DNA from: an uncultured Bacteroidales bacterium
Lineage (GTDB): Bacteria > Bacteroidota > Bacteroidia > Bacteroidales > Bacteroidaceae
DNA: 55,576 bases
NCBI GenBank assembly: GCA_902788275.1
Contig: CADAJV010000012.1
Coordinates: forward strand, 1-55,576
Reading direction: 5' to 3'
Position numbers and translations under genes: made by a program. The notes below the pieces were generated by a model that saw nothing but the letters and a program-made list of their open reading frames with translations, did not search any database and was not told where the DNA came from. Shown here in pieces: positions 1-55,576 of this stretch (its first letter is position 1; every line of letters starts with the position of its first letter).

Positions 1-340
1 TTTGTTGTAAGTAATAATTCCGCTCTGCCAAAAATGGTTTTTTGTCAGCCCGCTATTATTACTTCCAACAGCACTCTGTGCCAAGGAAAAGAAAAACCCC
101 AAAAACCGCATATTCAATCCGTCCCAAATCGCTAAGGTTTTCTTGGTTTTTCCGATGAAATAGCGGCATGGCCGCATCATGGTGTTTAGGAAAAAGGAGG
201 GAGCTTGCTCACAGCCTTTTGTATAAACAGCATGATACATGTGCGCAGCACCATTTCATCGGGGTTTTTATGGTTTTTGTTATAACCGTTGCAGCACGCC
301 AGCTGCCGGGGGCGTATGATACAAACTTAACAGTAACAGG

Positions 341-395
341 TGCGTATGACCATTTCGCAGGTAGTGTTATCTGTGCCAACATCTATATTATTGCC
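341..395 (+). repeat. Dispersed box element, copy A (TCTGTGCCAACATC)
   Basis: This stretch combines a GTATGAC..TTTCGCAG half with the box TCTGTGCCAACATCTATATT. Related copies lie at 19057-19109 and 39676-39727, and an inverted partial copy lies near 55406-55427. All copies are intergenic. The origin is unknown; it could be the end of a small non-autonomous element or a structured untranslated-region element. Confidence 0.5.
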
Positions 396-495
396 TTTTC
401 TTTCGTTAACATCTCATTTTTCATTTCTCGTTGCAAATGAAAGATTATAGGTTCGTGGTTATAGATGCCAGGTCCGGCAACTTTCGAATGCCGTA

Positions 496-652
496 GGCAT
501 CGCGAGCCGAAGCAGCACTGTCGCCCAAAGGGCGGGGTGCGGACAGCGGAGGTGAGAGCGAAGCGGCAATGCCGTAGGCATCGCGAAGACTCTGTCAGTG
601 GTCGCGCCAGCGGCGCGGGCTGACAAAAAGAGTCTGAGAGCGAAGCGGCAAC
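496..652 (+). repeat. 157-bp structured repeat flanking ychF, copy 1
   Basis: This copy is nearly identical (about three substitutions) to 1871-2027, 1375 bp downstream, so the pair brackets ychF. It contains two strong inverted repeats: a CACTGTC/GACAG arm around a GCCC-AAA-GGGC loop, and an AGACTCT-GTCAG arm pairing with CTGAC/AGAGTCT and closed by CGCGCC-AGC-GGCGCG. ATGCCGTAGGCAT palindromes lie at 488-500 and 569-581. It reads as a small mobile or structural repeat, not a gene. Confidence 0.7.
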
Positions 653-676
653 TTTCGAACTTTATAACTCTACAAC

Positions 677-707
677 TTTGTCGCGTCGCGAGAAATGAGT
701 ATTTTTG
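677..707 (+). promoter_or_regulatory. Bacteroidetes promoter for ychF
   Basis: TTTG (677-680), a 19-base spacer, then TATTTTTG (700-707) match the Bacteroidetes sigma-ABfr consensus exactly. The ychF start codon is 29 bases downstream. Confidence 0.75.
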
Positions 708-735
708 CTTGCGAAATAAAAAAACACAATAGATA

Positions 736-1839
736 ATGAGTTTACAATGCGGTATTGTCGGCTTGCCAAATGTGGGCAAATCGACCCTTTTCAACTGTCT
801 GAGCAATGCCAAGGCACAGGCAGCAAATTTCCCTTTCTGCACAATAGAGCCTAATGTGGGCGTAATCACTGTGCCGGACGAACGCCTTAACAAGTTGGCC
901 GAGATAGTCCACCCTGGGCGCGTGGTGCCCACCACGGTGGAGATTGTTGATATTGCCGGACTGGTGAAGGGCGCCAGCAAGGGCGAAGGACTGGGCAATC
1001 AGTTCCTGGCCAACATCCGTGAGACAGATGCTATTCTCCACGTGTTGCGCTGCTTCGACGATGACAATGTGGTGCACGTTGACGGCAGTGTTGACCCCGT
1101 GAGGGATAAGGAGATTATCGACGCTGAGTTGCAGATTAAGGACCTTGAGACTGTTGAGAACCGCATCCGCCGCGTGGAGAAGGTTGCCCAGGTTGGCAAC
1201 GACAAGAATGCCAAGGTGGAATACGAGGTGCTGATGGCTTATAAGGAGGCCCTTGGCCAGGGACGCTCGGCCCGCAGCGTGCAGTTTGACAGCAAGGAGC
1301 AACAGCAGGCTGCCCGCAATCTGTTCCTGCTTACGGCCAAGCCGGTGCTCTACGTTTGCAACGTTGACGAGGCTCACGCCGCCACTGGCAATGACTACGT
1401 GGAGCGCGTGCGCCAGGTGGCTGCTGCTGAGGGCGCCGATGTGCTGGTAGTGGCTGCCAAGACAGAGGCTGACATTGCCGAACTGGAGACGCCCGAGGAA
1501 CGCCAGATGTTTCTGGAGGACGCCGGGCTGGAGGAATCGGGCTGCAACCGACTCATCAAGGCTGCCTACGCCCTGCTCAACCTGGAGACGTTTATCACCG
1601 CCGGCCCTATGGAGGTAAAGGCCTGGACCTATCGCAAGGGCTGGAAAGCTCCGCAGTGCGCCGGGGTCATACACACCGACTTTGAGAAGGGCTTTATCCG
1701 CGCCGAGGTAATCAAGTACGACGACTATATTAAATATGGTAGCGAGGCTGCTGTGCGCGAGGCCGGCAAGCTGGGCATCGAGGGCAAGGAATACGTGGTG
1801 CAGGATGGCGACATCATGCACTTCCGCTTTAATGTGTAG
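736..1839 (+). CDS. ychF: YchF/OLA1-type ribosome-binding P-loop ATPase
   Basis: This is a member of the Obg-related YchF family, cytoplasmic P-loop NTPases that bind the 70S ribosome and are linked to translation and redox stress. At 367 residues it is the normal family length. The P-loop GLPNVGKST is at residues 9-17 and the switch DIAGLVKGA starts at residue 72. The fourth nucleotide motif is NVDE (209-212) instead of NKxD, which is the known reason this family prefers ATP to GTP. The C-terminal part (about 280-367) is the TGS domain. The ATG follows a clear promoter by 29 bases. Near-identical 157-bp repeats bracket the gene, so it forms its own transcription unit. Confidence 0.97.
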   Translation: MSLQCGIVGLPNVGKSTLFNCLSNAKAQAANFPFCTIEPNVGVITVPDERLNKLAEIVHPGRVVPTTVEIVDIAGLVKGASKGEGLGNQFLANIRETDAILHVLRCFDDDNVVHVDGSVDPVRDKEIIDAELQIKDLETVENRIRRVEKVAQVGNDKNAKVEYEVLMAYKEALGQGRSARSVQFDSKEQQQAARNLFLLTAKPVLYVCNVDEAHAATGNDYVERVRQVAAAEGADVLVVAAKTEADIAELETPEERQMFLEDAGLEESGCNRLIKAAYALLNLETFITAGPMEVKAWTYRKGWKAPQCAGVIHTDFEKGFIRAEVIKYDDYIKYGSEAAVREAGKLGIEGKEYVVQDGDIMHFRFNV

Positions 1840-1870
1840 CCCTACCCTATTTTAGCCTGGCTCCGGACCA

Positions 1871-2027
1871 GGCATCGCGAGCCGAAGCAGCACTGTCGCC
1901 CAAAGGGCGGGGTGCGGACAGTGGAGGTGAGAGCGAAGCGCCAATGCCGTAGGCATCGCGAAGACTCTGTCAGTGGTCGCGCCAGCGGCGCGGGCTGACA
2001 AAAAGAGTCTGAGAGCGAAGCGCCAAC
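1871..2027 (+). repeat. 157-bp structured repeat flanking ychF, copy 2
   Basis: This copy matches 496-652 with about three substitutions. Hairpins visible here are CACTGTC (1891-1897)/GACAGTG (1917-1923), and a long arm AGACTCTGTCAG (1962-1973) pairing with CTGAC..AGAGTCT (1995-2010), whose tip CGCGCC/GGCGCG closes on a three-base loop. It sits between ychF and lgt and overlaps a spurious N-terminal extension of the lgt frame. Confidence 0.7.
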
Positions 2028-2071
2028 ATCACAACATTACAACATTCGAACTCTACATAATTTCAAATACC

Positions 2072-2905
2072 GTGTTAGCATATATTTCCTGGAATCCCGA
2101 TCCGGTGGCCTTTTCGCTGTTTGGCTTTGATGTCAGATGGTATGGCCTTTGCTGGGCGTTGGCCTTTCTGAGCGGCTATATGATTATGTCGTGGCTCTAT
2201 AAGGACCAGAAGCTGGGCAAGGACAAGTTTGACCCCCTGTTTTTCTATATCTTTCTGGGCGTGCTCATTGGTGCGCGTCTTGGCCATTGTCTATTCTACG
2301 AGCCGGGCTACTGGCTCTCCCGCCCTATCGAGATGGTGCTGCCCATTAAGCGCGACGCTATGGGTTCGTGGCACCTGGTGGGCTACGAGGGCCTGGCCAG
2401 CCATGGCGGCGTGTTGGGCATGATGGGTGCTATCTGGCTTTACAGCCGCAAGTATAAGGTTAATATCATGCGGGTGCTCGACAATATGGGTGTGCTGGCG
2501 CCTCTCAGTGCTGCCTTTGTGCGACTGGGCAATCTGATGAACTCTGAGATTGTCGGCGACCCTACCAGCGTGCCCTGGGGCTTTATCTTTGCCAAGAATG
2601 GCGAAGACTTTGCCCGTCACCCTGCACAGCTCTATGAGGCGCTTTTCTATGCGTTGCTGTTTCTGATTACCATCTTGATTTACAAAAAGATGAAGCATAG
2701 CGTAGGCAAAGGGTTTTTCTTCGGCTGCTGCCTGACGTGCATCTTCACCTTCCGGTTCTTCATAGAGTTTCTCAAGGAAAACCAGGAGGCTTACGAAAGC
2801 TCCATGCTGCTAAATATGGGGCAGCTGCTGAGCCTGCCGCTTATAGCTATAGGCGTTTATTGCCTATGCGGCGGCAAGCTGTGCAAACGCCTGGGTGAGA
2901 AATAG
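2072..2905 (+). CDS. lgt: Phosphatidylglycerol--prolipoprotein diacylglyceryl transferase
   Basis: This inner-membrane enzyme transfers diacylglycerol from phosphatidylglycerol to the lipobox cysteine of prelipoproteins, the first step of lipoprotein maturation. Family signatures are visible: the SHGGVLGMMG segment, the Lgt signature RLGNLMNSEIVGDPT, and RHPAQLYEA followed by C-terminal membrane helices. The open frame extends back to 1973, but that part lies inside the 157-bp repeat. I therefore take the in-frame GTG at 2072 (VLAYISWNPDPVAF), giving 277 residues, the usual family size. mnmG starts 18 bases after the stop, so the two are probably co-transcribed. The exact start is the main uncertainty. 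Confidence 0.93.
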   Translation: MLAYISWNPDPVAFSLFGFDVRWYGLCWALAFLSGYMIMSWLYKDQKLGKDKFDPLFFYIFLGVLIGARLGHCLFYEPGYWLSRPIEMVLPIKRDAMGSWHLVGYEGLASHGGVLGMMGAIWLYSRKYKVNIMRVLDNMGVLAPLSAAFVRLGNLMNSEIVGDPTSVPWGFIFAKNGEDFARHPAQLYEALFYALLFLITILIYKKMKHSVGKGFFFGCCLTCIFTFRFFIEFLKENQEAYESSMLLNMGQLLSLPLIAIGVYCLCGGKLCKRLGEK

Positions 2906-2923
2906 GCCGCCTTGCTTATAGGG

Positions 2924-4795
2924 ATGCGTTTCGACTATGACATATTGGTAATTGGCGCAGGCCATGCGGGCTGCGAGGCTGCGCGCGCTGCTGCATTGCG
3001 GGGTGCGCGTGTTTGCCTTATTACCATGGATATAGAGAAGATTGCCCAGATGAGCTGCAATCCTGCTATCGGCGGCATTGCCAAGGGTCAGATAGTCAGG
3101 GAGATAGATGCGCTGGGTGGCATGACGGGCCAGATTACTGACCGCACAGCAATCCAGTTTCGTATGCTTAATCTCTCTAAGGGTCCTGCCATGTGGAGCC
3201 CCCGTGCGCAGTGCGACAGGGGTCGCTTCAGTGCTGAGTGGCGCCGCGTGCTTGAGAATACCGCTAACCTTACCCTCTGGCAGGACCAAGCCGTTGAATT
3301 GCTGGTAGAGAATGGTAAGGTTGCTGGAGTCAAGACCCTGTGGGACAACGAGTTTCATGCTAAGAGCGTGATTGTTACTGCCGGCACATTCCTCAATGGA
3401 TTGATGCATCTGGGCCGCATAAAGGTGCCTGGCGGACGCATCTCTGAGCCTGCCAGCCTCCATTTCTCTGAGTCGATTGCCAAGCATGGTATCAGCGTGG
3501 CACGCATGAAGACTGGCACTCCTATGCGCCTTGATGCCCGTACCATTGATTTCACGCAGCTAACGCGCCAGGACGGCGACAACGGCTGGCATCGTTTTTC
3601 CTTTGTCAGCGAGCCGCGTCAGCTACCGCAGATTCCCTGCTGGATATGTAATACCAACGAAGAGGCTCACGCAGTGTTGCGCAGCGGACTCAGCGATTCG
3701 CCGCTCTATAATGGCCAGATACAGAGCATAGGGCCGCGCTACTGTCCCAGCATAGAGACTAAGCTCCATACTTTCCCCGACCGCGACCATCATCCCCTCT
3801 TTCTGGAGCCGGAGGGAGTGGACACTAACATGTTGTATCTCAACGGATTCTCGTCCAGCCTTCCCCTCAAGGTACAGTTGGAGAGCGTGAGAAAAATTCC
3901 TGGCTTTGAGAACGCCTGTATCTTCCGTCCGGGATATGCCATAGAGTATGATTTCTTCGACCCCACCGAACTTGAAAACTCACTGGAGTCTAAGAAGGTT
4001 GAGGGCCTCTTTCTGGCTGGTCAGGTCAACGGCACTACAGGTTATGAGGAGGCCGCAGGCCAAGGTCTTGTGGCTGGCATCAATGCCTCACTGAAACTGG
4101 AGGGCAAGGCACCCTTTGTCATGAAGCGCGACGAGAGCTACATTGGCGTCCTTATCGACGATCTCACCACTAAGGGAGTTGACGAACCCTACCGTATGTT
4201 TACTTCGCGTGCAGAATACCGCATTCTGTTGCGGCAGGACAACGCTGACGCTCGCCTTACCCCCTATGGCCACGAATTGGGCCTGATTGATAATCAGCGA
4301 TATACAGAATTTCTGCATAAGCAGCAAGACATTGCCCGCCTCGTTGATGTTTGTGGCAGTTATGTGGTCAAGCCTGGCGAGCTGGACAGCAGTCTGACTG
4401 CTGTGGGCAGCAATCCGGTTTCTGCCGCCTGCAAGCTGAGTACCATCATCAGTCGCCCCGATGTAACGCTGCGTTCTGTTGCCAACGAGGTTGCGCCACT
4501 GCACGAGGCAATCGACAATGTCTCAACAGCCAAAGACGAGGTTATAGAGTCTGCCGAGATAGCCATTAAATATGACGGCTATATACGCCGCGAACAGCAA
4601 GAGGCACAAAAGATGCACCGCCTGGAGGCTATTCGCATACGAAACCGCTTTGACTATGCCAGCATAACTCAGATTTCCACTGAGGGACGGCAAAAACTGG
4701 AAAAGTTTAATCCCGAAACACTTGGCCAGGCATCGCGTATTCCTGGTGTCAGTCCGAGCGACATCAATGTCCTTCTGGTACTTATGCACCGATAA
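2924..4795 (+). CDS. mnmG: tRNA uridine-5-carboxymethylaminomethyl modification enzyme MnmG
   Basis: MnmG (GidA) is the FAD-dependent partner of MnmE. Together they modify the wobble uridine (U34) of certain tRNAs. The N-terminal dinucleotide-binding motif GAGHAGCEAA starts at residue 11. CNPAIGGIAKG, PGYAIEYDF and GQVNGTTGYEEAAGQG are all typical of the family. From the ATG at 2924 the protein is 623 residues, normal size; a TTG 12 bases upstream is in frame but adds nothing conserved. In many bacteria gidA lies close to oriC and the partition genes. A consensus parS site directly follows this gene. Confidence 0.96.
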   Translation: MRFDYDILVIGAGHAGCEAARAAALRGARVCLITMDIEKIAQMSCNPAIGGIAKGQIVREIDALGGMTGQITDRTAIQFRMLNLSKGPAMWSPRAQCDRGRFSAEWRRVLENTANLTLWQDQAVELLVENGKVAGVKTLWDNEFHAKSVIVTAGTFLNGLMHLGRIKVPGGRISEPASLHFSESIAKHGISVARMKTGTPMRLDARTIDFTQLTRQDGDNGWHRFSFVSEPRQLPQIPCWICNTNEEAHAVLRSGLSDSPLYNGQIQSIGPRYCPSIETKLHTFPDRDHHPLFLEPEGVDTNMLYLNGFSSSLPLKVQLESVRKIPGFENACIFRPGYAIEYDFFDPTELENSLESKKVEGLFLAGQVNGTTGYEEAAGQGLVAGINASLKLEGKAPFVMKRDESYIGVLIDDLTTKGVDEPYRMFTSRAEYRILLRQDNADARLTPYGHELGLIDNQRYTEFLHKQQDIARLVDVCGSYVVKPGELDSSLTAVGSNPVSAACKLSTIISRPDVTLRSVANEVAPLHEAIDNVSTAKDEVIESAEIAIKYDGYIRREQQEAQKMHRLEAIRIRNRFDYASITQISTEGRQKLEKFNPETLGQASRIPGVSPSDINVLLVLMHR

Positions 4796-4806
4796 CAGTG
4801 CCGCGA

Positions 4807-4822
4807 TGTTTCACGTGGAACA
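4807..4822. promoter_or_regulatory. parS centromere-like ParB-binding site
   Basis: The 16-bp palindrome TGTTTCACGTGGAACA reads on the other strand as TGTTCCACGTGAAACA, a full match to the widely conserved chromosomal parS consensus. It lies in the 60-bp gap between mnmG and uvrC. Sites of this kind load ParB/Spo0J and usually cluster within the origin-proximal part of the chromosome. No parA or parB gene is in the window. Confidence 0.85.
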
Positions 4823-4855
4823 CTCCACACGTTTCACACCCTCCAACAAGAGCTG

Positions 4856-6685
4856 ATGAACAAGGAAGAAAGAGATTTTTTAGCCGCAAAACTGAAAAAT
4901 ATTATCAGCAATATGCCTGAAGGCCCCGGCAGCTATCAGTACTATGATGAGCACGGGGAGATAATCTATGTGGGCAAGGCCAAGAACCTCAAGCGCCGTG
5001 TCAGCAGCTATTTTACCAAGGAGCAGAACCGCAAGACGGCTATCCTTGTCAGCAAGATAAGGGACATAAAATACATTAACGTTGCAACTGAGCAAGACGC
5101 GTTGCTGCTTGAAAACTCCCTGATAAAGCGATTCCAGCCGCACTACAACATCCTTTTGAAGGATGACAAAAGCTATCCTTATATATGCCTGACCAAGGAA
5201 GATTTTCCTCGCATATTTAGCACGCGCAACAAAACGGCGAAAGGTGCCGAATATTTTGGGCCTTACAGCCATACGGCAACAATGTATAATATACTGGAGC
5301 TTATTCGCGACATATATAAGATAAGGAGTTGCCGCACGTTGATAACAGAGGAGGGGGTGAGGCACAACAAATATAAGCTCTGTCTGAGTTACCATATCAA
5401 AAAATGTCGTGGGTGTTGCGTAGGCAGGCAAACCAAGGAAGATTACCAGCAAAACATTGCCGAATGCCGCCTGCTGCTCAAAGGGCATACCCGCGAGGTA
5501 AAAGAGCGGCTAAAGGCCAGGATGATAGAGTTGGCTGCCGAACAGCGCTTTGAGGAGGCTCAGGAGCTGAAGGTGCGCTATGATCTTCTCACAAAGTTCC
5601 AGGCCAAGAGTGAAGTGGTTAGCAATACCATCGGCAATATTGATGTCTTCAACATCCTTTCTGATGAAAAAAGGGGAATAGTCAACTACCTGCATATCGT
5701 TGACGGTGCTACAACTGTTGCCTACACTTTTGAGATTGAGAAAAAGATAGAAGAGGCAGACGAAGACTTGCTGCGTTTCGGTATAATGGAGATGGGCCGC
5801 AGATTTGGCGTTGAATTTAAGGAAATAGTTGTGCCTTTTGCCTTGGAAGTCCCGATTGAGGGAATTGTCATAACCGTGCCGCAAAAGGGCGATAAGCGGA
5901 CACTACTCGATCTTTCGCTGCGTAATGTGCAGCAATACAAGGTCGATAAACTCAAGCGCAGTGAATATCTCAATCCTGAGCAGCGACAGACACGCCTTAT
6001 GAGCGAACTGAGGGATGCCCTCCATCTTACCAAGTTACCCGTTACTATCGAACTTTTTGATAACTCCAACCTTCAGGGACAGGATGCCGTGGCTGGCTGT
6101 GTTGTCTATAAGAAGATGCGCCCATCGCGGCAGGATTACCGCAAATATATAATCAAGACCGTTGACGGCCCCGACGATTATGCCTCCATGCAGGAGGTCG
6201 TGAGACGCAGATACAGCCGTTTCATCGAAGAGAACACTCCCCTACCCGACCTGATTATTACCGATGGCGGCCGAGGCCAGATGGAGTGTGTGCGCAAGGT
6301 GGTGGAAGACGAGCTCCACGTGCAGATACCTATTGCCGGCTTGGCAAAGGATAGTCACCACAGGACAAATGAGCTCCTTTTTGGTTTCCCGCCCATAGTC
6401 ATAGGCTTAAAGCAAAGTTCAGAGCTCTTTAAGGTTCTCACTGCTATGCAGGACGAAGTTCACCGCTATGCCATCTCCTTCCACAAGGCCAAGCGCACCA
6501 AGCGGCAGACCAAATCGGAGCTTGACGACATACCTGGAGTAGGAAAAACCACTAAAGAGCTGCTAATCAAGACGTTCAAGACGCTTAAGCGCATTAAGGA
6601 TGCTGACCTCTTTGAGCTTCAGAGCCTCCTTGGGAGCAAGAAGGGCGAGAAGATATGGCGTGAACTGCACCAAAAGGGAAGCTAA
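4856..6685 (+). CDS. uvrC: Excinuclease ABC subunit C
   Basis: UvrC makes the two incisions flanking a lesion during nucleotide excision repair after UvrA/UvrB recognition. Domains run in the usual order: an N-terminal GIY-YIG nuclease (GSYQYYDEHGEIIYVGKAKN, about residues 23-42), a central UvrB-interacting region rich in charged helices around residue 215, an RNase H-like nuclease (FDNSNLQGQDAV and ITDGGRGQ, with catalytic aspartates), and C-terminal helix-hairpin-helix motifs (DDIPGVGKTTKELL). At 609 residues the gene is complete. dtd follows after 34 bases, suggesting one transcript. Confidence 0.96.
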   Translation: MNKEERDFLAAKLKNIISNMPEGPGSYQYYDEHGEIIYVGKAKNLKRRVSSYFTKEQNRKTAILVSKIRDIKYINVATEQDALLLENSLIKRFQPHYNILLKDDKSYPYICLTKEDFPRIFSTRNKTAKGAEYFGPYSHTATMYNILELIRDIYKIRSCRTLITEEGVRHNKYKLCLSYHIKKCRGCCVGRQTKEDYQQNIAECRLLLKGHTREVKERLKARMIELAAEQRFEEAQELKVRYDLLTKFQAKSEVVSNTIGNIDVFNILSDEKRGIVNYLHIVDGATTVAYTFEIEKKIEEADEDLLRFGIMEMGRRFGVEFKEIVVPFALEVPIEGIVITVPQKGDKRTLLDLSLRNVQQYKVDKLKRSEYLNPEQRQTRLMSELRDALHLTKLPVTIELFDNSNLQGQDAVAGCVVYKKMRPSRQDYRKYIIKTVDGPDDYASMQEVVRRRYSRFIEENTPLPDLIITDGGRGQMECVRKVVEDELHVQIPIAGLAKDSHHRTNELLFGFPPIVIGLKQSSELFKVLTAMQDEVHRYAISFHKAKRTKRQTKSELDDIPGVGKTTKELLIKTFKTLKRIKDADLFELQSLLGSKKGEKIWRELHQKGS

Positions 6686-6719
6686 ATACCTATAAACCAA
6701 AATCATAACCTTTTAAACG

Positions 6720-7172
6720 ATGAGAGTAGTCATTCAGAGGGTAAAGGAAGCCAGCGTGACCATAGGCGGAGCCGTGAAATCCGAGATTGGGCAAGGACTC
6801 CTGGTGCTCCTTGGCATTGAGGAGGCCGATAGTCAGGAGGACATCGATTGGTTGGTGAAAAAGATAGCACTGCTACGCATTTTCGATGATGAAAACGGAG
6901 TGATGAATCGCTCTGTCATTGATGCAGGCGGCGATATCATCGTTGTGAGCCAGTTTACCCTTATGGCCTCTTACAAGAAAGGCAACCGCCCATCGTATAT
7001 CAGGGCGGCTAAGCACGACATCTCCATTCCGCTCTACGAGGCTTTCTGTGCGGCCATGAGCCGCGAGCTTGGCCACCCCGTTGGAACCGGCGAATTTGGC
7101 GCTGATATGCAAGTGGCGTTGGTCAACGATGGGCCTGTAACTATCTGCATGGACACGCATAACAAGGAATAA
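6720..7172 (+). CDS. dtd: D-aminoacyl-tRNA deacylase
   Basis: This enzyme hydrolyses D-aminoacyl-tRNAs (and glycyl-tRNA-Ala), protecting translation. The 150-residue length is standard. The two signature loops that form the cross-subunit active site are present: SQFTLMASYKKGNRPSY in the middle and the Gly-cisPro motif GPVTICMDT near the end. It sits 34 bases after uvrC. The next gene, deoC, has its own promoter starting a few bases past the dtd stop. Confidence 0.95.
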   Translation: MRVVIQRVKEASVTIGGAVKSEIGQGLLVLLGIEEADSQEDIDWLVKKIALLRIFDDENGVMNRSVIDAGGDIIVVSQFTLMASYKKGNRPSYIRAAKHDISIPLYEAFCAAMSRELGHPVGTGEFGADMQVALVNDGPVTICMDTHNKE

Positions 7173-7174
7173 CG

Positions 7175-7205
7175 TTGCAGATGTCGCAAAAATAGTTTAC
7201 CTTTG
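7175..7205 (+). promoter_or_regulatory. Bacteroidetes promoter for deoC
   Basis: TTG (7175-7177), a 20-base spacer, then TACCTTTG (7198-7205) match the phylum consensus. The deoC ATG is 23 bases downstream, so the aldolase is expressed independently of the uvrC-dtd unit. Confidence 0.7.
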
Positions 7206-7228
7206 CACAACACAAACACTATAAGGAT

Positions 7229-8218
7229 ATGTATTCAGACAATAGCAATCACTCTCACGACCACGAGCATGGCCACCACCATGAGCACCTTCACCATGAC
7301 CACGAGCATGCCCACCATGACCACGAGCCGCTGAAATCACGCTATGAACAGGCTTTCAGCAGGTTTGACCTCCATCTGCACGATGAGATAGTGCAGGAGG
7401 AGGTAAAGACGCTCCTTGCCCGCCATCAGGAGGAGAATAACAACAGCGATGTGCTGCGTTTCCTGCTAGGTACCATAGAACTGACGTCGCTTAAGGTGAC
7501 AGATAATGAAGACAGCATCCTGCGGATGGTAGAACGCGTAAACAGCTTTGTCAATGATAATCCTGCCCTGCCCCACCCTGCCGGAATATGTGTCTATCCG
7601 CGCTTTGTAAGTATTGTCAGCAATAGCCTTGAGGTTGATGATATGGCCATCAGCACGGTGTGTGGCGGTTTCCCGTCCAGCCAGACATTTCCCGAGCTTA
7701 AGACCGTGGAGACGGCCCTTGCTGTTAAGGACGGCGCCACAGAGATTGATGCCGTTCTCCCCGTTGGGTTCTTCCTTGCCGAGGACTACGACACCATATA
7801 TAATGAGATAGACGAGATTAAGCTTGCCTGCGGCCAGGACACTCCGCTCAAGATAATCCTTGAGACTGGCGCGCTGCAGACGGCGGTAAATGTTAAGAAG
7901 GCGGCCATCCTTGCCATTTTCAGCGGTGCCGACTATATCAAGACCAGCACTGGCAAGATTGAGCCAGGAGCCACGCCTGCTGCTGTCTATACTATGTGCA
8001 AGACCATCAAGGAGTACTACGAGCAGACCGGCACCGCCATTGGCATTAAGATAGCCGGCGGTGTGCGCTCATGCGAGGATGCCGTGAAGTATTACACCAT
8101 TGTCAAGGAAGTGCTTGGCGACGAATGGCTTAACAATAGTCTCTTCCGCATTGGTGCCAGCGGTCTTGCCAACAATATTTTGTCCGAAATCATAGGGAAG
8201 AAAGTCCAGGTATTCTAA
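7229..8218 (+). CDS. deoC: Deoxyribose-phosphate aldolase with histidine-rich N-terminal extension
   Basis: DeoC splits 2-deoxyribose 5-phosphate into glyceraldehyde 3-phosphate and acetaldehyde during deoxynucleoside catabolism. The class I aldolase residues are in place: the Schiff-base lysine K238 in DYIKTSTGK, K274 in GIKIAGGVR, and D174 in EIDAVLPVG. The oddity is residues 8-32, a run of His-Asp-His-Glu repeats with 15 histidines ahead of the catalytic domain, which starts around residue 40. Such tails occur on metal chaperones and zinc transporters; its role here is unknown. The ATG at 7229 follows a consensus promoter, which supports the extension being translated. A strong terminator lies downstream. 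Confidence 0.93.
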   Translation: MYSDNSNHSHDHEHGHHHEHLHHDHEHAHHDHEPLKSRYEQAFSRFDLHLHDEIVQEEVKTLLARHQEENNNSDVLRFLLGTIELTSLKVTDNEDSILRMVERVNSFVNDNPALPHPAGICVYPRFVSIVSNSLEVDDMAISTVCGGFPSSQTFPELKTVETALAVKDGATEIDAVLPVGFFLAEDYDTIYNEIDEIKLACGQDTPLKIILETGALQTAVNVKKAAILAIFSGADYIKTSTGKIEPGATPAAVYTMCKTIKEYYEQTGTAIGIKIAGGVRSCEDAVKYYTIVKEVLGDEWLNNSLFRIGASGLANNILSEIIGKKVQVF

Positions 8219-8263
8219 TAACACCAGCCCCTTAACTCAGAGGGTAGGGAACTCTGTAACAAA

Positions 8264-8297
8264 CCAACAGCCGCAAAGATTAATTTGCGGCTGTTGG
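8264..8297. terminator. Bidirectional terminator between deoC and polA
   Basis: A perfect 14-bp stem, CCAACAGCCGCAAA (8264-8277) with TTTGCGGCTGTTGG (8284-8297), closes on a six-base loop. It lies exactly between the convergent ends of deoC and polA. Confidence 0.85.
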
Positions 8298-8319
8298 TGT
8301 ATATATAAATAAGGTGTAA

Positions 8320-11142
8320 TCAGTGGGCCTCGAGCCAGTTGTTGCCCCAGCCGCAGTCGGCCAGCAGCGGCACTTTGAGCTCGCAGGCGTGCTCCATCTC
8401 GTGTTTCACAATCTGCTCAACCTTATCCTTTTCATCGGGAAAAACGCTGAAGTTTAGTTCATCGTGCACTTGCAGAATCATCTTTGATTTCAGGTTTTCT
8501 TCTTCAAAGCGGCGGAAGATGTTGACCATGGCAATCTTGATAATGTCGGAGGCTGAGCCCTGTATGGGTGCATTCACGGCGTTGCGCTCGGCATATCCGC
8601 GTACTACCGCATTGTGGGAGGTAATATCTGGCAGATAGCGACGGCGGTGGAAGATTGTCTCGATAAAACCGAGGTTTCTTGCCTTTTCCTTAGCGTTTTC
8701 GATGAAATCACGAATACCAGTGTAGGTATTAAAGTATCCATCGATGAGTTCCTTGGCTTCTGTGCGGCTTACGCCCATGCGTTGCGCTAAGCCAAAGGCG
8801 GATATGCCGTAGATGATGCCGAAGTTGGCTGTCTTGGCTTTGCGGCGCTCATCGGAGGTGACCTCTTCCAAGCTTTTATGGAATATCTTTGCGGCGGTGG
8901 CGGCGTGCACGTCGTTGCCTTGCATAAAGGCGTCAATCATGTGCTCGTCACCCGAAAGGTGGGCCATCACCCGCAGTTCTATTTGCGAATAGTCGGCAGA
9001 GAAAAAGAGTTGTCCTTCTTCGGGTATGAAAGCCTTGCGTATCTCCTTGCCGTCGTCGCCGCGCACGGGTATGTTCTGCAGGTTTGGGTCGCTTGACGAG
9101 AGGCGGCCAGTGGCCGTGACGGCTTGATTAAACGACGAGTGGATGTGACCGGTAGCAGGGTTAATCAGCTTGGGCAGTGCATCCACATAGGTGCCGAGCA
9201 ACTTCTTCATGGCACGGTATTTGAGTATGTTGTCCACTACGGGACTGTCTTGGCGTAGCCCTTCCAGCACCTCTTCGCTGGTTACATATTGCCCTGTCTT
9301 GGTCTTTTTAGCCTTGTCGCTGAGCTGCAGTCGTTCAAAGAGCACCTCGCCCACCTGTTTCGGCGATGAAATGTTGAATTTTACTCCACTCAGCTCATGC
9401 GCCTGCGCCTCATATTCATTCATTCGCGCGGTGAAAAGCTGCGAGGTTTCTTGCAGCGAATCGATGTTAATCCTTACTCCGGTCAGCTCCATGTCGCTCA
9501 GCACCAGGGCCAGCGGCACCTCTGTCTGGGTGTAGAAGGGCAGCACCTGGTCGTTCTCCAGTTTGCGGTGGAGTAGGGGAGCAAGCTGATAGACAGCTTC
9601 CAGCTGACGGGCAAAAAACTCCGATAAAACCGCGCTATTTACCTTGCGGCAGTCTTGGTTGGTCTTCCAGTTTTCGCCAAATACCTGGGCAATGTCCATC
9701 AGCGGCATGCTAAGGTAGTGCTCAGCCAACTGGAGGAGGCCGTGCTGCAGTTCGGGCTGCAGCACATAGTGGGCGAGCATCGTGTCGAAGATTTTGCCCT
9801 TTATCCCGATGCCGGCCTTGCGGAGCATCTGTGCCTGCGGCTTGAGGTCATGGCACAGCTTCTCGGTGCTCTCATTTTCAAACAAAGCTTTGACCCAGGC
9901 ATACACCTGTCCGTGCTCCTTGAAGTTTTCGCCCAGATTGAGGTAGATTTGCTCGCCGTTGTCCAGGCGCAGGGCAAGTCCGCACATTTTTGACTCAATA
10001 GCGCTGGTGGAGGTGCCGGCGACGCTAAAAGCGAATTTTTCCCTGCAAAAAATTTCGGCCAGTTTTTTGGCCTGTTTGCCCTCATCTTCAATGATTTGGC
10101 AATCTACATTTGACGATTGCGCAACAAAATCCTGCGTTTCTACGGGATTGTCTGACCAGTCGTCCGAATCTGAGGCAAACAAATCGAGTTGAATAGGCTC
10201 GCCCCTCTTGGGTTTGGAGGACTGAGCCTTGAGATTTGATGTTTGGGCCTTGTTATTTGATGATGGGGTGGGGGAGTCGTCCACCACCTTCTTGATGAGC
10301 GAGTAGAACTCCAGGTCCTTGAATATCTCGCGCAGTTTATCCTTGTCGGGTTCCTTGCGACGCAGAGCTTCGCTGTCGAAGTCAATGGGCACGTCGGTCT
10401 TTATCTTGACCAGGAACTTGGAGAAGAGCACCTGTTCCTTGTTGGCCTCAATCTTTTCGCGCAGCTTGCCTTTCACCTTGGAGGGGTCTGCGTATATATC
10501 CTCAATGGAGTCGTAGGTCTGCATCAGGGTGCAGGCTGTCTTCTCTCCCACGCCCGGGCAGCCGGGCACATTGTCAACGGCATCACCCATCAGTCCGAGT
10601 ATGTCGATTACCTGGGTGGGGTTCTTGATGCCATACTTGGCGCACACCTCGGCGGGCCCCATCTTCTCGGCGGGCTTGTTGCCGTGGCCGGGCTTGTAGA
10701 TAAGCACATTGTCCCTTACCAGCTGGCCGTAGTCCTTGTCGGGCGTCATCATGTAGGTCAGTATGCCGCGCTGCCCGGCCTGCAGGGCTATGGTGCCAAT
10801 CACATCGTCGGCCTCAAAGCCCGGCACTTCCAGTATGGGAATATTGTATGCGCGAAGGATATCCTTAATCACTGGCACGCTGAAGCGTATGTCCTCGGGC
10901 GTCTCTTCGCGTTGCGCCTTATATTCGGGGTAAGCCTCGTGGCGGAAGGTGCCGCCCTTGGGGTCGAAGGCCACCGCTATATGGGTGGGCTGCTCCTTAT
11001 GCAGGATCTCCTCCAGCGTGTTGACAAAGCCGAAGATGGCAGAAGTGTTCTGTTTTTTTGAGTTTATGCGCGGATTGCTTATCAATGCGTAGTAAGCCCT
11101 ATAAATCAGCGCATAAGCGTCTAAGAGAAATAGCTTTTCCAT
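8320..11142 (-). CDS. polA: DNA polymerase I
   Basis: PolA fills gaps and removes RNA primers in replication and repair. Residues 1 to about 290 are the 5'-3' flap nuclease (LLDAYALIYRAYYALI at the start). A low-complexity linker follows (SNNKAQTSNLKAQSSK), then an exonuclease-like domain and the polymerase core with motif A DYSQIELRVMAHLSGD, motif B RRKAKTANFGIIYG and motif C QVHDELNF. The 3'-5' exonuclease signatures look eroded: VAGTS where DTETT is expected, CHDLKPQ for the second motif, and no YxxxD in the third, so proofreading is probably absent. At 940 residues it is full length. It is divergent from the polyprenyl synthase gene. Confidence 0.96.
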   Translation of the reverse strand: MEKLFLLDAYALIYRAYYALISNPRINSKKQNTSAIFGFVNTLEEILHKEQPTHIAVAFDPKGGTFRHEAYPEYKAQREETPEDIRFSVPVIKDILRAYNIPILEVPGFEADDVIGTIALQAGQRGILTYMMTPDKDYGQLVRDNVLIYKPGHGNKPAEKMGPAEVCAKYGIKNPTQVIDILGLMGDAVDNVPGCPGVGEKTACTLMQTYDSIEDIYADPSKVKGKLREKIEANKEQVLFSKFLVKIKTDVPIDFDSEALRRKEPDKDKLREIFKDLEFYSLIKKVVDDSPTPSSNNKAQTSNLKAQSSKPKRGEPIQLDLFASDSDDWSDNPVETQDFVAQSSNVDCQIIEDEGKQAKKLAEIFCREKFAFSVAGTSTSAIESKMCGLALRLDNGEQIYLNLGENFKEHGQVYAWVKALFENESTEKLCHDLKPQAQMLRKAGIGIKGKIFDTMLAHYVLQPELQHGLLQLAEHYLSMPLMDIAQVFGENWKTNQDCRKVNSAVLSEFFARQLEAVYQLAPLLHRKLENDQVLPFYTQTEVPLALVLSDMELTGVRINIDSLQETSQLFTARMNEYEAQAHELSGVKFNISSPKQVGEVLFERLQLSDKAKKTKTGQYVTSEEVLEGLRQDSPVVDNILKYRAMKKLLGTYVDALPKLINPATGHIHSSFNQAVTATGRLSSSDPNLQNIPVRGDDGKEIRKAFIPEEGQLFFSADYSQIELRVMAHLSGDEHMIDAFMQGNDVHAATAAKIFHKSLEEVTSDERRKAKTANFGIIYGISAFGLAQRMGVSRTEAKELIDGYFNTYTGIRDFIENAKEKARNLGFIETIFHRRRYLPDITSHNAVVRGYAERNAVNAPIQGSASDIIKIAMVNIFRRFEEENLKSKMILQVHDELNFSVFPDEKDKVEQIVKHEMEHACELKVPLLADCGWGNNWLEAH

Positions 11143-11206
11143 ATCGCGAGTGAATTTTGTCGGTAAAATTACGCAATTATTGCGACTTCAACCGCCGATT
11201 TATTGC

Positions 11207-11214
11207 TAAATTTG
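11207..11214 (+). promoter_or_regulatory. -7 element upstream of the polyprenyl synthase gene
   Basis: TAAATTTG fits the Bacteroidetes -7 box and lies 20 bases before the GTG start at 11234. No clear TTTG box sits at the right distance, so this is a weaker call than the other promoters. Confidence 0.5.
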
Positions 11215-11233
11215 CTTTCAAAAGAATTCTGAC

Positions 11234-12205
11234 GTGGACAAACTTTCAATTATACGCCAGCCGATAGAGGCCGAGCTGAAGCGATTTGCCCAGCTCTTTG
11301 ATGAAACTATGAATGAGGCTGACGGCCTGCTGGGCCGCATATGCCAGGGTATAGCCGAGCGCAAGGGCAAGCTTATGCGCCCCATTCTCCTGATGCTTGT
11401 GGCCAAGGAGTGGGGTGAAGTCAGCATGGCTGCCTACCGCGCCGCCCTCACCCTGGAGTTGCTGCACAATGCCTCGCTCGTCCATGACGACATAGTCGAT
11501 GAGAGCGACATGCGCCGCGGCCGCCCATCTGTGCGCTCCATCTATGGCAACAAGACCGCTGTGCTCGCCGGCGACTATCTGCTCTCCTCCGCCCTCGACA
11601 GTGCAGCGCTCAGCGGCGACATCAAGATAGTCAACAATGTCTCCCTGCTCGGCAAGCAGCTCAGCGAGGGCGAGCTCCTGCAGCTCTTCAATACGCAAAA
11701 TACCGATTTCAGCGAGGAGAAATACTACCATATCATCCGCCTCAAGACAGCCTCGCTCTTCTCTGCTGCCACGCGCATCGGTGCCATCTCCTCCGGTGCC
11801 GGCGACGATGACGTGAAGCAGATGGACCGCCTTGGCGACATCATCGGACTCTGCTTCCAGATACGCGATGATATCTTCGACTACTACGACAACGATACCG
11901 GCAAACCCTCCGGCAACGACATGCTTGAGGGTAAGCTAACCCTGCCGGTCCTCTATGTGCTCAACACCACCAACGATGAGGCCCTCCGCGCCATCGCCAC
12001 GCGTGTGCGTGCCGGCTCCGCTACGGCCGATGAGATAGCTATCCTTGTAAGCGCCACCAAGGAGCAGGGCGGCATCCGCTACGCCAACGACCAGATGGAG
12101 CGTCTTTCCCTCGAGGCTAAGGCCCTCATCTCCAACTTCCGCAACCCCGAGGTCAAGCAGGCCCTCAGCCTCTACATCGACTTCGTGAGCGAGCGCACCA
12201 ACTGA
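11234..12205 (+). CDS. Trans-polyprenyl diphosphate synthase (octaprenyl/nonaprenyl type)
   Basis: This is a class I all-trans prenyltransferase that extends farnesyl or geranylgeranyl diphosphate with isopentenyl diphosphate to make the long side chain of menaquinone. Both aspartate-rich motifs that bind Mg-diphosphate are visible: HDDIVDESDMRRGRPSV (first DDxxD region, about residues 82-98) and QIRDDIFDYYDN (second). The 323-residue length fits the IspB/HepT group. The start is GTG at 11234, preceded by a -7 box. A rho-independent terminator closes the unit. The product chain length cannot be read from sequence, so no symbol is given. Confidence 0.9.
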   Translation: MDKLSIIRQPIEAELKRFAQLFDETMNEADGLLGRICQGIAERKGKLMRPILLMLVAKEWGEVSMAAYRAALTLELLHNASLVHDDIVDESDMRRGRPSVRSIYGNKTAVLAGDYLLSSALDSAALSGDIKIVNNVSLLGKQLSEGELLQLFNTQNTDFSEEKYYHIIRLKTASLFSAATRIGAISSGAGDDDVKQMDRLGDIIGLCFQIRDDIFDYYDNDTGKPSGNDMLEGKLTLPVLYVLNTTNDEALRAIATRVRAGSATADEIAILVSATKEQGGIRYANDQMERLSLEAKALISNFRNPEVKQALSLYIDFVSERTN

Positions 12206-12255
12206 CGGCGCCCCGGCAAGAATAGACAGTCTATCCCTACATTTATATATTATAA

Positions 12256-12297
12256 CGTGCATCCCCAAGACAGAATTCTTCGGATGCACGCTTTTTG
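12256..12297 (+). terminator. Rho-independent terminator after the polyprenyl synthase gene
   Basis: CGTGCATCC (12256-12264) pairs with GGATGCACG (12282-12290) and is followed by CTTTTTGT. It separates the core gene from the accessory islet that starts just beyond. Confidence 0.85.
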
Positions 12298-12351
12298 TAC
12301 CGATAATTTGAAATAAAGGTGCAGAATATAGTGCCTTTCAGAAGAAATTGT

Positions 12352-12359
12352 TATTTTTG
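12352..12359 (+). promoter_or_regulatory. Possible -7 element driving the islet leader RNA
   Basis: TATTTTTG matches the Bacteroidetes -7 box and would place the start site at the foot of the first leader hairpin, around 12364. No TTTG box is seen at the expected distance, so support is partial. Confidence 0.4.
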
Positions 12360-12363
12360 CCGT

Positions 12364-12645
12364 GAGTTGCTGTGCTCTTAGCGAAGAGACGCAACTCTTT
12401 AATGGAATATTAACAAGCGTTTGCTGTTATTCGGAACATCTTAGAATCTACCACATTCAAAAGACACAAAATCCGAAAGAATAAGTTTGCAAACGTCTGT
12501 GCGTTTTGCATAGGCGTGACTTATCTGGATTTTGTAGGCTTGTGGTAGAGCCTTAAGGTGTAGATGAAAGATCGTCTATGCTTCTTTTGTGCTCTTCACT
12601 TGCCTGCGTTCCTCCGAAGATAAGCGACGCACAAAAGCATAGCGC
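12364..12645 (+). ncRNA. Structured leader RNA ahead of the methyltransferase (three hairpins)
   Basis: There is no open frame here, but three strong stem-loops lie in series. Hairpin 1: GAGTTGC (12364-12370) with GCAACTC (12391-12397), and CTCTT with AAGAG inside it. Hairpin 2 spans 12440-12557 as one long interrupted stem: CTACCACA (12448-12455)/TGTGGTAG (12541-12548), ACAAAATCC (12466-12474)/GGATTTTGT (12527-12535), ATAAGT (12481-12486)/ACTTAT (12519-12524), and TGCAAA/TTTGCA at the tip. Hairpin 3: CTATGC plus TTTTGTGC (12576-12592) with GCACAAAA plus GCATAG (12629-12642), ending three bases before the ATG. It could be a cis-acting regulator or a separate small RNA; it matches no RNA family I can name. 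Confidence 0.6.
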
Positions 12646-13758
12646 ATGGCAAACACAAACTTAGCAAATGCAAAGACGGCAAAGAACGATGAGTTTTATA
12701 CGCAATATCAAGATATTCAGAAGGAGATAAACGCCTATCTGGAATATGACCCGAATGTGTTTCGTGGCAAGACGGTGCTGTTGCCTTGCGACGACCCAGA
12801 GTGGAGTAACTTCACCAAGTTCTTCGCTCAGAACTTTGAAGCCTTTGGATTAAAAAAGCTGATTAGTACGAGTTATGCCGTTGACTCAAAACGGATAAAG
12901 GACTGGCAACCGACACTGTTTGAAACAGAAAGTCCTTATTACGATGCGGACAAGAGCCGTACACATGGAAAGATATTCGTTTTAGATAAAGACATTAACG
13001 GAGATGGGCGTTTCAATATCAACGACTTGCAATGGTCGTATCTTGAAGGTGACGGTGATTTTCGCAGTGAAGAAGTAAAAGCACTGCGAGACGAAGCGGA
13101 TATTATCATTACTAATCCGCCATTCTCACTATTTAGGGAGTTTATGGCATGGATTATGGAAGCAGGAAAGCAATTTATCATTATTGGAAATCAAAATGCT
13201 GTGTCATACAAGGAGATATTTCCTTTAATAAAAAACAATAAGGTTTGGTTCGGGGTTGGTTTTAAGGGTGGAGCAACACATTTTATCAGCAATTATCAAG
13301 ACATAGCAACTGCTGGAAATCATATAGAGGGAATGATAAGAGTATCAGGGGTAGTTTGGTACACAAATATAGACCATGGTCGCCGCCACGAATACCTGCC
13401 TTTGATGACAATGGAGGATAATATTATGTACTCTAAGCATAAGGAAATAAGAGGAAAGGGATATATCCATTATGAAAACTATGATGCGATAGATGTCCCT
13501 TATACAGATGCAATTCCTGCTGATTATGAGGGGATGATGGGGGTTCCAAGAACCTTTCTTGATAAGTATTGTCCGGAACAGTTTGAGATTATTGGTAATG
13601 CGGAAGGAGATGCAGGCAAAGAGCTTGGTTTTAAGCCTTATCCACGTGAATTAAGGAAACTGAACAAAAGTCTTAGAGATGGACAACCTTATTATTTTGA
13701 TGAAAATGGTGTTCCGCAAAAACCTTTTGGTAGAATTATAATCCGCAAAAAACAATAG
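12646..13758 (+). CDS. EcoRI-family adenine-specific DNA methyltransferase
   Basis: The 370-residue protein resembles the M.EcoRI family of N6-adenine methyltransferases. The catalytic motif NPPF is at residues 157-160, preceded by ADIIIT as in the DPPY/NPPF group. An N-terminal [10 protein letters not shown] (15-24) is typical of this family, and LLPCDDP (45-51) is the likely S-adenosylmethionine motif. It starts three bases after hairpin 3 of the leader, so its ribosome-binding region is paired in that fold. The stop is followed after two bases by the DUF262-HNH gene, so the two are translated together. Base composition is more AT-rich than the flanking genes, suggesting acquisition. The recognition sequence is unknown, and no classical EcoRI endonuclease is present. 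Confidence 0.87.
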
Positions 13759-13760
13759 CG

Positions 13761-14936
13761 ATGCAAACGACATTACTAACCGACCTTACGGTCAAAGAGA
13801 TTTGTGAGGGCTTTGTTTACAATCAGTTGGAAGGCAAAGGCCTGTTTGGGTGGTCTGGCAAACTGACTATCCAGCCGGAGTATCAGCGTAATTACCTCTA
13901 TGCAGAAAACGAAGGCAAGAAGGAAATGGCTGTCATAGATAGTATGCTGAAAGGTTATCCTATTGGTCTCATATATTTCAACGAACCCGAAGATGGCAAA
14001 TATGAGATACTTGACGGACAACAGCGCATAACAAGTATAGGACGATTCGTTACGGGCAAGTTTGCTATCAAGGACAAGTTCGGAATGGAGCAATACTTTA
14101 CTGGCCTAACCAAAGAGGAACAAGAAAAGATAAACTCCTATAGATTGCTTGTCTATGTTTGCAATGGCACAGAAAAGGACATCAAAGAATGGTTTGAAAC
14201 AATCAACATTGCTGGTGTGCCATTGAACAAGCAGGAACTTCTCAATGCCACGTATAGCGGCCCATTTGTGACGGAAGCTAAGAAAGTATATAGCAACTCT
14301 CGTAGTCCGCAATTGCAGAAGTGGGGCTGCTACATCAAAGGCAATGCCAACCGTCAAGACATTCTTCATGCGGCACTTGCATGGGTGGCAAAAGGAGAAG
14401 AAAACGTTGGCGGCTACATGAGCCAGCATCGTTACGAAAATAGTATTGAGGAATTGCAGACCTATTTTGACACTGTAATAGAATGGGCTAAAACGTTGTT
14501 CGGCGAGACAAAAGATGAAATGAGAGGTTTGGAATGGGGAGCCTTTTACGAGAAGTACCATTCCAATTCTTACAACCCAGCCAAATTACAACAGCGAGTA
14601 AATGAACTATATGCTGACGAATATGTAACAAACAAGCGCGGTATCTTTGAGTATGTGCTCGGTGGAGAAATAGAGCAGAGTCTGCTAAATATCCGCATCT
14701 TTGAGGATAGCGTGAAGAAAACAGTGTATGCCCGTCAGACGAATGAGGCCAAAGAGCAAGGAGTTAGCAATTGCCCAGAGTGCGCCAAAGGACATGAGAA
14801 TGTTCGCACCAAGATTTACAAGTTCAACGAAATGGATGCCGACCATGTGACTGCATGGAGCAAGGGTGGCAGCACGGATATTGAGAACTGCCAGATGCTG
14901 TGCAAGACTCATAACAGAGCGAAAGGAAATAGATAA
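13761..14936 (+). CDS. DUF262 (GmrS-like) and HNH nuclease fusion protein
   Basis: This 391-residue protein has an N-terminal DUF262 domain: [10 protein letters not shown] at 38-47 and the signature DGQQR at 85-89, which in GmrSD/BrxU-type enzymes forms a nucleotide-hydrolysing ParB/sulfiredoxin-like site. The C-terminus is a classical HNH nuclease: zinc cysteines C338 and C341, the D361-H362 pair, N376, and the C377..C381..H384 finish. Starting two bases after an adenine methyltransferase, it is the natural candidate for the restriction half of a modification-linked system. Alternatively it may cut modified DNA, as type IV enzymes do. The pairing is visible in sequence; the defence role is inferred. 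Confidence 0.82.
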
Positions 14937-14954
14937 TTAAAATAATTGAAAAAG

Positions 14955-15518
14955 ATGAAAAAGGTTTTTGTTTTATTGTTTTTAGGTGTTTCTTTGTTTT
15001 CCTTCGGGCAAAAATGGACAAGAGAACACATCAAAGCAGATGCCATGGCTGGTAACCCAGAAGGAGAGAAGTTCACATGGCAACATGGTGACACTATTGT
15101 TACCATTTGGAGTTATGGTTATGATTGGAGAATAACAGATGGGCATACGCGCTTTTTTCCAGACTCTCGAGAAAACTATATAAGGGTGCCAGGCAAACGA
15201 TATGGAGATACTCAAAGAAAGATGATGTTGCCTTCAGATATAAGTGCAATTGGCGCACAAAATATTGAGGGAATAGCTGATTTCGGTTTCTATGATGCAC
15301 AAGGAAATCTTGAAAAGCATGATAAAGATAGTCGTATAGAATTAACAGATTCGTGTAAGATAATTCGTCTTCCGATATCGCCTAAGTTAAAAGTAAAAAA
15401 AGGTGCTTTTCGGTTTGCAGAATGGTTGCGCAGCGGGCAGGGATATGCTCGAATAAGAATTGTTAAGATGGACGGGGAGTATTTTGATTTGTCAATACCT
15501 TGTCTAAAGAAGTTTTAA
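14955..15518 (+). CDS. Small exported protein of unknown function
   Basis: A 187-residue protein starts at the ATG 14955; an in-frame TTG nine bases earlier is less likely. MKKVFVLLFLGVSLFSFG is a convincing signal peptide, with probable cleavage before QKWTREH. No lipobox is seen. The mature part is hydrophilic, with several aromatic and charged stretches, and I recognise no domain. It starts 18 bases after the DUF262-HNH gene and shares the AT-rich composition of the islet, so it may have arrived with it, although an exported product does not obviously fit a restriction system. A strong hairpin terminator lies about 115 bases downstream. Confidence 0.65.
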   Translation: MKKVFVLLFLGVSLFSFGQKWTREHIKADAMAGNPEGEKFTWQHGDTIVTIWSYGYDWRITDGHTRFFPDSRENYIRVPGKRYGDTQRKMMLPSDISAIGAQNIEGIADFGFYDAQGNLEKHDKDSRIELTDSCKIIRLPISPKLKVKKGAFRFAEWLRSGQGYARIRIVKMDGEYFDLSIPCLKKF

Positions 15519-15634
15519 AAGTTCCCGGCACGTACAAAAGAAAATGCTGGGCAAGCGACATGATTAAAATGGCAATTGTCCATGCGGATTCCTGATGTCT
15601 AAATCAATTCATGCAGTGGCGAAAGGATAATTGT

Positions 15635-15661
15635 CCTGCCTCTCCCGTGCGGAGAGGCAGG
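15635..15661 (+). terminator. Terminator closing the methyltransferase islet
   Basis: A perfect 10-bp stem, CCTGCCTCTC (15635-15644) with GAGAGGCAGG (15652-15661), closes on a seven-base loop and is followed by a T-rich tract. Confidence 0.75.
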
Positions 15662-15693
15662 GCTATTTATTTGTCAGCATCATTTTGCTTTGG

Positions 15694-16113
15694 GCGTGGG
15701 CGTTGCTTTTATTTGCGAGGGGAGCAGAAATAACTGCGAGGAAAGCTGGCGTAATCGCGTGAAAGCATGGTTTTGTAGCGCGGAGCCGTAAGATAAACGC
15801 GAGCTCATGGCAAAATTCCTAAAGAATTTTCAAACGTTTCTAAGGAATTTTTAAAGATTACTTAGAAATAAATAAAAACTCCTTAGGAATTATGAAAAAT
15901 TCCTTAAGAATTATTTCAAATTCCTTAAGAATTTTTGAAAATTTCTAAAGAATTTTCGCGGGAGCTCGCGATAAGATTACGGCACCTCGCGATATAAGCA
16001 CGGGAGGACGCGATTAAAATGTGGGAGGACGCGATTAAAATGTGGGAGCACGCGATTAAAATGTGGGAGCACGCGATGAAATGGCGGCTGCACGGCTTTA
16101 CGGATGCAGAGCT
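15694..16113. repeat. 420-bp non-coding region with unbroken 21-bp periodicity
   Basis: The sequence divides into 20 consecutive 21-bp units without insertion or deletion. The start of each unit carries a repeated landmark: GCG(A/T)GG at 15694-15799, TTAAGAATT/TAAGGAATT at 15820-15945, and CGCGAT at 15967-16072, where three units (16009-16071) are nearly identical with core CGCGATTAAAATGTGGGAG. Unit content shifts from GC-type to AT-type and back while the phase is kept. Twenty-one bases is two DNA turns or seven codons. The region lies between converging genes; a 92-codon minus-strand frame covers only part of it and stops inside the AT-rich units. Confidence 0.8.
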
Positions 16114-16312
16114 CAGAAGGTGGGATTCCGAAAACAAGGAATAAGAGGAAAAGGTCGAAAAAGAATTGTGGGGGCTTGTTAAGAATGTCTGTTTCTTAAA
16201 CACGAATTCCCGTGAATGGCTCGCGAATTATCAATAATTCGTAATGAAAAATCTGCAAAGAAACCGTATAAGCTAACTCCTTGTTAACTTGTTAATTAAT
16301 TCTGTAATTGTG

Positions 16313-17431
16313 TCAGAGTTTGCGCCAGTTGGAGCCTGGGAGCTGGCGGGCCAGTCCGCGGAACTCCAGTTCGGAGAGGACGGACAGCACGGTGGGGACG
16401 GGCAGTCCGCTGATGCTGACGATGTGGCTGATGTGGCGGGGCTCACTGGTGAGGGCGTTGAGCAGCATACGCTCCTCGGCGGTGAGTGCTTCGTCAAACA
16501 TTGAAGGGAGGGGATTGTCTGACTGCTGCTTGGGCACCTGCCAGCCTATGGTGCGCACTACGTCGGCGGCGCTGGTGACGAGGGCTGCGCTGTGGGTCTG
16601 GATGAGTCGGTTGCAGCCTACGGATGCCTGGTCGGTGGTGCGGCCGGGACAGGCCATGACGGTGAGGCTGTATTCGTTGGCCAGGCGGGCTGTGGTGAGT
16701 GAGCCTCCGCGCTCGCGGCTCTCCACGACGAGGGTGGCCTCGGCAATGCCGGCGATGAGTCGGTTGCGATGGAGGAAGTTGATGCCGTCGGGACGCGTCA
16801 GGGTGGGGTATTCGGTGAGGAGTCCCCCGTGCTTTGTCATGCGGGCGGCGGTGTTGCGGTGTGTGCTGGGATAGATGGTGTCGAGGCCGTGGGCGAGCAC
16901 TCCAACGGTTGGCAGGCCGTTCTCCAGGGCTGCGCGGTGGGCGTTGATGTCGGTGCCGTAGGCCAGTCCGCTGATGATGAGCAGGTCGGGGAAGACGGAG
17001 GCGAGGTCACGGCAGATGGTGTTGACGAGGTCGCGTCCGTATTCGGTGCTGCGGCGTGTGCCTACGATGGCCAGGGTGTGGACGGCGTTGAGGTCGGCAT
17101 TGCCGCGATAGTAGAGAGCCAGGGGTGCATCGGTGCACACTTCCAGGAGCCGGGCGGGGTAGGCGGGGTCGGTGGGAATGAGTATGCTTATGCCGTGCTG
17201 CCGTGCAAAGAGGGCTTCGGCCTCGGCGCGGCGCAGGGCATCAGAAAGCGCGGTTTCATCGATAAGAAAGGCCTGCGGATTGAGGTCGGGGACTATGGCC
17301 TGCAGATTGTCGGCATGGGCAACTATGGTCGAGGCTGAGCCTGCGTGGCGATAGAGCTCCAGCAGCTGGCGGCCGCGGGTGCGAAACATGATGGACAGGG
17401 CCATGCAACATATCTGTTCATTGGGGGTCAT
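16313..17431 (-). CDS. dprA: DNA processing protein DprA
   Basis: DprA (Smf) binds incoming single-stranded DNA and loads RecA during natural transformation. The 372-residue protein has the Rossmann-like core: IVGTRRST, SGLAYGTDINAH, FLHRNRLIAGIA and the glycine/threonine loop GGSLTTARLA. The C-terminal region (about 305-372) looks like the winged-helix DprA tail. It is divergent from the fucosidase gene. A -7 box TAACTTTG read on the minus strand (plus positions 17456-17463) lies 24 bases ahead of the start. Presence of dprA alone does not prove competence. Confidence 0.94.
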   Translation of the reverse strand: MTPNEQICCMALSIMFRTRGRQLLELYRHAGSASTIVAHADNLQAIVPDLNPQAFLIDETALSDALRRAEAEALFARQHGISILIPTDPAYPARLLEVCTDAPLALYYRGNADLNAVHTLAIVGTRRSTEYGRDLVNTICRDLASVFPDLLIISGLAYGTDINAHRAALENGLPTVGVLAHGLDTIYPSTHRNTAARMTKHGGLLTEYPTLTRPDGINFLHRNRLIAGIAEATLVVESRERGGSLTTARLANEYSLTVMACPGRTTDQASVGCNRLIQTHSAALVTSAADVVRTIGWQVPKQQSDNPLPSMFDEALTAEERMLLNALTSEPRHISHIVSISGLPVPTVLSVLSELEFRGLARQLPGSNWRKL

Positions 17432-17483
17432 GCTGACATTTCTTTATTGCTTTGGCAAAGTTAGGAAAAAAATGGTAGAGATG

Positions 17484-17514
17484 TTGGAAAAATGGCGGCA
17501 TAGTTGTATATTTG
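17484..17514 (+). promoter_or_regulatory. Bacteroidetes promoter for the fucosidase gene
   Basis: TTG (17484-17486), a 20-base spacer and TATATTTG (17507-17514) match the consensus. The fucosidase ATG at 17535 is 20 bases downstream, which fixes the start. The 17432-17534 gap therefore holds divergent promoters. Confidence 0.7.
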
Positions 17515-17534
17515 CGGGCAGAAAAGAGATTGCT

Positions 17535-18998
17535 ATGCTTTGCAGGAAATTATTTTTTGTCTTGGGTATGGCTGCCCTGTGCGGGGTGGGGGCCGGCCGC
17601 GTCAGGGAGCCGCTTCCGTGCGGCCCGGTGCCCAGCGAGCGTCAGCTGCGGTGGCATGAGATGGAGATGTATGCCTTTATCCATTTCACTACCACCACCT
17701 ACCGCGACATAGAGTGGGGCTACGGCGATGCCGAGCCCGATGAGTTCAGGCCTGACAGCCTGGATTGCGACCAGTGGGCCGCCACGCTGAAGGCGGCGGG
17801 CATGAAGGGAGTGGTAATAACTGCCAAGCATCACGACGGTTTCTGCCTCTGGCCGTCGAAGGAGACTGACTACAGCGTCAAGGCCAGCAGCTGGCGAGAC
17901 GGCAAGGGCGATGTGGTGGCTGAGATGGCCAGCGCGGCCAGGAGGCACGGCCTGCTGCTGGGCGTCTATTTGTCGCCGTGGGACCGCCACGACCTGCGCT
18001 ACGGCAGCCCTGAATATGTGGACTATTTCCGCGCACAGCTGAGGGAGCTGCTGACGGAGTACGGGCCCATCTTTGAGGTGTGGCAGGACGGTGCCAACGG
18101 CGGCGACGGATATTATGGCGGTGCGTGCGAGCGGCGCATTATCGACAAGAATACCTACTATGGCTGGGACGTGACCGACAGTCTGATACGCAGTTTGCAG
18201 CCGTGGGCGGCCATCTTCAGCGACGAGGGCCCCGACACGCGGTGGTGTGGCACAGAGAGCGGCCACGTGGGTGCGACCAACTGGTGCACCATCAGTCGCG
18301 GCCATGCCCCCGAGGGCAACGGGCGCTTCAGCTGGCTGCAGCAGGGCGAGGAGAACGGCACTGACTGGGTGCCGGCGGAGGTGGACGTGTCGATAAGGCC
18401 GGGCTGGTTTTATCACGCCAGGGAGGATGACAAGGTTAAGACTGCAGAGCAGCTGATGGACATATACTATAGTTCGGTGGGGCGTGGCGCTAATCTGATA
18501 CTGAATGTTCCGCCTATGCCGAGCGGACGCCTGCATCCCACCGATGTGGCGAGGCTCACGGCCTTTGGTGAGGCACTGAGACGTGAGTTTGCCTACCCGT
18601 TGCTGGGCAAGGGCACGCGCATAGAGGCCAGCAACGTTAGGGGAGGCAGCCGCCGCTTTGCCGCCGGCAAGCTGACGGATGGCAGAAAAGACAGCTACTG
18701 GGCCACCGATGACAGCGTGAGGGCGGCCAGCGTGACGATAGTGATGGACGGGGAACGCGAGTTTAACCGCTTGAGCCTGAGCGAGTATCTGCCGCTGGGG
18801 CAGAGGGTGAAGGCGTGGCGCGTGGAGGCAAGGCAAGCTGACGGCAACTGGTGCCAGATAGCCGAGGGCACGACGATAGGACACAAAAGGCTGCTGAGAT
18901 TTGATAAGGTCTGCGCGGACGAGGTCCGCATAAGCATCACTGATGCCAAGGCCTGCCCCTGCATAAGCGAGGTGCAGCTATTTCTCAGCGAGGAGTAG
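17535..18998 (+). CDS. Exported GH29 alpha-L-fucosidase with C-terminal discoidin-like domain
   Basis: This retaining glycoside hydrolase of family 29 releases alpha-linked L-fucose from glycans. From the ATG at 17535 it is 487 residues with an N-terminal signal sequence (MLCRKLFFVLGMAALCGVG). The catalytic barrel shows family landmarks: MYAFIHFTTTTY, VVITAKHHDGFCLWPS (conserved HH at 99-100) and the likely nucleophile D185 in FEVWQDGANGG. After about residue 355 a beta-rich part (SNVRGGSRRFAAGKLTDG..YWATD) resembles an F5/8 type C carbohydrate-binding domain. The open frame runs back to 17379, but that part overlaps dprA and the promoter. Export to the periplasm or cell surface is inferred. 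Confidence 0.9.
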   Translation: MLCRKLFFVLGMAALCGVGAGRVREPLPCGPVPSERQLRWHEMEMYAFIHFTTTTYRDIEWGYGDAEPDEFRPDSLDCDQWAATLKAAGMKGVVITAKHHDGFCLWPSKETDYSVKASSWRDGKGDVVAEMASAARRHGLLLGVYLSPWDRHDLRYGSPEYVDYFRAQLRELLTEYGPIFEVWQDGANGGDGYYGGACERRIIDKNTYYGWDVTDSLIRSLQPWAAIFSDEGPDTRWCGTESGHVGATNWCTISRGHAPEGNGRFSWLQQGEENGTDWVPAEVDVSIRPGWFYHAREDDKVKTAEQLMDIYYSSVGRGANLILNVPPMPSGRLHPTDVARLTAFGEALRREFAYPLLGKGTRIEASNVRGGSRRFAAGKLTDGRKDSYWATDDSVRAASVTIVMDGEREFNRLSLSEYLPLGQRVKAWRVEARQADGNWCQIAEGTTIGHKRLLRFDKVCADEVRISITDAKACPCISEVQLFLSEE

Positions 18999-19056
18999 GC
19001 TGCGGAGCTTGCGACGCAGACGGGGGCATGTGATAGAAAATGCTGTTGGCGGCGGG

Positions 19057-19109
19057 GCGTATGACAATTTTACAGAACTGTAATCTGTGTCAACATCTAT
19101 ATTATTGCC
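19057..19109 (+). repeat. Dispersed box element, copy B
   Basis: GCGTATGACAATTTTACAG is followed by TCTGTGTCAACATCTATATT and then ATTGCC, the same organisation as 341-395. It lies between the convergent ends of the fucosidase and thioesterase genes. Confidence 0.5.
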
Positions 19110-19152
19110 GAATTCTTTGGGGTGTAACGGAGGGAGTTTTCTCCTTACCCCT

Positions 19153-19548
19153 TTATTCCTTAAACATGGCGTCGAGCTCGGGCGAATCGCCGAGTTTGCC
19201 GTCGATGCGTGCTACGGTCTCAATCTTGCCGCGGACGCAGAGTTTCTCATCGGGCAGACGATAGATGTCCTGCAAAAAAACGTACTTAGGGCCCTCCTTA
19301 TATACATTGAGACAGCTGACAAAGTCGGTGTCGGGAGTGAGCGAGGCCTTGAGCTGCATGGTCACGCGGGCCACCACGGCATCGATGCCGTGCTTGTGGA
19401 GCTCGATGAAACTGATGCCTTTGCTCAGCAGAAACTGATGGCGCGTGTGCTCCATGTAGTGCAGATAGTTGGCGTTATTGACGATGCCCTCCACATCGCA
19501 CTCATAGTCTCTGACGGTCAGTTGCAGTTTAAAGATGTAGTCTTTCAT
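19153..19548 (-). CDS. Acyl-CoA thioesterase, 4HBT hotdog family
   Basis: A 131-residue protein starts at the ATG 19548. The longer open frame to 19839 runs into the divergent protease gene and is not credible. The hotdog-fold signature is visible as DYECDVEGIVNNANYLHYMEHTR cut short: an acidic residue followed by GIVNNANYLHYME near residue 17, where the family carries its catalytic aspartate or glutamate. It resembles YbgC/FadM-type acyl-CoA thioesterases; the substrate is unknown. A -7 box TACCTTTG is readable on the minus strand at plus positions 19570-19577, about 21 bases from the start. Confidence 0.85.
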   Translation of the reverse strand: MKDYIFKLQLTVRDYECDVEGIVNNANYLHYMEHTRHQFLLSKGISFIELHKHGIDAVVARVTMQLKASLTPDTDFVSCLNVYKEGPKYVFLQDIYRLPDEKLCVRGKIETVARIDGKLGDSPELDAMFKE

Positions 19549-19650
19549 GGATAGTGTTTTTATTTGGCGCAAAGGTAGCACGTTTGTCTGTGAAAAGGGT
19601 TGTGAAGGAATGATTTTTTGTCGGCAGGAGTGTTTTTGTGATAGAATTTG

Positions 19651-19681
19651 TTTGATGCGTTGTAAATTTTGGCTATCTTCG
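19651..19681 (+). promoter_or_regulatory. Bacteroidetes promoter for the C10 protease
   Basis: TTTG (19651-19654), a 19-base spacer and TATCTTCG (19674-19681) fit the consensus. The protease ATG at 19709 is 27 bases downstream. Confidence 0.65.
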
Positions 19682-19708
19682 CACTCATAAAAAGAATAAT
19701 ATATAATT

Positions 19709-22700
19709 ATGATTAGAGCGAGATTTTCTGCAGCATTGGCTGCACTGGCCTTTTTCCTGACTGTCCCCCAGACCGTCACAGCGCAGCAGCGCAGCATGGA
19801 CCAGGTGATGGATATTGTTGCCAAGTCGCCGGTAGGCAATGTGATAGGTAGTGCGCGAAGCAGGATGTTTGGCGGCTCTCAGACCACGGCGGGGCAAGAG
19901 CCGTACTATATCTTCAGTTCGGGCGAAGGCAAGGGCTTTGTCATTGTATCGGGCGACGAGCGGATGGCTCCCGTGCTGGCATACAGCGACGGCGGCGATT
20001 TTGATGCCGACAAGGTGCCTGACAATATCAAGGCATGGCTCAGCCTCTATGAGAAGGAGTACTCCACCCTTGGGGCTAAGAGCAAGACATACGCCACTCC
20101 CAGCGACGGCAGTGTGGTTGGAGAGACGGAGAGCGTGGCCCCATTCCTTAATAGCAAGTGGGGACAGGGCAAGCCCTACAACGAACTGTGTCCTGAGTAT
20201 AAGCCCGGCGTGAAGGCTGTAACGGGCTGCGGCGCTACGGCTATGGCGCAGTGCATGTATTACTACCGCTACCCAACCAAGGGTACGGGCTCGCACTCAT
20301 ATACCACAGAAACCTACGGGCTCAGCCAGAGCTGGAACTATGGTAGCCACACCCTGCAGTGGAACTTGATGAAGAACGACTATACCACCAACGGCAACAG
20401 TGACGAGGAAGTGGCGGCCATAGCCGAACTGCTCTATGGCTGCGGCGTGGCTGCCGATATGGACTACGATGTGGAGAGCGGCTCGTTTCAGAGAGACGTG
20501 ATGGCCGGAATGAGCAAGTATTACGGCTATGACAAAGACATGGCTATCATCAAGCGCGAGAATATGGCTGCTGCCGACTGGCACAAGGCGCTCACCAATG
20601 AGCTTAAGGCCAAGCGCCCGATGATTATGTCGGCTCACACCAAGGGCAATGCCGGCCATATGTTTATAATCCATGGATATAAGGTCAATGCCGGCGAGGA
20701 CCCCTACTATTATATTAACTGGGGCTGGAGCGGGAACTTTGACGGTTACTTTATGATGCCCGACCTCTGCTATGACGGCATTGATGCCAACACTCTGTCG
20801 GAGGACATCAGCGCCATTGTGGGCATACAGCCAGACGATGGGGTGCAGGACCAGCAGTTGACGATACAGGCCAAGAGCCTCGTGCCCAGCACCACCAGCG
20901 TAAGGGTGCACGAGGGCGAGAGCCTGAGTGTGTCGGTAACAGACCTCTGGGTGGGCAATATCGGAAACTTTACGGGTACGCTGAAGCTGGCCCTGATAGA
21001 TGCGGCCGACAACGCCTATGTCATCAGCACGCTGCCTGACGTGACGCTCAATGCAGGCATGAGCTATAGCTTCACCGCCAACAGCACCTTCCCTGGCGGC
21101 ATGACCACCGGCACCTATACCCTGAAATGCTACGCTCGCGCCGAAGGCACCAGTGTGGATGTGGAAGTTACACAGGGCAGCGGCGTCACAAGCATTTATA
21201 TTGAAAACGATCCGACAGCCTACACCCCCTCGCTTGTATCCAGCGAGATAGCGGTAAGCAAGTCGGGAACACGCACCCTGAGCCTTGACGCTACAAATGT
21301 AATGAATGCTGCGGAGAGAGATTTCTCCGGTACGCTGCAGATGATGCTTACCGATGATGCCAATAACAGGATTCTGATGTTTGGCAGCACCAAGACCCTC
21401 TCCGGCTTGGGCAAGTATTCCTATTTTCCCAGGACAGACACCTTTACGGGTGAACTGCCTGATGGCCTTGCTGACGGTGTTTATCGTCTGTGGCTTGGCG
21501 CGCAGCAGAGCGGCTACGACCAGTGGGGTAAGGTGAAGAAATATACTATCGAGGGTGGCTATATCACTGCTCTTGACCTGGATGGTTCCACCAGGTTCTG
21601 GCTGAAGGACAACGCCGTTTCGTTGGAGCCGGTGTATGCCAAAGCCACCTTCAGTGCCGATGGCACGGTGGTGAGCCAGAAGAACATAGTGGTAGGCGAC
21701 TCTATTAAGGAACCCGAAGCGCCGGAGAAGGAGGGTTACACCTTTGACGGTTGGGATGGCACGCCTGAGGTAATGCCAGCTAATGATATTAACATTGTTG
21801 GCAATTATACAATCAATCAGTATGTAGTCAGGTTTGTGGCCAATGACGAGGTGGTCAGCGAAACACGACAAAATTATGGCAGTGCCATCATGGCGCCGGC
21901 AGGTCCCGTAAGGGAAGGTTACACCTTCCAAGGCTGGGGCGAAGTAGATGCCACGGTGCCTGCCAGGGATGTGGAATACACTGCGCAATATAAGGCAAAC
22001 AGCTATCATCTCTCCTTCGTGGTGGACGGTAAGGTTACCCTTGAGATGGATACTGACTATGGTTCCATCATCCTAAACCCTAAATCGCCGAGCAAGGAAG
22101 GTTATACCTTTGCGGGATGGGATGGTTATGAAGAGACAATGCCGGCCCATGACCTGGTATGTACGGCGCTGTTCAATATCAATCAGTACACAGTCAGGTT
22201 TGTTGCTGACGGTAATGTGGTTAGCGAACAGAAGCAGGACTACGGCAGTGCCATCACTGCGCCGGCAGGTCCCGCCAAGGAGGGCTATACCTTCCAGGGC
22301 TGGGGTGAGGTTGACGCCACGGTGCCTGCGCACGATGTGGAGTACACAGCGCAATATAAGATCAACCAGTATGTGCTGAAGTATATGGTTGACGGAACAG
22401 AATACAAGAAAGAGACCCTTGACTATGGCACCGCCATCACAGCGGCAGCTGCTCCCACCAAGGAGGGTTACACCTTCAGCGGATGGGGCACGGTGCCAGC
22501 CACGATGCCAGCGAGCGACGTGACAATCACCGGCACATTCTCTGTCAACAAATACACAGTCAGGTTTGTGGCCGACGGTACCACGGTCAGCGAGACAGAG
22601 CAAAACTACGGCAGTGCCATCACCGCCCCTGCCGGCCCCGCCAAGGAGGGCTATACCTTCCAGGGCTGGGGTGAGGTTGACGCCACGGTGCCTGCCAAGG

Positions 22701-23044
22701 ACGTGGAGTATGAAGCTCAGTATACGGTCAACCAATATATTCTTACCTACATTCTTGACGGTAGGGTTTATAAGACCTACACTCTTGACTTTGGTGCCAC
22801 CATCAGTCCCGAGGGTGACCCCGAAGACGATGATTTCTTCTATGCCTGGGAGGACGTGCCTGCTACCATGCCAGCCCGCAATGTGGAAGTCAACGCCTAT
22901 GTTACAGGCATTGCCGGATTTATTGCCCGCAATGAGAATGTACAGATTTTCTCCCTCAGCGGTCAGCGCCTCAGTGCGCTGCAGAGGGGCATAAATATTG
23001 TCCGTTATGCTGACGGAAAGACTCGCAAGGTAGTGGTAAGATAG
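19709..23044 (+). CDS. Secreted C10 (streptopain-like) cysteine protease with seven InlB-type repeats
   Basis: This 1111-residue exported protease has a signal peptide (1-26), a propeptide and a C10 catalytic domain. The nucleophile is C174 in VTGCGATAMAQ, the catalytic histidine is probably H317 in AGHMFIIHGY, and the conserved NWGW motif is at 337-340. A middle beta-sandwich-like region (about 360-640) is followed by seven tandem Listeria-Bacteroides (Flg_new) repeats of about 58 residues, each with EGYTFxGW. Repeats 2, 4 and 6 are almost identical. The tail (FSLSGQRLSALQRGINIVR..KVVVR) resembles T9SS sorting tails common in Prevotella. Surface display or release is inferred. It has its own promoter and a strong downstream terminator. 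Confidence 0.9.
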   Translation: MIRARFSAALAALAFFLTVPQTVTAQQRSMDQVMDIVAKSPVGNVIGSARSRMFGGSQTTAGQEPYYIFSSGEGKGFVIVSGDERMAPVLAYSDGGDFDADKVPDNIKAWLSLYEKEYSTLGAKSKTYATPSDGSVVGETESVAPFLNSKWGQGKPYNELCPEYKPGVKAVTGCGATAMAQCMYYYRYPTKGTGSHSYTTETYGLSQSWNYGSHTLQWNLMKNDYTTNGNSDEEVAAIAELLYGCGVAADMDYDVESGSFQRDVMAGMSKYYGYDKDMAIIKRENMAAADWHKALTNELKAKRPMIMSAHTKGNAGHMFIIHGYKVNAGEDPYYYINWGWSGNFDGYFMMPDLCYDGIDANTLSEDISAIVGIQPDDGVQDQQLTIQAKSLVPSTTSVRVHEGESLSVSVTDLWVGNIGNFTGTLKLALIDAADNAYVISTLPDVTLNAGMSYSFTANSTFPGGMTTGTYTLKCYARAEGTSVDVEVTQGSGVTSIYIENDPTAYTPSLVSSEIAVSKSGTRTLSLDATNVMNAAERDFSGTLQMMLTDDANNRILMFGSTKTLSGLGKYSYFPRTDTFTGELPDGLADGVYRLWLGAQQSGYDQWGKVKKYTIEGGYITALDLDGSTRFWLKDNAVSLEPVYAKATFSADGTVVSQKNIVVGDSIKEPEAPEKEGYTFDGWDGTPEVMPANDINIVGNYTINQYVVRFVANDEVVSETRQNYGSAIMAPAGPVREGYTFQGWGEVDATVPARDVEYTAQYKANSYHLSFVVDGKVTLEMDTDYGSIILNPKSPSKEGYTFAGWDGYEETMPAHDLVCTALFNINQYTVRFVADGNVVSEQKQDYGSAITAPAGPAKEGYTFQGWGEVDATVPAHDVEYTAQYKINQYVLKYMVDGTEYKKETLDYGTAITAAAAPTKEGYTFSGWGTVPATMPASDVTITGTFSVNKYTVRFVADGTTVSETEQNYGSAITAPAGPAKEGYTFQGWGEVDATVPAKDVEYEAQYTVNQYILTYILDGRVYKTYTLDFGATISPEGDPEDDDFFYAWEDVPATMPARNVEVNAYVTGIAGFIARNENVQIFSLSGQRLSALQRGINIVRYADGKTRKVVVR

Positions 23045-23062
23045 TCTTTACAACAGAAAAAT

Positions 23063-23096
23063 AAATCCCCCGAGCGTTGACGCCCGGGGGATTTTT
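23063..23096. terminator. Bidirectional terminator between the C10 protease and tyrS
   Basis: AAATCCCCCG (23063-23072) pairs with CGGGGGATTT (23085-23094), with GCG/CGC pairing inside. A-rich sequence on the left and T-rich on the right allow termination from both convergent genes. Confidence 0.85.
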
Positions 23097-23117
23097 GACT
23101 GTATAGGGAGGGAACTA

Positions 23118-24407
23118 TTATTTCGCGATAATAAGGTAGTAGTTTTTCTTGCCCTTCTGCACCAGGATATATTTGCCGCCGATGAGGTCTGTCTCACTAA
23201 AGGCATACTCGGTGTCGGCAATCTTCTCCTTGTTGACACTTACGCCGCCGCCCTTGACCATTTTGCGGAACTCGCCCTTGCTGGGGAAGCAGTCGGTGGT
23301 TTCTGCCAGCAGGTCGGGAGCCTTGGTGCTGAGGATGACGTCTTTGGCCAGTTCGTATGTGGGGACACCCTCAAAGACGCTGAGCAGTGTGGCCTCGTCC
23401 AGATGGAGCAGGCTCTCCTTGGTGGCCTTGCCGAAGAGCAGGTTGCTGGCCTCAACAGCAGTGTTGTAAGCCTCGCGGCCATGAACCATAACAGTCACCT
23501 CTTCGCCCAGGCGCTTCTGCAGTAAGCGGCGGCCCGGGTCGGCACGATGCTCAGTGATGAGGGATTCAATCTCTTCCTTGTCAAGCGATGTGAATATCTT
23601 GATGTAACGCTCGGCATCCTCGTCGGTTACGTTGAGCCAGAATTGATAGAACTTATAGGGAGTGGTGCGGTTGGCGTCAAGCCAAACATTGCCGCTCTCA
23701 GTCTTGCCAAACTTGCGGCCATCGCTCTTGGTGATGAGGGGACAGGTGAGGGCATAGGCCTCGCCGCCGGTGGTGCGGCGAATGAGCTCGGTGCCAGTGG
23801 TGATGTTGCCCCATTGGTCGGAGCCGCCCATCTGTAGTTTGCAGTTGCGGTGGGTGTTGAGGTAGAGGAAGTCGTAACCCTGCAACAGTTGATAGGTGAA
23901 CTCGGTGAAACTCAGACCATCGCTGGCTTCGCCGTTGAGTCTGCGCTGCACAGAGTCCTTGGCCATCATGTAATTGACAGTGATATGCTTGCCCACCTCG
24001 CGGGCGAAGTCAAGGAAGGTGTAGTTTTTCATCCAGTCGTAGTTGTTGACCAGCTCGGCTCGGTTGGGCGCATCGCTCTCAAAGTCGAGGAAACGACCCA
24101 GCTGCTTTTTGATGCACTCCACATTGTGGCGCAGCGTGGCCTCGTCCAGCAGGTTGCGCTCCTGGCTCTTGCCAGAGGGGTCGCCAATCATGCCAGTGGC
24201 ACCGCCGATCAGAGCCAGCGGTTTATGTCCGCAGCGCTGGAAATGTCGCAGCATCATCACGCCGCACAGGTGGCCTATATGCAGGCTGTCGGCGGTGGGG
24301 TCAATGCCTACGTATGCAGTGGTGGTCTCCTTGGCAAGCTGTTCCTCAGTGCCTGGCATGATCTGGTGGAGCATGCCTCTCCATTTAAGTTCTTCTACAA
24401 AGTTCAT
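23118..24407 (-). CDS. tyrS: Tyrosyl-tRNA synthetase
   Basis: TyrS charges tRNA-Tyr. From the start [12 protein letters not shown] (24407) the protein is 429 residues, normal size; the longer frame overlaps porZ. Class I motifs are present: the HIGH-type [11 protein letters not shown] and the KMSKS-type [10 protein letters not shown]-terminal S4-like RNA-binding domain includes [20 protein letters not shown] (shortened here to its key part). It follows the porZ stop by 31 bases on the same strand, so it is probably the last gene of the leuS-yitT-rdgB-porZ-tyrS cluster. Confidence 0.96.
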
Positions 24408-24438
24408 CGAATAATAGGATTTTATAATAGCTAATGTT

Positions 24439-26754
24439 TTATTTGACCATAAGTATCTTAGCAACCACTCCGTCCTTGGCATCGGCATCGCTGGCAATGA
24501 CCAGATAGATGCCAGAGGCTACGCGGTCACCAGCCTTGTTGCGGCCATCCCAGGTGAAGGTGCCACCCAGCGAGGTGCCTTGAGCCACCAGCAGGCCTGT
24601 GGTGGTGGTAATCTTAACGTCGCTGTCGGTGGTGAAGCCGGTGATGCGTATCTTGCCTTCATAGTTGGGTCTGACGGGGTTGGGGAAGACTTTTATGTTG
24701 CTCTCCTTGAGTTCGGCGGCGGGTTCTGTGGCATCGCCACGATAGGAGTTGAGGCCCTTGTCGGTGCCAATCATCAGCACACCGTTGTCAGGACGCAGGG
24801 CCAGCGACAGAATGGTATTTGACAGCAACGGAGAGTTCTCTGCGGTGAAGTGCTCTAGTATCTGCAGACCGTCATCCGAAACAAGGTAGAGGCCGTTGTT
24901 GGTGGTGCCCAGCCACTTGCGGTTGGCTCCATCCACCACTATACTTTTGACTGGCACTCCGTCCAGCAGGTAATCAGCATAGTTGGTGCCGTCGTTGCGT
25001 GGTATGAGCGGACGGCGGAAAGTCTGCTTGGTGTTGAAGATGGTGGTGGGGTCTTCCAGCACAAATACCCCCTGGTCGGTACCAATCCAAAGCTTGCCGT
25101 TATGGTCAAAAGCCATGTTATAGAGCAGACTCAGTTGAGTGGTGGTGCTGTTTTGGTCGGTGAAGGTGGTGCAGAAACTGAATTGATCGTCCGACTTGTT
25201 GCTCAGTGTGTTGTTGTAGTTGAGGCAGGCTATGCCAGCCTTGTAGGTGCCAGCCCAGCGGCGGTGGGTCATCCACACCCATCCACGGTCGTCAAAGAGG
25301 TAATGGTCGAAGGTGGGGCTTCCCTTCAGCGACTCGTAGTAGAAACTCTCCCAAGTCTTGTCGGGCTTCATCACGCGGATGATGGTGTCCACTTGGTTGT
25401 TGAACATCCACAGGTTGCCCTTGGGGTCGTAGGCTGCGCCTGTGAGGCGGTTATATTCCTTGTATGAAGGGCGGGTAGGGTAGATGCTGCTGATGGGCGA
25501 GTTGTCGTTATTATAGAGGTTAACAAACTGCCCGTCACGAAACTCATAAAGACCGCCTATTGACGAGGATGCGAAGTGGTGGGTGGTATCTTTGGGATCT
25601 TGTGTCACCGAGGTGATGTTGCGATAAGCCACCCCTGTCTTTATGGCGATACTGTCTTCGCTGAAGTTGGTCCATGTTCCGTTTTCAAACGTCATGATGG
25701 TGCCCGGGAAGGATGTCTGACCGCTGTAGTTGAGGGCTCCGCCGGCCACCAGTAGGCGGTTGTCATCGGTGAGGCGTATATTATCGAACAGATTGCGTAT
25801 CGGACTGTTGGGAACTATTGAGCCGCTGGCAGCTACCAGGGAATCGCTGCCGAGGCTGTCAGCAGCGATTCTCAGGGCCTGTAGGCCGAGTTCGCGGCGT
25901 GCTGCCCATAGGTGAGTGCCATCGCTGGCCAGATCGGAAAAATCGTTATCCATCTTGAAAGTCTGGACTTTCTCATCGTTGTCCATTATGTTGACGGTGG
26001 TGGGGTTGCACAGCACGAGGGCAGTGCCGCAGGTGGAGCAGAAACTCAATGGACCGTCAATCAACTTTGTAGTCTGGAAATTATCAGTGTTAAGAGAAAA
26101 CAAACCATTGCGCGTGTTGAGGGCGTATAACTTATTGTTATAGGAAATAAGTTTATGCATGTAGGTGTTGGTCTTACGGCTCCAGTTGTTTTTCTCCAGC
26201 AGGTTCTTAGAGTAATCGCCGACATAGATGCCATCGGGACCAAGGGCGTAGATATAATCGCCGTCGCTCAGGGCGCAGCGCACAGTCATGCCTATTTCGT
26301 ATGTGTTGGTAAACTCGGCTTTGCGCAGATTGATTTCCACTATGCCGAAGTTGGTGGAGAGGAAGGCTTTCTCTCCAGTAATGGTGATATCGTTGATTGT
26401 CTTGTCTGTGTAGGTAGAGTTCTTATATTCCGGCAGGTTGATGATGCTGTCGTGGATATCTAATATATCAATATTGTAATCATCATAAACAAGTATCAGT
26501 TCCTCCAGTTCTTCGCAGTATGCCATGTGGGTGATGGTGGTGCTGCTCAGTCCGGTTGATTTGCTGTAGGTCTGCACTTTGTCGTCGCCATACACATAGG
26601 AGAATAGTCCGCCACTACCCAGGACATATACCTTGCCGTTTACGGGCAGTGTCTTTGTAACATCGTGATAGGAGATATACGAGTTCCAGTCGCGGGCGAT
26701 GATAGCCAGCGGCAACATTATGGCCAGGGCCAGGTATGTAATCTTCTTTCTCAT
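24439..26754 (-). CDS. porZ: PorZ-like type IX secretion beta-propeller protein
   Basis: A 771-residue exported protein with signal peptide [20 protein letters not shown]. The body consists of repeated beta-propeller blades of the two-component-regulator type (phrases such as [17 protein letters not shown] and [19 protein letters not shown]). The end is a T9SS type A sorting domain: FPNPV at 690-694, a TWDGRNKAG turn, and [11 protein letters not shown] ahead of the final ILMVK. In Porphyromonas gingivalis PorZ works with the PorU sortase at the cell surface to attach T9SS cargo to anionic LPS. Size, architecture and signature fit; a SusD-unrelated propeller protein with a sorting tail is the alternative. 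It lies 9 bases after rdgB. Confidence 0.78.
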
Positions 26755-26763
26755 GGCTGTGTG

Positions 26764-27339
26764 TTATTTGTTCAGAAATTCTGTCAGTTTGGCTACGGCA
26801 CGGGCACGGTGGCTGATATGGTTTTTGACATCTTCGCCCAACTGAGCAAAGGTCTTGCCTGTATCTTCTGGAATGAAGACGGGGTCATAGCCGAACCCCT
26901 TGTCACCCATTGGCTCCGTGGTTATGGTGCCGCGTACCTCGCCGCTGAAGAGATGCTCCTCGCCGTCCAGTATTAGGGCTATGGCAGTGCGAAACCGGGC
27001 ATTGCGGTTGTCCTTGCCCTTCATTTCGCGTAACAACTTGCGCATATTGGCCTGTGAGTCCTGGTTGTCGCCGGCATATCGAGCGGTGCGCACGCCAGGC
27101 TTGCCGTCCAAAGCTTCCACTTCCAGGCCGGTATCGTCGGCAAAGCAGTCATAGCCATAGTTGTCATAGACATAGTGAGCCTTAATCAAGGCATTACCCT
27201 CCAGAGTGTCTGCTGTTTCGGGGATATCGGTGTGGCATCCTATATCGCTGAGGCTTAAAACCTCGGTTTCATCGTGAAGAATGGCACGAATTTCCCGTAA
27301 TTTATGTTCGTTATTGGTGGCAAAGACTATCTTATCCAT
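26764..27339 (-). CDS. rdgB: XTP/dITP diphosphatase (RdgB/HAM1 family)
   Basis: This house-cleaning pyrophosphatase hydrolyses ITP, dITP and XTP so that deaminated purines are not built into nucleic acids. The 191-residue length is standard. Signatures are [12 protein letters not shown] at the N-terminus, the acidic [21 protein letters not shown], and the [10 protein letters not shown] and SHRARA motifs near the end. It sits between yitT and porZ on the minus strand with short gaps, consistent with co-transcription. Confidence 0.95.
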
Positions 27340-27403
27340 TGTGGTTGTCAGAGTGAAGGCATATACCTATTTTTATAACGCGCGATAAAGCTTTTTATTA
27401 TCT

Positions 27404-28294
27404 CTATTTTCCTTTGATGCGATCGAAACCATTGCCAAAGACACCAACCACTTTGCTTTGCGAAACGAAGGCATTGGGGTCAAGGGTCTTGATAACGCGG
27501 AAAATAAACGGACTCTCCCTGCGGCGGGCCAGCACTACCAGCACCTTGTGCTGTTGTTTGGTGTACCATCCTTGACTGTCCAGTACTGTCACCCCGCGTC
27601 CCGTCTTGGCTATTTCGGCGGCTATTTCATCGTATTTGTCGGAGAAGATGAAGAATTGTACCGATTGGCGACCACGGTTCATCACATAGTCAATCATTGA
27701 GGTTTCGATAAACAGTGTGCAATAACCGTATATTAGCAACCTTACGTCATGGAACACCAAGAAACTGCTGGAGATAATCAGCAGGTCGGCAATCATGATG
27801 CCCTGACCGATGCTTATGTCTCGGTAGTGATTGACCACTGCGCCGACAATATCGGTACCGCCAGTGCTGCCGTTGCCGTTGAACACAAAGCCTAGGCCTA
27901 TACCCTCAATGATGGCACCGATGATGCAGGCCATAAACATGTCGTGCTCGCCCAAAATCTGTGGCAGCATGCCGTTCTCGTCACCAAACCATGCAGGGAT
28001 GGCCCACAGCACAAAGGTCATGAAGACTATGCCGTAGATGGTGTTGGCCATAAATTTGAACCCCAATATCTTCAAAGCCACAACAAGCAGCACGATATTG
28101 ATGACAAAGTATGTGACCGTCACTGGCAGTCCTGTGATGTAGAAAACGATAGCGGCCAAACCTGTAGTAGCGCCCGGAGTGATATGGTAGGGCAGCTGGA
28201 ATAAGGTAAATCCGATAGCGTACATGATAATGCCTATCGACATAAGGCTGACGTCATGGGCCATGTGGCGTAGGGATGGTTTCATTATATCCAT
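27404..28294 (-). CDS. YitT family membrane protein (DUF161/DUF2179)
   Basis: A 296-residue inner-membrane protein with about five to six hydrophobic helices in the first 200 residues (including LMSIGIIMYAIGFTLFQLP and the glycine-rich GNGSTGGTDIVG). It ends in a soluble DUF2179 domain from about residue 210 (VQFFIFSDKYDEI..ITxLD-like GVTVLDSQGWY). Function is unknown across the family. It follows leuS by 46 bases and precedes rdgB by 64 on the minus strand. The alternative ATG three codons in is equally plausible. Confidence 0.88.
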   Translation of the reverse strand: MDIMKPSLRHMAHDVSLMSIGIIMYAIGFTLFQLPYHITPGATTGLAAIVFYITGLPVTVTYFVINIVLLVVALKILGFKFMANTIYGIVFMTFVLWAIPAWFGDENGMLPQILGEHDMFMACIIGAIIEGIGLGFVFNGNGSTGGTDIVGAVVNHYRDISIGQGIMIADLLIISSSFLVFHDVRLLIYGYCTLFIETSMIDYVMNRGRQSVQFFIFSDKYDEIAAEIAKTGRGVTVLDSQGWYTKQQHKVLVVLARRRESPFIFRVIKTLDPNAFVSQSKVVGVFGNGFDRIKGK

Positions 28295-28340
28295 AGTGGT
28301 GGAGTATTAGCAGTAAGGAAAAAAAAGAAAGAGGTAGTGA

Positions 28341-31178
28341 TTACTTGAGAACTATATTTACGATTCGGTGGGGCACCACTATAACCTTGACAATCTGCTT
28401 ACCCTCGGTGTAGCGGGCTGTTGCCTCGGCCTCGAGGGCAGCCTTTTCAATGTCTTCCTTGCTGGCATCGGGCGCAAAGTCAAGGGTAAATCGTGTCTTG
28501 CCGTTAAAGGAGATGCTTAGTGTTTCGGTGTCCTCCTTGAGGTATTGTTCATCCACGTCTGGCCATGGTGCATCGCATACGGTGGTATGGTGGCCCAGCA
28601 CCTCCCATAGCTCTTCGCACAGATGAGGGGCAAATGGGGCGAGCAGTTCTACCAATTGCTCCAGAACAGCTTTGGAGCAGCATTTTTGCTGAGTCAGTTC
28701 GCCAACGCAAATCATAAAGGCACTGATGGCAGTGTTGTAGGAGAAGTTCTCTACATCTTGGCTTACCTTCTGTATAAGTTTGTTGATACTCTTGAGGCTT
28801 TCCTTGCTGGGCTCGGTGTCGCTAACCAACAGTTGTCCATCGCGGTTGTAGAAGAGACCCCATACTTTGCGTAGGAAACGGAAGCAGCCGTCAATGCCGT
28901 TGCTATCCCAGGGTTTTGACTGGCTGATGGGGCCGAGGAACATTTCGTAAAGCCTCAGCGTGTCGGCGCCGTAGCGCTCCACAATATAGTCGGGGTTCAC
29001 TACGTTGAACATGCTTTTTGACATTTTCTCAATGGCCCAGCCACAGATATATTTGCCGTCCTCCAGCACAAATGTGGCATCCTTATATTCGGGTCTCCAT
29101 GCTTTGAAGGCCTCAAGGTCCAACTGGTCGTTGCTTACGATGTTTACATCTACATGGATGGGTGTGGTGTCGTACTGGTCCTTTAGTCCGTATGACACAA
29201 AGGTATTGCTGTCTTTGATGCGATAGACAAAGTTGCTGCGGCCTTGAATCATGCCTTGATTGATAAGTTTCTGGAAAGGTTCTTCTTTGCAGCTGTATCC
29301 ATAGTCGAAGAGGAATTTGTTCCAGTATCGGCTATAGATAAGATGGCCTGTGGCGTGCTCTGAGCCTCCCACGTAGAGATCCACGTTCTGCCAGTATTCA
29401 TCAGCCTTCTTGCTTACCAAAGTCTCTGAGTTGTGTGGGTCCATATAGCGCAGATAGTAGGCTGACGAGCCAGCGAAGCCAGGCATGGTGCAGAGCTCCA
29501 GCGGAAAGACAGTCTTCTCGTCAATGAGAGCCTTGTCCACTATCTTGCGCCGAGCCTCGTCCCATGCCCATACTTGGGCGTTGCCCAGTGGTGGTTCGCC
29601 TGTCTCGGTGGGAAGGAAGTTCTCCACCTCGGGCAACTCTACAGGTAGGCATTCTTCGGGCACCATCTGCGGCACTCCGTTCTTGTAGTAAACAGGGAAT
29701 GGCTCGCCCCAGTAGCGCTGACGGCTGAAGATGGCGTCTCTCAGGCGATAGTTGACCTTTACACGGCCCAGGCCATGCTCTTTCACATATACTTTGGTAG
29801 CCTGTATGGCCTCCTTTACAGTCATACCATTGAGCACCAGATCGCAGTAAGGTTTCTTGCCAGCTGCCGGTGAGTTGCATACAATGCCCTCTTTGGCATC
29901 GTAGCTCTCTTCACTTACGTCAGCACCTTCAATCAACGGCACTATGGGCAGGCCGAAATGCTTGGCAAAGGCATAGTCGCGGCTGTCGTGAGCAGGCACT
30001 GCCATGATGGCTCCGGTGCCGTATCCAGCCAGCACATATTCGCTTATCCAGATGGGGTTCTTCTCGCCGGTGAAGGGGTTGATGGCATAGGAACCAGAAA
30101 AAACGCCGGTCACCTTGTGGTCTATCTGGCGTTCGCGCTCGGTACGGCCCTTTACATAAGTGAGATATTTCTCTACTTCACCCTTCTGCCCGGCGGTGGT
30201 CACCTTTTCTACCAGCTCGCTCTCGGGAGCTAACACCATAAATGTTACTCCAAACATGGTGTCGGCGCGGGTGGTGAAGATGGTAAACTCCTCATCGGTG
30301 CCAGCAATCTTAAAAATCACCTCAGCGCCTTCCGAGCGGCCGATCCAGTTGCGTTGAGTTTCCTTGATAGAGTCGCTCCATTCTATGGTGTCCAGCCCGT
30401 CCAGCAGTCGTTGAGCATAGGCGCTCACTCTGAGGCACCATTGGCGCATCTTTTTCTGCTCCACAGGGTAGCCGCCTCTAACGCTTACCCCATCTACCAC
30501 CTCATCGTTGGCCAGTACAGTTCCCAGTTTGGGACACCAGTTGACCATCGTCTCACCGAGGAAGGCCAGACGGTAGTTCATCAGCACATCGCTCTGCTCT
30601 TTCTCCGACATCTGCTGCCACTGGTTGGCGGTCAGGTATAGTTGCTCGGTCTGTGCCACTTCCAGACCTTCGGTGCCGTGGGCGTTGAGGTGCTCTATCA
30701 GTTTTTCTATGGGCAGAGCCTTCTGGTATTTCAGGCAGAAGAAAGAATTATACATCTTCTGGAAAGCCCACTGTGTCCAATGATAGTAGTCGGGGGTGCA
30801 AGTGCGCACCTCGCGGTCCCAATCGAAGCAAAAACCTATCTTGTCCAATTGCTCACGGTAACGGTCGATGTTTTGGAAAGTAGTCTTCTCTGGGTGTTGG
30901 CCGGTCTGTATGGCATATTGCTCTGCGGGCAGACCATAGGCATCGTAGCCCATAGGGTTCAGCACGTTATATCCCTTCTGGCGCTTAAATCGTGCATATA
31001 TGTCGCTAGCTATATAGCCCAGTGGATGCCCCACATGCAGACCGGCGCCGCTGGGGTAGGGAAACATGTTTAACACATAGAACTTCTTTTTGTTCTCGTC
31101 CTCTACAACGCGGTAAGTCTTGTGCTCTCTCCACCGCTGTTGCCATTTCTTTTCAATCTCCTGAAAATTGTAGTCCAT
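28341..31178 (-). CDS. leuS: Leucyl-tRNA synthetase
   Basis: LeuS charges tRNA-Leu and edits mischarged products through its CP1 domain. The 945-residue protein is full length. The HIGH-type motif is [14 protein letters not shown] near residue 42 and the KMSKS motif is in EKMSKSMFN. The editing domain carries the threonine-rich [10 protein letters not shown]. It is probably the first gene of the minus-strand cluster through tyrS. A -7 box TACCTTTG on the minus strand (plus positions 31238-31245) lies 60 bases upstream. Confidence 0.97.
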
Positions 31179-31321
31179 CAGTATATTTGTTTTGTTTTTT
31201 ACACAAAAAGAAAAGCCTTTGTTCGCTATTTAACGGACAAAGGTAACAAATAAATATGATTATGTCGCACTTTGATGCACAAAATCGTTCAATATATAGT
31301 CTTTTGGCAAAAAGCGTGCCG

Positions 31322-31951
31322 TTATTTTACCCTTATCAGTGTCAGGCCGTCGCGCATGGGGATGATAACTTTCTCTACCCTTTTGTCCAGGGCAATCTCT
31401 TCGTTGAAACGGCGTATTCCCAAAGTCTGAGTATCGCGGTCGTAGGCAGGGTCAATGATATGACCGTCCCATAGTGTGTTGTCGGCTAGAATGTATCCCC
31501 GAGGGTTGAGCAGATTGAGTGCAAGGGCGTAGTATTCGCAGTATTGGCGCTTATTGCCGTCAATGAATATAAGGTCGTATCCCAGCGGACTATCTTTTAA
31601 TTCTTGCAGAACATCACCGATGTGTAGCCTTACTTTGTCAGCCCATGGTGACTCCTCAATATTGCGACGGGTGAAGTCCTCTAGCTCATCGTTTATCTCG
31701 TAGGTGTCTATCAATGCTCCGTCGTCCAGTCCAGAAGCCATGCTCAGTGCCGAGTATCCTGTGTAAGTACCTATCTCCAGCACCCGGCGAGGGCGAATCA
31801 TCTCCACCAGCATCCTCAGTAGCACTCCTTGCAGGTGTCCCGAGGCCATGTGCCCCCTTACCTGATAGAGGTTGGTGGCACGCCACAGCCGATACAGGTA
31901 TGGGTGTTCACTGTCTATATGCTGCTCTATGTAGGCGGTCAGGTCCTGCAT
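31322..31951 (-). CDS. Class I SAM-dependent O-methyltransferase (Methyltransf_3 family)
   Basis: A 209-residue cytoplasmic methyltransferase. The SAM-binding motif is VLEIGTYTGYSALSMA, followed by DTYEIND, LHIGDVLQEL and the metal-site motif LIFIDGNKRQY, as in the COMT-like/YrrM group. Some members methylate small phenolics and others tRNA (TrmR), so the substrate stays open. Its ATG overlaps the aroQ stop by one base (TAATG), showing translational coupling with aroQ. Confidence 0.88.
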   Translation of the reverse strand: MQDLTAYIEQHIDSEHPYLYRLWRATNLYQVRGHMASGHLQGVLLRMLVEMIRPRRVLEIGTYTGYSALSMASGLDDGALIDTYEINDELEDFTRRNIEESPWADKVRLHIGDVLQELKDSPLGYDLIFIDGNKRQYCEYYALALNLLNPRGYILADNTLWDGHIIDPAYDRDTQTLGIRRFNEEIALDKRVEKVIIPMRDGLTLIRVK

Positions 31952-32370
31952 TACGAGTGGAGTATGGCCTCAATAGCCAGACGATAGGAATCCAGTCCAA
32001 ATCCACATATCACTCCCTTGCATCCGGCGGAGATCATGGAGTGGTGGCGAAATTCCTCCCTTTGATGTACATTGCTGATATGCACCTCTATCACTGGTGT
32101 GCTGACAGCTTTGATAGCGTCCAGCAGGGCAACTGATGTATGGGTGTAGGCACCAGCATTTAGTACGATTCCATCGAAGGAAAAGCCCACCTCATGAATC
32201 TTGTCCACCAGAACTCCCTCCGTGTTGCTTTGGAAGTATTCTATTTCTGCCTGTGGATACAGTTTGCGCAGGCTAGCAAGGTAGGACTCAAATCCTGTAC
32301 ATCCATACACTTCGGGCTCTCTTATACCCAGCAGGTTAAGGTTTGGACCGTTGATAATCTGTATTTTCAT
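31951..32370 (-). CDS. aroQ: Type II 3-dehydroquinate dehydratase
   Basis: This enzyme dehydrates 3-dehydroquinate to 3-dehydroshikimate in the shikimate pathway. The 139-residue length matches the dodecameric type II enzymes. The active-site loop is PNLNLLGIREPEVYG with the lid arginine and the catalytic tyrosine; NAGAYTHTSVAL, the catalytic histidine of EVHISN, and the arginine of VHQREEFRHHS are all present. It is translationally coupled to the downstream O-methyltransferase and diverges from xerD. Confidence 0.95.
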   Translation of the reverse strand: MKIQIINGPNLNLLGIREPEVYGCTGFESYLASLRKLYPQAEIEYFQSNTEGVLVDKIHEVGFSFDGIVLNAGAYTHTSVALLDAIKAVSTPVIEVHISNVHQREEFRHHSMISAGCKGVICGFGLDSYRLAIEAILHS

Positions 32371-32466
32371 AGGTCAGTGGCGTAATTTTCAGTTTTCAAA
32401 CACTAAATAATTCTTAATTCCTAAATTCTTAGTAATTTCGTGGCGAAATTAGGAAGAAAAAATCAT

Positions 32467-33453
32467 ATGAGCCCTATCAAGGAGCAAAATATTGATATTT
32501 TACAATCTCAGCGTAGTGCTAGGTGGCAGCGCTGGCAGCACGACTTGGTGCGTCCCTACCGCATTCACCTACAGTTGGAGCGTGGTCTTTCGCCTAACAC
32601 CCTTGATGCTTATATGCGCGACCTTGACAAACTCATCTCCTTCCTTGATATTGAGGGTATCGAGCCTCTGCAAATGACGATAGATACACTGCACACCTTT
32701 GCTGCAGGACTCTATGACATTGGCCTCGATGCGCGTTCGCAGAGCCGCATTCTCTCTGGGGTCAGGGCTTTCTGTAGGTTTCTGCTCCTCACAGGTCGTA
32801 CCGATAGTGACCCCAGCGAATTACTAGTGTCGCCTAAGATAGGTGTCCGCCTGCCTGAAGTACTCAGCGTTGAAGAGATAGACGCGCTCATTGCTGCCAT
32901 ACGACTTGACACCCGCGAGGGCCAGCGCAACAGAGCTATGATAGAGGTGCTCTATAGTTGTGGCTTACGTGTCAGCGAACTTTGTAATCTTAAGATTTCT
33001 GATCTTTATCTGGAGGAGGGTTTCATCAAGGTTAAGGGAAAGGGCTCCAAGGAACGGCTGGTACCTATATCGCCTAGAGCTATCAAGGAGTTGCGCCTTT
33101 ATTTTTTTGATCGTAACCAGTGGCAAATTCCGCCTGAGTATCAGGACTTTGTCTTTATCACGGTTAAGCGTGGCACACGCAACATTGGACGTATCATGGT
33201 TTTCCATCTCATCAAGGAACTGGCTGTCAAGGCAGGCATTCATAAAAATATCTCTCCTCATACACTGCGTCACTCTTTTGCAACCCATTTGCTGGAAGGT
33301 GGAGCCAATCTGCGTGCCATACAGGCTATGCTCGGCCATGAGAGCATAGCCACCACCGAGATATACACCCATATCGATCGCTCGCGCCTGCGTGAGGAGA
33401 TTCTTTTACACCATCCGCGCAACATGCATCGCGTGGACCAAGGCCGTCATTAA
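32467..33453 (+). CDS. xerD: Tyrosine recombinase XerD
   Basis: XerD acts with XerC at dif to resolve chromosome dimers. The N-terminal SAM-like core-binding domain (YRIHLQLERGLSPNTLDAYM) is followed by the catalytic domain with the RKHRHY residues: R in CGLRVSELCNL, K in KVKGKGSKERLVP, HTLRHSF, LGHESIATTEIYTHI. From the ATG at 32467 it is 328 residues. An in-frame GTG at 32440 overlaps the likely -7 box TAATTTCG (32433-32440) and is rejected as the start. It lies among core genes and not next to mobile DNA, so it is the housekeeping recombinase rather than an integrase. Confidence 0.93.
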   Translation: MSPIKEQNIDILQSQRSARWQRWQHDLVRPYRIHLQLERGLSPNTLDAYMRDLDKLISFLDIEGIEPLQMTIDTLHTFAAGLYDIGLDARSQSRILSGVRAFCRFLLLTGRTDSDPSELLVSPKIGVRLPEVLSVEEIDALIAAIRLDTREGQRNRAMIEVLYSCGLRVSELCNLKISDLYLEEGFIKVKGKGSKERLVPISPRAIKELRLYFFDRNQWQIPPEYQDFVFITVKRGTRNIGRIMVFHLIKELAVKAGIHKNISPHTLRHSFATHLLEGGANLRAIQAMLGHESIATTEIYTHIDRSRLREEILLHHPRNMHRVDQGRH

Positions 33454-33481
33454 AAATAATCATCCTAAAAAGAATATAGAT

Positions 33482-33940
33482 ATGGAAACACATCCGTGGC
33501 TTGTTGCTCGCAAACAAGTGTTAAATAATTACCGCCTTCCCGCCGAGGGAAAGGCCGAAGTAGAGTCTCTCTTTGCTCAGATGGAGAAGCTGGCTTCTGG
33601 GTGCGCCAATCAAGGTGTTTTTGAGCAGCAGTTGGCTGCCAGTCCCCTTAGTCAGGAATATAATAATTTGTTGACCAAGTATGCCAAGTTTTTTATGACC
33701 AATGACAAGACTACTGATGAGCAAGTACAGGACCTCCAGAAAATAGCAGCCCAAAGCGCTGCCCAGGAGCAAGTGGAGTCAATGGTCAAGCGTGAGCTTC
33801 ACACTGCCGCCATGCAGGCCTTGCCCGACGAGGTTCGTGAGTTTAAGTTTGGCGGTCTCCGCGTGGTGCCCGTCATAGGCCCCATCATTCAGTGGATAGA
33901 CAATATCAAGTGGATTTCACGCCTCTTTGGCCGTAAGTAG
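33482..33940 (+). CDS. Conserved-looking hypothetical protein
   Basis: A 152-residue soluble protein starts at the ATG 33482, 28 bases after xerD. It is largely alpha-helical and charged, with glutamine- and alanine-rich stretches (VQDLQKIAAQSAAQEQVESM) and a tryptophan-rich end (VVPVIGPIIQWIDNIKWISRLF) that might be a short amphipathic or membrane-associated helix. I recognise no domain. The longer frame from 33392 overlaps xerD and is not used. It is probably co-transcribed with xerD. Codon use looks like its neighbours. Confidence 0.75.
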   Translation: METHPWLVARKQVLNNYRLPAEGKAEVESLFAQMEKLASGCANQGVFEQQLAASPLSQEYNNLLTKYAKFFMTNDKTTDEQVQDLQKIAAQSAAQEQVESMVKRELHTAAMQALPDEVREFKFGGLRVVPVIGPIIQWIDNIKWISRLFGRK

Positions 33941-33949
33941 GTCATTACC

Positions 33950-35209
33950 CTACCGTGCAGCGGATTCTTTAGGTAGAGCCTTGTGACGCTTGCTCTCCGA
34001 GGCGCCTATCTTAACGAGTTTATTGGCAGCCACTATGATGCTCTGCCCGTTGTCTGATGTGCTTCGCTTTACTTCGTCAATGGCTTTTTGGGTGGTAGTG
34101 AGACAGTCTTCCACCCGCTGAAATCGCTCTGCAAAAATTTGAATCCTTTCCACAATGATATTGGCAGCATCAAAGATTTTCTGATGATTCTCCACCTGCT
34201 GTATTTGTTTCCAGCTTGTTTCCAGCACTCGCAGCAGAGCATAGAGATTATTGCTGCCGCAAATAATTACGTGTTTCTCATATGCCTCTTTATATAGTTG
34301 AGGCTCTGCCGATAGGGCCAGCTGCAGAGCGCTCTCACTAAACACGTACATTATCACGAAGTCCAACTTGTTGCCACATAAGTATTTAGAGTAGTCCTTG
34401 CGTGCCAACTCGTCTATGTGTTTGCGCACAGAGCTCACGTGTCTCTTTAGGGCTTCCTTGCGCAGTTGCTCGTTGTTGGTGATGTAGTAGTCTTTGAAGG
34501 CCGTCAGCGAAACTTTAGAGTCGATTATAATATCGCGTTTTTCAGGGAAGTGCAGGATTACGTCGGGCTGCAGTCGGTGCCCATCGTTGTCGGTAACAGC
34601 ATGGTCACGCTCGTCGCGCAGTGTTACTTGTTGCTCATATTGCAGCCCTTCCTCAAATCCCATGTCGTCCAGCAGTTGCTTCAGTCGCAGCTCACCGAAA
34701 TCACCCTGAGTCTTGCTCTCCCCCGACAGGGCCTGGGCTAGTCGGTCTGCTTTTTCGCCTACATCTTTGGCTTGCATCATGTTTGACTTTATGGCCGAGT
34801 CAAGACGCGACATGCTGTTGATATGCTCCAGAGTGGCCTTGTCTACCATCTCCTGCATGCGCTTTAATTCCGTCTGCAACGGGTCCACAATCTTTAATAG
34901 CTCTTGTCGGCTGGTAATTTCCAGCTGCTGCTGTCGCTTATGCAGAATATTCTCCGATGAACTGTTGATTTGTTCTTTCATCAGGGCCATCTGCTGCTCC
35001 AGCAGTTCTTTCTGGTCTTTCCTTAAGCGTTCCAGCTCGGCGGCATGCATGGCATGGAGTTCGGTGGTGCGCTGGTTGGCGTTATCAAGTTTAGTCTTGA
35101 GGACCCCGTTTTGATATTTCAGTTGCGAAATCCTGTTGTTGCATGTCATGGCAGCCACCACAGCCCCAATGGCAAGGCCTGTCAGTGTGAGGAGGATAGT
35201 TGTAATCAT
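33950..35209 (-). CDS. rmuC: DNA recombination protein RmuC
   Basis: RmuC is a PD-(D/E)xK-like protein that limits DNA inversions and is linked to recombination at replication forks. The 419-residue protein has an N-terminal membrane anchor (ITTILLTLTGLAIGAVVAAM), a long coiled coil (about 30-170), and the RmuC nuclease-like core with GDFGELRLKQLL, QPDVILHFPEKRDIIIDSKV and FSESALQLALS. It is transcribed toward the xerD-side gene, with convergent ends nine bases apart. Confidence 0.93.
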   Translation of the reverse strand: MITTILLTLTGLAIGAVVAAMTCNNRISQLKYQNGVLKTKLDNANQRTTELHAMHAAELERLRKDQKELLEQQMALMKEQINSSSENILHKRQQQLEITSRQELLKIVDPLQTELKRMQEMVDKATLEHINSMSRLDSAIKSNMMQAKDVGEKADRLAQALSGESKTQGDFGELRLKQLLDDMGFEEGLQYEQQVTLRDERDHAVTDNDGHRLQPDVILHFPEKRDIIIDSKVSLTAFKDYYITNNEQLRKEALKRHVSSVRKHIDELARKDYSKYLCGNKLDFVIMYVFSESALQLALSAEPQLYKEAYEKHVIICGSNNLYALLRVLETSWKQIQQVENHQKIFDAANIIVERIQIFAERFQRVEDCLTTTQKAIDEVKRSTSDNGQSIIVAANKLVKIGASESKRHKALPKESAAR

Positions 35210-35253
35210 CGTAAAGAAAAAGTTTGAGAAAGCGGCAGAGGAAAATTTGTATG

Positions 35254-35285
35254 CAAAAATAGTGTATTTTGTAATAGCAGTGCAA
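35254..35285 (-). promoter_or_regulatory. Bacteroidetes promoter for rmuC
   Basis: Read on the minus strand: TTG (plus 35283-35285), a 21-base spacer, then TATTTTTG (plus 35254-35261). The rmuC ATG is 44 bases further on. Confidence 0.55.
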
Positions 35286-35461
35286 GTAAATTTCCCTTTT
35301 TTTCAACATAAATAAATCGAGCTTATGACTATTCATTTAAAAACACGTAAATTTGCGTTCAAGAACATACCAATAACTGCTTGCCAATAACCACAGTGCC
35401 GCCAAATTGGATGTGCGGGCTCTCCTCCATACTAGACAAAATAATCAATGCAAAAAAGCCC

Positions 35462-36673
35462 ATGACCAACGAAGAGTATATCTCAGCCCATCAGTCTGAC
35501 GACGTGCGCCGACTGGCGCTGGCTTCCGTGCCAGAGGGCGTTGATGCTCGCTGGTGTCTGCAGCAGATAGAAGGTCGACAACTGGCTCGACGTAAGTTAC
35601 CCCTATGGGCGCAGACCGAGGGGGTATATTATCCGCCGCACCTCTCAATGGAGCAGTGTTCTAGTGAGATCACGGCCCTCTATAAGCGCAGGGTGGTGGA
35701 ACATCTGTTACCTGCCGTTGCTGACAGGCAGTCGATAGCTGATTTAACAGGGGGCTTCGGTGTAGATTTCTCGTATCTGGCTCCCATCTTTGCTAAGGCA
35801 TATTATTTCGAGCAGCAGCCAGAGCTATGTCACATCGCCAAACATAATTTTCCCCTGCTGGGGCTTACCGGTGCAGAGGTGATTAATGCTGATACTGCCG
35901 ATGTAGCTGTCTGGGCTCGACGCCACTATACATTATTATATATAGACCCTGCTCGTCGTGACGGTGTAGGGCGCAAGACGGTGGCCATTGAGGATTGCGT
36001 GCCCGATGTGACAACCATTCAGGAAGACCTTTTGGCAAATTCGCGCCTTGTGATGCTCAAGTTGTCGCCCATGCTTGATATCAGCATGGCCTTGCGTAGG
36101 CTACGCCACGTCAGCGAGATTCATGTTGTCAGCGTCAAGGGAGAGTGTCGGGAACTATTGCTAGTGTTGTCGTTATGCGGAGGCCCTCAGCAGATTACCT
36201 GTACCAACCTGCAGACAGCAGATCCCACCATATGCTGCATCGCTCAAGAAGCTTGGCTTACTCATGCCGAATGTACCGATGAAATGGGTGATTTTATATA
36301 TGAACCCAACGCATCGCTCCTTAAGGCAGGTGTGCAGGACTTTGTGGCCTTGCGCTATGGTTTGCTTAAACTCCATCGCGACAGTAATCTCTTTACCGGC
36401 TCTACCCTATGCCCCAGCTTTCCTGGCCGCATTTTCCGCGTTACTGCTGTCAGCCGTTTTGCAAAACACAACCTACGCCAGTTGCTTGCCGACGTGCAGC
36501 AGGCCAACCTCACTGTGCGCAATTTCCCGGCTACCGTGGCCGAACTGCGCAAACGGCTCAAGTTGCGTGAGGGCGGCGACACCTATCTGTTTGCTACAAC
36601 CTCCGCCAATGGTTCCCACATATTGATAAGATGTCATAAGGTAGTCAAAAACACCGACTATGATACCTTTTAA
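35462..36673 (+). CDS. Class I SAM-dependent methyltransferase with THUMP-like domain
   Basis: A 403-residue protein starting at the ATG 35462 (MTNEEYISAHQSDD). A SAM-binding core is clear: IADLTGGFGVDFSYLA, YYFEQQPEL, VINADTAD, and the catalytic-type YIDPARRDG. The C-terminal part (about 330-403: FPATVAELRKRLKLREGGDTYLF shortened) matches the THUMP-like tail of these proteins, suggesting RNA as substrate. Frames upstream to 35381 add nothing conserved. A -7 box TAAATTTG lies at 35348-35355. The exact target is unknown. Confidence 0.85.
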   Translation: MTNEEYISAHQSDDVRRLALASVPEGVDARWCLQQIEGRQLARRKLPLWAQTEGVYYPPHLSMEQCSSEITALYKRRVVEHLLPAVADRQSIADLTGGFGVDFSYLAPIFAKAYYFEQQPELCHIAKHNFPLLGLTGAEVINADTADVAVWARRHYTLLYIDPARRDGVGRKTVAIEDCVPDVTTIQEDLLANSRLVMLKLSPMLDISMALRRLRHVSEIHVVSVKGECRELLLVLSLCGGPQQITCTNLQTADPTICCIAQEAWLTHAECTDEMGDFIYEPNASLLKAGVQDFVALRYGLLKLHRDSNLFTGSTLCPSFPGRIFRVTAVSRFAKHNLRQLLADVQQANLTVRNFPATVAELRKRLKLREGGDTYLFATTSANGSHILIRCHKVVKNTDYDTF

Positions 36674-36688
36674 TTGCTAATTAATATG

Positions 36689-36696
36689 TATTTTTG
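36689..36696 (+). promoter_or_regulatory. -7 element upstream of the SpmAB-like gene
   Basis: TATTTTTG fits the Bacteroidetes -7 box and would give a 5' leader of about 100 bases that includes a small GCACAG/CTGTGC hairpin (36738-36754). No strong TTTG box is seen. Confidence 0.4.
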
Positions 36697-36801
36697 CATC
36701 TTATATGCCAATAATCATTAACTAATAACTGCTATATCGCACAGTGTGGCTGTGCGGCACCTCCCAGGCAGGTAACATATCTCAAACCTCAAAGATAATC
36801 G

Positions 36802-38034
36802 ATGGTACTCAATTACATCTGGATTGCATTTTTCGCAATCGCCTTTCTGATAGGATTAGTAAAACTGCTATTCTTAGGCGACATGGAGGTCTTTCCCTCC
36901 ATCATGGATTCTACCTTTGACACTGCCAAGACGGCTTTTGAACTCAGCCTTGGTCTCACTGGCGTGCTGTCGCTATGGCTTGGCATCATGAAGATAGGTG
37001 AGCGCGGTGGCCTTATCAATGCTTTGGCGCGCATGCTCAGTCCTGTTATGGTCAAACTCTTTCCTGACATTCCCAAGAACCATCCTGTCTTTGGCAATAT
37101 GTTCATGAATATTTCGGCCAACATGCTCGGCCTCGACAATGCTGCTACCCCCCTAGGCCTCAAGACCATGGAGGGCCTGCAGAGCCTCAATACCAAGAAA
37201 GATACGGCCACCAATCCCATGATTATGTTCCTTGTGCTCAACACCAGTGGACTGACCATCGTGCCCATCTCAATCCTTGTCTATCGTGCCCAGATGGGTG
37301 CGGCTCAGCCCACCGATGTATTTCTGCCCATCCTCATAGCCACCTTTGCCGCCACCCTAGGCGGAGTGATTATTACCTCCATCTATCAGAGGATTAATCT
37401 TTTCAATCGAACTTTGCTGCTAACTCTCGGCGGAGCCTGTATGGCCGTAGCGGCCATAGTGTGGGCGTTCACTCAGATGGACAAGAACTCGCTCAACACC
37501 GTTACCACCATGGGAGCCAACCTCCTGCTTATGCTCATAATAATGCTTTTCCTCTTCTCTGGTGTTAGGAAGAAGATTAATGTCTATGATGCCTTCGTGG
37601 AGGGTGCGAAGGAAGGTTTCCAGACAGCTGTGCGCATTATTCCCTACCTCGTGGCGATGCTCGTGGCTATCGGAGTCTTCCGTGCCTCAGGTGCCATGGA
37701 CTGGCTCATCCTCGGCCTGCAGAAGGCCTTTGAGTTCATCGGCATGGCCACCGACTGGGTAGGCGCCCTGCCCACAGCACTCATGAAGCCTCTATCTGGC
37801 AGTGGAGCCCGAGGTATGATGGTTGATGCTATGAGCACCTTTGGTGCCGACTCCTTCATCGGGCGTCTTAGCTGTATTTTCCAGGGCAGCACCGACACCA
37901 CCTTCTACATACTGGCAGTCTATTTTGGAGCCGTAGGCATCAGCAAGACGCGCCATGCTGTGGTCTGCGGCTTATTGGCTGACCTCATTGGAGTAATAGC
38001 CGCCATACTTGTCTGCTACCTCTTCTTTGCATAG
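36802..38034 (+). CDS. Nucleoside-recognition (SpmA-SpmB fusion) membrane protein
   Basis: A 410-residue integral membrane protein made of two Gate (nucleoside recognition) domains that match SpmA and SpmB joined head to tail. The first holds GLTGVLSLWLGIMKIGERGG and NISANMLGLDNAATPLGLKTM; the second holds IPYLVAMLVAIGVFRASGAM and the glycine/serine-rich KPLSGSGARGMMVDAM. In sporulating Firmicutes SpmA/SpmB affect spore core dehydration. Bacteroidales do not sporulate, so this is presumably a transporter of unknown substrate. Confidence 0.87.
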   Translation: MVLNYIWIAFFAIAFLIGLVKLLFLGDMEVFPSIMDSTFDTAKTAFELSLGLTGVLSLWLGIMKIGERGGLINALARMLSPVMVKLFPDIPKNHPVFGNMFMNISANMLGLDNAATPLGLKTMEGLQSLNTKKDTATNPMIMFLVLNTSGLTIVPISILVYRAQMGAAQPTDVFLPILIATFAATLGGVIITSIYQRINLFNRTLLLTLGGACMAVAAIVWAFTQMDKNSLNTVTTMGANLLLMLIIMLFLFSGVRKKINVYDAFVEGAKEGFQTAVRIIPYLVAMLVAIGVFRASGAMDWLILGLQKAFEFIGMATDWVGALPTALMKPLSGSGARGMMVDAMSTFGADSFIGRLSCIFQGSTDTTFYILAVYFGAVGISKTRHAVVCGLLADLIGVIAAILVCYLFFA

Positions 38035-38086
38035 TCTATCGGTTGTTCCAGCTCTAATGTAATAACCATAATGTAATGCCCAGGAC

Positions 38087-38118
38087 TTTGCCCAATTTTT
38101 CCAAACAGCGTAACTTTG
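38087..38118 (+). promoter_or_regulatory. Bacteroidetes promoter for the Ca/Na antiporter gene
   Basis: TTTG (38087-38090), a 20-base spacer and TAACTTTG (38111-38118) match the consensus, leaving a leader of about 85 bases before the ATG at 38208. Confidence 0.7.
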
Positions 38119-38207
38119 CATCTCACATATAAAAAAGGATTCCTCTTTCGCATTAGGAAATAAATTTCAATACTAATTATTTAATTCTCTATTATTCTAA
38201 ATTCGTA

Positions 38208-39173
38208 ATGTTACTTAACATTCTCTTCGTTCTTCTGGGTTTTCTGCTGCTCATCAAGGGTGGCGACTGGCTCGTTGATGGCTCCGTGGCCATTGCCAAG
38301 AGAGCCAAGCTTAGTCCTATGGTCATTGGAATTACTGTAATCGGATTTGGCACCAGTGCTCCCGAGCTCTTCGTGAGCCTGCAGGCAGCCTTGGCCGACA
38401 GTCCCGGCATCAGCATAGGCAATATCGTAGGATCCAATATTGCTAATATCGGCCTAATCCTTGGCGTTACAGCCCTGATACTCCCATGCGTATCTAAGGC
38501 TTTCACTCTTAAGGTTGATCTTCCTATGATGTGTGCCGCCTGCTGGCTGTTGGTGGGAGTGGGTATGACCGGCACCATAGGCCGTCTGGCAGGTGCCATA
38601 GGGGTAGTTACCCTCATTCTGTTTATTTCTTGGGAGGTGCGCCGTTCGCGTCGCCTTACTAAAAAGGCCGAATCCAACGAAGAGAATACAGCGCCTGTCA
38701 TGGCTCTGTGGAAAGCCGTTTTTCTTGCCCTCTTTGCCTTGGGCCTGTTGGTTGGCGGTGCCAATCTGCTCGTTAACGGAGCCTCAGGCATAGCCCGCAC
38801 GATAGGTGATGCCGTGGGTGCCGACCCCAACGACATGGAGAGGATAATAGGTCTTACCATCGTGGCTGTGGGTACCAGCTTCCCTGAGCTCTTTGCTTCT
38901 GTCATAGCAGCCCGCAAGGGTCAGCAGGACATGGCCATTGGCAACATCGTAGGCTCTGTTACCTTTAATGTCCTGTTTGCCATCGGCCTGCCTGCCATTA
39001 TCTGCCCTATTCACAACTCCGACCAGGGCTTCTTCCTTGACTATCTCCTCATGGGGGGCTTGGCTATCCTCCTATGGTTTTTCATGTTCACCCGCCGCAC
39101 TCTCGAACGTTGGGAGGGAGCCATCCTACTATTCTTATACATAGCCTATATTGCCTATACCGTTGTCGCCTAG
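38208..39173 (+). CDS. YrbG-type calcium/sodium antiporter
   Basis: A 321-residue inner-membrane cation/Ca exchanger with two homologous Na_Ca_ex halves of about five helices each. The alpha-repeat motifs are GFGTSAPELFVSLQAA with GNIVGSNIANIGLILG in the first half, and AVGTSFPELFASVIAA with GNIVGSVTFNVLFAIG in the second. The charged linker (about residues 145-170) separates the halves. It has its own promoter, and a strong hairpin terminator lies about 75 bases downstream. Confidence 0.92.
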   Translation: MLLNILFVLLGFLLLIKGGDWLVDGSVAIAKRAKLSPMVIGITVIGFGTSAPELFVSLQAALADSPGISIGNIVGSNIANIGLILGVTALILPCVSKAFTLKVDLPMMCAACWLLVGVGMTGTIGRLAGAIGVVTLILFISWEVRRSRRLTKKAESNEENTAPVMALWKAVFLALFALGLLVGGANLLVNGASGIARTIGDAVGADPNDMERIIGLTIVAVGTSFPELFASVIAARKGQQDMAIGNIVGSVTFNVLFAIGLPAIICPIHNSDQGFFLDYLLMGGLAILLWFFMFTRRTLERWEGAILLFLYIAYIAYTVVA

Positions 39174-39247
39174 ATAAGCAGTCAGAATCGCGAAAACGTC
39201 TCTTTTACTATAAATAATAAGATACTATAAATAATAAGAAAAAACGC

Positions 39248-39282
39248 ACGGGAGTTAGCAATTGTTAACCCCCGTTTTTTTT
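39248..39282 (+). terminator. Rho-independent terminator after the antiporter gene
   Basis: An imperfect stem, ACGGG-GTTA-GC with GTTAAC-CCCGT (39248-39275), is followed by a run of seven or more T. Confidence 0.8.
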
Positions 39283-39305
39283 GTAAAAAATAATTTTTAG
39301 TAGTG

Positions 39306-39415
39306 ATTGCGTAGCAGCGTTGATTAGAACAGACATGAGACTTTTATTCCGAGTCTTTTGCGTGATTATTGCCTAAGTTTAATCTAATCCCCTTGAAAAA
39401 AGTTTTAACTCCGTG
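39306..39415 (+). repeat. 110-bp dispersed hairpin repeat, copy 1
   Basis: The same 110 bases recur at 55467-55576 with only four substitutions. The element contains an outer inverted repeat GATTAGA (39322-39328)/TCTAATC (39383-39389) and an inner AGACT/AGTCT stem (39339-39355), giving a cruciform or structured-RNA shape. It runs straight into a 21-bp repeat array. No open frame is present. Confidence 0.8.
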
Positions 39416-39559
39416 GAAAAATAAACTAACTCCGTGGAAAAAAAATCTAAGAGCCTCGAGCTGTCAAAAAAAAATCTAAGAGCCTCGAGCTGTCATTTTC
39501 AAGGCTCTTAGATTTCGTTTCAAGGCTCTTAGATTTTTTTTCAAGGCTCTTAGATTTGA
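39391..39559. repeat. 21-bp repeat array with direct and inverted units
   Basis: Units of 21 bases start at 39391, 39412 and 39433. A longer pair with core AAATCTAAGAGCCTCGAG follows. Three inverted 21-bp units (39497-39517, 39518-39538, 39539-39559), each TTTCAAGGCTCTTAGATTT plus two bases, complete the array. Because the two orientations share their core, AAATCTAAGAGCCT (39472-39485) pairs perfectly with 39502-39515. On the minus strand the inverted units spell a heptad NLRALKK, but only as part of an unconvincing frame. Confidence 0.8.
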
Positions 39560-39675
39560 TTTCCACAGGACAAAATTACCCTGCATATTAAACCGTCTGT
39601 TTTTCAACCCTTTAAGCGAAACAATGCAGGAATGTATGCAATATAGGCAATGACACAGATGTTGGCACAGAGAGA

Positions 39676-39727
39676 GCATGACTATTTCGCAGAGAGTGTA
39701 ATCTGTGCCAACTGCTATATTGTTGCC
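39676..39727 (+). repeat. Dispersed box element, copy C, with inverted partner
   Basis: GCATGACTATTTCGCAGAG is followed by TCTGTGCCAACTGCTATATT, as in the copies at 341 and 19057. Here TTGGCACAGA (39662-39671) upstream pairs with TCTGTGCCAA (39702-39711), so the element folds into a 10-bp stem. The region 39560-39775 holds no gene. Confidence 0.5.
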
Positions 39728-39773
39728 AAAAATTCTTGTCGGCAAAAATGGGGGTTTATTGGAAAAAAGATTG

Positions 39774-39781
39774 TATCTTCG
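39774..39781 (+). promoter_or_regulatory. -7 element upstream of the BACON/NPCBM gene
   Basis: TATCTTCG is a variant -7 box, followed by a leader of about 140 bases with a small CCTCG/CGAGG hairpin near 39802-39815. No clear TTTG box is seen. Confidence 0.35.
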
Positions 39782-39926
39782 CAGCAGAAATAAAAATATT
39801 CCTCGCTTACGAGGGGTGGCCCATAAGGCTGATGGAGTATGATAATTACTTTGGCCGAGAGAGAGAACAGATGATAAATAAGTGCAAAAACGCATAATGG
39901 CAGCAATAATATAAAGACACTATAAC

Positions 39927-40778
39927 ATGAAAAGAATGAGCAAGACTTTGTTGCTCGCACTGACGGCGGGCATGATTGCGTTTTCCCAAGCCGAGGCGCA
40001 GAAAATCAAGAAATTCTATGAACCGCGCGAGCTGATACAGGTAAGCACGGACAATGTACAGATGGCTTACAACCAGACGGAAGAGACGGTGTTTATAACG
40101 GCAAACTCACCCTACGAGCTCTACTGCCGCAGCCAATGGCTCAAGGCTTCGGAGCAGAGTGATAAGATTGTGGTCAGTGCCACACCGAACGACAGCTTTG
40201 TGCCACGCACGGCGCGCATCATCCTAACAACAAAGAAGGAGAATGTGAGCCGCGTAATCAGCGTAACACAGAAGCCGGAGCCTGGCCACGACCAGTACTT
40301 TGCACTGCCCACGGAGGGTAACCTGCTACCTATGGCCAAGATGGACCTAAGCAAGGCTACCCATGACAAATATATTAAGGAGATTCTCATAGACAAGTCG
40401 GTGGACGGCCACAAAATCAAGATTAAAAACAACACCTATGAGTCAGCCATTGCCACTCATGCTCCCTCACAGTTTAACATCAAGCTTAACGGAGCCATGC
40501 GATTTGTTTGTGATTTAGGTATCGATGACGAGATTCTCACTCGCACGACCAATAATCACGGCAATGCTCTCTATAAGGTGCTGCTCGATGGTAAGGAAGT
40601 GGCTGTCGGCCGCATAACCATTCTCGACAAGCAGGCAGTGCACCTTGACATCAACACTCATGGGGCACAGATGATGCAGATAGTGCTGGATCCTGACGGC
40701 TCTAACTGGGGCGACCATATAGACCTGGGCAACCCCTACTTTGAGTTGACGGCCGAGAAGCCGGAGCTGGTCCCCTGA
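39927..40778 (+). CDS. Exported BACON and NPCBM domain protein
   Basis: A 283-residue exported protein with signal peptide MKRMSKTLLLALTAGMIAFSQ cut before EAQKIK. Residues about 35-120 form a BACON-like immunoglobulin fold (VFITANSPYELYC..WLKAS..RTARIILTT). Residues about 160-275 match the NPCBM/NEW2 carbohydrate-binding fold (YESAIATHAPSQFNIKL, RFVCDLGIDDE, SNWGDHIDLGNPYFE). This suggests glycan binding in the periplasm or at the surface; no catalytic domain is seen. The stop overlaps the start of the next gene (TGATG), so the two are translationally coupled. A second ATG lies three codons in. Confidence 0.82.
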   Translation: MKRMSKTLLLALTAGMIAFSQAEAQKIKKFYEPRELIQVSTDNVQMAYNQTEETVFITANSPYELYCRSQWLKASEQSDKIVVSATPNDSFVPRTARIILTTKKENVSRVISVTQKPEPGHDQYFALPTEGNLLPMAKMDLSKATHDKYIKEILIDKSVDGHKIKIKNNTYESAIATHAPSQFNIKLNGAMRFVCDLGIDDEILTRTTNNHGNALYKVLLDGKEVAVGRITILDKQAVHLDINTHGAQMMQIVLDPDGSNWGDHIDLGNPYFELTAEKPELVP

Positions 40779-41713
40779 TGCCGAATCTCAAATATCAAAT
40801 AACGACGTCTGCTGCTATGCTGCCCATAAGCATGGTGGTTATGGTCGGAGCCTGGTTGGTACAGGCTCCGCTGACTGTGATTTCTTCTGCGGGGCTGGGT
40901 GCAGCGCTGATTATTACGCTGGCTCTTAGGTGGACGAGCAATGCGGTGCAGCTTATCAGGGTAAGGAGCTGGGCGGTGTCATCGGTATTTGCACTTATGA
41001 TGGCTGCTACGGGACACTGGCACCAGTGGAGCCCGCAAGACATGGGACTTTGCGCTCTCTATATGACTTTTGCGGGGGGGCTGCTGCTCTCCACCCAGAC
41101 AGCGCACTCCCAGTTAAGCATCTTTATAGGTATCATGGGGTTGGCGGGTATGGTGATGATTGTGTCGCAGACAATATGGCTGCTGCCGATGGGCATACTG
41201 GCCATGATGATGGCTCTGCGTGTATGGACAGGGCGCACATTGGCAGCACTGCTGCTAGGACTGCTGCTTCCGTTGGAGGTATGGGTGGCGTGGAGCCACC
41301 TCAACGGCACCCTGAGCAACTTTGCCCTTTCGCAGTTCTACAACTTCGCAATTCCACAATTTACAATAAGTGGTCAATGGCCAATGGTCAATGGCCAATG
41401 CTTATTAGTTATTGGTTATTGTTTTTTGGCTGGTGTCACACTGGTGAGCATAGTTCATTTTATGCGCACCAGTCTCGACGATAAGATAAGTACGCGTATG
41501 CGCTATATCACACTGCTTCTGCAGTGGCCCATGCTGCTGGCGCTCACGTTGCTCTGTCCGGGGACGGGTAAGTGTCTGGTGCCGGCATTGGCGCTGTGCA
41601 GTGCGCCGTTTGTGGCGCGCTGGGCGGTGTTCTCCCGCGGCTGGATAGCGTCGCTGGCTTTCTGGCTGATGGTGGCGACGATGATGATATTGATTTTGAA
41701 ATTAGAGAATTGA
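40778..41713 (+). CDS. Multi-helix membrane protein with a repeat-derived in-frame insertion
   Basis: A 311-residue protein with about eight hydrophobic segments and no domain I recognise; its start overlaps the stop of the BACON/NPCBM gene. Around residues 185-220 the membrane pattern is interrupted by SQFYNFAIPQFTISGQWPM and what follows. This segment is encoded by 41336-41425, where TGGTCAATGGCCAA occurs twice in tandem (41371-41384, 41385-41398) and is followed by TTATTAGTTATTGG repeats. That stretch looks like intergenic repeat DNA that inserted without breaking the frame, in a loop between helices. Confidence 0.75.
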   Translation: MPNLKYQITTSAAMLPISMVVMVGAWLVQAPLTVISSAGLGAALIITLALRWTSNAVQLIRVRSWAVSSVFALMMAATGHWHQWSPQDMGLCALYMTFAGGLLLSTQTAHSQLSIFIGIMGLAGMVMIVSQTIWLLPMGILAMMMALRVWTGRTLAALLLGLLLPLEVWVAWSHLNGTLSNFALSQFYNFAIPQFTISGQWPMVNGQCLLVIGYCFLAGVTLVSIVHFMRTSLDDKISTRMRYITLLLQWPMLLALTLLCPGTGKCLVPALALCSAPFVARWAVFSRGWIASLAFWLMVATMMILILKLEN

Positions 41714-41937
41714 TATTTAGCCAAGTTCGGAAGTAGGCACAGAAAACTGAACACTTCGCAAAAATATGATTTTTGAGCAAAGCTCTCTTTGAGAGAAGCC
41801 CTTTTTATTGGTCGGCTAAGCCAGGCTGACGAAAAAGAGCAGGAAAGTATAACGGCAAAGACTCAACCAGAAATTTTTTAAAAAGAATTATCCAGCGGCT
41901 TATTAAATAGAAGATTGCCAAATGGTGAAATGATAAT

Positions 41938-42393
41938 ATGCTTTTCCTCAGTATAACCGAGTTTCTTGTGCAGTATGGCTACACCGGTATGGGAGTGGCC
42001 GCCTTTCTGGCCGGCAGCTTCGTTCCGTTCAGTTCGGAAGTGATTCTCACTGGGCTCTATGCCAGCGGGTTACATTTGTGGCCGTTGATAGTGGCAGCCA
42101 CCATCGGCAATGTGCTGGGAGGCGTGTTCAACTATTGCATCGGGCGGATGTGCAACGAGGGGTGGGTGTATCGTCTCTTACGCGTGAAGGAGGATAAGTT
42201 GGAACGTACCAAGCAGCAGATACGCACCCACGGCGCGTGGATGGGTTTGTTGGCTTGGGTGCCGATCTTAGGCAGTGCCATAACTATTGCCTTGGGAGTG
42301 CTTCGAGTGAACTTCGCTACGTCGCTATGTGCTATAGCCATAGGTAAATTTCTGCGCTACTTAGCTTTAGGCTACATCCTTTCACTGACATAA
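41938..42393 (+). CDS. YqaA/DedA-like (SNARE-associated) membrane protein
   Basis: A 151-residue membrane protein of the small VTT/YqaA group. GSFVPFSSEVILTGLYASG near residue 26 and the glycine-rich WVPILGSAITIALGVLRVNF are the paired re-entrant motifs of the family. Relatives are proposed to move lipids or act in membrane homeostasis; the exact role is unknown. The 224 bases upstream hold a CTCTC-TTT-GAGAG hairpin near 41790 and no other gene. Confidence 0.87.
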   Translation: MLFLSITEFLVQYGYTGMGVAAFLAGSFVPFSSEVILTGLYASGLHLWPLIVAATIGNVLGGVFNYCIGRMCNEGWVYRLLRVKEDKLERTKQQIRTHGAWMGLLAWVPILGSAITIALGVLRVNFATSLCAIAIGKFLRYLALGYILSLT

Positions 42394-42468
42394 TTCTTTC
42401 TGTCGTTAAAAAATGTGAATTAGCAAAAAATGTTGTAACAAATCGCCAGCGATGGTGTTATATATAAG

Positions 42469-45411
42469 ATGAGACACTTACTATTGCTTCTGATAATAAT
42501 GACGATATGCCTTGGCACAAGAGCCGAGCGCAGAGACTCCATCGAAGTGTGGGGTAAGGTGACTGACCTCTTCACCGGTGAGGAGATAGAGAAAGGCTCG
42601 CTCACCATCTACGATGAGCAGGACTCCATAATGGTAATAGACACTATCCACCCCGCCAAGGATGCCTACTGGGGCACATGGAAATATAAGGAGCAGTCGG
42701 GCTACAAGCTCAAGCTGCCGCGAGGTGGCCAGTACAAGGTGCGCTTCGACGTGGAGGGCTACAGCAGCGAGTTTCAGGACCTCCACATTCCCGAGAAGCA
42801 GTACCATAAGTACACCAAGGAGTGGATGCAGAATTTCAAGCTCAAGAAGCTGCCCAAGGAGTACACCATCGACGGTGTAACCGTCAAGGCTACCAGGATA
42901 AAGATGGTGGTAAAGGGCGACACGGTGGAGTATAATGCCGATGCTTTCAACCTGGCCGAGGGTTCCATGCTCGACAAACTGATAGAAGCCATGCCCGGCA
43001 TGGAACTGGGCGACGACGGTGTCATCACCCACAACGGCAAGAAGGTGGAGAGCCTGCTGGTCAACGGCAAGGATTTCTTTGACGGCGACCCCAAACTGGC
43101 TCTTGAAAACCTGCCTGCCTACACGGTGAAGAAGGTGCAGGTCTATCGCCGCGACGACGAGGCCGGCTACCTAATCAAGGACTCCGTCAAGCGCGACGAG
43201 ATGAAGAAGCTGGTGGTGGACGTGAAGTTGAAAAAGGAATACAACAAGGGCTGGATGGTCAACGCCGACCTTGCCGGCGGCACCAAGGGCCGCTACACTA
43301 CCAAGCTGGTGGGCATGTATTTCACCGATGCTTTCAAGTTTATTGCCGCCGGCGGACTTAACAACCTCAACGACCGCGGCCTCACCAATGACCGCGGAGA
43401 GATGAACAGCCAGGTGTCGCCCATGGGCCTGCACAATATCAAGAAGGTGCAGAGCGGCTTCACCTACGAGCACGAGGACAAACTACGCCTGGCGGCAGGA
43501 TTTGATTTCACCCACGCCGACGACGACAACGAGACCGTGAACTCCTCGATTACCTACCTCACCGGCGGCGACACCTACAACCGTAGCCGCTGGCACGGCG
43601 TAACCAAATCGACACAGCTCAACTTCTACAGTCGTCTGCGCAATCGCGCCAGGAGCAGTTTCCTCTGGTCGCGGCCGCTAAACATAAGCTACAGCCGCAA
43701 CCGCGGCAACCATACTTCCTCCAGCGCCACCTTCAACGACGACCCCATGGACAGCTATCGCGGTGCGGCTCTCGACAGCGTATTCATGCCCGTGGGCAGC
43801 ACACGCCTGGAGCAGATACTGACCAACACGGTGCTCGACCAGACCATGACAGAGACGCACAACACCTCTGTCAGCAGCAACGCCAGCTTCCAATTCCATG
43901 ACCCGCTGTTCGGCAACGATATGCATTTTGACTACGGATTCAATGCTGGCCGCTTCGGCAACGACAGCTATCAGCACTACCTGCTCGACAACCGCGCCGC
44001 CGACAACAAAGACTACCGCAATATCGCCACCTTTGCCCCGGCTCATCGCTACGACTACAACTTCAATATCAGCTACGACATAGAGTTGATGAAGAATTGG
44101 AGCCTCAACATCAGTTATGGCTACAACCAGAGCTACGACAAGAACAAATCCTCACGCTATCGCCTCGACTCCCTCAGCGGCTGGGGCGAGGGCACTACCC
44201 ACGGACTCGGCATGACGCCCTCATCGCGCGACTCCATGCTTATGGCGATGGATGTGCGCAACTCCTACCACACCAGCAAGCGATTCCGCCAAAACGAGGT
44301 AAGGATCGGCTCCTGGTTCAGCATAGCCGAGAAGTTCAGCGGATGGATTGCCCTGCCCCTGCGTATGCGCAACTCCAAGGCGTGGGACAACCGCAACAAC
44401 ATTTCCCAGCGCAAGACCGCCAACCTCACCAGCCTCGACCCGGCATTACACCTCTGGTACAACAAACGGGGGGAGAACGGCAAGGTCAGCTGGATGAACT
44501 TCAACTACAATTTCAACCATAACATGCGTGATGCCAGCCAGCTCCTTGACATCTACGACGACACCAATCCGCTGTTCATACGCGAGCCGAATACCAACCT
44601 CCGCGACCCACGCAACCACCATATAGAATTTGGCTGGGGCTACGGCAACATGGTCCACACGCAAAACTACGGCTTCGGCGGCAGCTGGGACGTAAACAGC
44701 AATTCCGTGGCCACCGCAACACTCTACGACCGCAACACCGGCATAACAACCTACCGCCCACTCAATATCAGCGGCAACTGGAGCGCAAGTCTCAACGGGC
44801 GATTCTCACGCAACATCGACAAGAACGACCACTGGGAACTGGCTAGCCGCCTTTTCTTCTCCTACAACCACAGTGCCGACTACATCAGCGACACTCAGAG
44901 CGACATTGCCCAGATACAGCGCAGCACGGTCCACAACTACAATACCTCCTCGTACTTCCATCTCAAGTATATGTACAAGAAGACCAACGTGATGCTTGAG
45001 GGCAGTGCCAACTGGCACATACAGAGCAGCGAGCGCAAGAACTTCCAGCACGTCAGCGCAGTCGACTTCAACTACGGCATCAAGGCCAACGGTCCTATCG
45101 TCTGGGGACTGGAGTACGATACCGACATCAAGATGTTCTCACGTCGCGGCTATAACGACCACTCCATGAACGATGACTACCTCATTTGGAATGCCTCCAT
45201 CTCCAAATCGTTGCTCAAGGGCAAGCCCCTCACCCTGCGCCTGGAGGTAGTAGACCTGCTCGGCCAGCGCAGCAATGTGCAGAACACCATTAACTCGCAG
45301 GGTCGCACCGAGGTATGGCACAACTCCGTGCCACGCTATGCACTGCTCCACGTGGTCTATAAGTTCAACAGTATGACCAAGAAGAAAGGCGTTAAGTCTA
45401 CAGAAGGGTAA
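42469..45411 (+). CDS. Outer-membrane beta-barrel protein with carboxypeptidase-like N-terminal domain
   Basis: A 980-residue exported protein with signal peptide MRHLLLLLIIMTICLGTRA. After it comes a carboxypeptidase-regulatory-like domain (about 25-125), then a plug-like region containing VKATRIKMVVKGDTVEYNAD and PGMELGDDGVITHNGKKVE, and then a long aromatic-rich beta-barrel (about 260-970), as in the OMP_b-brl_3 group related to TonB-dependent receptors. I see no clear TonB box and no SusD partner, so a role in uptake is uncertain; outer-membrane biogenesis or signalling is possible. It stands alone between yqaA and asnA. Confidence 0.85.
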   Translation: MRHLLLLLIIMTICLGTRAERRDSIEVWGKVTDLFTGEEIEKGSLTIYDEQDSIMVIDTIHPAKDAYWGTWKYKEQSGYKLKLPRGGQYKVRFDVEGYSSEFQDLHIPEKQYHKYTKEWMQNFKLKKLPKEYTIDGVTVKATRIKMVVKGDTVEYNADAFNLAEGSMLDKLIEAMPGMELGDDGVITHNGKKVESLLVNGKDFFDGDPKLALENLPAYTVKKVQVYRRDDEAGYLIKDSVKRDEMKKLVVDVKLKKEYNKGWMVNADLAGGTKGRYTTKLVGMYFTDAFKFIAAGGLNNLNDRGLTNDRGEMNSQVSPMGLHNIKKVQSGFTYEHEDKLRLAAGFDFTHADDDNETVNSSITYLTGGDTYNRSRWHGVTKSTQLNFYSRLRNRARSSFLWSRPLNISYSRNRGNHTSSSATFNDDPMDSYRGAALDSVFMPVGSTRLEQILTNTVLDQTMTETHNTSVSSNASFQFHDPLFGNDMHFDYGFNAGRFGNDSYQHYLLDNRAADNKDYRNIATFAPAHRYDYNFNISYDIELMKNWSLNISYGYNQSYDKNKSSRYRLDSLSGWGEGTTHGLGMTPSSRDSMLMAMDVRNSYHTSKRFRQNEVRIGSWFSIAEKFSGWIALPLRMRNSKAWDNRNNISQRKTANLTSLDPALHLWYNKRGENGKVSWMNFNYNFNHNMRDASQLLDIYDDTNPLFIREPNTNLRDPRNHHIEFGWGYGNMVHTQNYGFGGSWDVNSNSVATATLYDRNTGITTYRPLNISGNWSASLNGRFSRNIDKNDHWELASRLFFSYNHSADYISDTQSDIAQIQRSTVHNYNTSSYFHLKYMYKKTNVMLEGSANWHIQSSERKNFQHVSAVDFNYGIKANGPIVWGLEYDTDIKMFSRRGYNDHSMNDDYLIWNASISKSLLKGKPLTLRLEVVDLLGQRSNVQNTINSQGRTEVWHNSVPRYALLHVVYKFNSMTKKKGVKSTEG

Positions 45412-45469
45412 TATTTCAAGAAAGAGGAGCACATTTTTTAACATTTCCGCAAGAAAACGTAACAAAATG

Positions 45470-45500
45470 TTTGTTTTATTGCGGAAATTATGTAATTTTG
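45470..45500 (+). promoter_or_regulatory. Bacteroidetes promoter for asnA
   Basis: TTTG (45470-45473), a 19-base spacer and TAATTTTG (45493-45500) match the consensus exactly. asnA starts 19 bases downstream. Confidence 0.75.
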
Positions 45501-45519
45501 TCACCCCAAATAAGCAGCC

Positions 45520-46557
45520 ATGAGTAAAGTATATAAAATAACCGATTACAAGCCGCTGCTCAACCCGCAGGAAACAGAGCAGGGTATCAAGAAGATAAAG
45601 GACTTCTTTCAGCAGAACTTGGCCACAGGCCTCAAGCTGCGTCGCGTGACGGGGCCTTTGTTTGTGCTGCGGGGCACAGGCATCAACGACGACCTCAATG
45701 GAGTGGAGCGTCCCGTAACCTTTCCCATCAAGGATTTAGGTGACCAGCAGGCCGAGGTAGTACATTCGCTGGCCAAGTGGAAGAGGCTTACCTTGGCGGA
45801 GTATAACATTCAGCCAGGCTATGGCATCTACACAGACATGAATGCCATCCGCGCCGATGAGGAGTTGGACAACCTCCACTCCCTCTACGTGGACCAGTGG
45901 GACTGGGAGCGCGTTATCACTGCCGAGCAGCGTACGGTGGACTACCTTAAGGCCATAGTACGCGACATCTATGCTGCCATGCTGCGCACCGAGTTTATGG
46001 TGTGTGAAGCCTACCCGCAGATACAGCCATTCCTGCCTTCTGACATATACTTCATCCATGCAGAGGAGCTCCGCAAGATGTATCCTGACCTTACTCCCAA
46101 GGAGCGTGAGAACGCAATCACCGAAGCCAAAGGTGCAGTGTTCATCATAGGCATAGGTTGCGAGTTGGGCGACGGTAAGCCCCACGACGGCCGCGCACCC
46201 GACTATGACGACTACTCCACCGTTTCATCGTTGGGTCTGCCTGGCCTCAACGGTGACATCCTGATATGGAACGAGGTGCTGGGACGCGCCGTAGAAATAT
46301 CCTCCATGGGTATCCGCGTGGACAAGGAGTCACTGTTGCGTCAGCTCAGGCTCAGCGGCAAGGAGGAGCGCAAGGACCTCTACTTCCACAAGCGACTGCT
46401 CAGCGGACAGCTGCCCCTCAGCATCGGTGGCGGTATAGGCCAGTCACGCCTCTGTATGCTCTATCTCAAGAAAGCACACATTGGTGAGATTCAGGCATCC
46501 ATATGGCCCCAGGATATGCGCGACAAATGCCGTAAGCAGGGCATAAATCTGCTGTAA
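45520..46557 (+). CDS. asnA: Aspartate--ammonia ligase (asparagine synthetase A)
   Basis: AsnA makes asparagine from aspartate, ammonia and ATP and is structurally a class II aminoacyl-tRNA synthetase relative. The 345-residue length fits. Recognisable stretches are FVLRGTGINDDLNGVERPV, KRLTLAEYNIQPGYGIYTDM, DYDDYSTVSSLGLPGLNGDI and the class II motif 3-like PLSIGGGIGQSRLCM. It has its own promoter and is followed by a rho-independent terminator, so it is monocistronic. Confidence 0.96.
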   Translation: MSKVYKITDYKPLLNPQETEQGIKKIKDFFQQNLATGLKLRRVTGPLFVLRGTGINDDLNGVERPVTFPIKDLGDQQAEVVHSLAKWKRLTLAEYNIQPGYGIYTDMNAIRADEELDNLHSLYVDQWDWERVITAEQRTVDYLKAIVRDIYAAMLRTEFMVCEAYPQIQPFLPSDIYFIHAEELRKMYPDLTPKERENAITEAKGAVFIIGIGCELGDGKPHDGRAPDYDDYSTVSSLGLPGLNGDILIWNEVLGRAVEISSMGIRVDKESLLRQLRLSGKEERKDLYFHKRLLSGQLPLSIGGGIGQSRLCMLYLKKAHIGEIQASIWPQDMRDKCRKQGINLL

Positions 46558-46700
46558 AAAGTTATATTTACGTATCCTTGTCTTTCATTGGCGTGTCAGT
46601 ATTGCCCCTAAGATAGAGGGGGTGTCACCTTGGCGACGGAGCGTATGAGAAAAACTTTTAACGGACAGCAATAAGTAAGAATCAATACTTTTCTACAAAG

Positions 46701-46735
46701 AAAGACCTTGTATAAATGCAAGGTCTTTTTCTTTA
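46701..46735 (+). terminator. Terminator after asnA
   Basis: AAAGACCTTG (46701-46710) pairs with CAAGGTCTTT (46719-46728), followed by TTCTTT. A second hairpin GTGTAA-AGCC/GGCT-TTACAC (46752-46778) with a short T tract follows it. Confidence 0.8.
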
Positions 46736-46811
46736 TAAGGAAATCCTAGTGGTGTAAAGCCTCTCGGCTTTGTTACACTTTTACGTGATTAATAGTTTTT
46801 TTTCTAAAAAG

Positions 46812-46819
46812 TAACTTTG
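46812..46819 (+). promoter_or_regulatory. Plus-strand -7 element facing a minus-strand small gene
   Basis: TAACTTTG fits the -7 box on the plus strand but has no credible plus-strand gene downstream until 47211. It would transcribe antisense across the small membrane-protein gene at 46837-47034. Confidence 0.35.
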
Positions 46820-46836
46820 CCGTAAACTTCCTTTCC

Positions 46837-47034
46837 TTATTTCATGGTGTTGAGGAACTGGATAATCAGTATTAGTAGGAAGAGCACTAAAAACATCACG
46901 CCTAAACGCATGAAGCATCCTCCCGGCAAACAGCCACGCGTTCCCCCATCGTCGCCCAAAGGACTCGATGACGACTCGCCGTTAAGAAAAAGCAAGACGA
47001 GCACAATAATTATAAGATATACCCAAAAACTCAT
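46837..47034 (-). CDS. Small two-helix membrane protein
   Basis: A 65-residue frame with two hydrophobic helices (MSFWVYLIIIVLVLLFLNG and LGVMFLVLFLLILIIQFL) joined by a serine- and glycine-rich loop with two cysteines (GCLPGGC). Upstream on the minus strand TAATTTTG (plus 47043-47050) is a fitting -7 box. It sits only about 8 bases from the ATG, so the transcript would have almost no leader. The composition is typical of real small membrane proteins. The function is unknown, and I know of no family for certain. Confidence 0.5.
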   Translation of the reverse strand: MSFWVYLIIIVLVLLFLNGESSSSPLGDDGGTRGCLPGGCFMRLGVMFLVLFLLILIIQFLNTMK

Positions 47035-47156
47035 TCGTGATGCAAAATTACCGCATAATATGTAAATTAACGATGAAAAAAGTAAAAAAAACGCTCTTCA
47101 GTGCCAAAAGAGAAGAAAAACGCCCCATTTTTACACGTTAGTCAAAAGAAATTGTG

Positions 47157-47164
47157 TAAATTCG
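47157..47164 (+). promoter_or_regulatory. -7 element upstream of the sugar nucleotidyltransferase gene
   Basis: TAAATTCG is an acceptable -7 box 46 bases before the ATG at 47211; no strong TTTG box is present. Confidence 0.35.
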
Positions 47165-47210
47165 CATTGCTAGTTAGTAAAATAGATAACCAAAACCTTA
47201 ACACACAAAC

Positions 47211-48125
47211 ATGAAACCAACTCTTTTTCTGCTTGCAGCAGGCATGGGCAGCCGTTATGGCGGCCTCAAGCAACTTGACACTCTCGGTCCCCACGGTGAG
47301 ACCATCATGGATTATTCTATCTACGATGCCATCAAGGCTGGCTTCGGCAAGATTGTATGGGTAATACGCAAGGATTTTGAGGAGCAGTTCCGCACCCAGA
47401 TTCTGGCTAAATATGAGGGCCATGTACCCTGCGAACTCTGCTTCCAGAGCCTTGACGCACTGCCCGAAGGTTTTACCGTGCCCGCCGGGCGCGAGAAGCC
47501 CTGGGGCACCAACCACGCCGTGATGATGGGCAAAGATGTCATCAAGGAGCCATTTGCCGTGCTCAACTGCGATGATTTCTATGACCGCGATTCCTTCATG
47601 GTGATGGCCAAGTTCCTCAGCAACCTCCCCGAGGGCAGCAAGGGCAAGTATGCTATGGTTGGCTTCCGCGTAAGCAACACACTTAGCGACAGTGGCACAG
47701 TGAGCCGCGGCATTTGCGAGAACGATGACAAGACTCATTTGCTTACCTCCGTGGTGGAGCGCACCAAGGTGGAGCGCCGCGACGGCAAGGTGCAGTATCT
47801 TGACGACGACGACAAGTGGGTAACTATTCCCGACACCACCCCTGTGAGCATGAATTTCTGGGGCTTCACCCCCGACTATTTTGCTCACAGCGAGGAATAT
47901 TTCAAGACCTTCCTCAGTGATCCGAAGAACCAGGCCAACCTCAAGAGCGAGTTCTTTATCCCCCTGATGGTGGACCACCTCATCAAGACAGGACAGGCCA
48001 CCTGCGAAGTGCTCGACACCACCTCCAAGTGGTTTGGCGTGACTTATCCCGAAGACCGTCCTGCCGTGGTGGAGAAATTTGCTAAGCTCGGCGAGGAGGG
48101 ACAGTACCCCGAGAAGATGTTCTAA
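47211..48125 (+). CDS. Sugar-phosphate nucleotidyltransferase family protein
   Basis: A 304-residue cytoplasmic enzyme of the nucleotidyltransferase superfamily. The nucleotide-binding loop is LLAAGMGSRYGGLKQLDTLG at the N-terminus, and the metal-binding motif is AVLNCDDFYDRDSF. Phrases such as GTNHAVMMGKDVI and SVVERTKVERRDG support this. It lies next to the GDP-mannose genes but on the opposite strand. The sugar and nucleotide cannot be set from sequence alone. A strong bidirectional terminator separates it from manA. Confidence 0.85.
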   Translation: MKPTLFLLAAGMGSRYGGLKQLDTLGPHGETIMDYSIYDAIKAGFGKIVWVIRKDFEEQFRTQILAKYEGHVPCELCFQSLDALPEGFTVPAGREKPWGTNHAVMMGKDVIKEPFAVLNCDDFYDRDSFMVMAKFLSNLPEGSKGKYAMVGFRVSNTLSDSGTVSRGICENDDKTHLLTSVVERTKVERRDGKVQYLDDDDKWVTIPDTTPVSMNFWGFTPDYFAHSEEYFKTFLSDPKNQANLKSEFFIPLMVDHLIKTGQATCEVLDTTSKWFGVTYPEDRPAVVEKFAKLGEEGQYPEKMF

Positions 48126-48149
48126 GAAAACATAGACATTAAACAATTA

Positions 48150-48184
48150 AGGAGTCGCAACAGATATTAGCTTGCGACTCCTTA
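48150..48184. terminator. Bidirectional terminator before manA
   Basis: AAGGAGTCGCAA (48150-48161) pairs with TTGCGACTCCTT (48173-48184), with AT-rich sequence on both sides, between the convergent nucleotidyltransferase and manA genes. Confidence 0.85.
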
Positions 48185-48204
48185 TTATATATATGTGTTT
48201 ATCG

Positions 48205-49263
48205 TTAACCGATTGAGAGATGGAAGAAGCGGGCTGCGCGGGCGGCCAGGCTGCTGTCGCAGTTGTCAATGAAGGTCTCCAGTATGCGAGTGTCTGGAGT
48301 GAGCGGCACAATGTCGTAATCGGCAATGGCTGCGGGAATGAGGGTGCTGTAGCCGCTATTGATGGTCACTGGGGCGGTGGGTGCCATTCCAACGGCGGTA
48401 CGCGGCTCTATGCGGCAGCTACCTTGCAGGCAGATGCTTATGACAAAGGAGTCGTATTTCCTCATGTCGCGATGGAAGGGGTGGGCAATGTCAATTGTGC
48501 GAATGCTGAAGTAGGGACTGTTTATTACGGGCACCGCCTTTTCTGTAGCTTCGGCGTAGTGGGTGCGGTAGTCCTCTTGCACCTCATAGTCTATGGCTTT
48601 TGCTGCCATCTCGGTGTGCAGTTCACGGGGACGGCCGTCAATGCCTGGGCGGTCGTAGTCGAAGATGCGGTAGGTGATATCACTGCTTTGCTGTACCTCC
48701 ACCAGCAGAATGCCGCCACAGATGGCGTGGACACGGCCGGAGGGAATGTAAAAGACATCGCCAGTCTTTACCTCATGACGGGCCAACACGTTGCATATAG
48801 TGCCATCCATAACGCTGAGGCCGTATTCCAGGGGGGTAATCCTCTTATTGAATCCCACCAGGACACTTGAACCTGGCTCGGCATCAACGATATACCACAT
48901 CTCAGTCTTGCCCTTCTTGCCATGGTAACGCATAGCCATCTCGTCATTAGGGTGCACCTGTATGCTGAGATCCTCGCGGGCGTCAATCAGCTTGACCAGC
49001 AGGGGCAGTTGGCGGCCGTATTTTTTCACTACGGCATTGCCGAGCACCTTTTCGCCCATCTCTTCGGTGAAGTCATTTATCTTTCGTCCTGCATAGGGGC
49101 CATTGCTGATGATGCTCTCGCGTTCAGGAATAGAGCTGACTTCCCAGCTTTCGCCGACAGGCACGTCCTTAGGGGGCAACCCTTTCCATAGCAGGAGACG
49201 ATTGCCGCCCCATACAACTTCGCGGAGAAGGGGCTTAAAGAGAAGAGGATAGAGAGGTTTCAC
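48205..49263 (-). CDS. manA: Mannose-6-phosphate isomerase, class I
   Basis: This zinc enzyme interconverts fructose 6-phosphate and mannose 6-phosphate and so feeds GDP-mannose synthesis. The 352-residue protein shows VVWGGNRLL, GESWEVSSIP, the zinc ligands in SIQVHPND and KTEMWYIVDAEPG, and the second half YIPSGRVHAICGGILLVEVQ. It lies 51 bases downstream of the mannose-1-phosphate guanylyltransferase gene on the same strand, consistent with a GDP-mannose unit. A phosphomannomutase is not in the window. Confidence 0.94.
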   Translation of the reverse strand: MKPLYPLLFKPLLREVVWGGNRLLLWKGLPPKDVPVGESWEVSSIPERESIISNGPYAGRKINDFTEEMGEKVLGNAVVKKYGRQLPLLVKLIDAREDLSIQVHPNDEMAMRYHGKKGKTEMWYIVDAEPGSSVLVGFNKRITPLEYGLSVMDGTICNVLARHEVKTGDVFYIPSGRVHAICGGILLVEVQQSSDITYRIFDYDRPGIDGRPRELHTEMAAKAIDYEVQEDYRTHYAEATEKAVPVINSPYFSIRTIDIAHPFHRDMRKYDSFVISICLQGSCRIEPRTAVGMAPTAPVTINSGYSTLIPAAIADYDIVPLTPDTRILETFIDNCDSSLAARAARFFHLSIG

Positions 49264-49314
49264 TGGTTGCTTTATCTGCTGTCGCTGTTATTATAGGCCT
49301 TCTGCTTACCGAAT

Positions 49315-50394
49315 TTACATTACCTCATCGCCAAACTTCATTTGGGCGTCATTCATTATTCGGCGCACAAAGGCAGGGTCATTCTTACGGCACACCATTA
49401 GCACCTTGTCGTTCTCCACTACCATGTAGCCCTCCAGGTCCTGAAGGATGACTACCTTGTCAGAGCTGATGTTGATCAGATTGTCGTGGCATCCGTAGAG
49501 AAGGTGGCGCACATCGCCTGCCACATTGCCGTCGCTATCCTTTTGCTGCAGGTCATAGTAGTTCTTCCACGAGCCCACATCGGCCCAGCCAAAGTTGCAC
49601 GGAGCGATATAGACATTAGTGTGGTGTTCCAGAATAAGCATGTCGATAGACTGGAAACGTATGCGCGGATACTGCTCGGTGACAATGGCAGTGAAGGTGT
49701 CAAGGTCCTGGCCTTCTGCAATAATGGCAGCCATCTTTTCTATGTCGGGATAATCCTGGCGCAGTGCGCCAAGCATGGTCTTGACATTCCAGAGGAAGAT
49801 ACCCGTGTTCCAATAAAACTCGCCGCTTTCGCAGAAGAGTCGTGCAAAGTCTATGTTGGGCTTCTCTGTAAAACTCTTGAGCATGAAGAATCCGTCGCGG
49901 GTATCCTCACTGGCTTGCAGGTAGCCATAGCTGGTGGCAGGGCGTGTAGGCTTGATGCCTATGGCAAGAAAATTGTCGGTTTCATCGATAAAATCCAATC
50001 CTTCGCGCATCTGCTTCTCAAACACTTCATGGTCGAAGATGAGCTGGTCGGCCGGCGCACATATCACATTAGCCTCAGGGTTGCGTGCCACAATGTGCAT
50101 CAGGGTGAGGGCAGTGGCCGGTGCCGTGCTTAGCTGCAGCGGCTCAGCCACTATCTGGCGGGGGTCAACCTCGGGAAGCTGCTGCTGAACCAGAGGGACA
50201 TAGTCTTTATATGTGCTGATAAAGATATTCTCCTTGGGTACCAGGTGTGTGTATCGGTCATAGGTTTGTTGCAGCATTGTCCGCCCGATAGAAAAGAGGT
50301 CGATAAACTGCTTGGGCTTCGCGCTAAGGCTCATGGGCCATAGCTTGGAGCCTATACCGCCAGCCAAGATGATTGCGTAGTTCTTGCTATTCAC
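49315..50394 (-). CDS. Mannose-1-phosphate guanylyltransferase
   Basis: This enzyme makes GDP-mannose from GTP and mannose 1-phosphate. The 359-residue protein carries the signature loop as GGIGSKLWPMSLSAKPKQF. The usual form is GGxGxRLWPxSRxxxPKQF, so the conserved arginine of RLWP is lysine and the SR pair is SL. Other stretches are normal: ICAPADQLIFD, GYLQASEDTRDG, FTEKPNIDFARLF, YWNTGIFLWNV and FGWADVGSWKNYYDL. It probably forms a transcript with manA. Upstream (50405-50480) the phrase TTGACAGGTTAA is repeated with variation. Confidence 0.9.
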   Translation of the reverse strand: MNSKNYAIILAGGIGSKLWPMSLSAKPKQFIDLFSIGRTMLQQTYDRYTHLVPKENIFISTYKDYVPLVQQQLPEVDPRQIVAEPLQLSTAPATALTLMHIVARNPEANVICAPADQLIFDHEVFEKQMREGLDFIDETDNFLAIGIKPTRPATSYGYLQASEDTRDGFFMLKSFTEKPNIDFARLFCESGEFYWNTGIFLWNVKTMLGALRQDYPDIEKMAAIIAEGQDLDTFTAIVTEQYPRIRFQSIDMLILEHHTNVYIAPCNFGWADVGSWKNYYDLQQKDSDGNVAGDVRHLLYGCHDNLINISSDKVVILQDLEGYMVVENDKVLMVCRKNDPAFVRRIMNDAQMKFGDEVM

Positions 50395-50404
50395 AATATT
50401 AGAT

Positions 50405-50480
50405 TAAATTGACAGGTTAATAAGTTGACAGGTTAACAGACTGTTACTGGGGTGTTTTTCGTCAGTTGACAGGTCGGTTG
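50405..50480. repeat. Short direct repeats (TTGACAGGTTAA)
   Basis: TTGACAGGTTAA occurs at about 50409 and again at about 50424, with a diverged third copy near 50465 (TTGACAGGTCGG). They lie upstream of the mannose-1-phosphate guanylyltransferase gene and could be operator sites or simple repeat drift. Confidence 0.4.
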
Positions 50481-50578
50481 GCCTGTTTCACGTTGCTAAG
50501 TTAAGCAAAAAAAAGATAACACGCATATAATCTCCCCCAAAAAAGACGTTTGTGCAAATGATTTTCTCCAAAACAATA

Positions 50579-50604
50579 GCGGCTGTGCATCATAGCACAG
50601 CCGC
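50579..50604 (-). terminator. Terminator for pckA
   Basis: A perfect 10-bp stem GCGGCTGTGC/GCACAGCCGC with loop ATCATA. On the minus strand it is followed by TATTGTTTT, fitting termination of pckA. Confidence 0.7.
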
Positions 50605-50621
50605 CAAAGTGATTATAAATT

Positions 50622-50644
50622 CAACTGCGGGCCTGCAGCGACGA
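50622..50644 (-). repeat. Duplicated 3' end of pckA
   Basis: The 23 bases at 50622-50644 are identical to 50686-50708, which encode the last residues of PckA (VAAGPQL). The upstream piece is thus a remnant copy 64 bases beyond the present stop codon. Confidence 0.7.
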
Positions 50645-50682
50645 AGGGATAAATCCCGTTGCTTTGGCCGCAGTTTCTTTTT

Positions 50683-52296
50683 TTACAACTGCGGGCCTGC
50701 AGCGACGAGAGCCTTACCGGCCTCGTTGCCCTCATACTTCTTGAAATTCTTGATGAAGCGTGCGGCGAGGTCCTTAGCCTTTTCTTCCCACTGGGTAGGA
50801 TCGGCATAGGTGTCGCGCGGGTCGAGGATGCCGGTGTCAACGCCCTCCAGCTGAGTGGGAACCTCAAAGTCAAAGTAGGGAATCTTCTTGGTGGGAGCCT
50901 TGAGGATGGCGCCGCCCAGGATAGCATCGATGATGCCACGGGTGTCGCGGATAGAGATACGCTTGCCGGTGCCATTCCAGCCGGTGTTAACCAGGTAAGC
51001 CTTGGCACCGCTCTTTTTCATCTTCTTCACGAGTTCCTCAGCATATTTGGTGGGGTGGAGCTCCAGGAAAGCCTGGCCAAAGCAAGCAGAGAAAGTGGGA
51101 GTGGGCTCGGTAATACCGCGCTCAGTGCCGGCCAGCTTAGCGGTGAAGCCAGAGAGGAAGTAATACTTGGTCTGCTCCGGGGTGAGGATGCTCACGGGAG
51201 GCAGCACGCCAAAGGCGTCAGCGCTGAGGAAGATAACGTTCTGGGCATCGGGACCGGCACTCTTGCCGTTAACCTTCTTCACAATCTTCTCGATGTGGTT
51301 GATAGGATAGCTGACGCGGGTGTTCTCGGTCACGCTCTTGTCGGCGAAGTCAATCTTGCCGTCCTCGGCTACGGTCACGTTCTCCAGCAGTGCATCGCGG
51401 CGGATGGCGTTGTAGATATCAGGCTCACTCTCTTTGTCAAGGTTGATAACCTTGGCATAGCAGCCGCCCTCCAGGTTGAAGACGCCCTCATCGTCCCATC
51501 CGTGCTCGTCATCGCCGATAAGCAGACGCTTGGGGTCGGTGGAGAGGGTTGTCTTGCCGGTGCCGCTGAGGCCGAAGAAGATGGCAGTGTTCTTGCCCTC
51601 CATGTCGGTGTTGGCGGAACAGTGCATAGAGGCAATGCCCTGCAGTGGTAGGTAGTAGTTCTGCATGGAGAACATACCCTTCTTCATCTCGCCGCCATAC
51701 CATGTGTTGATAATCACCTGCTCACGGCTGGTGGTGTTGAAGGCTACGCAAGTTTCGCTGTTGAGGCCGAGCTCCTTGTAGTTCTCCACCTTAGCCTTCG
51801 AGGCATTGTAGATAACAAAGTTGGGCTCAAAGCTCTTAAGCTCCTCCTCGGTGGGCTGGATAAACATATTCTTCACAAAGTGAGCCTGCCATGCCACCTC
51901 TACAATGAAGCGAACGGCCAGGCGGGTAGCCTCGTTGGCACCGCAGTAGGCATCCATCACGTAGAGCTGCTTGTTACAGAGCTCCTTGATGGCAATGTCC
52001 TTAACCTTGCCCCAAACCTCTTCGCTCATGGGGTGGTTGTCGTTCTTATATTCCTCGGAGGTCCACCAAACCTTGTCGTGGCTCTGTGCATCGTCAACGA
52101 TATACTTGTCTTTAGGTGAGCGGCCGGTAAAGATGCCGGTCATCACGTTGACGGCGTTAAGCTCTGTCAGCTGACCTTTGTCAAAGCCAGTCAGGCCGGC
52201 CTTGGTCTCCTCCTCAAACAGAAATTCGTAAGAGGGATTGTGGGCAATCACGGTAGCACCGGTGATGCCATACTTAGTAAGATCTAATGTTGCCAT
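50683..52296 (-). CDS. pckA: Phosphoenolpyruvate carboxykinase (ATP)
   Basis: PckA interconverts oxaloacetate and phosphoenolpyruvate using ATP. In rumen and gut Bacteroidales it usually runs toward oxaloacetate, fixing CO2 on the way to succinate. From [13 protein letters not shown] (start 52296) the protein is 537 residues. The P-loop [16 protein letters not shown] and the adjacent [10 protein letters not shown] are the ATP/metal-binding signature. [20 protein letters not shown] lies in the C-terminal half. A -7 box TACCTTTG on the minus strand (plus 52330-52337) lies 34 bases upstream. The 3' end is partly duplicated downstream. Confidence 0.97.
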
Positions 52297-52402
52297 AGTT
52301 TTGTTTTGTGTTAATAGTTTTTCTCGGTACAAAGGTACTAATTTTAGGTTTCGCGTGCGCCTGTTAAGCCAAAATTCGTGTCTGACAGCCATTCATGAGG
52401 TG

Positions 52403-52468
52403 CTTTTTGCCTTGTCGACTAAGCAAAAACGCTAAGGAAATGCACTTTAAGACCTCGGGTGTGCATTT
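52403..52468. promoter_or_regulatory. Paired inverted repeats in the pckA-acpP divergent gap
   Basis: TTTTTGC and GCAAAAA flank a loop containing GTCGAC (about 52404-52430). AAATGCAC (52438-52445) pairs with GTGCATTT (52461-52468), followed by T residues. They lie between the divergent promoters and may insulate or regulate them. Confidence 0.4.
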
Positions 52469-52481
52469 TTTTACGCAAAAT

Positions 52482-52513
52482 TTTGGCTGATACAATATTA
52501 AGTCCTAATTTTG
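52482..52513 (+). promoter_or_regulatory. Bacteroidetes promoter for acpP
   Basis: TTTG (52482-52485), a 20-base spacer and TAATTTTG (52506-52513) match the consensus. acpP starts 41 bases downstream. Confidence 0.75.
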
Positions 52514-52554
52514 CCGCACGTTTTTAACACATTATTAATTAAACTAACTTAGTT

Positions 52555-52791
52555 ATGTCAGAAATTGAAGCTAAAGTAAAGGCCATTATCGTTGATAAGC
52601 TTGGCGTAGACGAGAGCGAAGTAAAGAACGAAGCATCTTTCGCTAACGACCTCGGTGCAGACTCCCTCGACACCGTAGAACTCATCATGGAGTTTGAGAA
52701 AGAGTTTGGTATCTCCATCCCCGACGATCAGGCTGAGAAGATTTCTACTGTTGGCGGTGCCATTGAGTACATCGAGGCTAATACCAAGTAA
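52555..52791 (+). CDS. acpP: Acyl carrier protein
   Basis: This small acidic protein carries growing fatty-acyl chains on a phosphopantetheine arm. The 78-residue protein has the attachment serine S37 in [19 protein letters not shown], the universal ACP motif, and the expected four-helix pattern. It is followed by fabF, its partner condensing enzyme, after 103 bases that include a stable hairpin. Confidence 0.97.
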
Positions 52792-52822
52792 ACCTATACA
52801 ATAGAATATCTCTACACACTTG

Positions 52823-52864
52823 CGGGGAGTTAATGGGGGTATAAAACCCGTTAGCTTCCCGTTA
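52823..52864 (+). promoter_or_regulatory. Hairpin between acpP and fabF
   Basis: CGGGGAG-TTAATGGG (about 52823-52837) pairs with CCCGTTAG-CTTCCCG (about 52848-52862) with one wobble. There is no long T tract, so it may set relative expression (high acpP, lower fabF) by partial termination or mRNA processing. Confidence 0.5.
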
Positions 52865-52894
52865 TCTACCTTAATACAAATCACACTTTTTTAT

Positions 52895-54160
52895 ATGGAA
52901 CTTAAGAGAGTAGTCGTTACAGGCGTGGGTGCCATCACCCCCCTGGGCCACAATGTAGCCGACACATGGGCCGCTATCCTGGCAGGCAAGAGCGGCGCAG
53001 CCCCCATCACCCACTTCAATACCGAGAAGTTTAAGACTCACTTCGCATGTGAAGTAAAAGACTTCGATCCCAAGCAGTATATCGACCGCAAGGAGGCCAA
53101 CAAGATGGACCTCTACACCCAGTATGCCATGGTGGCAGCCACTGAGGCAGTCGAGGACACTGGTCTCAACCTTGAGCAGGCCGACAAGAATCGCATCGGC
53201 GTAGTGCTGGGCGTGGGCATCGGCGGTATCAACAGCTTTGAGAAGGAAGTGAGCGACTATGCACGCACTGGCGAGGAGCTCGGTCCCCGCTACAGCCCCT
53301 ACTTCATTCCTAAGATGATTGCCGACATCGCTGCAGGTCATATATCCATGAAGTACGGGTTCCACGGTCCCAATTTCGTCACTACATCAGCCTGTGCATC
53401 CTCCACCCATGCCATAGCCACAGCCGTTGACCTCATCCGTCTGGGCAAGGCTGACGCTATCGTCAGTGGTGGAGCCGAGGCAGCCATCTGGCCCACAGGC
53501 CTCGGCGGCTTCAACGCCATGCACGCGCTGTCAACACGCAACGATGATCCCGAGGGAGCCAGCCGCCCCTTCAGCGCCAGCCGCGACGGATTCGTAATGG
53601 CCGAAGGCTCTGCATGCCTCTTCCTTGAAGAGCTTGAGCATGCCAAGGCACGCGGTGCCAAGATTTACGGCGAGATAGCAGGCTCAGGCATGAGCGCCGA
53701 CGCATACCATATCACCGCATCCCACCCCGAGGGCCTCGGTGCCAAGCTCGTGATGGAGGCAGCACTCAAGGATGCCGGCATGAAGCCCGAAGACATCGAC
53801 TATATCAATGTACACGGCACCTCAACCCATGTAGGTGACATCTCCGAGGTCAAGGCCATCCAGGAGCTCTTTGGCGACCACGCCTATAAGCTCAACATCA
53901 GCTCCACCAAGTCCATGACCGGCCATATGCTCGGCGCAGCCGGCGCAGCCGAGGCTCTCTTCAGCCTCCTGGCAGTCAAGGAAGACGTTGTGCCCCCAAC
54001 CATCAATCATGCCGACGGCGATGAGGACCCTGAGATTGACTACAAGCTCAACTTCACCTTCAACACCGCACAGCGCCGCACAGTACGCGCAGCCTTGAGC
54101 AACACCTTCGGCTTCGGTGGTCACAATGCCTGCGTAATCATCAAGAAGTACGCCGAGTAA
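52895..54160 (+). CDS. fabF: Beta-ketoacyl-ACP synthase II
   Basis: FabF elongates acyl-ACP with malonyl-ACP in fatty-acid synthesis. From the ATG at 52895 (MELKRVVVTGVG) the protein is 421 residues; the open frame before it to 52820 lies in the intergenic hairpin. The catalytic triad is clear: C167 in TTSACASSTHA, H307 in NVHGTSTHVGD and H344 in SMTGHMLGAAGA. It sits between acpP and rnc, a common fatty-acid gene order. Confidence 0.96.
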   Translation: MELKRVVVTGVGAITPLGHNVADTWAAILAGKSGAAPITHFNTEKFKTHFACEVKDFDPKQYIDRKEANKMDLYTQYAMVAATEAVEDTGLNLEQADKNRIGVVLGVGIGGINSFEKEVSDYARTGEELGPRYSPYFIPKMIADIAAGHISMKYGFHGPNFVTTSACASSTHAIATAVDLIRLGKADAIVSGGAEAAIWPTGLGGFNAMHALSTRNDDPEGASRPFSASRDGFVMAEGSACLFLEELEHAKARGAKIYGEIAGSGMSADAYHITASHPEGLGAKLVMEAALKDAGMKPEDIDYINVHGTSTHVGDISEVKAIQELFGDHAYKLNISSTKSMTGHMLGAAGAAEALFSLLAVKEDVVPPTINHADGDEDPEIDYKLNFTFNTAQRRTVRAALSNTFGFGGHNACVIIKKYAE

Positions 54161-54202
54161 AACATTAGTATAGAAACTATAGTTCCTATAGTACCTATAA
54201 AA

Positions 54203-55036
54203 ATGAATAAAATCCTGTCAAGCATAAAATTCCTCTTCCGCAAGAAAGGGGAATTTTTTGCTTCTATAGAAAGGATAGTAGGCTTCACCCCCGGCCATAT
54301 AGAGTATTATCAGCAGGCCCTCACCCATCGCTCAGCCTCCATGCGTGACTCCAAGGGACGCCGCAACGACAATGAGCGCCTGGAGTACTTGGGCGATGCA
54401 GTCATAGAGACAGTCATCAGCGACATCCTCTATCATCAGTACCCCAAGCGCGACGAAGGCTTTCTCAGCACTATGCGCAGCAAGCTCGTCGAGCGTAAGA
54501 ACCTGGGCCGCATTGCCAAGGAGATAGGCCTGCTCAAGCTGCTGCGCACCGATTTCAAGGACAGCGGCCGCCCCAGCACCCATAACAGCTACCTTGGCGG
54601 CAACGCCTTCGAGGCACTAGTGGGTGCCATCTACCTTGACAGGGGCTTTCGTGGCAGCTTCCGCTTCATCCGCCGCCTCATGGACCAGGGCCATATCGAC
54701 ATAGCCCGCACTGCCCGGGTGGAGGAAAACCATAAGAGCATCTTGCTCGAGTGGGGACAGAAGCACAAGGCCGATGTGCGATTCATACTGCAGAGCGAAG
54801 ACCGAAGCAGCAGCCGCGGCACCAAGTTTTGCTACACAGTGATGGTAGAGGGACGTGAGGTAGCCTCAGCCACTGGGTACAGCAAGAAAGAGTGCCATCA
54901 GCTCGCCGCCAAGCGGGCCATCAAAGCCTTCCACCGTAACCCCAACTTCGAGCGTTCACTGCTCCAGATGCGCCTCATCCACCGAGTAGTGGAAGACCTC
55001 ATGCCCTACGCCCGCCCCTCTAAAGAGGCCCAATAG
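54203..55036 (+). CDS. rnc: Ribonuclease III
   Basis: RNase III cuts double-stranded RNA in rRNA and mRNA processing. The 277-residue protein has the signature NERLEYLGDAVIETVISDIL (acidic E61 and D65) and the second acidic segment GGNAFEALVGAIYLDRG. There an asparagine stands at the position of the E. coli D114 carboxylate while the key glutamate is kept; as I recall, other Bacteroidetes enzymes share this. A C-terminal double-stranded RNA-binding domain (about 185-250) ends with KKECHQLAAKRAIKAF. It follows fabF after 42 bases. Confidence 0.95.
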   Translation: MNKILSSIKFLFRKKGEFFASIERIVGFTPGHIEYYQQALTHRSASMRDSKGRRNDNERLEYLGDAVIETVISDILYHQYPKRDEGFLSTMRSKLVERKNLGRIAKEIGLLKLLRTDFKDSGRPSTHNSYLGGNAFEALVGAIYLDRGFRGSFRFIRRLMDQGHIDIARTARVEENHKSILLEWGQKHKADVRFILQSEDRSSSRGTKFCYTVMVEGREVASATGYSKKECHQLAAKRAIKAFHRNPNFERSLLQMRLIHRVVEDLMPYARPSKEAQ

Positions 55037-55135
55037 CCTCAACAGGAGAGGAGGCACCCTTCGACAGCGACACATACCCAATAACTCTGTTATGTAGCAC
55101 GCACCCCTACTCCGTTACATAACACACATCCTTAT

Positions 55136-55160
55136 TCCGTTACAATAGTAACGGATTTTT
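55136..55160 (+). terminator. Terminator after rnc
   Basis: TCCGTTAC (55136-55143), loop AATA, GTAACGGA (55148-55155), then TTTTTC. Related TCCGTTAC/GTTATGTA fragments occur just upstream (55087-55125), as if the arm had been copied. Confidence 0.8.
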
Positions 55161-55238
55161 CTTTTTATTCCCTTTATTCCCCGCTCAGTTGTCGTAACCT
55201 TCAAGGAAAAGCACACATTGCACATTTGCCTCGTGAGG

Positions 55239-55385
55239 AAAAAATCTAACGCAGACCTTAGAAAATCTAAAGCGGACTTAAAAAAATCTAACGCAGACCT
55301 TAGAAAATATAACGCAGACTTTAGAAAAACTAACGTGGACCTTAGAAAATTTAAAGCGGACTTAAAAAAAACAAACGCAGACTTT
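55239..55385 (+). repeat. Seven tandem 21-bp units after rnc
   Basis: Seven exact-length units carry the core AAAATCTAACGCAGACCTT or its variant AAAATCTAAAGCGGACTTA. The order is A-B-A-A-A-B-A, so a longer sub-pattern is visible. An open frame reads as heptads (xNADLRK), but its only start is a TTG in unlikely context. The array is followed by an inverted piece of the TCTGTGCCAACATC box (55406-55427) and then by the 110-bp repeat. Confidence 0.8.
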
Positions 55386-55466
55386 AGAAAAAATAAGGTA
55401 ATGATATAGATGTTGGCACAGATTACTCATAATGCAGCCAATACTGACTGCGTTAGTTGTATGTTT

Positions 55467-55576
55467 ATTGCATAGCAGCGTTGATTAGAACAGACATAAG
55501 ACTTTTATTCCGAGTCTTTCGCGTGATCATTGCCTAAGTTTAATCTAATCCCCTTGAAAAAAGTTTTAACTCCGTG
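55467..55576 (+). repeat. 110-bp dispersed hairpin repeat, copy 2 (reaches the window edge)
   Basis: This copy matches 39306-39415 with four substitutions in 110 bases. It begins the same run into 21-bp units (CCTTGAAAAAAGTTTTAACT at 55552) when the window ends. It may extend further to the right. Confidence 0.8.

Follow-up and report, generated by a model that had tools for sequence, protein, structure and literature searches.

Riboswitches and transcription attenuators that work with an intrinsic terminator consist of a large folded 5′ leader, in which strands are exchanged, followed by a terminator hairpin, a U-run and then the gene. Preservation of structure while arm sequences vary and modules are exchanged is also a feature of the integron attC sites, which are bound by the integrase as folded single-stranded DNA. 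The cis-regulatory and Bacteroidota motifs of Rfam include the D12-methyl RNA. Further Bacteroidota motifs are named in PMC2864571, these being Bacteroidales-1, Bacteroides-1, Flavo-1 and Bacteroid-trp. With respect to restriction-modification (R-M) systems, control by antisense RNAs is described for EcoRI and Eco29kI (PMC3874152), and there is also control by C proteins. The main text of PMC3874152 contains neither 'riboswitch' nor 'attenuation', and that of an R-M review (PMC12707154) contains none of 'riboswitch', 'attenuat' and 'leader'.

The leader described here was found in a window of 55,576 nucleotides, this being the whole stretch of DNA analysed, from an uncultured Bacteroidales bacterium. 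It is one copy of a structured RNA family of approximately 280 nt which has no match in Rfam 15. Like riboswitches and attenuators, the leader has a large fold, a probable pseudoknot, a predicted exchange of strands and a terminator-like hairpin with a U-run, followed by a gene. However, it differs from riboswitches in that the genes behind it (R-M, defence and surface) do not belong to one metabolic pathway, and membership of that class would need a ligand. Unlike in attenuators, the strand predicted to undo its arm lies downstream of the U-run, and its stems look to be exchanged as modules. With the attC sites it has in common the preserved structure, varying arms and modular exchange, but it differs from these in its RNA-strand asymmetry, promoter match and spacing to an ATG. 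Antisense and C-protein control share with it the matter of balance between modification and restriction, with RNA being involved in the case of EcoRI; the leader, however, is a sense RNA in cis and is common to different R-M types. The Rfam motifs of Bacteroidota come from the same phylum, are structured and in some cases lie in leaders, but the leader has no counterpart among them in Rfam 15.

This agrees with a sequence-only reading of the window, which had matched the leader to no known RNA family. A scan of the window gave no Rfam match at gathering scores, while a search of positions 12250-12700 with E-values up to 10 gave four weak matches, the best of which (E-value 0.19) was to a nematode snoRNA on the other strand. 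With 16 further loci, Rfam 15 likewise yielded nothing for the leader; the matches there were to a tRNA and, next to the leader, to the DUF805 RNA at two sites. In locus L116, two DUF805 RNA motifs (RF03081; 1705-1770 and 2669-2737) lie downstream of a leader copy that comes from another family. The negative scan of the window extends to T-box leaders, which are marked by a specifier loop and a tRNA-pairing antiterminator bulge. The published literature that was searched does not describe the element; the thousands of candidates in PMC8040213 may include a fragment of it.

The leader locus and its family

The leader occupies positions 12364-12645 of the window, a non-coding stretch bounded by a prenyl-synthase-like ORF, which ends at 12205, and the ATG at 12646 of a gene for an EcoRI-type adenine DNA methyltransferase (12646-13758; PF13651, E-value 4.7e-124). 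Behind this gene lies that of a GmrSD_N (DUF262) and HNH protein (13761-14936; PF03235, E-value 8.6e-23; PF01844, E-value 1e-8), the probable partner nuclease; these genes and all elements of the leader given below are on the forward strand. The match TATTTTTG (12352-12359) to the Bacteroidota −7 box TAnnTTTG would place the 5′ end of the RNA near 12364. Directly upstream of this promoter match, the segment GTGCATCC...GGATGCACGCTTTTT (12250-12294) is by eye likely to be the terminator of the prenyl-synthase gene. Elsewhere in the window, an intergenic stretch (15811-15974) holds a 21-nt repeat six times, with inner dyad symmetry (AAATTCCTNAAGAATT type).

The predicted fold of 12364-12660, which includes 15 coding bases, has an energy of −101.3 kcal/mol, whereas 200 dinucleotide-shuffled versions come to −72.6 (sd 4.75), which gives a z of −6.0. 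A non-coding leader of about 280 bases that begins with a hairpin, as the sequence-only reading had proposed, is borne out by this result. The hairpin in question, P0 (GAGTTGC...GCAACTC; 12364-12397 in the predicted fold), can be recognized by eye in many relatives, where its sequence differs, and is absent in some, examples being L048, L070 and L079. A DNA search of the same genome identified a second copy of the 5′ part in front of another methyltransferase-like gene, with 77% identity in the P0 part, and a covariance model found nine copies in this genome at an E-value of 0.01. The window's genus has 12 places with the leader in 7 of 19 genomes, and one copy of this genus (L004) is identical to L188 over the compared stretch.

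Wider searches were made with two covariance models, the E-values of which are rough. R1 was built from six copies, three lying before EcoRI-type methyltransferases and three before LRR genes, and R2 from 74 copies. Matches to R1 were found in at least 152 of 399 genomes (21 of 30 genera) in a family sample and at least nine of 395 in a phylum sample, and matches to R2 in at least 141 of 393 genomes (87 of 207 genera) in an order sample and at least 39 of 375 (17 of 166 genera) in a phylum sample; these counts are lower bounds because five or six candidates per genome were scored and stricter filters applied. The number of copies ranged from 1 to 31 in each of 30 chosen positive genomes at an E-value of 1e-4. 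An 18-base pattern from the region of helices H2 and P1 occurs in at least 120 genome stretches, and alignments A6 and A7 came from this pattern; R2 confirms 108 of the 120 stretches listed (75 of 80 and 33 of 40). Two of the 80 listed matches are non-Bacteroidota by name, but R2 confirms neither, and both whole genomes were empty when searched. Outside the phylum, model matches were obtained in none of five cases, comprising two genomes and three records. A set of 41 loci found by R1 or R2 includes seven from outside the order. The leader sequences collected amount to 206 distinct ones, and the loci examined were the best-scoring ones as opposed to a random sample.

A number of single observations may be added. 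Copies in G804, G866, G933, G1050, and G1116 lie approximately 200-600 nt from contig ends, as if assemblies break nearby. In L008 (G016:C49), from about position 1690, the 5′ half of the leader is present and CCGAAATCTAATCGCG-type repeats take the place of the 3′ half. L069 (G252:C129), a broken or chimeric copy, retains the 5′ arms intact, but its 3′ part is rearranged and no ORF was identified downstream. The idea of a phage element was dropped; one IMG/VR stretch carries the 18-base pattern but is unconfirmed by R2, in a thin test made up of one viral scan.

Conserved helices and predicted alternative pairing

Compensatory changes across homologues indicate that the leader is a structured RNA and not a collection of chance hairpins. 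The long interrupted stem of the sequence-only reading is present, but by covariation its length is 124 nt (12437-12560) and not 118, and it is made up of five stacked helices. These are S1 (12437-12443 with 12554-12560), S2 (12447-12454 with 12542-12549), S3 (12466-12474 with 12527-12535), S4 (12481-12485 with 12520-12524), and S5 (12494-12503 with 12507-12516). The 5′ arm of S2 is flanked by a mini-pair of GAA (12444-12446) and UUC (12456-12458), and covariation covers S2 and the outer flank pair 12444-12458; these flanks suggest a kissing-loop geometry. On the other side of the stem, GGC, the S2 3′ strand, GCC and the S1 3′ strand follow one another (12537-12560) and have two possible partners.

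Ahead of the stem lie the hairpin H2 (AGC-GUUU-GCU, 12416-12425) and the P1 5′ strand (UUAUUCGGA, 12427-12435), which pairs with the P1 3′ strand (UCCGAAGAUAA, 12613-12623) just upstream of the start codon, with covariation at 12433-12615, 12429-12621, 12434-12614, and others. The loop of H2 (12419-12422) can pair with 12491-12494 at the base of S5. This pseudoknot is probable: one of the three alignments, A5, has covariation at 12419-12494 and 12422-12491, while in A6 and A7 these positions are 0.97-1.00 paired but vary on one side only. A micro-ORF (ATG GAA TAT TAA) before H2, noted by eye in a few copies, was rejected, its start codon not being kept in others. Behind the stem are the hairpin S6 (12561-12565 with 12574-12578, extendable with 12558-12560), a U-rich run (12582-12588) that together with S6 is terminator-like, and a strand termed ALT (12589-12604, exact ends by eye), complementary to the S2 and S1 3′ strands in the duplex and fold tests given below.

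In alignment A6 (74 distinct sequences), 47 of 64 pairs are changed on both sides, compared to 30.6 in shuffles, with none of 500 as high, and 94.8% of cells are paired as against 33-44% when the partners are slid. Alignment A7 (32 distinct sequences) has two-sided changes at 37 of 64 pairs and 95.6% of cells paired. Both alignments were fitted to the model and therefore lean towards it; nevertheless, sliding or shuffling gives values that lie far from theirs. All eight modelled pairs of each of S1, S2, and S3 are two-sided in A6, along with nine of ten in S5 and five of five in S6, the figures being weaker for P1 (5/8), S4 (1/5), H2 (1/3), and the pseudoknot (0/3). When column pairs were scored blind in A5, whose 74 aligned copies are biased towards those before EcoRI-type methyltransferase and LRR genes on which R1 was built, the top 22 belonged to S1, S2, S3, and P1. 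S5, S6, S4, the H2-loop pseudoknot and the flanks of the S2 arm scored lower, mixed with some non-pairing column pairs. The covariation check on homologues that accompanied the sequence-only reading has in this way returned many compensatory changes for S1, S2, S3, S5, S6, and P1 and few for S4 and H2. The pair cells of 183 members comprise 8316 Watson-Crick, 854 G-U, 71 A-C, and 401 other combinations, and the excess of G-U over A-C points to the transcribed strand as the strand under selection.

The terminator-like site of the window spans 12556-12583. Of 183 members, 174 have five or more U residues among the ten positions that follow S6, which may also suit the companion small RNA that the sequence-only reading had thought plausible; in 38 of these 183 members, the longest U-run in the first 13 positions reaches only 0-3 nt. 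Extension of S6 by the S1 3′ strand has a mean of 4.2 pairs with a member's own strand compared to 2.3 with swapped strands (151 members). At the level of sequence, the leader thus has what characterizes an attenuator, namely a terminator hairpin and U-run competing with an upstream helix, with the qualification that 27 of the 151 show no stem extension. It also has what characterizes a cis-regulatory leader, this being a gene on the same strand at a fixed short distance and a promoter match upstream. In the 130 nt preceding the core, 148 of 201 members have TAnnTTTG and 53 lack it, compared to a match in 3 of 187 control windows inside genes, and an ATG lies 15 to 24 nt past the model end in 113 of 196; no downstream ORF of 60 aa was found in 10 of 206.

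Among 170 members folded only as far as the U-run, 165 were predicted to hold the S2 3′ strand in upstream pairing and none in downstream pairing. When the same RNAs were prolonged past the end of the model in the direction of the gene, upstream pairing of this strand was predicted in 19 and downstream pairing in 142, the latter being absent in 28 of the 170. With foreign 3′ parts it was predicted in only 25, 25, and 34 of 169-170 members and with a shuffled 3′ part in 3 of 170. For the copy in the window, eight upstream pairs of the S2 3′ strand give way to seven downstream ones. The predicted duplex of the S2/S1 3′ strands with the strand after S6 averages −15.73 kcal/mol for own and −10.28 for swapped partners (sd 0.16; 140 members). 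A second exchange, of the S5 3′ strand with the S6 3′ strand, gives −14.82 and −11.87 respectively (sd 0.15; 163 members), so that the S2/S1 and S5 3′ strands each have a second partner and several helices would exchange strands with the U-run region. According to these predictions, the two-state design of the leader is conserved and centres on a terminator-like hairpin, and the covariation together with the two-state folding of the 170 members supports the earlier suggestion of a switch-like leader. As the ALT strand comes after the U-run, it cannot have a part in deciding on termination, and its role may lie in translation or stability.

The same reading held that a third hairpin conceals the start of the methyltransferase gene. 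Such a hairpin is indeed present in the window, where the U-run strand and the strand before the ATG (by eye approximately 12577-12592 with 12629-12642) pair at a predicted −16.6 kcal/mol, but hiding of the start is not conserved. In 113 relatives this pairing has −7.96 kcal/mol with the own strand and −7.92 with swapped strands (sd 0.18), and the third hairpin therefore looks private to the window copy. A small hairpin before the ATG exceeds 95% of shuffles in only 35 of the 113.

Genes behind the leader and similarity of cores

Of the 206 unique members, 196 have a downstream ORF and 176 of these were kept, having a length of 68 aa or more and a start no further than 60 nt from where the model ends. 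The controls were 110 ORFs out of the 140 lying nearest upstream; many of them are shorter and some possibly spurious. Genes were named by eye, except for those of the window and the downstream and control sets scanned with Pfam. A DNA-methyltransferase catalytic motif is found in 97 of the 176 downstream proteins (45 BLAST clusters) and in none of the 110 control ORFs. Pfam families in 111 of the 176 include EcoRI_methylase (26), N6_Mtase (20), MmeI (14), Eco57I (13), HSDR_N (8), C5 DNA_methylase (6), N6_N4 (4), and D12 (3), some of them on the same proteins, while none of these methyltransferase and R-M families is among the 25 commonest of 119 Pfam families in the control set. With PADLOC, mad2 and Type I/II methyltransferases are the commonest assignments behind the leader, where 111 of the 176 proteins were scanned, and among the control ORFs the commonest are PDC-S02 models (up to 7 of 110), which indicates that the control neighbourhood also holds some defence genes.

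The proposal that the leader is special to modification genes is not supported, since by eye it also precedes genes for LRR/BspA-type, lipoprotein, acyltransferase, SusC-type, and membrane-protein-like products as well as PLD/helicase, WYL, and other secreted proteins. Among 25 loci from a related pair of small genomes, which carry 13 and 19 copies, the genes seen most often by eye encode LRR, secreted and membrane proteins. An ORF of 80 aa is in place in 11 of 15 loci from far within the phylum, several being secreted or SusC-like, and in four there is none. The leader copies of L098, L105, L106, and L154 lie before a protein of 70-83 aa that is HTH-like (MEQIHIGSIIRCELRKQNRSNRWLA...) and recurs in Bacteroidales. 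Conversely, the leader was not found in five tested of 36 plasmid and phage records similar to the methyltransferase of the window (best score 11.2 bits, E-value 0.37). These five include a Phocaeicola plasmid and Flavobacterium phage laban6-1 (L294), both with a methyltransferase/HNH pair, which in the phage is an EcoRI-type methyltransferase with DUF262/HNH protein as in the window. The leader is thus optional for EcoRI-type methyltransferases, even within the phylum and its phages.

Comparison of loci gives cores that look to have been exchanged. L048 and L054 have identities of 99% in the protein, 99% upstream and 98% downstream of the core, but 76% in the core itself, and for L150 and L230 the protein is 100%, upstream 96%, downstream 92%, and core 71% identical. 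Across six chosen sister pairs, the 144 base-pair positions of S1-S3 include 57 with two-sided and four with one-sided differences, the remainder being the same (62), unpaired in one member (5) or with gaps (16); in S4-S5 of the same pairs, two-sided differences occur at 3 of 90 positions. The converse is seen with L203 and L247 (core 99%, upstream 70%, downstream 72%) and L067 and L071 (97, 64, and 63%). Cores are also similar where the first genes look unrelated, as with L004 and L020 (core 92%, upstream 61%, downstream 61%) and L023 and L151 (92, 71, and 60%). The truncated loci L209, L221, and L222, which have low flank identities, were excluded from this argument. Point mutation does not easily give such patterns, and recombination of the core as a module would be the simplest account.

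Proposed mechanism and alternatives

We consider that the leader, one of a large Bacteroidota family, is probably a regulatory RNA that acts in cis and whose two folds compete, much as in attenuators and riboswitches. Transcription would start just downstream of the TAnnTTTG match. An RNA that ends at the U-run would fold into H2, the stacked arm S1-S5, the probable pseudoknot between the H2 loop and the base of S5, and S6, whereas in an RNA that continues beyond it the S2 and S1 3′ strands would prefer ALT downstream and the arm would be dismantled. The arm would accordingly form first and be undone by read-through. It may sense a small molecule, a protein or an RNA, and this could decide whether the polymerase stops at S6 and the U-run, the full stem borrowing the S1 3′ strand, or reads through. 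Going further, a common signal might in this way switch mobile R-M genes, other defence genes and surface genes.

A serious rival, though a fairly unlikely one in our estimate, is a switch that acts on translation as opposed to termination, with P1 closing approximately 25-35 nt from the start codon, a hairpin before the ATG that may form, and the U-run as a linker. The P1 3′ strand covaries and its distance to the ATG is almost constant, the ALT strand does not arise until the U-run has been passed, and the pre-ATG hairpin is above 95% of shuffles in the 35 members mentioned; yet S6 and the U-run are themselves kept, pairing before the ATG is not widely kept, and P1 is compatible with both states. 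The promoter match, the terminator-like end and the presence of up to 31 copies in a genome would also suit a leader that mainly gives rise to a small RNA of its own, approximately 220 nt long, which ends at S6 and acts elsewhere, the gene being reached by read-through. This is unlikely, given that a same-strand ATG follows at an almost fixed spacing, that the choice of downstream gene type is strong and that pairing is kept between the 5′ part and strands past the U-run (P1 and ALT).

Function at the level of DNA, for example as a folded single-stranded recombination site of the attC type that spreads genes, would account for cores that seem swapped between loci, for stems that vary while the structure stays and for several copies near contig ends. 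Against it stand the twelvefold excess of G-U over A-C (854 to 71), which points to the RNA strand, as well as the promoter match, the ATG spacing and the conservation of the alternative fold, and we regard it as very improbable. Just as little probability is given to a leader specific to methyltransferases that hides their start, the form in which the element was originally read. Methyltransferases are common behind the leader in relatives of the window and the third hairpin is strong in the window itself, but other gene types stand behind the leader elsewhere, this hairpin is not conserved, and five of five tested among the 36 plasmid and phage methyltransferase records lack the leader.

The family may represent a new phylum-wide class of RNA switch in which the sensing core is a module that is freely exchanged. 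One conserved scaffold with interchangeable S1-S3 stems would have been recombined in front of surface-protein genes, many types of R-M system and further phage defences, and immunity and surface repertoire would thereby answer a common intracellular signal such as infection; we put this forward as a possibility that is somewhat doubtful. The leader also poses a new problem of RNA structure, with a probable pseudoknot, possible kissing loops and two mutually exclusive predicted folds, for which 206 distinct sequences are at hand, and it offers a case of regulatory RNA cores seemingly traded between genes. Bacteroidota are a dominant phylum of the gut, and to our knowledge the switching of their R-M systems and other mobile defence genes is largely an open question. 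The occurrence of one RNA scaffold before EcoRI-type, N6_Mtase/HsdM, N6_N4, MmeI/Eco57I, D12, and C5 methyltransferases as well as surface proteins would make that question testable.
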